A DNA stretch of 30,031 bases from a virus. The stretch covers positions 1 through 30,031 of the IMG/VR virus record IMGVR_UViG_3300033233_000132. One strand, 5' to 3'. Shown in pieces: positions 1-30,031 of the stretch (its first letter is position 1; the number at the start of each line of letters is the position of its first letter). The position numbers and the translations under genes are program-made. The notes below the pieces were generated by a model. It did no database searches. It was not told the origin of the DNA and saw only the letters and a list, made by a program, of their open reading frames with translations.

Positions 1-136
1 ACAGCAGCCGCGGGTCCGCCGGCGGCAAGCCGTCGTCGCCTTCGTCGATCCAGCGGCCCTCGAGCTCCGGCTCGCGGCGGTGGAGGAGCAGGGCGAGGAC
101 GAGGAGGACGGCGGCGAGGAGGAGGAGCCGGCTCAT
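1..136 (-). CDS. Small N-terminally anchored membrane protein (partial)
   Basis: Only the first 45 codons are in the window; the gene runs off the left edge. Translation from the ATG at 136 begins MSRLLLLAAVLLVLALLLHR, one strongly hydrophobic helix followed at once by His-Arg-Arg, then an acidic, Pro/Gly-rich stretch. This looks like a single-pass membrane anchor or uncleaved signal sequence; no lipobox Cys is seen. The start overlaps the upstream stop as ATGA, the usual arrangement in this early region. Function is unknown. A secreted RlpA-like protein is encoded about 1.4 kb upstream, but no link is shown. Confidence 0.7.
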   Translation of the reverse strand, partial: MSRLLLLAAVLLVLALLLHRREPELEGRWIDEGDDGLPPADPRLL

Positions 137-468
137 CGGTCGGCCTCCGGGGACCGCAACCTGACGATTACGCCGGTCTGCTTCGGAGCGAGGGAAATCC
201 GCGCGCCGGACATCGTGTATTCGCCGCATGGGCACGGGGCCGCGCGCAGCCGATCAACGGTCTCCTCCAGCTCGGCCAAGCGGGAGTCGGCGTTTTCGAG
301 CTGCTCGGCCAGGCGGTTGGCCTCGGCCTCGGGGACGTACACCGCCACGACCTCGATCGGGTCGTTGTCCGTGCTGACTGGGCACATCGACCGGTGCGCG
401 TCGTAGTCGCGCCAGTAGGCCCCGTTCGCCCCGACGATGATGCGCGGTGGCAGGCCAAGCTCGGTCAT
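133..468 (-). CDS. Hypothetical coiled-coil protein
   Basis: 111 residues. The N-terminal part (1-45) is globular-looking; residues about 46-76 form a heptad-rich helix (AEANRLAEQLENADSRLAEL); a CPCGEY segment follows, then a basic beta-like tail ending EADR. The coiled-coil segment closely resembles those in the genes at 884-1288 and 7721-8146, also at DNA level (305-332 compared with 7908-7935 differ at two bases). ATGA overlaps at both ends indicate translational coupling. Function unknown; it belongs to a phage-specific set of coiled-coil proteins. Confidence 0.75.
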   Translation of the reverse strand: MTELGLPPRIIVGANGAYWRDYDAHRSMCPVSTDNDPIEVVAVYVPEAEANRLAEQLENADSRLAELEETVDRLRAAPCPCGEYTMSGARISLAPKQTGVIVRLRSPEADR

Positions 469-887
469 CGGTCGGCCTCCCAGCTCTTGCCGATGATTTC
501 ATAGCCGCTCTCCAGGAGTTCCATGATCAGGGTCCGGACCGCGACATCGACTTGCTGCTCACGACCACTGACCGTCTGCATCGCCTCGATGGCCTCCAAG
601 AGCGCCGCGCCGATCGCAACATGCCATCGGATGGCATCGCGATCAGCGAGCGGCACGACGGCGACGATACGTGCCCGGCTGGTCATCCGAGTGCTCCCGT
701 GCCCTGACGCGTCATCCCGTAGCCGCGCGATCTCGTGCTCGTATTCGGCCAGCTTCGCGTCGGCGGCTTTGATGCCCTGGGCATAGCCTTCGGAACGGAG
801 GCGGTCCACTTCGGCCAACCACCTACGCCACGTCTGCTCTAGCGCACGCGCATCGGCCTCATCGTTCACCTGTTCCGTCCTGCTCAT
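465..887 (-). CDS. Hypothetical helical protein
   Basis: 140 residues, predicted largely helical. Residues about 15-60 hold a coiled-coil stretch including AKLAEYEHEIARLRDDASG, which shares the LAEYExEIARL module with the neighbouring gene at 884-1288. The C-terminal half (about 66-140) looks like a separate helical domain with many Ala, Val and Leu and ends EADR. ATGA overlaps join it to both neighbours. No recognised family and no catalytic motif is seen. Confidence 0.75.
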   Translation of the reverse strand: MSRTEQVNDEADARALEQTWRRWLAEVDRLRSEGYAQGIKAADAKLAEYEHEIARLRDDASGHGSTRMTSRARIVAVVPLADRDAIRWHVAIGAALLEAIEAMQTVSGREQQVDVAVRTLIMELLESGYEIIGKSWEADR

Positions 888-1288
888 CGCTCGCCCTCCG
901 TGTAGTCCCCCAGCTCATCCGCCTCGTTGCTCAGTCGTCGTAGCGCCTCATGGCGGCTCAGCCGCGCGATCTCCTCCTCATATTCGGCCAAGCGGGCATT
1001 CGTGGCTGCGAGCTGCTCGGCCAGGCGGGCAGCCTCGGTCTCGGCGGCTTCGGCGCGGGCGCGCAGCCGGGTGGCTTCGGCCTCGGCCTCGGCCCGCTTC
1101 CCGATCAGCACCAGCGCCTCGGCCGTGAGCGCGGCACAGCCGCCGCAGAACGTCTGACTGACCGAGATGGTCTGCGTCGGCGAGCTCGTGGCCGCCGGGC
1201 TCGTGCACAGACCGCATGACCACCCAGGCCCATAGGGGACGCCGTGGATGCACTGGCCGGCATAGGTGTCGATCGGCGTGCTATTCAT
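884..1288 (-). CDS. Zinc-binding/coiled-coil hypothetical protein
   Basis: 134 residues in two parts. The N-terminal third has Cys-rich motifs (CIHG, CGLC and CGGC) that could bind zinc. The C-terminal two thirds are a long coiled coil rich in Ala, Glu and Arg (AAETEAARLAEQLAATNARL, then LAEYEEEIARL). The coiled coil is shared with genes at 133-468, 465-887 and 7721-8146. The 36 bases at 1017-1052 match 7908-7943 at 34 positions, showing recent duplication or exchange of this module. ATGA junctions on both sides. Function unknown. Confidence 0.75.
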   Translation of the reverse strand: MNSTPIDTYAGQCIHGVPYGPGWSCGLCTSPAATSSPTQTISVSQTFCGGCAALTAEALVLIGKRAEAEAEATRLRARAEAAETEAARLAEQLAATNARLAEYEEEIARLSRHEALRRLSNEADELGDYTEGER

Positions 1289-1509
1289 CGGAGCGCCGCC
1301 TCTCGTGCTGCCAGCCAGCCGGCACGGAAGAAGATGACGGCCCCAAAGTCGGCTTTCGGGTCAGCCACCGGGTGCGCGTCCAGCGTCGCGTCGTCGAGGT
1401 TGGCCAGGATCGCTGCCCGGATGCGCTCCTCGGAGCGGTCCAGCCGCTCCTCCCAGCCGAGCCCGATGTCGGTCATGCTGGCCTCGATCGCCTCGCGCAG
1501 GTTGCTCAT
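1285..1509 (-). CDS. Small hypothetical protein
   Basis: 74 residues beginning MSNLREAIEASMTDIGLGWE. The frame stays open further upstream, but the ATG at 1509 is chosen because it forms the ATGA overlap with the upstream RlpA-like gene and an upstream start would run through that gene. The protein is acidic at the front with an amphipathic helix, and its C-terminal part (FGAVIFFRAGWLAAREAALR) is hydrophobic to amphipathic. No family recognised. Confidence 0.65.
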   Translation of the reverse strand: MSNLREAIEASMTDIGLGWEERLDRSEERIRAAILANLDDATLDAHPVADPKADFGAVIFFRAGWLAAREAALR

Positions 1510-2042
1510 CGGATCACCTCCACGCTCGCCCGCCACAACCCGCGGGATGGGTCGAGCCCGAGCAGCGCCACGGCCTCGATCGATAGGTCCACGATCCGCC
1601 CGGGGATGCCGCCGCACAGGCAATCGACGACCGGGAGCGTCGCGCACCGGCTACGCCCGCCCTCGAACACGCAGACCACGGCGTGCGCCCCGATCTCGCC
1701 GGTCCAGCGGCCGGAGGGGAGCGCGACGTGGGGGACGCCATGCCAGCCGCGTGAGCCGGAGTACCAGGAGGCAGTTCCGAGCTCCGGCGAGGGGGTGGGC
1801 AGGATGGCGGGGTGAGATGCCAGAGCCTGCCCGTGGGACGACGCCGTGATGCTCGGTCCGGTCTCACCCATGGCCCGACGTTCAGGCGGCGCCCCGGTCC
1901 GCGTCCGATCTGGCCCATCCGCCCCCGGCAGCTCGACCGGGTGGAGGAGCGCCGTGGGATCGGGCGCGGGCCGTGGAGCCGTGGCATCGGCGGGGGTGGC
2001 GGCGAGCAGGAGCAGGGCGGCGAGGACGGCGGCACGGATCAT
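1506..2042 (-). CDS. Secreted RlpA-like double-psi beta-barrel protein
   Basis: 178 residues. A clear Sec signal peptide (MIRAAVLAALLLLAATPADA) is followed by a Pro-rich linker (about 21-87) and an RlpA-type domain at 88-178. Family signatures are GTASWYSG near residue 89, RIVDLSIEAVALLGL at 149-163 and a closing VEVIR. Asp140 lies where RlpA proteins carry the Asp before the RIIDLS strand. Cys124, 133, 141 and 143 could form disulfides after export. RlpA proteins bind and in some cases cleave denuded peptidoglycan, so a cell-wall role is inferred. The ATG at 2042 is chosen for the signal peptide and the ATGA overlap with the small gene upstream. It lies in the early region, far from the lysis genes. 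Confidence 0.7.
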   Translation of the reverse strand: MIRAAVLAALLLLAATPADATAPRPAPDPTALLHPVELPGADGPDRTRTGAPPERRAMGETGPSITASSHGQALASHPAILPTPSPELGTASWYSGSRGWHGVPHVALPSGRWTGEIGAHAVVCVFEGGRSRCATLPVVDCLCGGIPGRIVDLSIEAVALLGLDPSRGLWRASVEVIR

Positions 2043-2167
2043 GGCCGCGGTGTCCAGCCGGTCGAGCCCACCCATCGCCCGCAGTCGGGACATCGTGCCC
2101 CGACGATCGAGGTCGGCCAGGTCGCCTTCCGTTCTCCTGCGAGCGTGCGGATCGGGCCGCGGATCAT
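2039..2167 (-). CDS. 42-residue CxxC protein in the ATGA chain
   Basis: A short frame of 42 codons starting MIRGPIRTLAGERKATWPTS and containing CPDCG. It starts at an ATGA overlap with the gene upstream (2164-2421) and ends at an ATGA overlap with the start of the RlpA-like gene, so it fills exactly the gap between two coupled genes. That arrangement, shared by nearly all neighbours, is the main evidence. A single CxxC could bind metal as a dimer or be redox-active. Function unknown. Confidence 0.55.
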   Translation of the reverse strand: MIRGPIRTLAGERKATWPTSIVGARCPDCGRWVGSTGWTPRP

Positions 2168-2421
2168 GCGTCACCATCCGGCACGCGCCATGAACACGGG
2201 TTGCAGCGGCAGATGCCGCACGGAGCACCTGCCGCCAGTTCGTCCATGACCGCCTGGATATCGTCGGGTCCGAAGCCGATGGATACCTCGCCATGGGCAC
2301 CCTCGACGACGATCTCGGTATACGGCTCGCCGAGTTTCTGCTGGCGACCGTATCGGGCGGTTGCCATCAGCCGGTCCATCTGCCGGTTGACGGCTTCATC
2401 CACATCGAACGCCGACCTCAT
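2164..2421 (-). CDS. Small Cys-rich hypothetical protein
   Basis: 85 residues from ATG 2421, which overlaps the stop of the Pol X-like gene as ATGA. An N-terminal helical part is followed by beta-like sequence (YTEIVVEGAHGEVSIGF) and a C-terminal CGICRCNPC cluster, a compact Cys motif that may bind zinc. No family recognised. It sits between the nucleotidyltransferase and the small CxxC protein. Confidence 0.7.
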   Translation of the reverse strand: MRSAFDVDEAVNRQMDRLMATARYGRQQKLGEPYTEIVVEGAHGEVSIGFGPDDIQAVMDELAAGAPCGICRCNPCSWRVPDGDA

Positions 2422-3002
2422 CGCCGGTTCTCCGGCCGCTCGAACGGCAGCCCGAGCGCACGGTAGAGGTCAGCCTCCTCGGGCGTCTCGATCACCTCGC
2501 ACGGGATCGCCCCGCAGCCGAGGCCGCCCCGGTGGAGCGCCCCTCCGGCGACGTGGAGATGGCGCTTGCGGGCCTGCGTCACGAGCCACTGGCTATAGGC
2601 CGCCGGGCCGGTTCGGATGGCTAGGATCACGCCCCACTGCGCCGGCGGCCTGACCGCGAAGAGGTCGAGCTGGAGACCGCTCGCGACGTGGACCAGGCGC
2701 CGGTAGCGCTCGCCGCTCGCCGGCCGGAGCGGCGGGGCCAGCGCCCCACGGGAGAGCAGGACCGTGATCCGCTCGCCGAGCTCGTCGACCTCAACCCGGG
2801 CCGGCCCGTCGAACAGCGTCCCGAGCGTCTCCTCGACCCGCACTCTGGGGATCGCAACGATCTCGATGTCGCCGACCGTCTCGGCTCCCCGGCGGATGCT
2901 CCCGGCAATCTCGATCCGCTCGCAGGCCGGGACGAGGAGCGAGACGGCATCGAGCGCCGCGGCCCGGGCCTCGGCGAGCGGCAGGCGGGCACCGGCGCTC
3001 AT
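2418..3002 (-). CDS. DNA polymerase X-family-like nucleotidyltransferase
   Basis: 194 residues. The nucleotidyltransferase signature is AGSIRRGAETVGDIEIV at 33-49. Asp45 and Glu47 occupy the places of the first two metal-binding acids of Pol beta-type palms, and Asp113 in LQLDLF is a good third. Residues about 133-194 resemble the Pol beta thumb (QWLVTQARKRHLHV, then a closing segment with YRALGLPF). There is no room for the 8-kDa lyase and fingers domains, so this is a palm-thumb form. A role in gap filling or end repair is inferred. The ATG at 3002 has a GGAGG Shine-Dalgarno sequence 7 bases upstream. A 25-base gap separates it from the SNase-like gene. Confidence 0.75.
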   Translation of the reverse strand: MSAGARLPLAEARAAALDAVSLLVPACERIEIAGSIRRGAETVGDIEIVAIPRVRVEETLGTLFDGPARVEVDELGERITVLLSRGALAPPLRPASGERYRRLVHVASGLQLDLFAVRPPAQWGVILAIRTGPAAYSQWLVTQARKRHLHVAGGALHRGGLGCGAIPCEVIETPEEADLYRALGLPFERPENRR

Positions 3003-3027
3003 GCCTCGACCTCCTCGGACACGACGC

Positions 3028-3342
3028 TCACGGATATGCCACCGCGTGCCCGGCGTCGATCATCGCCTGGTTCAGGTCCCGCCCATCGACCAGCAGGGTC
3101 GCCAAATAGCGCCCGAACTTCTCCCGCCGGTCCTTGACCGTGCGGACGACGAGCGATCCGCTCCCGAGCTGGTCGACGAGCCACGCCTTCGCCGCGATCC
3201 CCTCCGGCGTCCCGATCTCCGGGGCGTTGATGCCCGCCAGCCTGAGCGTCACCCGGACCCGGATATCGAGCCCAAGATCGACCTCGGCATGGACGGTGTC
3301 GCCATCGACGACGCGCAGGATCGTGGCCGCGTATTCGTACAT
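3028..3342 (-). CDS. Staphylococcal nuclease-like endonuclease (SNase fold)
   Basis: 104 residues, close to the size of a minimal SNase domain. The family pattern is visible: VVDGDTV at 11-17 (Asp15 as metal ligand), RLAGINAPE at 34-42 (Arg34 and Glu42 match catalytic Arg35 and Glu43 of micrococcal nuclease) and KFGRYLATL at 75-83 (Arg78 matches Arg87). Such enzymes cut DNA or RNA with calcium. No signal peptide is present, so it probably acts inside the cell, perhaps in host DNA breakdown or phage DNA processing. An AGGAAGG sequence lies upstream of the ATG. Its neighbours are two other DNA-metabolism genes. Confidence 0.8.
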   Translation of the reverse strand: MYEYAATILRVVDGDTVHAEVDLGLDIRVRVTLRLAGINAPEIGTPEGIAAKAWLVDQLGSGSLVVRTVKDRREKFGRYLATLLVDGRDLNQAMIDAGHAVAYP

Positions 3343-3345
3343 CGC

Positions 3346-3579
3346 TCAGCCTTCCTCTCTCGTCCAGTCCGACACCCGGACCGGCGGACCGTCGACCCGG
3401 GCGAGGAACGTCGCCGACCAGCCGCCGACGCTGACGCTCACCGTCCCGACCGCCTTGCGCCAGCGGTAGGCCGTGCGGACCGAGACGCCGCAGGCGACGG
3501 CAACGGCTCGCGGATGCCAGCCCTCGGCCAGGCGCTCGGCCGCCCAGGCGTCCCATTCGACGCGCCGCTCACCGGTCAT
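3346..3579 (-). CDS. Small helix-turn-helix DNA-binding protein
   Basis: 77 residues from MTGERRVEWDAWAAERLAEG. Residues about 12-40 form a homeodomain/Tn3-resolvase-like HTH: GWHPRAVAVACGVSVRTAYR, with the recognition helix at SVRTAYRWRK. The ATG at 3579 is chosen because it overlaps the end of the upstream gene by 11 bases; longer starts run deep into that gene. It could be a regulator or an accessory to the neighbouring nucleases. No ligand or oligomerisation domain is visible. Confidence 0.65.
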   Translation of the reverse strand: MTGERRVEWDAWAAERLAEGWHPRAVAVACGVSVRTAYRWRKAVGTVSVSVGGWSATFLARVDGPPVRVSDWTREEG

Positions 3580-4033
3580 CGTCGGCCTCGATCGGTCCGT
3601 GGAGCGCGATCCAATCGGCGATGTCGAGGACGACGACGGCGCGGCGCCGGCGGCCGGGCCCGGGCGCATCGGCAACGACGAGCAGGGCCGTCTGCCCGGC
3701 GACCACCGGAACCGCCTTGAGCCAGCCCCACAGGCGCTCGGGGAATGCGCCGCCCGACTTCACCTGAGCGGCGAACAGCTCGCCGGCCAGATCGTCCGGG
3801 CCGCCGAACTGGCCGACCCGGCGAAGGCCGAGCTGGCGGCCGATCTCGCGCTCGATCTCGTTGCCCCGGGCCCGGTTGCGCCGGCCGCGCCGGAGGCGTT
3901 CCGGATCCGCGGGATGGCCGCAGCGTCGGCAGGTCGGCGGCTCGCCGGTCCAGTCGTGGCGCGAGCAGCGTCGTCCACGACGCTCTGGTCGGGTCGGGTC
4001 AGGCTCGGGAGCGAGCCAGGGGAGGTCGGTCAT
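3569..4033 (-). CDS. PD-(D/E)XK nuclease, Holliday-junction-resolvase-like, with zinc knuckle
   Basis: 154 residues. An N-terminal CSRH...CRRC motif (Cys23, His26, Cys35, Cys38) looks like a zinc knuckle. Residues about 53-140 follow the archaeal-Hjc/phage resolvase pattern: RARGNEIEREIGRQLG (Glu59 or Glu61), GGPDDLAG (Asp80/Asp81) and AAQVKSG (Gln90-Lys92), where Gln replaces the usual Glu of the E-x-K pair; that substitution occurs in some PD-(D/E)XK enzymes. Likely role: resolving branched DNA from recombination or replication, which fits the exonuclease/annealing pair in the same operon. ATGA overlap with the upstream gene. Confidence 0.65.
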   Translation of the reverse strand: MTDLPWLAPEPDPTRPERRGRRCSRHDWTGEPPTCRRCGHPADPERLRRGRRNRARGNEIEREIGRQLGLRRVGQFGGPDDLAGELFAAQVKSGGAFPERLWGWLKAVPVVAGQTALLVVADAPGPGRRRRAVVVLDIADWIALHGPIEADDDR

Positions 4034-4539
4034 GACTCTGGGTCCAACCCGACCAGCTCGGCCAGCCGCCTCGATTGCCAGACGCGCTCGGCGGCGTAGG
4101 CGGCGGCGTAAGCGGCCTCGGTGGTGGCGGAGGAGGCAGCGGCGAGCGCGGCACGGTCGGCGTAGTAACCGGCCCCGTCAGACGGCTCGACGCTGGTGTA
4201 CCCGGCACGGGCGGCACACTCATGCTCCCACCGGCGGATCGCGCCATCGGTCCAGCCCGGCACGACGCGGATGGGGCGAGCCCGGCGGACAATCGTCTTG
4301 CCCGTGTCGCTCAGCAGTTCGTCACCGCCGATCTCGACCTCGACGAGCACGGTGCCGGTATCTGCCCAGTACGGGAGCTGATCGACGGTCAGAACGTGGA
4401 CGCCGTTCCGGCACGGCACGAGCGGGCCTGGATCGTGCGCCTCGACCCACGGGCCGGGTCCATCGGTCGGGATCGTCCAGCCGGCGCGGCCGTGCAAGGT
4501 CAGGCCGTTCGGACGCAGGAGCTTGTAGTAGCCGGTCAT
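4030..4539 (-). CDS. Hypothetical phage protein (C-x3-G-x-H motif)
   Basis: 169 residues. The first 100 residues are beta-rich and include GPLVPCRNGVHVLTVDQLPY, reminiscent of small phage domains of unknown function with a Cys-Arg-Asn-Gly-x-His core (DUF7666-like; assigned by eye only). The remainder is Ala/Tyr-rich and helical (AALAAASSATTEAAYAAAYA), ending in a leucine-rich tail. ATGA overlaps on both sides place it between the loader ATPase and the resolvase-like nuclease. No catalytic motif is evident. Confidence 0.65.
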   Translation of the reverse strand: MTGYYKLLRPNGLTLHGRAGWTIPTDGPGPWVEAHDPGPLVPCRNGVHVLTVDQLPYWADTGTVLVEVEIGGDELLSDTGKTIVRRARPIRVVPGWTDGAIRRWEHECAARAGYTSVEPSDGAGYYADRAALAAASSATTEAAYAAAYAAERVWQSRRLAELVGLDPES

Positions 4540-5147
4540 GCCCCGAGCCTCCGATCAGGCGCGGCGATCTCGACAAGCAGGCCGTCCTCGGCGAGCCGAC
4601 TGATCGCCGGCCAGTACGGGCTCGACGTCAGCTCCGCTCCTGACGCGTTCGTCGTCACGAGCGTCGGCAGGCGCGCCTCGTAGCGGGCGTTGACGAGGGC
4701 GTAGACGACCTCCGCGGTCCAGTCCGACGTCCGCTCTCGGCCGAGGTCGTCGAGCACCACGAGCGCCGGATGGCGATGGAGCCGGCGGACCCGGAGCGTC
4801 GTCTCGCGGTCGTCGAGCGGGGCGTCCATCTCGAGCCGGAGGCGGACCATCGCATCGGCGACGTTGATCCAGTCCGGTGCCACGGGACGAGGCGGGATCC
4901 GATCGACGGCCGCGGCGAGTGCCGAGCGGTACGGCTCGATGTCGCGCTCGACGATCGCGGCGACGATCCCGGCAGCAAGGTGGGTCTTGCCCACCCCGGT
5001 CGGCCCGGCGAGCACGAGGCTGCCGATCTCGCCGGCGACGAGCCGTCGGGCGGCAGCGAGCGCCCGGGCAGCCGAGCTCGTCACGGGCTCGAAGCTCTCC
5101 AGGGTCCGGCCCCGGAACCGGGCCGGGACGCTAGCGAGTGATGGCAC
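4536..5147 (-). CDS. DnaC/IstB-like AAA+ ATPase (helicase loader)
   Basis: 203 residues. Walker A is GPTGVGKT at 48-55, Walker B is LVVLDD at 128-133, and a TTNASG segment follows where sensor motifs lie in DnaC-type ATPases. Such proteins load the replicative helicase at an origin. The gene follows the initiator-like gene directly, as P follows O in lambda. The GTG at 5147 is preferred because GGAGGAG stands 8 bases upstream; an ATG at 5165 (six more residues) is possible but would use that sequence as coding. It overlaps the initiator gene by 17 bases. No replicative helicase or polymerase is in the window, so host enzymes may be used. Confidence 0.8.
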   Translation of the reverse strand: MPSLASVPARFRGRTLESFEPVTSSAARALAAARRLVAGEIGSLVLAGPTGVGKTHLAAGIVAAIVERDIEPYRSALAAAVDRIPPRPVAPDWINVADAMVRLRLEMDAPLDDRETTLRVRRLHRHPALVVLDDLGRERTSDWTAEVVYALVNARYEARLPTLVTTNASGAELTSSPYWPAISRLAEDGLLVEIAAPDRRLGA

Positions 5148-6189
5148 GGTCGAGCTCCTCCGCATCGCGGGCAAACGCCGCCGCGACCTCGGCTTCCGAA
5201 CGCTGGTAGCCCCGCGCCGGCGGCGCTCGGCGAACGTCCGGGATCGGGGCGAGCGCCTTGCTGGCGCCGTAGACGTACTGGCGGCCGTCGGTCAACCCCG
5301 GACCTAGCGCGGCCATCGCCGCGATCACGGCTTCGCTCCCGTGGCGATCGATGAGCCTGGCCAGCTCGGTCGCTGCCCGGCCGCCAGGGTCGATGTCGGC
5401 CCGCCGTTTCGAGAGCCAACCCCGGACGACGAGCAGCGGATCGTCGGCAGCGCCGAACAGGTCGCGAGGGTCTCGGGACGAGACGACGTGGTCGCGGTTG
5501 GCGCGCGCCGACGCCAGGCTTGAATCAGCGCGCTCTAGTTCTGGACTAGGACGGGACGGGACGGGACGGGACGGGACGGGATCCCGCGCGCGTGAGGTTG
5601 TTCCAGTGCCGGCACTGTGCGGTTCTGCTGCCCGCACGGTGCCGGCAGCGTGCGGTTCCCGTGCCGGCACTGTGCGGTTGGCGCGCGGTGTCGGATCGGC
5701 ATGCTGCGGTTCTGGTGCAGACTCCTCCTCCTCGGGCTCCTCCGGGCGGCGCTTGCGCGGGTCGAGCCCGACCGCCTCGCGGTAGGTCCGGGGCTCGCCT
5801 GGCAGCCCGTAGACGACGTCGGTCCAGCCCTCAGGGGACGGCAGCCGCGATGGGTACGCCCGCCGCCCGTATGCCTGCCAGGACCACCACTGGACGATCT
5901 GGAGATACGTCTCGCCGCCGACCTCGTAGCGTCGGATCATGCCCGCCTGCTCGAGTTCGTCGAGCGCGTCGCGCAGGGCGGTGAGCTTGACGCGGGAGAG
6001 CATCTTCGGGAAGCACTCACCGAGGACATCGGCCGGATCACCCGCCATCCGTCCCTGGTCATCGGCGCGGACGATCAGTCTCGGCCAGAGCGCATTTGCC
6101 AGGACCGAGCAGCGCGCGAGTGACCGGCTGTCGCACATCTCCGGGTAGATCGAGCGCGGGCCCGGCGTCCCGAACTGTTTGGCGCCCAT
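5131..6189 (-). CDS. Replication initiator-like protein (O-like), with internal DNA repeats
   Basis: 352 residues. The first 110 look like a winged-helix DNA-binding domain typical of phage replisome organisers (RSLARCSVLANALWPRLIVR, then ALDELEQAGMIRRYEVGG). Residues about 125-235 are low-complexity, rich in Pro, Glu, Arg and Ala; the DNA here holds iteron-like repeats (5606-5711) and six ACGGG units (5551-5580). The C-terminal part (about 240-352) is helical and might be a loader-interaction domain. The gene precedes a DnaC-like ATPase, so the pair resembles lambda O and P. The start overlaps the upstream stop by one base. Being an initiator is inferred from fold, context and repeats. Confidence 0.7.
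   Translation of the reverse strand: MGAKQFGTPGPRSIYPEMCDSRSLARCSVLANALWPRLIVRADDQGRMAGDPADVLGECFPKMLSRVKLTALRDALDELEQAGMIRRYEVGGETYLQIVQWWSWQAYGRRAYPSRLPSPEGWTDVVYGLPGEPRTYREAVGLDPRKRRPEEPEEEESAPEPQHADPTPRANRTVPAREPHAAGTVRAAEPHSAGTGTTSRARDPVPSRPVPSRPSPELERADSSLASARANRDHVVSSRDPRDLFGAADDPLLVVRGWLSKRRADIDPGGRAATELARLIDRHGSEAVIAAMAALGPGLTDGRQYVYGASKALAPIPDVRRAPPARGYQRSEAEVAAAFARDAEELDRAITR
5551..5580. repeat. Pentanucleotide tandem repeat, (ACGGG)6
   Basis: Six exact copies of ACGGG read on the plus strand, ending in the GGGATCCC palindrome at 5578-5585. The array lies inside the initiator-like gene, where it encodes the Pro-Val-Pro-Ser-Arg repeats around residues 203-213. Gain or loss of one unit would shift the reading frame. 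Confidence 0.95.
5606..5711. repeat. Iteron-like repeat cluster (candidate replication origin)
   Basis: Three copies of GTGCCGGCACTGTGCGGTT lie at 5606-5624, 5639-5657 (two mismatches) and 5661-5679, with a degenerate fourth copy ending at 5711. End-to-end spacings are 33, 22 and 32 bases, close to multiples of 11, which would put the sites on one face of the helix. Each strong copy contains the palindrome GTGCCGGCAC or one mismatch from it. Because 22 and 32 are not multiples of three, the copies fall in different reading frames, so the conservation is at DNA level. Lambda-type origins lie inside the initiator gene in the same manner. Confidence 0.6.
5632..5655. repeat. 24-base near-perfect palindrome within the iterons
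   Basis: Arms CCGCACG (5632-5638) and CGTGCGG (5649-5655) flank the second repeat core. Counting the core, 11 of 12 base pairs match, the only mismatch being G-G at 5639/5648. It could be a dimer binding site or extrude as a hairpin at an origin. Confidence 0.85.
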
Positions 6190-6377
6190 CAGCCCACCGC
6201 CTTCCTCTCCGCCTCGGCCGCCAGGACGCGCGCGGCGTAGAGTCGCTGGCGCATCTCCAGCAGGCTCATCGGCTCGACCAGGCCGTAGGCGCGCATTAGC
6301 TGCTCCTCGCTCATCGCCGGGATGTCCCGCGGCGGACGGGCGGGCACGAGCGGCAGCCGCTGTCGTGCGTGCTTCAT
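6189..6377 (-). CDS. Small hypothetical protein
   Basis: 62 residues from MKHARQRLPLVPARPPRDIP, a basic, Pro-rich front followed by a helical part (MSEEQLMRAYGLVEP, then LLEMRQRLYAARVLAAEAER). The ATG at 6377 forms an ATGA overlap with the upstream stop, which sets the start; its stop overlaps the initiator-like gene by one base. Position directly before the initiator suggests a replication or regulatory accessory, but no family is recognised. Confidence 0.65.
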   Translation of the reverse strand: MKHARQRLPLVPARPPRDIPAMSEEQLMRAYGLVEPMSLLEMRQRLYAARVLAAEAERKAVG

Positions 6378-6976
6378 CGGGGCCGCTCCTTTGTCATGGC
6401 CGACGGGACTGTATGTTCGACAGTCCGTTCCTCGATCCTCGAACCACAGTCCAGGCATACCCACAGCCGCTCAATATCTTCAACGCCCGGCTGTTGCTTC
6501 CAGCGATGAGGCGCCACGCGACAGACGCTCGCGGTCATAGCTTGTTCGGGTCCGGCAAACGCGCCCACTAATGCGTCCGTTCCCGATAGATCGCCCCACC
6601 ACAGAAGGCATACCCTGTTCGCCGAGGCATCCGTCCAAGGATGAAACGGACCGACATCGTCATCCGGCCTGTCGTCATCCTGGTCCTTCGTGACCAGAGC
6701 GGCGCTCGCTGATGGCGGCAGCCGGTACTCGGGGATTTCCAGGCCGATCGTGAGCGCCATCGTGAGCGTGTCTCGGCGCCTCAGCGTCGTCGGGGCGGCA
6801 CCGATCTCGAGGCCGTTCATGCTGGCGCCAACGACGATGCAATCGGATTCCGCCCCCCACGGTCCGAGCTCGATCAAGATGAACCGCGTCCCCTCGAAGC
6901 GGATCCTCCGAGGCGCGACTGGAACCCGCCGGCCGTCGTCAAGGATGAGAGCCGTGTGCAGTCCTTCGACGCTCAT
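6374..6976 (-). CDS. Hypothetical protein with C-terminal zinc-ribbon-like motif
   Basis: 200 residues from ATG 6976 (MSVEGLHTALILDDGRRVPV), fixed by the ATGA overlap. The N-terminal 95 residues are beta-rich with regular hydrophobic alternation. An acidic linker (QDDDRPDDD) leads to a C-terminal part that ends in a CRVAPHRW...WVCLDCGS arrangement, likely one zinc site. Two domains of unknown function may be joined. Base composition from about 6410 to 6700 looks slightly less GC-rich than the neighbouring genes. Confidence 0.65.
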   Translation of the reverse strand: MSVEGLHTALILDDGRRVPVAPRRIRFEGTRFILIELGPWGAESDCIVVGASMNGLEIGAAPTTLRRRDTLTMALTIGLEIPEYRLPPSASAALVTKDQDDDRPDDDVGPFHPWTDASANRVCLLWWGDLSGTDALVGAFAGPEQAMTASVCRVAPHRWKQQPGVEDIERLWVCLDCGSRIEERTVEHTVPSAMTKERPR

Positions 6977-7284
6977 CCGGCCAGCCTCCACACGACCATC
7001 TGTCCCTCCATCCGGCGCAGCGTCCGGCGCAGCGCCCGGCACGTGATGAGCTGCGTCCGCGCCCGTGCCCGCAGGCGCTCGATGCAGGCCGCCAGCTCGT
7101 CGGGCGTCCCGAGCCACACCCCGGTCCCGTCCGAGCAGATCGGTTCACCGGCGAGGCGCAGGGCGAGGATCGCGGCCTCGACCTCGCGGCGGCTCAGGCG
7201 CCCAGCCGCGGACCAGCGCAGCTCCTCGATCGTGTGCCGTTCCCCGGCCCGCAGGCGCCCGAGCACGGCCTGCTCGGCGCTCAT
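6973..7284 (-). CDS. Small winged-helix-like protein
   Basis: 103 residues from MSAEQAVLGRLRAGERHTIE. Residues 1-60 read like a winged helix: a first helix, HTIEELRWSAAGRLSRREVE as the helix-turn-helix, then ILALRLAGEPICSDGTGVWL as the wing. The C-terminal part is a basic helix (ACIERLRARARTQLITCRAL). It may bind DNA as an early regulator or replication accessory. The start at 7284 makes the usual ATGA overlap. Confidence 0.65.
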   Translation of the reverse strand: MSAEQAVLGRLRAGERHTIEELRWSAAGRLSRREVEAAILALRLAGEPICSDGTGVWLGTPDELAACIERLRARARTQLITCRALRRTLRRMEGQMVVWRLAG

Positions 7285-7724
7285 CGGTCGTCCCCGGAGC
7301 CGAGGAGCGGCAGGCCGCCGTCCAAGACGAGCGCGCCAAGCGTTCGCCCATCCGTGAGCACGAGGTAGGGGAGCAGCTCGCGCTCGATAGTGGTGTCGCC
7401 GGCCTCGATGAACTCCAGCTTGGCCTTGAGCAGCAGGACGTTCGCCCGCCATCGCCGACGCCATTCAGCGTCGACCTTGGCCTGCTGGTCGGAGACAAGA
7501 TTCCAGCGGCGACCGTCGGCGACGTAGCGAGCGCGCACTTCCTCGAGAGTCGGCCGCGCGATGTCGAGCCGGAAGGCATGGCCCCCGAGCTCGAACTGGA
7601 GGATGTCGCCCGTCGGCTCGGTTGCCCAGGCCATGCGGACTACCCCGTGCTTCGCCAGGATCCCGCTGATCTCGCCACGGGAGGATTCAACCGAGACCTT
7701 CGTGCCCTCGGCGTAGCGGCTCAT
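7281..7724 (-). CDS. Conserved-looking phage hypothetical protein
   Basis: 147 residues from MSRYAEGTKVSVESSRGEIS. The N-terminal part is beta-rich; the middle holds a basic helix (EWRRRWRANVLLLKAKLEFI) of a kind I associate with early proteins in actinobacterial phages, though the function is not known to me. The C-terminal segment (LPYLVLTDGRTLGALVLDGG) is beta-like. ATGA overlaps on both sides. The long upstream open frame is ignored because it would run through the coiled-coil gene. Confidence 0.65.
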   Translation of the reverse strand: MSRYAEGTKVSVESSRGEISGILAKHGVVRMAWATEPTGDILQFELGGHAFRLDIARPTLEEVRARYVADGRRWNLVSDQQAKVDAEWRRRWRANVLLLKAKLEFIEAGDTTIERELLPYLVLTDGRTLGALVLDGGLPLLGSGDDR

Positions 7725-8146
7725 CGCTCGGCCTCCGGGTGCGTGAGGGCATGCAGCTCGCCGAGTTCGGCGTCCAGCTCCTCGATCGGGCCGGTGCCGA
7801 TGCTGTCGTGCCACTCCGACACGAGACGGGCAGCCGCCTCGATCTTGCGCAGCCGTTCGATCTCAGCCGCGGCGAGCGTGAGCTGGTCGAGGAGCTGGTC
7901 AGACTCATCGGCCAGGCGGGCGGCCTCGGCCTCGGCGGCTTCGAGCTGCCTGGTCAGGCTGACGATTTGGGCGTCGCGGTCACTGATTGCATCCGACTCC
8001 GACAAGGAGGCAGCCTCCTCGATCGCCCGAAGCCGGTGGATTTCGTCCTCGGCGCGGTTGAGGCGCTCGACAAGCCACACGATCTCATCCTCGAGCGTTG
8101 CGATCGCCCGGCGCTCACCGCGCTCGGAGTTGTGCTCGGCGCTCAT
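7721..8146 (-). CDS. Long coiled-coil protein
   Basis: 141 residues, almost entirely heptad-patterned: LEDEIVWLVERLNRAEDEIH, then LTRQLEAAEAEAARLADESD and LDQLTLAAAEIERLRKIEAA. It ends EAER. The coiled coil is closely related to the genes at 133-1288, including a 36-base segment that matches 1017-1052 at 34 positions. It might act as an oligomeric scaffold or as an antagonist of a host coiled-coil protein; this is speculation. ATGA junctions at both ends. Confidence 0.75.
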   Translation of the reverse strand: MSAEHNSERGERRAIATLEDEIVWLVERLNRAEDEIHRLRAIEEAASLSESDAISDRDAQIVSLTRQLEAAEAEAARLADESDQLLDQLTLAAAEIERLRKIEAAARLVSEWHDSIGTGPIEELDAELGELHALTHPEAER

Positions 8147-8532
8147 CGCTCGTGCCTCCGCAGCTCCGCCAGCCGCTGCGCGATCACCGCGTCGAGCTCC
8201 TCATCCACCGGCTCCCCGGCCTCCGGCCAGCCGGGGGCGATCCAGCGCCACGTCGGGACGTAGTGCCAGCGGGCAAGAACGTCGCCGCCAACGTGGACGC
8301 ACGCGTCGAACCCCAAAGCGGTCACGTCACCATGGGCGGCAGCGAGCAGGAGCGCCTCGCCCTGGGTCAGACGCTCGGGGCGCCGGACGATGTCGCCGTA
8401 GCGCAGGATGCAGGCCCGGCAGACAACCGTCCCGTCGTCGTCGACCAGGTGCTCGGTGCGGCCGCAGCGCGCGCAGCCGTCGGGCGGTCGGAAGTTCGGG
8501 GCTCCGGTCATCCAGCCGGACAGGATGCTCAT
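8143..8532 (-). CDS. Zinc-ribbon hypothetical protein
   Basis: 129 residues from MSILSGWMTGAPNFRPPDGC. A four-Cys zinc ribbon is visible near the front (CARCGRTEHLVDDDGTVVCR, then AC), followed by helical sequence rich in Trp (WHYVPTWRWIAPGW) and an acidic-basic C-terminal helix. The ATG at 8532 overlaps the upstream stop as ATGA; extending further upstream would cover two other genes. Proteins of this design often bind nucleic acid or protein partners; function here is unknown. Confidence 0.7.
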   Translation of the reverse strand: MSILSGWMTGAPNFRPPDGCARCGRTEHLVDDDGTVVCRACILRYGDIVRRPERLTQGEALLLAAAHGDVTALGFDACVHVGGDVLARWHYVPTWRWIAPGWPEAGEPVDEELDAVIAQRLAELRRHER

Positions 8533-8762
8533 GGCTGGCTCTCCGTCATTGCCACAAGTCGTTCGCCGTTCAGCCGCAGCTCTATCTCGCTTACGTGCTC
8601 GATGCTGGTCGACGAGAAGATGAGGACGCCCTCGGATGAGGACCGGAAACGTTCCCAGGCCTCGCGCAGACAGGCCTTGGCCTCGTCCGATAGTGGTGCC
8701 TCGGTCGTGAGGACGGCGCGGCCGTCCGGCAACACGATGAGTCGAAAGCTGAGCGTGCTCAT
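8529..8762 (-). CDS. Small hypothetical protein
   Basis: 77 residues from ATG 8762 (MSTLSFRLIVLPDGRAVLTT). Alternating beta strands and a central helix (EAKACLREAWERFRSS) suggest a compact alpha/beta fold. It is translationally coupled by ATGA to the RecT-like gene upstream and to the zinc-ribbon gene downstream. No family recognised; position suggests an accessory to recombination. Confidence 0.65.
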   Translation of the reverse strand: MSTLSFRLIVLPDGRAVLTTEAPLSDEAKACLREAWERFRSSSEGVLIFSSTSIEHVSEIELRLNGERLVAMTESQP

Positions 8763-9409
8763 GCCTCGAACCCCGGCAGCATCGAGAAGTCCTCCTCGGG
8801 CGGCACGGCGTTGGGGCTGTCCGTCGCCACGGTGACCGGCTCCGCCTCGGGCTCGTGCTGCTCGGCCTGATCCGGCACCACGGCTTCTCGCCGCGCTCTG
8901 GCCAGCTCAGCGAGCGTCTGCGCCTTCGGCGCCTGGTCGGGAACCTCGACCTCGTCGGACGCCCAGCGTTCGTCGACGGTCGGGGCCGCGACATCGAACG
9001 CCCGCCGTAGGGCCATCGACTCGCCGACCTTGATCGCCATCTCCTCGTCGTTCTTCGCCCCGACCGGATAGCGGCCCGGGTAGGTGATCGGGTGGCTCAT
9101 GTCCTTGCGGTAGACCGTCGCGGTCACCCGCCAGAACCGATCGACCTTGACCGGCGGGGTGACCTCGATCCCGTCGAACACTCCCGAGCGGTGTGCGATG
9201 TGGAGCAGCCCGTCGCGGGTGATGTACGGCTTGCCGTCGATCAGGACGATGTGCTTGAGCAAAGGGTCGAGGTCGTAGCGCGCCGCGATGTTCAGCGCGA
9301 TCTCGCGCTGCTCCGGGGCGAGACGGTCGAAGCCGATCGCCTTGAGGAGCGCGACCGCCCGCTTCTGGTCGGTCGTCTGTGTCGATGCCGGCAGCATCTC
9401 GGTTGTCAT
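8759..9409 (-). CDS. RecT/Bet-like single-strand annealing protein
   Basis: 216 residues. The signature region runs about 30-130: LAPEQREIALNIAARYDLDP, then KHIVLIDGKPYITRDGLLHI, then AIKVGESMALRRAFDV. This ordered pattern (early helix, GKPYITRDG strand-turn, late helix) matches RecT/Bet-type recombinases, which anneal complementary single strands. The C-terminal 50 residues are acidic and Pro-rich, probably a flexible tail. The gene follows a YqaJ-type exonuclease with a 4-base overlap, giving a lambda Red-like two-component recombination system. Confidence 0.85.
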   Translation of the reverse strand: MTTEMLPASTQTTDQKRAVALLKAIGFDRLAPEQREIALNIAARYDLDPLLKHIVLIDGKPYITRDGLLHIAHRSGVFDGIEVTPPVKVDRFWRVTATVYRKDMSHPITYPGRYPVGAKNDEEMAIKVGESMALRRAFDVAAPTVDERWASDEVEVPDQAPKAQTLAELARARREAVVPDQAEQHEPEAEPVTVATDSPNAVPPEEDFSMLPGFEA

Positions 9410-10350
9410 CGCTCATCCTCCTTGTCCATCGCGATGCGGAACGGGCGGAACCCCGGCCTGACCACCGCATGGCGCCCGACGAGCGCGGCGCGCTCCGTCT
9501 CGGGCATCGTCGTGAGCAGTTCCTCGGCGAGCGCCTTCCAGTCGGTCTCGATCCGGTCGCGCGTCCGCCGCCAGAACACCCGCCAGCCCTCGCCGCGAAG
9601 GACCGCGTAGTCCCCCATCCGCGCCTTGATCGCCGTCTCGATCGCCTCCTCGTCGGCCTCGAGCCGCTTCCGACTGGCGCGGACGTCGAGCAGGGCTCGG
9701 ACCGCCTCGGCGAGCTCGGGATCGGCATCGAGCTCCTCCCTGTTGTCGGCGGGGTAGCGGCGCTTGACCGACGCGGCCGACTGGGCGAACGGTCCGCCAG
9801 CGGCGAGCCGGCGCCGGAAGTCCGCGGCGATGGCGACCAGGTCCCCCTGGAGGCTCGGGTCGGCGCGGACGGTGAATGGGCGGATGTCGTCCTCGCCCAC
9901 GGTGAGCGTGGCGACGTCGGCCTCGTCCGCCTCGGCGACGAGGAGCTGCCACTGGACCTGCGCCTCGATGTCCTCCGGCAGGCCGCCGGCAAACCGCGAG
10001 CGGCTGCCGCTCCATTTCAGCTCGACGAGCTTCCCGCCGGCGGTGGCGTCCGGGCTCGCGGCCGCCCAGGTGATCCGGCGGGATTCCCACAGGCCGCGGA
10101 CTCGGCGCACCCGCAGCCCGGTCCGGGCGGCGTAGGCGTCCGCGATCAGGTCTTCGAGCGCCGAGCCGACCCGCATCCGGAGCGTCGAGTCCTGGCCGTC
10201 CTCGCCGAGCTTCTCGTCGGCGAGGTCCTGCTCGCAGCGCCACGGGCTGATCCCGAGCAGGACTGGGATGTCGGTCGCCGTCACGTGGGTCCGGCGCGCC
10301 TCCAGCCATTCGGGGCTGCCCTGGCGCACCGGCAGAACCCGCGGCTTCAT
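9406..10350 (-). CDS. YqaJ-like (lambda Exo-type) exonuclease
   Basis: 314 residues. The N-terminal signature RQGSPEWLEARRTHVTATDI (9-28) is typical of YqaJ/lambda exonuclease domains. Catalytic candidates are Glu66 in GSALEDLIA, Asp101 in SPDATAGG, and Glu110/Lys112 in VELKWS, followed by EAQVQWQLLVAE. The enzyme degrades one strand of duplex DNA so that the adjacent RecT-like protein can load. After about residue 200 the protein is helical, with a long charged helix (KRLEADEEAIETAIKARMGD). The start at 10350 is set by an ATGA overlap. Confidence 0.87.
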   Translation of the reverse strand: MKPRVLPVRQGSPEWLEARRTHVTATDIPVLLGISPWRCEQDLADEKLGEDGQDSTLRMRVGSALEDLIADAYAARTGLRVRRVRGLWESRRITWAAASPDATAGGKLVELKWSGSRSRFAGGLPEDIEAQVQWQLLVAEADEADVATLTVGEDDIRPFTVRADPSLQGDLVAIAADFRRRLAAGGPFAQSAASVKRRYPADNREELDADPELAEAVRALLDVRASRKRLEADEEAIETAIKARMGDYAVLRGEGWRVFWRRTRDRIETDWKALAEELLTTMPETERAALVGRHAVVRPGFRPFRIAMDKEDER

Positions 10351-10547
10351 CGGTCCCCCCACGCGGCTCGCCGCTCGCTCTCGCTCTCCATCCACGCCTT
10401 GGCCGCCGTGATCGGATCAGCCTGCTCGGCCTCCCACTCGCGCTCGACGCGCAGGGCGAACGCGAACAGGTGCTCGGCCCGCTCGTCGTCCTCGGAGAGC
10501 GCGCGGGCGGCGTGCTCGGTCGGGCAGGGTGTCTCGTGGACGCTCAT
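10347..10547 (-). CDS. Small acidic hypothetical protein
   Basis: 66 residues from MSVHETPCPTEHAARALSED, highly acidic and helical (DERAEHLFAFALRVEREWEA). The ATG at 10547 overlaps the stop of the upstream gene as ATGA, which sets the start. It lies directly upstream of the exonuclease. Small acidic proteins in this position may inhibit host nucleases, but there is no sequence evidence for that here. Confidence 0.65.
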   Translation of the reverse strand: MSVHETPCPTEHAARALSEDDERAEHLFAFALRVEREWEAEQADPITAAKAWMESESERRAAWGDR

Positions 10548-10768
10548 CTTGACGCCATCCGATCGGCGATCCTCACGATCGCCTCGGCCTGGACCTGCTG
10601 GAGGCACTCGATGATCGCCGCGGCGATCCGCGCCCGCTCCTCGGGCTCGCTCGGGAACCGGAGCTCGAGGTCCCCCAGGCCGAGACTCCAGGCGTCGCCG
10701 TAGCGGCCGCCGAAGACCATCGGCTCGACCCCGTCGAGGCTCGCGATCACGTTGATGGTCTGCTCCAT
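10544..10768 (-). CDS. Small hypothetical protein, first gene of the recombination block
   Basis: 74 residues from ATG 10768 (MEQTINVIASLDGVEPMVFG). Beta-like sequence is followed by a helix (ARIAAAIIECLQQVQAEAIV). The start has its own Shine-Dalgarno sequence (GAGG 5 bases upstream) and follows a 60-base gap, unlike most neighbours, so translation probably starts afresh here. No family recognised. Confidence 0.65.
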   Translation of the reverse strand: MEQTINVIASLDGVEPMVFGGRYGDAWSLGLGDLELRFPSEPEERARIAAAIIECLQQVQAEAIVRIADRMASR

Positions 10769-10784
10769 CTCATCCTCGCTTCCT

Positions 10785-10823
10785 GGCCGCCCGCCCCGGC
10801 CTCCACGTCGGCGCGGGGCGGCC
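10785..10823. other. GC-rich inverted repeat in the 60-base gap
   Basis: GGCCGCCC at 10785-10792 pairs with GGGCGGCC at 10816-10823. The stem lies between the zinc protein gene and the gene starting at 10768. It could be a weak terminator or an RNA processing site; no run of T follows in either direction. Confidence 0.5.
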
Positions 10824-10828
10824 GCTGC

Positions 10829-11038
10829 TTATCCGGCTCGTGCCGGCCTGAGGGGCGACCCGCGCCGCTGAGGTCGGGACGAGACGACGCCCTCCGTCGA
10901 GCTCCCCGGAATGGCCGCGGAGGTGGCCGGCCGGAGCGCGACGGAGGGCGTCGGGTAGTGGTGGAACGGCGGGCGGCTGATGTGGCCGACCCCGAACCGG
11001 GTCTCGCGCAGCTCGATGCCGCAGCGCCGACAGATCAT
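10829..11038 (-). CDS. Small C2H2-type zinc protein
   Basis: 69 residues. The N-terminal half has the layout C-x2-C-x12-H-x6-H (MICRRCGIELRETRFGVGHI, then RPPFHHYP), a pattern I associate with tiny zinc proteins of actinobacterial phages. The C-terminal half is low-complexity and is encoded by DNA that forms a large hairpin (10885-10953), so it may be constrained by RNA structure more than by protein function. ATGA overlap with the membrane protein gene upstream; stop TAA. Confidence 0.6.
   Translation of the reverse strand: MICRRCGIELRETRFGVGHISRPPFHHYPTPSVALRPATSAAIPGSSTEGVVSSRPQRRGSPLRPARAG
10885..10953. other. Large stem-loop (15 + 5 base pairs)
   Basis: Positions 10885-10899 pair perfectly with 10939-10953 (GACGCCCTCCGTCG against CGACGGAGGGCGTC, plus one outer C-G). 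After one mismatch, GCTCC at 10901-10905 pairs with GGAGC at 10933-10937. The loop is 27 bases. There is no U-rich tail. It lies inside the 3' half of the small zinc-protein gene, about 600 bases into the early transcript. Confidence 0.85.
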
Positions 11039-11181
11039 CGCCGCGCCCGCCAGCGGACGATCTCGGCGACGGACGCGGAGACGAGGTAGGCCAGGCAGGC
11101 GACGAAGGCGACGGCCATCGCGACCCGGAGCGCAGCCCAGAGGAGCGCGTCGACGACGGTCAGGATGTCGGCGGGGCTCAT
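11035..11181 (-). CDS. Small membrane protein
   Basis: 48 residues from MSPADILTVVDALLWAALRV. A continuous hydrophobic region (ALLWAALRVAMAVAFVACLA) spans the membrane once or as a hairpin and is followed by a basic end (VRWRARR), which predicts a cytoplasmic C-terminus. The ATG at 11181 is fixed by the ATGA overlap with the 38-residue gene upstream. It is third in the early operon. A role in early membrane modification or superinfection exclusion is possible but unproven. Confidence 0.65.
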   Translation of the reverse strand: MSPADILTVVDALLWAALRVAMAVAFVACLAYLVSASVAEIVRWRARR

Positions 11182-11294
11182 CGCCACCACTCCCGGACCG
11201 CCCAGCGGCGCATCACCCGCCGCGTGGCGAGCCGGCGGACGGCGAGCAGGTAGTCGGCGTACCACTGCCGATAATGAGCGGTATGTCTGCTCAT
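11178..11294 (-). CDS. 38-residue basic, Trp-rich protein in the ATGA chain
   Basis: A 38-codon frame beginning MSRHTAHYRQWYADYLLAVR and ending in a Trp/Arg-rich tail (AVREWWR). It begins at an ATGA overlap with the XRE regulator and ends at an ATGA overlap with the membrane protein gene, exactly filling the gap. It is strongly basic, with 11 Arg, and probably helical and nucleic-acid or membrane binding. Support rests on the exact overlaps; no family is recognised. Confidence 0.6.
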   Translation of the reverse strand: MSRHTAHYRQWYADYLLAVRRLATRRVMRRWAVREWWR

Positions 11295-11485
11295 TGGGTC
11301 GGCCCCGCATCTGTCTGCCGAAGGGCGGCCAGGATGCGCGCGGCCTCCTCGTCGGTGGGCGGCACCCCGCGCTCGATGATGCTTAGTCGGCCCTTGTTGA
11401 TCTTGGCTCGCCGTGCGACCTCGCTGAGCGACAGGCCGGCAGCGAGGCGCAACTGGCGGAGCGGCGTCAGTGGTGCGGTGTTCAT
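11291..11485 (-). CDS. XRE/Cro-type transcriptional regulator
   Basis: 64 residues, a stand-alone XRE helix-turn-helix: RQLRLAAGLSLSEVARRAKI, then NKGRLSIIERG at about 30-40 with the usual Ser-x-Ile-Glu-Arg-Gly ending. No C-terminal dimerisation or cleavage domain is present, so it resembles Cro more than CI. It is the first gene of the early operon. A promoter with a perfect TTGACA lies just upstream and would start RNA about at the ATG, with a palindrome over the -35 box, so autoregulation is likely. No good Shine-Dalgarno sequence precedes the ATG. Confidence 0.85.
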   Translation of the reverse strand: MNTAPLTPLRQLRLAAGLSLSEVARRAKINKGRLSIIERGVPPTDEEAARILAALRQTDAGPTQ

Positions 11486-11492
11486 GGACGAG

Positions 11493-11520
11493 ACGATAGC
11501 ACCCGGTTATACCTTGTCAA
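11493..11520 (-). promoter_or_regulatory. Early promoter of the XRE operon
   Basis: On the minus strand, TTGACA (11520-11515) is followed after 16 bases by TATCGT (11498-11493). Counting from the -10 box, transcription would begin at about 11486, one base before the ATG at 11485, giving a leaderless or near-leaderless message. An alternative -10 box, TATAAC (11511-11506), has no good partner at -35. Confidence 0.6.
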
Positions 11521-11522
11521 GG
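11512..11522. promoter_or_regulatory. Candidate operator palindrome
   Basis: CCTTG-T-CAAGG is a perfect 5-base inverted repeat around one base and overlaps the TTGACA box. A second, wider repeat (ATAGC 11496-11500, GCTAT 11523-11527) surrounds it. The XRE protein encoded next door is the obvious candidate ligand. Confidence 0.5.
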
Positions 11523-11572
11523 GCTATTCTCGGGGCGCCCGCCGGCCGGCGGATCGCGCTCGCCCTGATGGC

Positions 11573-12223
11573 CTAGGCCGGGATGATCAGGTTCCCGCCG
11601 ATCGAGAGGAAGACGTCGCCACTCGTCGCGTCGATCAGGACGGCCGGGGTCGCCGTGCCGCCTCCACCGGGGGCGCTCGTCGTGAACAGCCACGACGTCA
11701 GGGGTCCGGCGAACTGCGCCTCGATCGCGTCGGGGCTGAAATCGCGCCGCGCCGGAAGCTCGTCGTAGAGCGGCCACGGGAAGCCGGTCGCCGGGTCGAA
11801 CGACGGCAATGGCAGGATCGGATAGACCGCCTCGGTCGGATCGTCCGGCCGCCACCAGAGCGGCCAGATGCTTCGGTCCTGCCCGGGCTGCTCGGGCCAG
11901 AGGGCCGCCTGCGCGGCGACGCTCGCGGTCGTGATCGCCTGTGGCACGAAGCCGGTCGCGTCGTCCTCGGGCCGGTACCAGACCGGCTGGATGCTTCGGT
12001 CTTGCTGCGGACTCGCGTCCTGCCAGAGGCCGGCCTGCGCGGCGACGCTCGCGACGGTAAGGCCCGGGATCGGCGTCCATGCCTCGGTGTCGGGCTGGTA
12101 CCAGCGCGCGGCGAATGATTGTTCCTGGCCGGGCTGTTCCTGCCAGAGCCCGGCCTGTTGCGCGGTCGTGACCGCTGCGACAGCAGTCTTGTCGAGCAGC
12201 AGGAGCAGCAGCGGGCTTGGCAT
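11573..12223 (-). CDS. Protein with three 41-residue Trp-containing repeats
   Basis: 216 residues from ATG 12223 (a GTG one codon earlier is less well spaced from GAGG). After PLLLLLLDK come three repeats with an exact 41-residue period (Ser36, Ser77 and Ser118 align). Each has Q-A-(G/A)-L-W, then a Gln/Asp-rich stretch, then a W-(Y/W)-x-P core (SFAARWYQP, SIQPVWYRP, SIWPLWWRP). The C-terminal 60 residues are beta-rich and end in FLSIGGNLIIPA. The gene is last in the tail/fibre block. A similar motif (AAQLAGLWPDA) ends the fibre-like protein at 14026-14568. A virion or receptor-binding role is inferred from position. Confidence 0.75.
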   Translation of the reverse strand: MPSPLLLLLLDKTAVAAVTTAQQAGLWQEQPGQEQSFAARWYQPDTEAWTPIPGLTVASVAAQAGLWQDASPQQDRSIQPVWYRPEDDATGFVPQAITTASVAAQAALWPEQPGQDRSIWPLWWRPDDPTEAVYPILPLPSFDPATGFPWPLYDELPARRDFSPDAIEAQFAGPLTSWLFTTSAPGGGGTATPAVLIDATSGDVFLSIGGNLIIPA

Positions 12224-12239
12224 CACGCCACCTCAGCGG

Positions 12240-13022
12240 CTATTCGACCCACCACACTTCGGCGTAGCCGGAGCCACCGTTGCCGCCGGCGTAGGCGGCC
12301 GCCGTAGTCGTCCCCGCACCGCCCCCGCCACCGCCGGTGTTCGCCGTCCCGCTAGTTCCCGCCACGTCCCGACCACCGTCGCCGCCGCCGGCGTTCCCCT
12401 TTCCGACAGTGCCGCCGGTGGCGCCCGAGCCGCCGCCGCCTCCTCCCCCAAAGCCGTTGACGCCCGGCCCACCGTCGCCACCCTTGGCCACACCGGTTGC
12501 ACTATTACCGCCGGCAAAGCCACGCAGCCCAGCCCCGCCGCGCGCGGAGACAGTGCCAGTCGCGCCAGCGCTGGTTGTCGGGACTCCGCCGGCGCCTCCA
12601 GCTCCGCCGCCGCCTCCGGCGGCACTGGTAGTTCCGGATGCGGGGCTGGCGCCTCCCCCATTCGCTCCGGTGTCGGCAGCGGCAGTGGCGGCGGGGGGGG
12701 CGCCAGGACCGCCGCCCTTCGCAGTAGCGAGCGTTCCGAAGGTCGTATCGCCCCCGATCACGCCCGGGTTTGTGCCCGCCGCGCCCCCAGCGCCCCCAGC
12801 GCCGATCGTGATCGCGATCGTGTTCCCGACCGGGGTGCCGGTGACATCGACCACGCGCTCGATGACTTGGCCGCCTCCGCCACCGCCGGCGGCACTGTTC
12901 GCAGTCGCCGGGACGCCACCGCCACCCCCGCCGCCACCGACGAGGAAGACGACGACGTTATCGACGCCGGTCGGGCGGGTCCAATTGCCGCTCGCGGTGA
13001 AGGCTTGACGCTTGAGCGCCAT
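12240..13022 (-). CDS. Polyglycine-rich tail fibre/adhesin-like protein
   Basis: 260 residues. A short conserved front (FTASGNWTRPTGVDNVVVFL) is followed by VGGGGGGGG and then long Gly/Ala runs to the end, closing GGNGGSGYAEVWWVE. The pattern (an N-terminal TxSGxWTxPxGV strand, glycine-rich body, aromatic end) is that of phage glycine-rich fibre proteins, whose glycine runs can form polyglycine-II helices as in T-even-type adhesins. Probably sits at the tail tip or fibre end and contacts the host. The start overlaps the stop of the preceding gene by one base. Confidence 0.75.
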   Translation of the reverse strand: MALKRQAFTASGNWTRPTGVDNVVVFLVGGGGGGGGVPATANSAAGGGGGGQVIERVVDVTGTPVGNTIAITIGAGGAGGAAGTNPGVIGGDTTFGTLATAKGGGPGAPPAATAAADTGANGGGASPASGTTSAAGGGGGAGGAGGVPTTSAGATGTVSARGGAGLRGFAGGNSATGVAKGGDGGPGVNGFGGGGGGGSGATGGTVGKGNAGGGDGGRDVAGTSGTANTGGGGGGAGTTTAAAYAGGNGGSGYAEVWWVE

Positions 13023-13225
13023 CAGCCGCCTCCTTCGGGGGCCGGCGGGATGAACCGATCGCCGGCAGGGTCATAGGTCCATCCGGGACCGGGACGGTCG
13101 AGACGGCCATCGACGCGGATGATGGCATCCCAGTCCGCCGCGATCGAGGCCACGAGCGCATCGTCGGCCACGATCACGTTCTCGACCCGGCCGGCACGGA
13201 CGAGAGCGTAGATCTGCTCATTCAT
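13022..13225 (-). CDS. Small tail-fibre-associated protein
   Basis: 67 residues (MNEQIYALVRAGRVENVIVA, then DWDAIIRVD, then GPGWTYDPAGDRFIPPAPEG). The combination of VxNVIVAD, a central VD and PGPGWxYD-x-F-x-PP is common in small proteins encoded beside tail-fibre genes in many phages, whose precise role (fibre assembly or minor component) is unclear. A GGAG sequence lies 8 bases upstream of the ATG, just after a large hairpin. Confidence 0.7.
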   Translation of the reverse strand: MNEQIYALVRAGRVENVIVADDALVASIAADWDAIIRVDGRLDRPGPGWTYDPAGDRFIPPAPEGGG

Positions 13226-13237
13226 CGATCCGTCTCC

Positions 13238-13276
13238 CGGCTGACCGGCCGGACGTGCTGCCCGGCCGGTCAGCCG
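13238..13276. terminator. Strong intercistronic hairpin, 15-base-pair stem
   Basis: Positions 13238-13252 pair perfectly with 13262-13276 around a 9-base loop. It fills most of the gap between the genes ending at 13283 and starting at 13225. No T-run follows, so it may be a U-less terminator, a partial terminator or an mRNA stabiliser. Confidence 0.6.
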
Positions 13277-13282
13277 TCAGTC

Positions 13283-13750
13283 TCATTCGTACCAGGTCAG
13301 CCCGTACCTCACGGTGACCGCCGTGCCGGCCGCCTGCTCGTCGAGCAGGTCGATGTTGCCATTCGCCCCGCCGCCGGCGGCGAGGACGATCGCCTCGTCG
13401 GGGTTGAGCGCGACCCACTGGACCATCGCCCGCGAGTTGAAGGGCAGGATGAGCGTCGCGTTCGTCTCCTTCGTGCCGATCGTCGGGCCCGTGTTCGCGG
13501 TCGTCACGGCGGCCGGCGCGCTGTTGTCCCGCGGCTTCGCCGTGAACGCGGTCCCGACCGTCGACGCGACGGACATCCGCCAGAGCTTGCCCATCACCTG
13601 GTTGTCCTGCGCCGCCCCGGCCGCGCCGAGGATGAGGCGGCTGATCGCGCAGGTCCGGCTCGAGCCGGTCGTGATCCGCACCGCGTCGGCCTCCGTGGCC
13701 GCCGTGGCGCTCGTCGCGTGGCTGGTTTCGACCGAGTAGTAGAACGGCAT
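13283..13750 (-). CDS. Hypothetical virion protein
   Basis: 155 residues, Ala/Thr-rich and beta-patterned throughout (ATLILPFNSRAMVQWVALNP, ending VRYGLTWYE). No signal peptide or membrane helix. Its own Shine-Dalgarno sequence AAAGGAG stands 7 bases before the ATG at 13750. The composition and position between the fibre-like protein and small fibre-associated protein suggest a minor structural or decoration protein; this is inference only. A strong hairpin follows the gene. Confidence 0.65.
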   Translation of the reverse strand: MPFYYSVETSHATSATAATEADAVRITTGSSRTCAISRLILGAAGAAQDNQVMGKLWRMSVASTVGTAFTAKPRDNSAPAAVTTANTGPTIGTKETNATLILPFNSRAMVQWVALNPDEAIVLAAGGGANGNIDLLDEQAAGTAVTVRYGLTWYE

Positions 13751-13751
13751 C

Positions 13752-14015
13752 TCAGGACTCCTTTCCGAAACTGACGGCGTGAAGCGGGAGCGGGCCGAGC
13801 CGCTCGTCGCATGCCGGGCAGATGTAGATCACTCCCGGATCGCCCCGCAGGGCGGGCGGGAGATCGGCGGTCACGGCGCCCCCGGGCGCGCCGCAGTTGA
13901 GGCAACTGATCCGGGTCAGGCCGTCGGACGTGATCTGCGGCCGGGTGATCCCGCCCGCGCCGGACGAGACGCGCACGATCCGGCTCTCGAACTCGACGTT
14001 GAGTCTCGTCGTCAT
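13752..14015 (-). CDS. Small zinc-ribbon protein in the tail region
   Basis: 87 residues from MTTRLNVEFESRIVRVSSGA. A four-Cys zinc ribbon is formed by CLNC and, about 30 residues later, CPAC (ISCLNCGAPGG, then VIYICPACDE). The start at 14015 is preceded by a GAGAGGAGG purine run that can act as a ribosome binding site; earlier in-frame codons would overlap the fibre-like gene heavily. Zinc ribbons are unusual for virion proteins, so this may be an assembly factor. No family recognised. Confidence 0.6.
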   Translation of the reverse strand: MTTRLNVEFESRIVRVSSGAGGITRPQITSDGLTRISCLNCGAPGGAVTADLPPALRGDPGVIYICPACDERLGPLPLHAVSFGKES

Positions 14016-14025
14016 CCTCCTCCTC

Positions 14026-14568
14026 TCATGGACCCGGCTTCCATCCGTCAGCGTCCGGGTGATAAGGCCTGCCCTGCGGCGGGATGACCGTCGCGTCGGG
14101 CCAGAGTCCGGCGAGCTGCGCCGCCGTCGGCGCCGCGGCATCGACGCAACTGACTGCGACCGCCACGATGTCCGAGCCGGAGTAGCTCGGGATGACGGTC
14201 CGCGTCCGGCCGGCGCGCGTCGTCACGACCGAGCTGACCTGCGAGCCGGCCCAGTTGATGACGCTCACCGTCTCGGCGACCGCGTCCGTCCGGCTGACGC
14301 GGGTTGGCACGCCGGGGCTGGCGTAGGTGATCGCGAGCGTCACAGGGCATGGCCAGACCGCCGCAGGGTCCTGCCAGGTCGCCGCGCCCACGCCGGTCGT
14401 GGCCAGGACCTGGCCGGCGCCGCTCGGAATGCCGCCGATGGCGACGCCGTTGACCGCGCCGACGGTCGGGCTGGGCAGCGTGCCCGAGAGATCGCCCCCG
14501 GCCGGCGAGCCGGTCGCCAGTGCGCCGGCCGGAAGATCGGCGGGGGTGGAGATGACGCTGATCTTCAT
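14026..14568 (-). CDS. Tail fibre-like protein
   Basis: 180 residues from MKISVISTPADLPAGALATG. Residues about 20-65 contain the phage fibre motif GGDLSGTLPSPTVGAVNGVA and GAGQVLATTGVGAATWQDPA, usually found in trimeric tail or side-tail fibres. A beta-rich middle follows. The C-terminal 30 residues (AAQLAGLWPDATVIPPQGRP...) resemble the repeat unit of the protein at 11573-12223. The ATG overlaps the stop of the tail-tip gene by four bases. It is short for a full fibre and may be a fibre-tip or connecting piece. Confidence 0.65.
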   Translation of the reverse strand: MKISVISTPADLPAGALATGSPAGGDLSGTLPSPTVGAVNGVAIGGIPSGAGQVLATTGVGAATWQDPAAVWPCPVTLAITYASPGVPTRVSRTDAVAETVSVINWAGSQVSSVVTTRAGRTRTVIPSYSGSDIVAVAVSCVDAAAPTAAQLAGLWPDATVIPPQGRPYHPDADGWKPGP

Positions 14569-16199
14569 GACAGCGAGCCCGCCCAGAGCAGGACTGCGGT
14601 CATATCCACACCCCCGTAGTAGCCGCCGGGGTGGTAGTGCGAATAGGCCAGTGACCAGTAGCGGTAGGCGGAATCGCCGAGTGGCACGGAGATCTGAGCG
14701 CCTGCGGCTACCAAATCCGCATACGTGGCAATCGTCTTCCAAGACGAACCGTCATTCGATGCTTGGATCGATATGCCATCGTTGAGACCACCGTACTCGA
14801 TGACCCGGATGGCGCAGATGCGTGGGCTGCCGGCAGCGAGCAGGTCCCATGTCCATCGCGCGGTGATCGTGCCGGCGGGCGGAACGCCAGCATTGATGCC
14901 CCAGCCCCCGCCGTTGTTCGGGGTCCCGTAGAGGGTCGCTGGCCCGCTGATCGTGGCGGTCGATGGGTAGACCGGGCTCGCGGCCACGTAGGCTCCTGGA
15001 GGATTGAGATAGCCGCCCAGGACATCGACGGAACTGCTCGTGGTCGGATTGATGTTCGGCGTGTACGAGCAGCCGAAGATCGGCGCCCACGACAGCTCGA
15101 GCTCCACATCGTAGACCGCTTGGGTCAGGTTGCCGGGCCGGCCGAACGACTTCGAGACGACGCGTGCCGGCCGGCCGATCGTCCAGCCCGGAGCATGGGT
15201 GAACTTCACGCTGTTGATGAGCTGGCCGTGCTTGACGTCATTCAGGTTCGCGGCCGGCAACTGGATCCGGGTCGTCACCCGCTCGTCCTGGGTTGCGTGC
15301 TGGGCGAGCAGGCGCGCCGCGAGAGCCGTCGCCTTTGCCGCGGTCTTCACGTTCGCGGCCGGCGCGGCGACGTCGCGGAAGCCGAACGTGTAGCTCGTGC
15401 TGTAGTCGTAGGTGTAGACGCTACCGCCGTCGTAGGGCAGGTAGATGCCGGCTGCGACCCGGCTCCCCTGGCGGGTGACAACGGTGTCCTCGGACGGCGG
15501 CCAGGTCGTGGCGAGGTCGATGTCAGCGGCGGCGTTGCTAATCGCCAGGCTCGATGTGTCGAGCCCCGAGGTGTTCGGGTCGTAGCAGGCGAGCTCGATC
15601 TGCTCACTCGCCTCGTGGTAGCGCGCGTAGTGGTTGTAGTTGCTGATCAGGCTGATGTCGCGCAGGACGTCGGCTGCGCTCTGGCCGCGGTAGTCCACGG
15701 CGTCCATGGCGAACGCGTCGAGTCCGTCCCAGTCGATCAGGCCGTGGTCGTGGACGGTCGAGAGGTAGTCCGAGGCGAGCAGCCAGGTCAGGCGCGCCTT
15801 CGCCGTCTCGGCCGGCCGGTTGCCGTCGGCACCGGTGACGATCCGCAGGCCGAGGATCGTGTTCTCCTGGACGAGCTCCAGCTCCCATACCCGGCCCGAT
15901 CCGGTCGGATAGAGGATGCCGTCCGAGCCGCGGACGATCCGCTGATCACCGATGTAGCCGTTCCACACGAGCTGGTTGCCGCTCGGGCATTCGGTCTCGA
16001 CGAGGTACCAGCGGTGGAGGGTCTTGAAGTCGTACTCCGCGTTCGGGTCGTCGACGACGACACGGATCACGTCCGCCTCACCGACCGCGGCGCGCGCCGA
16101 GAAGCCGGTCTCGGTGACGAGCCGGACGCGGTTCGAGATCACGATGTCCCAGCCCGCGCCGGCGGGGCTGGTCGGGTGAGACCAGTGGTGCTGCAACAC
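14565..16199 (-). CDS. Tail-tip/hub protein with C-terminal discoidin-like domain
   Basis: 544 residues from a GTG at 16199. The gene follows the tape measure directly, where distal tail and tail-associated baseplate proteins are encoded. Residues about 20-370 are beta-rich with features of siphophage hub proteins (VRVVVDDPNAEYDF-like strands, YHEASEQIELACYDP). Residues about 390-544 resemble a galactose-binding/F5/8 type C fold (ISIQASNDGSSWKTI, then AYRYWSLAYSHYHPGG), suggesting host-sugar binding. No separate Dit gene is visible, so one protein may combine the hub and receptor functions. Confidence 0.7.
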   Translation of the reverse strand: MLQHHWSHPTSPAGAGWDIVISNRVRLVTETGFSARAAVGEADVIRVVVDDPNAEYDFKTLHRWYLVETECPSGNQLVWNGYIGDQRIVRGSDGILYPTGSGRVWELELVQENTILGLRIVTGADGNRPAETAKARLTWLLASDYLSTVHDHGLIDWDGLDAFAMDAVDYRGQSAADVLRDISLISNYNHYARYHEASEQIELACYDPNTSGLDTSSLAISNAAADIDLATTWPPSEDTVVTRQGSRVAAGIYLPYDGGSVYTYDYSTSYTFGFRDVAAPAANVKTAAKATALAARLLAQHATQDERVTTRIQLPAANLNDVKHGQLINSVKFTHAPGWTIGRPARVVSKSFGRPGNLTQAVYDVELELSWAPIFGCSYTPNINPTTSSSVDVLGGYLNPPGAYVAASPVYPSTATISGPATLYGTPNNGGGWGINAGVPPAGTITARWTWDLLAAGSPRICAIRVIEYGGLNDGISIQASNDGSSWKTIATYADLVAAGAQISVPLGDSAYRYWSLAYSHYHPGGYYGGVDMTAVLLWAGSLS

Positions 16200-16201
16200 G
16201 G

Positions 16202-17893
16202 TCAGTCGATCCCTACGCGGCTGACGCTCGCCGTCCGCCGCCAGCCCACGGTCGCCTTCTCGACGCTCCGGGCGGTGACGTTGACGATCGGCCGGTTGGC
16301 GATGATCGTCGCCTGGAGCCCCCGGATCGCGGACACGATCGCGTTGGTATTCGTCCGGTCCTCGGCCGGCGTGCGCTGCTGGATCTCGCGCAGCCGGGCG
16401 AGGTGCGCCTCCATCGAGTGCATCGAGGGCGCAGTCGAGGCGGTGAACCGTTCGAGCGCGGCACGCTCGGCACGGACGTCGGGGGACATGAACTTCGCGT
16501 TGAACCCGGCCGAACCTTCGAGGGGGCGGGTGCGCTGGCGCTCGGGGACGGCCGTCGTCTCTCCGCGGGTGGCGCGGAACGTATGACCGCCGAAGCGGTT
16601 CGTCGCCCCGAACTGGTGCGACTGGTCGAGGACACCCGAGACTTCGGTCGCCGCGGCGGCGAGCCCGATGCCGAGCCCGATCAGACCGAGCTTGCCGAGC
16701 AGGCCGGGCCCTTTGCCTCCCACGACATCAGGTCCTGGCAGGCCTCGCCCGCCCGGCAGGCCACCGCCGTTGACGACGCCGGCGTTGATGTTCACCACGC
16801 CGGCGTTCATGCCCAAGACGCCCTTGATCAAGCCCTTGCCGAGCTCGCCGACGATGCCCGACACGGCGCCGCCGGTCAGCTTGTTCAGGCCCCACCCGGT
16901 GAGGACTGCGGTCTGCAACCACGGCGGCAGGCCGGTGAACAGGTCATAGGCTGCCTTCGCTCCCTGGCCGGCAAGGCGCATCGCGTCGGCGATCGAGCCC
17001 CAGGGGATCGTCTCGGCGGTAGTCAGGACCTTGTCGAAGGCGCCGGCGAGGCCTCTGCCGAGCTCCCGGATATCGGCGATCACCCGGGGATCGGCGAGCT
17101 TCGTGCGGAGCCACGACGAGGCCTCCTTGATGACCGGCAGGAAGCCCTCCGCGAGCGCCACCTGTGCTCCCTCGATCGCATCGTCGAGCCTGCGCATCGC
17201 GCCGGCATACGTGTTCGCGGCGGCCGCCCCGGAACCGCCGAACTCCTTGTTCAGCTCGGCCAGGATGATCTTCTGGGCCTGGGCCGTCTTGCCCGCCTTG
17301 ACGAGCGTCTTGATCTGCTTCTGCTGCTTCTCATCGAACGTGACGCCGACCCGCGTCAGGGCCGTGATCCCCTTGACCGGATCGTTGAGCGCCTTCCCGA
17401 GCTGGATCGCGCCCGAGGTCATGTCCGTGCCCATGGCGGTGGACATGTCGGCCAGGACCGAGATCGACTGGTTGAAGATGTCGTTGCCCTTGCCGGCCTC
17501 GTTGCGCACGTTCGTGAACGTGAGCATCAGGTTCGCCGCTGCCTGAACCTGCTTGTCGTCGATCGTCGTCTTGTCCTCGATCGCGTTCGACAGGTCCCGG
17601 ATGCTCGCGGCGGTGACGTTCGCGGCACCCTTCGTGCTCCGCAGCACGGCATTCGTCTGCGCGGTCACGTTCTCCAGCTCGGCCAGCGAGCCGAGCCCGG
17701 CCTTGACCGCCGCTCCGAGCCCGACCAGGGCTGCACCGCCGAGCAGGGTGACATTCTTCGCCAGTGCGCCGACGCCGGCCCGGGCGCGGCTGGAGACCTT
17801 GCCCAGCGTCCCGATGTCGCCGGTCACCTTGCGGATCGGGCCGGAGGCCTGGTTCCGCGCCGTGAGCAGGATCGCCAGCTCCTTCTCGGCCAT
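16202..17893 (-). CDS. Tail tape measure protein
   Basis: 563 residues. The N-terminal region is helical, with a pattern seen in tape measures (LAILLTARNQASGPIRKVTG) and an early hydrophobic segment (VTLLGGAALVGLGAAVKAGL) near 48-67. Sequence around 70-280 resembles the TP901-type tape-measure core (AANLMLTFTNVRNEAGKGND, KQQKQIKTLVKAGKTAQAQK). A second hydrophobic stretch near 400-420 (LGLIGLGIGLAAAATEV) may be a membrane-entry segment. At about 0.15 nm per residue the tail would be roughly 85 nm. The start overlaps the end of the chaperone GT frame by one base, the normal siphophage order. Confidence 0.88.
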   Translation of the reverse strand: MAEKELAILLTARNQASGPIRKVTGDIGTLGKVSSRARAGVGALAKNVTLLGGAALVGLGAAVKAGLGSLAELENVTAQTNAVLRSTKGAANVTAASIRDLSNAIEDKTTIDDKQVQAAANLMLTFTNVRNEAGKGNDIFNQSISVLADMSTAMGTDMTSGAIQLGKALNDPVKGITALTRVGVTFDEKQQKQIKTLVKAGKTAQAQKIILAELNKEFGGSGAAAANTYAGAMRRLDDAIEGAQVALAEGFLPVIKEASSWLRTKLADPRVIADIRELGRGLAGAFDKVLTTAETIPWGSIADAMRLAGQGAKAAYDLFTGLPPWLQTAVLTGWGLNKLTGGAVSGIVGELGKGLIKGVLGMNAGVVNINAGVVNGGGLPGGRGLPGPDVVGGKGPGLLGKLGLIGLGIGLAAAATEVSGVLDQSHQFGATNRFGGHTFRATRGETTAVPERQRTRPLEGSAGFNAKFMSPDVRAERAALERFTASTAPSMHSMEAHLARLREIQQRTPAEDRTNTNAIVSAIRGLQATIIANRPIVNVTARSVEKATVGWRRTASVSRVGID

Positions 17894-18551
17894 CAGTCAT
17901 CCTCCGGGAACAGGACGGCCTCGAGGGCGCGCAGAGCCGCGAGAGCGTCGGCCTTGGCGATCCGGGCCTCGAAGCTGACGCCATCGGGCAGCGGCGTGCG
18001 CGCGGCGCTGGCGAGCTCGCGGTCCCATGTCCGGGACGCGAACACGCGCCACATCAGCGCGCGCACGACCGGGACGGGCTGCGCCATGAGCTCGGGATAG
18101 GTCCAGCCGGTCAGGGCCATCACCTCGACCTCGTAGGCCTCTCGGGCGTCGGGGTCATCAGGGTCTAGGGCGCGCTCGCCCGTCGCGAGCGACGAGACGG
18201 CGCGCCGGATCGGTTTGGGACCGGACGGGTCGTCGCCTCGTAGGCCTCGTTCACGGCCTCGACGATCCGTTCGAGCGTGTCCGGAGCGAGGCGGCGGACC
18301 ACCTCCTCGGTGATCGGGACCGGGCGCGGTTGCCCATCCTCGTCGGCATCGAGCAGCGTCCAGCTCGCGATCGCGCGGGTGACGAGCAGCCGGCGCGCGG
18401 CGCCCTCGCTCGGGGCCGACCCGATGTCCACGAGGTCGTCCCAGCACAGGGCCGTGTAGACCTCGGCCGAGTCCGTCTCGTGCGGCGTGCCCGGACATTC
18501 GCACGGCCCGAGGCTGACCGTGCGAGTGCCGAGCGTCAGGAAACGGCTCAT
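17893..18551 (-). CDS. Tail assembly chaperone GT (frameshift fusion)
   Basis: A longer chaperone of 219 residues made when ribosomes slip back one base at CCCAAAC (18219-18213). The first 113 codons are shared with the G product; after ...RPVPN translation continues PIRRAVSSLATGERALDPDD to the stop at 17893. The downstream frame has no good start codon of its own and is placed in -1 relation. The T part contains EVEVMALTGWTYPELMAQPV and a helical C-terminus. In lambda-like phages GT binds the tape measure and recruits tail tube subunits; the gene sits exactly between the tube and tape-measure genes. Confidence 0.85.
18165..18551 (-). CDS. Tail assembly chaperone G
   Basis: 128 residues from MSRFLTLGTRTVSLGPCECP, with a stop TAG at 18167-18165. 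A beta-like front is followed by helical sequence (AARRLLVTRAIASWTLLDAD and LERIVEAVNEAYEATTRP), in keeping with tail assembly chaperones. The last 15 residues (after the slippery site) are Arg/Ser-rich and would be replaced in the GT product. Start overlaps the tail tube stop by four bases. Confidence 0.82.
   Translation of the reverse strand: MSRFLTLGTRTVSLGPCECPGTPHETDSAEVYTALCWDDLVDIGSAPSEGAARRLLVTRAIASWTLLDADEDGQPRPVPITEEVVRRLAPDTLERIVEAVNEAYEATTRPVPNRSGAPSRRSRRASAP
18169..18219 (-). promoter_or_regulatory. Programmed -1 ribosomal frameshift signal
   Basis: The slippery heptamer C-CCA-AAC (18219-18213) is in the correct X-XXY-YYZ phase for the G frame. Six bases later GGCGCGC (18206-18200) can pair with GCGCGCC (18175-18169), and a smaller stem CGTCG/CGACG lies inside. 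Spacer length and stem match classical -1 frameshift stimulators. Confidence 0.85.
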
Positions 18552-19555
18552 GGCAGGGTCGAGACGCTGTTGACGACCGCGATCTGCGCGCGGCCGCCGA
18601 GCGTCGCGTCGTAGACCATCGAACCTTCGATCCCGTAGATCGCCTCGCCATCGCGCTCCGCCCGCCCGATCGTCCGGAATCGGACGCGAGCGTCGACCGT
18701 GAGCGTCTTCGTTCCCGAGCCGGCGGCGCGGATCCGCCAGCGGCGCTCCTGGACCGTCGATCCCGAGGTGTTGTAGATGTCGTGGACATTCGTTTTGGAG
18801 GTCGCCCCGATCTTGAGTCCGGCCTCGAACGTGATCCCGGCCTTGCCGCTGACGCCCCGGTCGACGGCGGTGTCGCTCGTGCCGCCGTAGCCCAGGAGCG
18901 TGTAGGGCACCGTGCTCGTGAGCCGGAAATTGACGAGGCTCGCGGTCAGCTCGGCGAGCGAGCCGAAGGCGGTCGCTGTCGTCCCCTCGCTGACTGTCGT
19001 CAGGTGGCCCTCGACCGTTTCGAGCGTGGCCGGCGCGGTGAGCGCGGCGGTGAGCGCATTGATCTCCCGGTTGAGCGCGATCAGCGCGACATCGGTCGTC
19101 CAGGGCGCGTTGCCGGGTGTGGTCAGGGCATCGAACCCGAGGGTGACCTCGTGCGCCAGGCAGCCCGTCAGGCGCCACTGGTCCTGGGCCGTCTCCGAGC
19201 CCAGCTCGATCGTGTAGGGTTTCGGGGTGAGACTCGTCTCATCGGGCGTGTAGGTCCAGGTGTAGGGACCGGTGCCGGTGGGGGTGATCGAGCCGGCAAG
19301 GTGCATCTCGAGGAGATGCATGATGTCCTCGAAGCGGACCTGCGAGCTGATCTGTCCGGCGGCCCCGCGCAGCCCGAACGTTCCGCGGCCAGGCTGTTCG
19401 TCCGAGAGCCGGCCCCAGTCCTCGTCGGGATTGAGATAGCCCCGGTCGAGGTCGAACGCCGTCGCCTTGCCGGGATAGACCGTCGTTGCCGCAACGGCCG
19501 TGACGAAGGCCGACTGGCGGCCGAACTGGATCTTGTCGAACACCATCTGTGACAT
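18548..19555 (-). CDS. Major tail tube protein
   Basis: 335 residues from ATG 19555 (MSQMVFDKIQFGRQSAFVTA); a TTG one codon earlier is also in frame. Beta-rich and Thr/Gly-rich with an early KIQFGRQSAFVTAVAATTVY segment, as in tube proteins of siphophages where the first strand is followed by TxxYPG. It directly precedes the frameshifted tail chaperone and tape measure, which is the standard position. Longer than lambda-type tubes, so an extra Ig-like or inserted domain is possible, but none is assigned. Confidence 0.75.
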   Translation of the reverse strand: MSQMVFDKIQFGRQSAFVTAVAATTVYPGKATAFDLDRGYLNPDEDWGRLSDEQPGRGTFGLRGAAGQISSQVRFEDIMHLLEMHLAGSITPTGTGPYTWTYTPDETSLTPKPYTIELGSETAQDQWRLTGCLAHEVTLGFDALTTPGNAPWTTDVALIALNREINALTAALTAPATLETVEGHLTTVSEGTTATAFGSLAELTASLVNFRLTSTVPYTLLGYGGTSDTAVDRGVSGKAGITFEAGLKIGATSKTNVHDIYNTSGSTVQERRWRIRAAGSGTKTLTVDARVRFRTIGRAERDGEAIYGIEGSMVYDATLGGRAQIAVVNSVSTLP

Positions 19556-19558
19556 CAA

Positions 19559-19774
19559 TCAGCCCTCCGGCTTGGCCGGGGCGTACAGCCCCGAGGCGAT
19601 GAGATCAGCGACTACGGCGGCCGGCTCCGCCTCGCGGATGAAGGCGAGTCGGCAGACATCGTGCTCGGTGAGATCACGGGCCGGGACGCCGCTGACGTGC
19701 CGCTCGGCTCCGGCAAAGACGAGGACCGTGCGTTCGGAGCGCGGGTCGAACGCCGGGGTTGGCTTCGTTGTCAT
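19559..19774 (-). CDS. Small hypothetical tail-region protein
   Basis: 71 residues from MTTKPTPAFDPRSERTVLVF. An excellent Shine-Dalgarno sequence (AGGAGG, 5 bases before ATG) fixes the start and suggests strong expression. Sequence GVPARDLTEHDVCRLAFIRE and the closing LIASGLYAPAKPEG look like a compact domain; the VPARDLT...SGLY pattern is one I have seen in small phage head-tail proteins of unknown function. Confidence 0.7.
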   Translation of the reverse strand: MTTKPTPAFDPRSERTVLVFAGAERHVSGVPARDLTEHDVCRLAFIREAEPAAVVADLIASGLYAPAKPEG

Positions 19775-19784
19775 CGATGCCTCC

Positions 19785-20252
19785 TTAGAGCCCCTCGAAG
19801 AACGTGCTCTTGAATGCCTCCTGCGCTCGCGCCTCCGACGCCGCGAATACGGGCGCGATGAATGGCCGGGCGGCCATCCCTGGATGCTGGACCGGCTCAC
19901 GGGCGAAGAAGGCGCGGGCGCGATGGCGCTCTCCAGCAGGGCCACCGAGGACGCCCTTCACGCGCGGACTGATCGTGTGGCGCTTCGCCCCATGCTCGAA
20001 GATGTTCGAGAGCTTCGACGTTGGGCTGACCGAGACCCCGAGCGGCGTCCGATGGCTCCGCGTCCGGGTCTTGCGAAATCCCTTCGGGAACCCGGGCCGC
20101 GCGCCCTGACTGCGCATCTCTTGGCGGACGACCTTCACCCCGGCTCGGAGCCCGCGCCTGGTTCGGTTGTTCACTTCCCGCGGGGCGAGCTCGGCGAGCA
20201 TCTTCTGGACCTCGGGTAGGCCGCGCAGGTCGATGCTGATGAATTCGCTCAT
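19785..20252 (-). CDS. HK97 gp10-like tail completion protein
   Basis: 155 residues from MSEFISIDLRGLPEVQKMLA. The pattern (SIDLRGLPEVQKMLAELAPR, then RTRRGLRAGVKVVRQEMRSQ, SNIFEHGAKRH, then ...HPGMAARPFIAPVFAA) is that of HK97 gp10-type head-tail joining proteins. Basic residues in the middle are typical. The ATG is set by a 4-base overlap with the tail-terminator-like gene upstream. Confidence 0.8.
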   Translation of the reverse strand: MSEFISIDLRGLPEVQKMLAELAPREVNNRTRRGLRAGVKVVRQEMRSQGARPGFPKGFRKTRTRSHRTPLGVSVSPTSKLSNIFEHGAKRHTISPRVKGVLGGPAGERHRARAFFAREPVQHPGMAARPFIAPVFAASEARAQEAFKSTFFEGL

Positions 20253-20698
20253 GGCGTCAACGGCGCCTGCTCTTCGGTCCACACGCTGACCGAGAGCGTG
20301 ATCCCGTCATAGGCGATCCCGGCATAGGTCAAGGTGCCGACCTGCCATCCGGTGACGAGCGCCTTTGCCACCCCGGCCAGCCCGAGCTTCATCTGCCCGC
20401 GCAACTGATCGGTCAGGACACCGAGCCATGAGAGCAGGGCAGCCGTTTCGCGCGGGATGTCACCCTCGTGCCGCGCGTAGTAGAAGCTGACCATGAAATC
20501 GGCGGTCCGGTCATATCGATATCCGCCCTCGAAGACGATCTCGCCCTTGTCCGGCCAGACGACGACGGAGGGCGACTGGACGAGCGCGTTCGGCGGGCGG
20601 GCCGTAGAGAGCGCGATGTTGGTCAGGCCCGCGGGCGGCGTGACGGCCGCAGCCGCGAACCGGGCAGCGAGCGCATCGGCGATCGCGAGGTAGTCCAT
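20249..20698 (-). CDS. Tail terminator-like protein
   Basis: 149 residues. An N-terminal helix (LAIADALAARFAAAAVTPPA) precedes beta strands (PSVVVWPDKGEIVFEGGYRY, then TADFMVSFYYARHEGDIPRE) and a helix-strand C-terminus (GITLSVSVWTEEQA). This alpha/beta arrangement and the gene position between the connector and gp10-like protein fit the siphophage tail terminator (gpU-like). One-base overlap with the connector gene. Confidence 0.65.
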   Translation of the reverse strand: MDYLAIADALAARFAAAAVTPPAGLTNIALSTARPPNALVQSPSVVVWPDKGEIVFEGGYRYDRTADFMVSFYYARHEGDIPRETAALLSWLGVLTDQLRGQMKLGLAGVAKALVTGWQVGTLTYAGIAYDGITLSVSVWTEEQAPLTP

Positions 20699-21315
20699 CA
20701 GTAGCCCGGCAGCTCGCGCGCATAGAAGCGCAGGAGCGCGATCTCGGCTGGCCGCAGCGAGGCGCCAATGATCGGGCCACCGGACTCGGCAGTCCCGATG
20801 ATCTCGGACTCACCGGCCAGCCGCGCCTGCCATGCCCGGACGGTGACGATCTCGGCGAGGGCGACAAGGTCATCGGGGATCGCGTCCCAGCCCGGGGTTA
20901 TCGTCGCCCGCACGTTCGACTGGCCATTCGGGAAGATGCGATAGGTCCCGGTCGGCCAGTCGCTCAGGACGATCTGTGTCGCCGGCCAGCCTGGGCCGTT
21001 CCGGTCCTGGGGCAGAGGCCGCAGGAAGTAGTCGGCTACGGGCACCGTCTCGTAGGCCGCGCCGGTGTAGGGAGCGATCTCCAGCAGGCTGACCGAACGG
21101 ACCCCCATCGGCACGCGCAGCACCTGTGTCCCGGTGCCGTCAAACGTGTAGGTCGCCGCTGCCATCGGCGCGATCACCTTGCCGGTGACAGATTCGATGA
21201 GCTGGTTCGTCTGGCCGCAGAGCGCCGAGAGCAGTGTGTCGTCGGCTGTGTTCGTGATCCCGGCGCGCGCCTTGACGCCGACGAGGGTGGCGTAGGTCCC
21301 GATTGCGCTTGGCAT
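20698..21315 (-). CDS. Head-tail connector protein (gp6-like)
   Basis: 205 residues from MPSAIGTYATLVGVKARAGI. The front (LVGVKARAGITNTADDTLLS ALCGQ...) and the helical end (LVALAEIVTVRAWQARLAGE, then RPAEIALLRFYARELPGY) match the all-helical connector family of HK97-like phages that binds beneath the portal. The middle is beta-rich and inserted, as is common. GAGGA lies 7 bases upstream of the ATG; 65 bases before it hold no gene. Confidence 0.75.
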   Translation of the reverse strand: MPSAIGTYATLVGVKARAGITNTADDTLLSALCGQTNQLIESVTGKVIAPMAAATYTFDGTGTQVLRVPMGVRSVSLLEIAPYTGAAYETVPVADYFLRPLPQDRNGPGWPATQIVLSDWPTGTYRIFPNGQSNVRATITPGWDAIPDDLVALAEIVTVRAWQARLAGESEIIGTAESGGPIIGASLRPAEIALLRFYARELPGY

Positions 21316-21380
21316 GGGTCAATCCTCACCGATGAGGGCGGCAGATAACAGGCAGGTTTGCGGCGAACATCCGGCAGGCA

Positions 21381-21680
21381 TCACAGGGCGAACCGGCGTC
21401 GCCAGTCCCGGACCGTGCGCGGGCTGCGGTCGAGTTCCTCGGCGATCGCCTCGACGGTCGGCTCGCGCCCACGCGCTTCGAGGGCGGCCTTCGCCGCGAG
21501 ATAGCGCTCGCGGACGCTGGCCGCCCCGAGCGGCGGGCGACCCTCGGGCGCCTGCGACAGCACAGGGACCGGCAAGCCGCGCTGGGTCCAGGGGGTTCGC
21601 GGATCGTGTGCGCACTCGGCGCAGCGTTCGGCCTCATCGGTCGGGAGACCGCACCAGCCGCACACGATCCGCTGGGTCAT
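21381..21680 (-). CDS. Zinc-finger plus helix-turn-helix protein
   Basis: 99 residues. N-terminal Cys-rich motif (CGWCGLPTDEAERCAEC) forms one likely zinc site. The C-terminal 35 residues are an HTH: ALEARGREPTVEAIAEELDR, then SPRTVRDWRRRFAL with a recognition helix at RTVRDWRRR. Found between a possible decoration protein and the connector, an unusual place for a DNA-binding protein; it might regulate late genes or relate to packaging. ATGA overlap with the gene upstream. Confidence 0.7.
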   Translation of the reverse strand: MTQRIVCGWCGLPTDEAERCAECAHDPRTPWTQRGLPVPVLSQAPEGRPPLGAASVRERYLAAKAALEARGREPTVEAIAEELDRSPRTVRDWRRRFAL

Positions 21681-21886
21681 CGCCGCGAACGCTGAGCCAC
21701 CCGGGTCGCACGCCCCTTGTCCTCCGGGGGGCCATGCACAGCCTTGTCGGCAGGCGCCGGCATGGCCTTCGTGAGCAGCCCGCGCGCCCGAGCGTCCTCC
21801 TCAGTGATGAAGAACGCCGCCTCGGGGCTGTCCTCGGGCACGAGCCGAGACCAGTCCGCCGTGACGTACAGGCGCTGCCCGCTCAT
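21677..21886 (-). CDS. Small hypothetical protein in head region
   Basis: 69 residues from MSGQRLYVTADWSRLVPEDS. The front (YVTADWSRLVPEDSPEAAFF, ITEEDARARGLL) looks like a small alpha/beta unit and the C-terminus is basic and probably disordered (GRATRVAQRSRR). ATGA overlaps with both neighbours. No family recognised; the position downstream of the capsid gene suggests a minor head protein. Confidence 0.65.
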   Translation of the reverse strand: MSGQRLYVTADWSRLVPEDSPEAAFFITEEDARARGLLTKAMPAPADKAVHGPPEDKGRATRVAQRSRR

Positions 21887-22314
21887 GCGGCCGGCGGAAG
21901 GACATAGAGCACGACGTCGAACTTCCCGGCCGTCAGCGTCGCGGTGGCGATGACGATCGAGATGTTCCGATCAGCCGTCGTGCGCACGGCCGTGCTGGCC
22001 GTGAGCGCTCCAGAGGTCGGAGCCGGAAGGATGTTCTTGCGTCCGGTCGTCCAGGAGGCGACCGCGACGGCGGTGAGGATGTCGTTCGCCGCCTCGACCT
22101 GGCACGCGATCGTCGCGGCCCCTCCGGAGGTCAGCGCGGTCAGGACATCCACATAGCCGCCGATGATCGTGGAGCCGGACGGGATCGGAGTCCCGCTCGT
22201 GATCGCGAGCGTGCCGATCGCGCCGCCATCGACGGCGAAATCGTAGCGCCCGCGAACGACGAGCAGCGTCCGGGACGTGACGTCCTCGGGGAGACCGAGC
22301 GGACTGACAGGCAT
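21883..22314 (-). CDS. Possible capsid decoration or minor head protein
   Basis: 143 residues, almost wholly beta-patterned (GGAIGTLAITSGTPIPSGST, IIGGYVDVLTALTSGGAATI, then TASTAVRTTADRNISIVIAT). It begins right after the major capsid gene, behind a strong hairpin and a good AAAGGA site, the usual place for decoration or head-stabilising proteins. I recognise the GGYVDVLTAL...AGKFDVVLYV pattern from unclassified siphophage head genes but no function is established. Confidence 0.65.
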   Translation of the reverse strand: MPVSPLGLPEDVTSRTLLVVRGRYDFAVDGGAIGTLAITSGTPIPSGSTIIGGYVDVLTALTSGGAATIACQVEAANDILTAVAVASWTTGRKNILPAPTSGALTASTAVRTTADRNISIVIATATLTAGKFDVVLYVLPPAA

Positions 22315-22334
22315 GTTCGTCTTTCCTTTCTGGG

Positions 22335-22365
22335 CGAGGGAGCCGACCAGTGGCCGGCTCCCTCG
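22335..22365. terminator. Hairpin after the major capsid gene
   Basis: CGAGGGAGCCG (22335-22345) pairs perfectly with CGGCTCCCTCG (22355-22365) around a 9-base loop. It lies in the short gap downstream of the capsid gene on the transcribed strand. No T-run follows. It may reduce read-through into the next genes or protect the capsid message. Confidence 0.6.
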
Positions 22366-22374
22366 GGCTCCCTG

Positions 22375-23607
22375 CTAGACGCCCGTCACCTGGCAGAACG
22401 CCGACGGCCGGTAGACGGCCAGGGCGAGGCGCTGGTAGGCGAGGAGGGCGACCTTGCGCTCGGTGAAGAAGGTCGAATGCTCGGTGCTGATCTCGATCGT
22501 CAGCCCCTCGCGCTCGAACACCTGCGCGTAGGGCCGGAACGCCCCGACGAGCGCGGTGCCCTGGGTGATCGAGTTGCTGACCTTGACATCGAGCCCCCAG
22601 ATCCGATCAGGGCTCGAATCCGACGGGCTGCCCCAGATGTAGACGCCGTCGATCGTCCGCAGGAGCTTGACGTCCTGCCAGTCCTGGGCATGGAAGACGG
22701 CGCCGGTCGGCTCGGCGTCGCCGGTCGTCCGGATCAGGGTCATCGCCTTGAACACGGCGTCCGGCGTCGGGTCGGAGCCCTTGGCCTGGGTCTGGATGCC
22801 GGAGACGTTCAGGATGCCGCGGAGGTTCGGCGAGGTGCCGTTGCCCGTGAGCAGCTGCTGACTCCGGCGGAGGGCGACCATATGGCCGAGCCGACCCCGG
22901 ACGTAGCTGTCGAGCCCGGCGTTGTCGTCGAGCGCCCGGCGGGTGATCGGGATGAACGTCGGGATCTCCTGGACCGGATAGGTCCGGAGCGTGAAGCTGA
23001 GCGCGCCCTCGGGAGCGGCGGTGCCCTCAGCGGTCTCGGCCGCGGCGTTCGTGAACGTCGTCTCCTCGTAGAATTCGACGTTGTTCGTGCTGGTCGTCCC
23101 AGGCAGGAACAGCGGCGTGACATCGTTGAGGAACTGCGCGCTCGGAACGACCGCCTGGCGATCGGCCTGCGGCGCGATGTCGGACAGAGTGAGCAGGGTC
23201 TTGGCCTCGGGCCCGCTCAGCTCGAAGCTGACCGAACCGGAGCCGCCCGAGGAGATCGCCTTGAGCGCATCGCCCTTGGTGGCGATGATCTCGGTGAACG
23301 AGCGGACCTTCGCGCCACTCGTCGGCTGCCCGAGCTCGGGCGTGATCGGCCGACGGATGTTCGTCAGGCCCTTGAGCGCCTGCTCGTTTTCCCAGGCCGT
23401 CCGCTCGAGGTTGAGCGCGTCTTCGTAGGCCTTGGTCAGATCACCGATCGCATCGTTGAGCTTCCGGGCCTCGGCGACCTTCTCGGCCGGCATGTCGTAG
23501 CCGTCATCCTTGCGGTGGGCGTCGAACAGGTCGGCGACCTGCTTGCGCAGCTTCGCCACCTCCTCGCCCTTGGCGCGGGTGGCAGCCGAGATGATGAACT
23601 CACTCAT
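22375..23607 (-). CDS. Major capsid protein, HK97 fold
   Basis: 410 residues from MSEFIISAATRAKGEEVAKL. Residues about 10-75 are a coiled-coil delta domain (AKLRKQVADLFDAHRKDDGY...), normally removed by the prohead protease encoded just upstream. The rest follows the HK97 capsid pattern: AETAEGTAAPEGALSFTLRT, then YPVQEIPTFIPITRRALDDN (P-domain and spine helix start), RRSQQLLTGNGTSPNLRGIL and the C-terminal LLAYQRLALAVYRPSAFCQV. AAGGA stands about 8 bases before the ATG; the start overlaps the protease end by 8 bases. Confidence 0.92.
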   Translation of the reverse strand: MSEFIISAATRAKGEEVAKLRKQVADLFDAHRKDDGYDMPAEKVAEARKLNDAIGDLTKAYEDALNLERTAWENEQALKGLTNIRRPITPELGQPTSGAKVRSFTEIIATKGDALKAISSGGSGSVSFELSGPEAKTLLTLSDIAPQADRQAVVPSAQFLNDVTPLFLPGTTSTNNVEFYEETTFTNAAAETAEGTAAPEGALSFTLRTYPVQEIPTFIPITRRALDDNAGLDSYVRGRLGHMVALRRSQQLLTGNGTSPNLRGILNVSGIQTQAKGSDPTPDAVFKAMTLIRTTGDAEPTGAVFHAQDWQDVKLLRTIDGVYIWGSPSDSSPDRIWGLDVKVSNSITQGTALVGAFRPYAQVFEREGLTIEISTEHSTFFTERKVALLAYQRLALAVYRPSAFCQVTGV

Positions 23608-24742
23608 CGTCTGATCCTTTCTTCTTCGGTGGAAGGATGGGCACGCCGTTGAGGCGCGCCAGCTCGGCGAGCGCGGCCGCTTCACGCGCCAGGCGCGACT
23701 TCGGCGGCTCGGTCTCGGCGAGCAGGGTCTCGAGATCGCTGAGCACGGCGTTCAGGGATTCCCGGAAGGCCATGATCCGATCCCGGTTGGCCGCGGAGAG
23801 CACCCGGCCCTCCTTGAGCCGCAGCTCCCCCATCCTCCGGAGCTTGGCGCTCAGTGCCGTGCCTTCGCCGAGGAACCATGCGAGGGCGTCGGCAAGGCCC
23901 GTCCCGGCATCCAGGACGAGCCCGCGCAATTCCGGAGGCGTCATGTCCCCGTCGCGCAGATGCGCGGCGAGGTGGGCATAGACGCCCCCACGGTCCGCGT
24001 CGGGGATGTTCGGCGCGCCGGGAGCATCGGAGGAGCGGTTGAGGTAGCCGATGCCGGTCGAGCAGGCGATGAGCGACGCCGCACCGACCGTGCCATCGGA
24101 GGACACGAAATGGTGGATGAACTTGTATGAACCCTTGAGGTCCGGATCGGCATTCGAGTCGACCCAGGCGTGCGCCTCGCGCAGGGGTGCGCGCGCCGCG
24201 GGCAGGGCTGCTTCTGCGGCGTTGCCGTCCCACGGCGCATCGGACGTCGGCGTCGAGTGGACCGGGATCGCCGCCTTGAGCGCGCCCTTGATTGCGCGCG
24301 TGTGCGTCCCGATGCCAGCGCCGACGAGCACGGGGCTGACCTCGAACACGTCGACGCGCTTGAGGAACCGGACGTTCTGGCCGGCGAAATCGCCGAACGT
24401 GTAATCGACCGGATCGTAGCCGTAGCTCCATTCTTGGAGCGACCCCATCGCCTTGACCGTGTTGTAGGCGTTCCGGCCTTGGTCGGTATCCATCAGGAAC
24501 TGGCCCGAGAAGATGCCCCATCCACCGTCCTCCCGGATCGACCCCTTGCCGATCGGCATCGCCCCCGACCAGCTCGTGTGCCCATATCCCGACATCGGGA
24601 CGTCCTTGGCCGGAAACGCTCCGGGCAGCGTGACGTCGCCGTCGCGGTCGACGACGTTGAGCTGGCTGAATGCGACGGTCACGAGGCCAGCCTCGTTGAG
24701 CTTGAAGTCGGCGGGCACGAAGCCCTTATGTTCGGGCGTCAT
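23600..24742 (-). CDS. HK97-type prohead protease with extra domain
   Basis: 380 residues from MTPEHKGFVPADFKLNEAGL. The protease domain (about 1-155) has VVDRDGDVTLPGAF, the catalytic-type His55 in YGHTSW and Ser106 in WSYGYDPV. A second domain (about 170-290; AHAWVDSNADPDLKGSYKFI, then GVYAHLAAHLRDGDMTPPEL) is seen in many phage capsid-maturation proteins, function unclear. The C-terminal helix (FRESLNAVLSDLETLLAETE) could assist scaffolding. It cleaves capsid delta domains before packaging. One-base overlap with the portal gene. Confidence 0.87.
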   Translation of the reverse strand: MTPEHKGFVPADFKLNEAGLVTVAFSQLNVVDRDGDVTLPGAFPAKDVPMSGYGHTSWSGAMPIGKGSIREDGGWGIFSGQFLMDTDQGRNAYNTVKAMGSLQEWSYGYDPVDYTFGDFAGQNVRFLKRVDVFEVSPVLVGAGIGTHTRAIKGALKAAIPVHSTPTSDAPWDGNAAEAALPAARAPLREAHAWVDSNADPDLKGSYKFIHHFVSSDGTVGAASLIACSTGIGYLNRSSDAPGAPNIPDADRGGVYAHLAAHLRDGDMTPPELRGLVLDAGTGLADALAWFLGEGTALSAKLRRMGELRLKEGRVLSAANRDRIMAFRESLNAVLSDLETLLAETEPPKSRLAREAAALAELARLNGVPILPPKKKGSDDE

Positions 24743-26007
24743 CACGAACCTCCTGCGGGCGTGCGGCTGGCCGGGGTGACCAGTGTCGTGGTCGTCGTCG
24801 TACCGTCTGGCGCGGTCGAGGTCACGTTGAGGGGAACCCAGTAGCCCTGGCCCTCGCCGTTCGGGAGCGGGTTGAGGTTCTCGCGCTCGCGGATCTCGTC
24901 GGCGTTCAGCCACCCATCCAGGCGGGCGGTGTGATAGGCGGCGTAGCGGCTGGCCGTGTCGCCGCGCAGCAGCCCGTCGACGAGGAACTCGACGAAGTAG
25001 TCGCCGCCCGCGCCGATCCAGTCGTCGCCGAGCAGCTGCATCCCGATCGCCTGCTCCCAGCGGACGAGCCATGGGCCGAGCGTGTAGGTGACGAATTCGA
25101 GCGACTGCTGCTCGATGTTGCTGAACGTCGCCCGGTCGAGATCGCCGAGCATGTGCGGCGGGATACGGAACAGGCTCGCGATCTGGTTGCGCTGGAACTT
25201 CGCCGCCTCCAGGAAGTGTGCGTCCTCGGCCGGCACCGTCGTGACGCTCATCCCCTCCTCCAGGAGCGCGAAGCGCCAAGCTGAGCCCACGCCCTCGTGG
25301 TTCGCCGCCAGGGAATTGCGCAGGTTTGCGCGCGCCGTATCGTTGAGCGCCTTCGGGTGCGTATAGACGACCCCAGGGCGGGCATCGTTGGCGAAGAAGC
25401 GCCCGCTGTACTCCTCGATCGCCTGCCCGATCGCGACCGCCTCGCGGGCGACCGAGAGGAACGAATAGCCTTGGACGCCGTCCCACGCCAGGCCGCCCAC
25501 GTGAAACACGTCGGTCGCACTCAGTTCGACGATGCCGCCGCTGAGCGGCTGGTACTGGTAGTGCAGCTCACCGGTCTCCGTGTCGCGCGACACGGTCATG
25601 CGGTCGGGCGCGAGCGTCCAGATTTCGCGGACCCGGCCCAGCCCGTCGCGGGCAACCGCACCGTAGGCGTTGCCCCACGTGCAGATATGGGCCATCGCTG
25701 ATTCCCGCCATGCGAACGAGGTCGTCTGCGGGTTCGCTCGGTCATGGAGGATCGGATAGAGGGGATGGCCGAGCGCGCGCTCCTTGCCCCGGTCGAGCCG
25801 GCGATAGGTGATCAGCGGCAATTGGGCGAGCGATTCGGACAGGATGCGGACAGCGGCGAAGAAGGCCGCATAGCGCAGCGCCCTGTCCGGACTGACCGAG
25901 GCGCCAGTCGAAGCCATGCCGCCGGTCAACTGGTAGATGTGCCCGCCGGAGGCGAGCGTGCCGATGCCCTGGTTGAACGCCTTGCGCAGGGCGAGGGACA
26001 GGCTCAT
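24742..26007 (-). CDS. Portal protein, HK97 family
   Basis: 421 residues. The family pattern is clear: ALRYAAFFAAVRILSESLAQ LP... near 43-65, LGHPLYPILHDRANPQTTSF, WGNAYGAVARDGLGRVREIW, SATDVFHVGGLAWDGVQGYS, and FRIPPHMLGDLDRATFSNIE in the stem region, closing with a flexible Thr-rich tail (TTTTTLVTPASRTPAGG). It forms the dodecameric channel for DNA entry and exit. ATGA overlap with the small membrane protein gene. Confidence 0.92.
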   Translation of the reverse strand: MSLSLALRKAFNQGIGTLASGGHIYQLTGGMASTGASVSPDRALRYAAFFAAVRILSESLAQLPLITYRRLDRGKERALGHPLYPILHDRANPQTTSFAWRESAMAHICTWGNAYGAVARDGLGRVREIWTLAPDRMTVSRDTETGELHYQYQPLSGGIVELSATDVFHVGGLAWDGVQGYSFLSVAREAVAIGQAIEEYSGRFFANDARPGVVYTHPKALNDTARANLRNSLAANHEGVGSAWRFALLEEGMSVTTVPAEDAHFLEAAKFQRNQIASLFRIPPHMLGDLDRATFSNIEQQSLEFVTYTLGPWLVRWEQAIGMQLLGDDWIGAGGDYFVEFLVDGLLRGDTASRYAAYHTARLDGWLNADEIRERENLNPLPNGEGQGYWVPLNVTSTAPDGTTTTTTLVTPASRTPAGGS

Positions 26008-26171
26008 CGCCGATGCCCTCCGAACAGGCCATCGAGAACGAGGGCAATGCCGACGAGCCCGACCGCAAGCGGTGCGTGGAACTGGGCGATCGTCCAGGCG
26101 ATCAGCGCGATCCCAGACCAGACAAGCACATCGTCCCGGATGGCGGCAAGGAACGCCCGCAGCTTCACCAT
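26004..26171 (-). CDS. Small membrane protein between terminase and portal
   Basis: 55 residues from MVKLRAFLAAIRDDVLVWSG. Two hydrophobic segments (VLVWSGIALIAWTIAQFH, then LAVGLVGIALVLDGLFGG) predict a helical hairpin ending GGHRR. The ATG at 26171 overlaps the large terminase end by 7 bases; its stop overlaps the portal start. Role unknown; it could be a membrane anchor for capsid assembly or a second holin-like protein. Confidence 0.7.
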   Translation of the reverse strand: MVKLRAFLAAIRDDVLVWSGIALIAWTIAQFHAPLAVGLVGIALVLDGLFGGHRR

Positions 26172-27904
26172 GTCAGCACGCCGCGCTCTTCGTAGACTGA
26201 GCGGAAGTCCTCCTCGGGCTGGCCCATGCCGGCCGCGATCGCATCGCTGCGCGCCTCCCATGAGATGACGGCGCAGACGGCTAGGTCGATCTTGAGCTGA
26301 CTTCCCTCGCGCTCCTTCTGGATTGTCCACAGCCGACGACCCTCGCCGTCGCGGACATTGACGAAGCGCTTGTGGGCATGGCCGATATGCGCAGCGAGCT
26401 CGGGGTTGCCATCATGGGTGACCTCACCGGAGACGATCGCCGCGGCGAAGTTCGCGCAGGCGAACCCCATCGGCCGCTCGCGCCAGGTGAACCATTCGAT
26501 CACCCGATCGGCACCATAGCGACCGCGCCAGGCGGCGATCTCGCTGTCCCAGTCGGGTGGATCGGCATAGAGCCGCCAGACGTCGAACCGGGCGAAGGCA
26601 TCGTCGATCGCGATCTCTACCTGGTCGCGCGGGATTCGGCCGCCCCAGCGCGCCGGGTCCCAGTGGCCGAGCACGATCTGATGGCCAGACACGACCTCGG
26701 TCGCCACGAGGCCCGTATGGTCAGGTGAGCGTGATGGATCGCTCGTGCCTCGCGAACCGTCGAAGGCAAGCGTCACGAGCGCACCGTCGCGGATCTTCTG
26801 GCCCAGGCGCTCGTTGCGCTTCCAGGCTTCGGTATCGAATGCGATCTCGGCCCGTTTGACGAGGCGGTTGAGCCAGACACGCTCGGCGTATTCGGGATCA
26901 GCGCCCGGAGCGAGGAACTGGAGCGATGCGATCCCGTCGACGTCCGACCATTGCGCGGTCACCGGACCGGAGGCGTCGACGATCGCCTCGCGCAGCCTCG
27001 CCGAGTTGAGCGACCCATCCTCGTTGCGGATCTTGATCCGGGTGTCGGCCCAGCGGTAAAAGAAGAACATCCGGGACGTCTTCGCGGCTTCGCCGTTCAG
27101 CTTGCGCGCCGCGTCATGAAGCTCTTCGGCGACCGACCCCTCGCCCGGGGCATAGGCGGTCGTGGCATGCATCTCCCAGGGCTCGGCGATCGGGCGCTTG
27201 GAGAGGTTGCCGCGCGTCGTCTGATGCGCCTCGCGCTGCCGGGGTAGCACCCAGCGATGCGACTCCTCTTTGCCCTGGAACGTCGTCTTGCCGCCGTCGC
27301 GCGAGTCGGGCGCCGTTGCCAGCGCCTGTGCCTGACCCGAGCCGTCCCGACGGACGATCCGCTCCTCCCAGACGTCGAACCGGTCGGCACCCGGGCCGAG
27401 CAGGATCATCTGGCGCATCGCCTCGAAGCTGGTGTCCTCGGCCTGCTCCTTGGCGAAGGCGAGAATCCAGACGAACGGGCTGGTGACCGGACGGCCGACC
27501 GGCTCCCAGTGCTTGCCCCGACGTCGGAACCCGTCGCAGCGAACCGGGGCATCGTCGGAGAGCTCGGCGGCCGCAACCGCGGCCAGGCGTTCGCTCTTCT
27601 TGGTTCCCTTGCGGGTCATGATGACCACCGTGTCGAAGCGCCGCCGCCCGCACTTCCCGTTGCCGACCGTGCAGCGCCAGCCGGCGCCGAGCGTCTCGAA
27701 CCGACAGGGACCGGTATGCTGGGGCGGATAGACCTGGTAGGCGCGTTCGAGAAGCGCCCGATCCTCGGCATCGGTCCGGTACGGCTGGCCGAGCAGATCG
27801 CCCGGGCCGAAGGCGAGCATCGACTCCTGCCAGTCGGCGACCTGCGGGCCGAGCGAAGGCCAGTCGCCGTCGTCTTCGATCGGGGGCACGATCAGCTCGC
27901 TCAT
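26165..27904 (-). CDS. terL: Terminase large subunit
   Basis: 579 residues from MSELIVPPIEDDGDWPSLGP. The ATPase half has an atypical Walker A (TRKGTKKSE at 97-105, preceded by a FDTVVIM strand) and a degenerate Walker B-like KEESHRW near 212-218. The nuclease half has LAFDGSRGTSDP at 379-390 (Asp382) and later acidic residues, including the Asp of DLAVC near the end. It cuts concatemeric DNA and drives packaging through the portal. The ATG at 27904 is chosen for the ATGA overlap with the small subunit; the frame is open further upstream but would cover two other genes. Confidence 0.92.
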   Translation of the reverse strand: MSELIVPPIEDDGDWPSLGPQVADWQESMLAFGPGDLLGQPYRTDAEDRALLERAYQVYPPQHTGPCRFETLGAGWRCTVGNGKCGRRRFDTVVIMTRKGTKKSERLAAVAAAELSDDAPVRCDGFRRRGKHWEPVGRPVTSPFVWILAFAKEQAEDTSFEAMRQMILLGPGADRFDVWEERIVRRDGSGQAQALATAPDSRDGGKTTFQGKEESHRWVLPRQREAHQTTRGNLSKRPIAEPWEMHATTAYAPGEGSVAEELHDAARKLNGEAAKTSRMFFFYRWADTRIKIRNEDGSLNSARLREAIVDASGPVTAQWSDVDGIASLQFLAPGADPEYAERVWLNRLVKRAEIAFDTEAWKRNERLGQKIRDGALVTLAFDGSRGTSDPSRSPDHTGLVATEVVSGHQIVLGHWDPARWGGRIPRDQVEIAIDDAFARFDVWRLYADPPDWDSEIAAWRGRYGADRVIEWFTWRERPMGFACANFAAAIVSGEVTHDGNPELAAHIGHAHKRFVNVRDGEGRRLWTIQKEREGSQLKIDLAVCAVISWEARSDAIAAGMGQPEEDFRSVYEERGVLTW

Positions 27905-28347
27905 GCTGACCTCAGGACCGAGAGGACGGTTCGGGAGGGCTGGCGGCGGCGAGGCTCCGGCGCCTGGGTCGGAGCACGGCCCTGCACCCGCTTGATCTCC
28001 CACTGAAGTTGGCGCCGGGCGATCGGGGTCAGGCCGTATTCGCGCGATGACATCCTGATCTCCGCCCGCAGCTTGATCCGATCGGCGGCGGCCTCGGCCC
28101 ACCAGAAGGCATCGACCAGGAGCGCGACCTCGACCAGGCCGGGCACGTCCGCATCCACCCATTCGGCGACCATCGGCGACGCCCACCACGTCTCCCAGGT
28201 CGCGAGCGTCCGCGGGTGCCAGGCTCGATCTGGAACGGCGGCGCTGAGATCGAGCTTCGCTGCCGGTGGCGCCTCGAATGTCGCGGCGGTTGTCATCCGG
28301 TGGCGACGTTGGCGGCTTGCGGCGGGCTTTGGGATCGGTCCGGGCAT
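27901..28347 (-). CDS. terS: Terminase small subunit
   Basis: 148 residues. The front (GPIPKPAASRQRRHRMTTAA) is the Pro-Lys-Arg-rich start typical of small terminases in actinobacterial siphophages. A helical middle (PRTLATWETWWASPMVAEWV and AEAAADRIKLRAEIRMSSRE) and a basic tail follow. It binds DNA near the packaging start and recruits the large subunit, which follows with a 4-base overlap. No cos sequence could be identified. Confidence 0.8.
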   Translation of the reverse strand: MPGPIPKPAASRQRRHRMTTAATFEAPPAAKLDLSAAVPDRAWHPRTLATWETWWASPMVAEWVDADVPGLVEVALLVDAFWWAEAAADRIKLRAEIRMSSREYGLTPIARRQLQWEIKRVQGRAPTQAPEPRRRQPSRTVLSVLRSA

Positions 28348-28353
28348 CAGGTG

Positions 28354-28755
28354 TCAGCCCCGGAACTTGCACAGCCGGAAAGTTGGCTGCGGCGCGGTTC
28401 CTCGCCCGGTCGGGCGCGCCAGAGATTTCACCCCCTCTATCCCCCTCGCGGCGATCAGACGTGCCCCCCGTGCCGAGTTGCAATGCGCACAGGCAGGCAC
28501 GAGGTCGCCGAGCTGGCCGCCCTGCGACCAGGGCACGAGATAGTCGGCGCTGTCCGCTGGACGCCCACACCAATGGCATGGCCGCCCGAGCATCGCGCGA
28601 CGCGCTCGTTCGTAGTCCGCCCCATGACCACGAGCCTGACGAGGCACCCCGTGATGGTTCCGCGCGGATACCAAATCATGGGCACGGCAATAGCCCCGCG
28701 GCACGAGGCGGGGGCAGCCGGGCATGGCACAGGCGCGAACCGACGACACGCTCAC
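28354..28755 (-). CDS. HNH endonuclease-like protein with His to Tyr change
   Basis: 133 residues from a GTG at 28755 that overlaps the holin stop. An N-terminal zinc motif (CAMPGC...YCRAH) precedes the HNH module: CHWC (Cys60/Cys63), then ADYLVPWSQGG at 70-80, then CAHCNSARGARL. Zinc-bound HNH proteins next to terminases help packaging in HK97-like phages. Where the family has Asp-His before the hydrophobic-x-Pro segment, this protein has Asp71-Tyr72 (codon TAT), so the usual general base is missing. Confidence 0.75.
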   Translation of the reverse strand: MSVSSVRACAMPGCPRLVPRGYCRAHDLVSARNHHGVPRQARGHGADYERARRAMLGRPCHWCGRPADSADYLVPWSQGGQLGDLVPACAHCNSARGARLIAARGIEGVKSLARPTGRGTAPQPTFRLCKFRG

Positions 28756-29051
28756 GGCGCCCGGATCCCCGATGGTGCGCCGGTGACGTCATCGTGGATG
28801 CCCATCGCCACCCGGGCGATCCCGTACCAGGCGAGGAGCGCGGCGAAGCCCGACTCGGCCGTCCGGTCACCCGAGGCCGACCAGGCGGCGACCACGAGCG
28901 CGCCCGAGAAGGCGAACGCGAGCACCGGCTCGAGCTGGCGGCGGCCGATGACCGGGAGCACCCGCTTGAGGATCTCGACGATCCCGCTCACGAGGGCAGC
29001 CGCGCTGACAGCGCCGGCAGCTGTGAGCACGGAGGCGAGGGTCAGGTCCAT
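28752..29051 (-). CDS. Holin-like membrane protein
   Basis: 99 residues from MDLTLASVLTAAGAVSAAAL. Three hydrophobic segments are visible (about 4-30, 43-62 and 69-86), with a charged C-terminus. It follows the endolysin after one base and precedes the HNH gene. GGAAGGAG, 6 bases upstream of the ATG, gives strong translation. Its position and topology fit a holin that releases or activates the lysozyme. Confidence 0.7.
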   Translation of the reverse strand: MDLTLASVLTAAGAVSAAALVSGIVEILKRVLPVIGRRQLEPVLAFAFSGALVVAAWSASGDRTAESGFAALLAWYGIARVAMGIHDDVTGAPSGIRAP

Positions 29052-29052
29052 C

Positions 29053-29886
29053 TCAGGCTCCTTCCATATCCACTTGGGCAGCGAGGATGTAGTAGCCCGC
29101 CGACCCGCCCGATGCGAGCCGCAGGAAGCCGGTGCCACGGGGCACGCTGCTCGACTCGATCGTCACGGCGGCGTCGACCGTGCCAGAGTACGGGCCCGGG
29201 ATCGGGCTCAGCTCAGCCGTCGCCGAGAACCGCCGCAACTGCGTCCCGACGCTCGTGAACCGGCGCGGCGCCGGGAACTTCTCGACGGTCACCGTGACGA
29301 GTCGCACGTCCTCATCCTCCGCAGTTGGCGCCGTTGCTCCACGAGCGCCGACCAGCTGGCGCAGAGCCGCCAGGTCGCCGTTGAACTTATCCCGATCCCA
29401 TGGCCGGCTCGTGTACTGCCAGAAGGCCCATGGCAGCTTCGTGAGCGGGCGATGGGCGAGCCGAGCGGCGAGGGTGTAGTCGGCGATCCAGTTGGCGTCC
29501 TGGCCAAGGTCGCCCGGCCAGGTGCCGCGCGAGCTGTAGAGCAGGACCGTCTTGCCCGGCGCCCGTTGCCGGAGGCGGGCGATGAACTCGCGACCCTGCG
29601 CGGCGGTCATCGTCTGCGTGCTATCCCGCTCAAGATCGAGTGCCAGCAGGTCGGCATCCGTGGCCACCCTGAGGAAGGCATCGACCTGTGCGGACGCATA
29701 CTCGAAGCCGACCCCGAAATGGTAGGCGCCGACGACGAGGCCAGCCTTGCGGAAGGCTGCGACATGCGTCGCATACATCGGGTCGGCGGTCGTCGCGTAA
29801 GTCGCGCGGGCGAAGGCGAACGCCAGTCCTGCGAGGCTCGGCGTAGACCGCTGCCACTTGCTGACGTCGATGCCGTCGAGCGTCAT
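29053..29886 (-). CDS. GH25 endolysin (muramidase)
   Basis: 277 residues. GH25 signatures: LDGIDVSKWQ at 3-12 (Asp7), LLALDLERD at 80-88 (Asp84 and Glu86 catalytic pair) and FWQYTS with DRDKFNGD at 155-171. It cleaves the N-acetylmuramic acid-glucosamine bond in peptidoglycan. The C-terminal 90 residues (about 190-277) are beta-rich (LVTVTVEKFPAPRRFTSVGT) and may bind cell wall. No signal peptide, so a holin would be required. ATGA overlap with the partial gene upstream. Confidence 0.9.
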   Translation of the reverse strand: MTLDGIDVSKWQRSTPSLAGLAFAFARATYATTADPMYATHVAAFRKAGLVVGAYHFGVGFEYASAQVDAFLRVATDADLLALDLERDSTQTMTAAQGREFIARLRQRAPGKTVLLYSSRGTWPGDLGQDANWIADYTLAARLAHRPLTKLPWAFWQYTSRPWDRDKFNGDLAALRQLVGARGATAPTAEDEDVRLVTVTVEKFPAPRRFTSVGTQLRRFSATAELSPIPGPYSGTVDAAVTIESSSVPRGTGFLRLASGGSAGYYILAAQVDMEGA

Positions 29887-30031
29887 GCCTGGACCTCAGG
29901 CGGTGCCCACATGAGCAGGGCCGCCCGCGCCCGGCGGATGTCCTCGCCGTCGGCGAGCGCCTGCGCCTCGGCGGCGCGCCAGGCGATGATCGCCTCGGCC
30001 TCGCCGGGGCTGACCGGATGCGGCCGGCCGG
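29883..30031 (-). CDS. C-terminal end of a hypothetical protein (partial)
   Basis: The last 48 codons of a gene entering from the right edge. They encode GRPHPVSPGEAEAIIAWRAA and a helical, Ala/Glu/Arg-rich stretch ending LLMWAPPEVQA. The stop overlaps the endolysin start as ATGA. The fragment is too short to classify; its position suggests a lysis or structural gene. Confidence 0.6.
   Translation of the reverse strand, partial: GRPHPVSPGEAEAIIAWRAAEAQALADGEDIRRARAALLMWAPPEVQA

Follow-up and report, generated by a model that had tools for sequence, protein, structure and literature searches.

Replication origins that lie inside the gene of their own initiator are already known. In lambda and in Stx phages the repeats and the origin are located within the initiator gene (PMC7466680), and at oriL of SPP1 the initiator binds direct repeats inside its own gene 38, with the helicase loader gp39 also being needed (PMC6316719). 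In the rep gene of pSK41, which encodes a RepA_N initiator, the winged-helix N-terminal domain binds four Rep boxes situated centrally in rep; the linker encoded by the origin is dispensable as protein, the C-terminal domain is separate, and pPR9 differs from pSK41 across the N-terminal domain and the origin region (PMC5703833). A RepA initiator gene of a Cluster A mycobacteriophage, described as plasmid-type, suffices for plasmid replication; its authors saw no repeated motifs in the regions that they describe, and suggest that the origin may be situated within repA, as in lambda, or immediately upstream of it (PMC7157519).

The window studied here is a whole IMG/VR virus record (IMGVR_UViG_3300033233_000132; 30,031 bases, ∼70% G+C), a 30 kb piece that may be incomplete. 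Profile matches place phage capsid and portal genes in the record. A replication initiator gene of 352 aa occupies positions 5131–6189 on the minus strand (phrog_1408, E 2.7e-16; phrog_2149, E 9.1e-14), the significant match to these PHROG profiles spanning its N-terminal domain. Directly downstream, at 4536–5174 on the same strand, is a gene for a DnaC/IstB-like helicase loader (phrog_50, E 4e-35; PF01695, E 4.6e-9) which, as called with a TTG start, shares 44 bp with the end of the initiator gene; the initial annotation was right to place a DnaC-like gene there. RecT-like and RecE-like recombination genes lie upstream of the initiator gene (8759–10395). Elsewhere in the window, a minus-strand ORF at 12240–13022 is very glycine-rich and perhaps encodes a tail or fibre protein; long frames are open on the opposite strand too.

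As at lambda ori in gene O, the repeats described below lie within the initiator gene, behind the part encoding the N-terminal DNA-binding domain, and a loader gene follows; lambda gene P, which comes after gene O, has the loader role. The analogy with lambda made at the outset therefore stands as regards arrangement, but not in other respects: no AT-rich tract was found at the array, where 60 bp windows are 67–75% G+C, the repeat unit is a 13 bp GC-rich dyad at steps that are multiples of 11 bp, and a profile search gave no significant match of the initiator to the lambda O family (phrog_345, E 0.34). When lambda O was put through the same procedure as a positive control, its four annotated iterons (about codons 117–145; 20, 24 and 23 bp apart) were recovered with a score of 57, compared with 58 for the window. 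With pSK41 rep the window shares a predicted winged-helix N-terminus, mid-gene repeats over a linker and a separate C-terminal part; unlike pSK41 rep, it gives no RepA_N match, its initiator gene is followed by a DnaC-type loader gene, and its array has nothing like the A+T-rich tract described for the Rep box. SPP1 oriL similarly has an AT-rich unwinding element that the array does not, and the likeness there is one of arrangement. To Cluster A RepA the likeness is by description, an intragenic origin having been suggested there too. Actinophage genes annotated as ‘RepA-like replication initiator’ (Brujita 63, Phayonce 66, Leroy 89) have a homologous winged helix (30–37% identity), and many actinophage-type genes carry phased repeats at the same position in the gene as the window. 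They differ from the window in their motif, which in Brujita and Phayonce, though not Leroy, is TCGCGA, in having a second cluster in the winged-helix code, and in the GGAACAG-type 8 bp repeats that follow.

An AlphaFold2 model of the initiator, built from 27 sequences (mean pLDDT 69.6), predicts an N-terminal winged helix, a low-confidence linker and a helical C-terminal region. Ten-residue means of pLDDT are 95–98 over residues 21–100, so that the winged helix claimed initially is modelled at high confidence; they are 38–59 over residues 131–260 and 43–86 beyond. Comparison of the model with known folds returned many winged helices, the best being a Fur model (Z 8.6). Entries 4pql and 4pt7 (‘N-terminal domain of DNA binding protein’ and ‘initiator’; Z 7.5 and 7.2), which we take to be RepA_N plasmid initiators, were among the matches; as far as the model goes, the outcome of the fold search is a generic winged helix. 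The RepA_N domain (pfam06970) is absent among Pfam matches up to E 1, the only match being DUF7650 at 0.073. A sequence search against solved structures returned nothing beyond G-protein beta-5 chains (E 0.12 or worse), which we put down to chance. The repeats encode residues 160–195, within the low-confidence part after the winged helix. This linker is, to judge from the model, probably disordered, and the DNA at the array would thus be free to act as an origin.

A phased array of dyads in the initiator gene

The repeats and spacings reported initially, namely three 19-mers and a weak fourth at steps of 33, 22 and 32 bp, are confirmed. GTGCCGGCACTGTGCGGTT occurs exactly at 5606–5624 and 5661–5679 and with two mismatches at 5639–5657; all copies are on the minus strand, on which the first reads AACCGCACAGTGCCGGCAC. 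Three matches with up to three mismatches compare with 0.01 expected from dinucleotide shuffles. The palindrome said to be present in each copy, or one base from it, extends perfectly over 10 bp in the copies at 5606 and 5661 and differs by one base in that at 5639; the weak fourth copy (GGATCGGCAT, 5693–5711), however, is four bases off and keeps instead the dyad CGGCA-N3-TGCGG. Across the four 19 bp copies the variable columns are 2–4 and 10–12, corresponding to the flank and the dyad spacer, while the half-sites CGGCA and TGCGG, separated by three free bases, are invariant. The better repeat unit is not the 19-mer but a 13 bp dyad, CSGCA-N3-TGCSG. Five such dyads, starting at 5610, 5632, 5643, 5665 and 5697, form an array at 5610–5709, the proposed binding array of the initiator, in which successive steps of 22, 11, 22 and 32 bp are about multiples of 11 bp.

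All five exact copies of the dyad CSGCANNNTGCSG in the 30 kb record fall within 5610–5709 (0.44 expected), and 2000 synonymous shuffles of the initiator gene gave a mean of 0.26 and a maximum of two. The dinucleotide and synonymous shuffles together rule out a chance origin of the repeats. The dyad was defined post hoc, after the window and one relative, L087, had been seen, so that only the relatives L089 and L161 are independent of its choice; the lags and linker limits used below were also picked post hoc, the linker limits by eye. With one mismatch allowed, dyad counts are near chance in the window, L087 and L089.

The neighbourhood of the array is the most strongly helically phased stretch of the record, with a score of 65 as compared with 24 for the next stretch and a mean of 6.5. 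This score includes the adjoining 5 bp tandem repeat at 5549–5583 (GGACG on the plus strand, TCCCG-type on the coding strand); when most of the tandem repeat is excluded it is 49, still above all of 500 synonymous shuffles.

Protein-level selection was considered as a source of the repeats. Because 33 and 22 + 32 = 54 are multiples of 3, the copies at 5606, 5639 and 5693 share one frame, and only the copy at 5661–5679, identical in DNA to that at 5606, is read in a different one. The initial argument, that DNA conserved in different frames is beyond what protein selection can explain, holds to the extent that neither 22 nor 32 is divisible by 3; with one of four copies off-frame it is nevertheless weaker than it had seemed. 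Three of the four copies give similar peptides in one frame, as would be expected if they encoded a useful EPHAAGT-type peptide repeat. We give this explanation almost no credence: the off-frame copy has the same DNA, none of 200 synonymous shuffles reached the observed family score when all copies were taken together, and the 11 bp-step repeats of L161 (see below) rotate through the frames, which rules out protein-level selection alone. Off-frame copies by themselves gave a score reached in 2/200 synonymous shuffles, and the family test gave a weaker result when the repeat was cut to 15 bases (3/40).

The least stable 30 bp of the initiator gene, 5520–5549, lie just beyond the array and its 5 bp repeats and are a candidate unwinding site; they rank in the top 0.6% of the record, but with 60 bp windows only in about the top 11%. 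Cumulative GC skew of this 30 kb piece has its minimum near 12–14 kb rather than at the array; with no turn at the array, skew as an origin marker is contrary or uninformative.

These properties bear on the alternative in which the array, bound by the initiator or by a different regulator of the phage, would control expression or copy number and not the start of replication. Intragenic arrays of binding sites can regulate, the array has no AT-rich tract of its own and its unwinding is a postulated step, all of which would fit such a role. On the other hand, the exact dyad is found nowhere else in the record, where the count with one mismatch (18) is about that expected by chance (14.2), so that a dispersed operator was rejected, and the array is placed as in known initiator-internal origins. 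Control of this kind instead of initiation appears unlikely.

Recurrence of the dyad in close relatives

The survey for exact dyads covered 160 loci, of which 149 had no match and 11 had one; L002, among the latter, duplicates the window. In genome contigs no relatives were found by the window protein alone, and profile A1 found at least 13 loci. Pairs of dyads spaced by 33 bp were found in 12 stretches of viral contigs; of those compared with the initiator profile, L168 alone, the contig of L087 itself, gave a match.

The L087 initiator is 63% identical to that of the window over the winged helix. In the 6.4 kb examined, both of its exact dyads fall within the linker (0.14 expected), an additional dyad with one mismatch is present and the copies stand at exact 33 bp steps. 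As in the window, a 5 bp tandem repeat, here (CCCGG)n, comes after the repeats. In L089 (47% identity over the winged helix) the single exact dyad is again in the linker (0.09 expected; reached by 17/200 shuffles) and one-mismatch copies adjoin it. Counts of TGCSG/CSGCA half-sites in the linker are 12 in the window and 8 in L089, neither of which was reached by any of 300 synonymous shuffles; the count in L087 is modestly high (11/300). The linkers of L087 and L089 are otherwise unlike that of the window, yet the dyad recurs in them. L161 and L162, which are near-identical to each other and have 40% identity over the winged helix, have in their linkers four copies of GCCGGAA followed by GCCGGCG, each exactly 11 bp from the next, so that the repeats of L161 rotate through the reading frames. 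Helical lags in the linker were above 500/500 synonymous shuffles in the window, L087, L089 and L162, other lags being raised too in L162 (4/200).

The fourth close relative, L001, has a short gene (206 aa) whose product is 58–60% identical in the winged helix. No exact dyad was found in its linker, the helical signal is weaker (2/500 shuffles reach it) and the half-site count is ordinary (78/300). A less specific 8-mer statistic failed to single out L087 (34/60), L089 (12/60) or L001 (42/60). The dyad or its core is thus kept at about 11 bp steps in the linkers of three of the four close relatives, and not convincingly in L001. Relatives that keep the protein while lacking the repeats had been named initially as evidence that would speak against an origin; those three are not of this kind, and L001 is doubtful.

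At L003, an initiator-like gene (4247–4981) encodes a C-terminal region like that of the window (E 9e-8 in a single comparison) and the loader is 52% identical; its N-terminal domain gave no match to the winged-helix profile. It was considered as a natural domain swap and rejected: the GTTAC repeats of its linker are mostly at 12 bp steps, in frame, and for this reason L003 was left out as evidence. At L004, a gene adjoining a DnaC-like loader (5609–6496) has a predicted linker with many GATGCGAA-type 12 bp units, and the inverted repeat GCGATGCG-AA-CGCATCGC is also in this linker.

Phased palindromes in the wider initiator family

A sample of the wider family comprised 86 ORFs that matched the profile, representing 75 unique genes, or 66 after removal of near-duplicates and of genes shorter than 480 bases; L161 and L162 are absent from all counts on these 66, and 239 ORFs from the same loci served as controls. 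At least three copies of TCGCGA are present in 45 of the 66 initiator genes. Some palindromic 6-mer occurs at least three times within 45 bp in 45/66 initiators, as compared with 2/239 controls and 9/1320 synonymous shuffles, a test for which the repeats of the window are too far apart. In eight loci out of eight (L078–L082 and L084–L086) a TCGCGA cluster, mostly at 10–11 bp steps, is found just after the winged helix; such a cluster is absent from the L083, L077 and L001 initiator genes and from that of the window.

Several repeat statistics were tried, the 8-mer being the least telling. A six-lag statistic marked 54/66 initiators and 5/239 controls but is inflated by 5 and 8 bp tandem repeats, and we therefore place weight on lags 10–11. 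For lags 10 + 11, none of 50 synonymous shuffles reached the observed value in 42/66 initiators (31/45 TCGCGA genes and 11/21 others), as compared with 4/239 control ORFs; 14/45 TCGCGA genes and 10/21 others have no excess at lags 10–11. The corresponding figures for TCGCGA genes, other initiators and controls were 19/45, 7/21 and 2/239 at lags 11 + 22, 0/45, 0/21 and 5/239 at lags 13 + 26, and 0/45, 5/21 and 3/239 at the control lags 14 + 19. Since lags 10–11 score and control lags do not, the family signal is tied to one helical turn, five non-TCGCGA genes excepted. In the 11 positive genes of the 21 without TCGCGA, the best 165 bp window starts between 114 bp before and 39 bp after the end of the winged helix.

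Conservation at synonymous sites, a check proposed in the initial annotation, was assessed in the actinophage-type branch and was positive. Codons 1–128 of 38 of the 45 TCGCGA genes were aligned without gaps, seven of another subtype being skipped. Excess codon identity was 0.43 for codons 57–64, 0.42 for codons 65–72 and 0.36 for codons 121–128, and 0.006–0.185 for the remaining 13 eight-codon blocks. The TCGCGA clusters, at gene positions of about 158–195 and from 371 on, span codons 53–66 and 124 onward, and the three blocks of high conservation therefore overlap the arrays. The fit is imperfect, in that the block with the first TCGCGA copy reaches only 0.17 and codons 68–72 lie beyond the first cluster. 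Shared ancestry of the TCGCGA genes means that their counts cannot be taken as independent; contrasts made within a gene are unaffected by this.

The first of these clusters, mostly at 10–11 bp steps and inside the winged-helix code, is a second cluster found in the same eight loci (two copies in L085, three in the other seven), and may be a further array for binding or serve in autoregulation. Directly after the TCGCGA array, at gene positions 419–458 of L084 and similarly in many actinophage-type initiators, are four to seven GGAACAG-type units (GTGEQGNRGTGEQG); repeated at exactly 8 bp, they are read in all three frames, and they may be an unwinding or loading element. Across the 45 TCGCGA genes, duplex stability shows a modest dip of 0.07–0.12 at 20–60 bp after the last TCGCG, with similar or larger dips (up to 0.18) elsewhere. 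The Dehalococcoidia MAG initiator at L148 (about 2390–2600) seems to carry an extra domain in the linker, presumably resembling a T5orf172/GIY-YIG-like domain.

In the initiator genes of L129, L134, L138, L141 and L144, TCCGGA at steps of mostly 11 and 22 bp replaces or accompanies TCGCGA, which suggests, at the level of sequence, a shift of the recognition motif. Sites for a host DNA-binding protein, such as a nucleoid or origin factor, would be an alternative to sites for the phage initiator, which is the putative cognate protein. The motif, however, varies with initiator lineage (CGGCA/GCCGG, TCGCGA, TCCGGA, GTGCAC) and is found in the initiator's own gene, and its core is mostly kept among the closest relatives; we regard a host protein as a highly improbable user of the sites.

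The family data also bear on whether the repeats of the window arose neutrally, through slippage and duplication tolerated by a disordered linker, and play no part in binding. The linker does contain a 5 bp tandem repeat, and three copies share one frame. Neutral expansion does not account readily for variation confined to columns 2–4 and 10–12 around two invariant half-sites, for the presence of the dyad in L087 and L089 too, whose linkers are unlike in other respects, for lags of 10–11 being favoured and 13 + 26 not, or for the codons conserved near the arrays of actinophage-type genes. It is, in our view, very unlikely.

A proposed origin in initiator linker DNA

The repeats, their phasing, their location and their conservation at the DNA level in relatives are direct observations, from which we infer binding, unwinding and origin function: the array is likely to be both the binding site of the protein that its own gene encodes and the theta-type replication origin of the phage. 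Under this proposal, the winged-helix domains of several initiator molecules would bind the dyads, and since these stand at multiples of ∼11 bp, or one helical turn, the bound molecules would line up along a single face of the helix. This nucleoprotein complex would then strain and open nearby DNA, for which the weak 30 bp at 5520–5549 by the 5 bp tandem repeats are the candidate, and the C-terminal region of the initiator together with the DnaC-like loader would bring in the host helicase.

While initiator-internal origins as such are familiar, a family-wide rule and the actinophage arrays seem to be unreported. A search of the open-access literature by titles and abstract openings, with few subscription journals covered, found no such rule or arrays and no mapped origin for this initiator family. 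We see a slightly better than even case for a broader proposition, in which winged-helix phage initiators, as a large family to which those of Mycobacterium and Gordonia phages belong, would have the origin in the DNA of their own linker, as arrayed short palindromes in phase with one turn of the helix. The sequence of the palindrome would change between lineages, and array and protein would form a self-contained, swappable module that does without an AT-rich tract, opening at short tandem repeats instead.

Because the palindrome changes between protein lineages, both the origin and the recognition motif could be read off the initiator gene. If the proposition is true, it would provide a rule, requiring sequence only, for locating origins and the DNA motif of the initiator in many phages of high-GC hosts, and the family would supply small plasmid replicons. 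For several of these phages the records give Mycobacterium smegmatis as host, in which the idea is directly testable. It would also be a further demonstration that one stretch of DNA can be an array of binding sites and coding sequence at once, a double use made possible by the probable disorder of the protein segment that it encodes.
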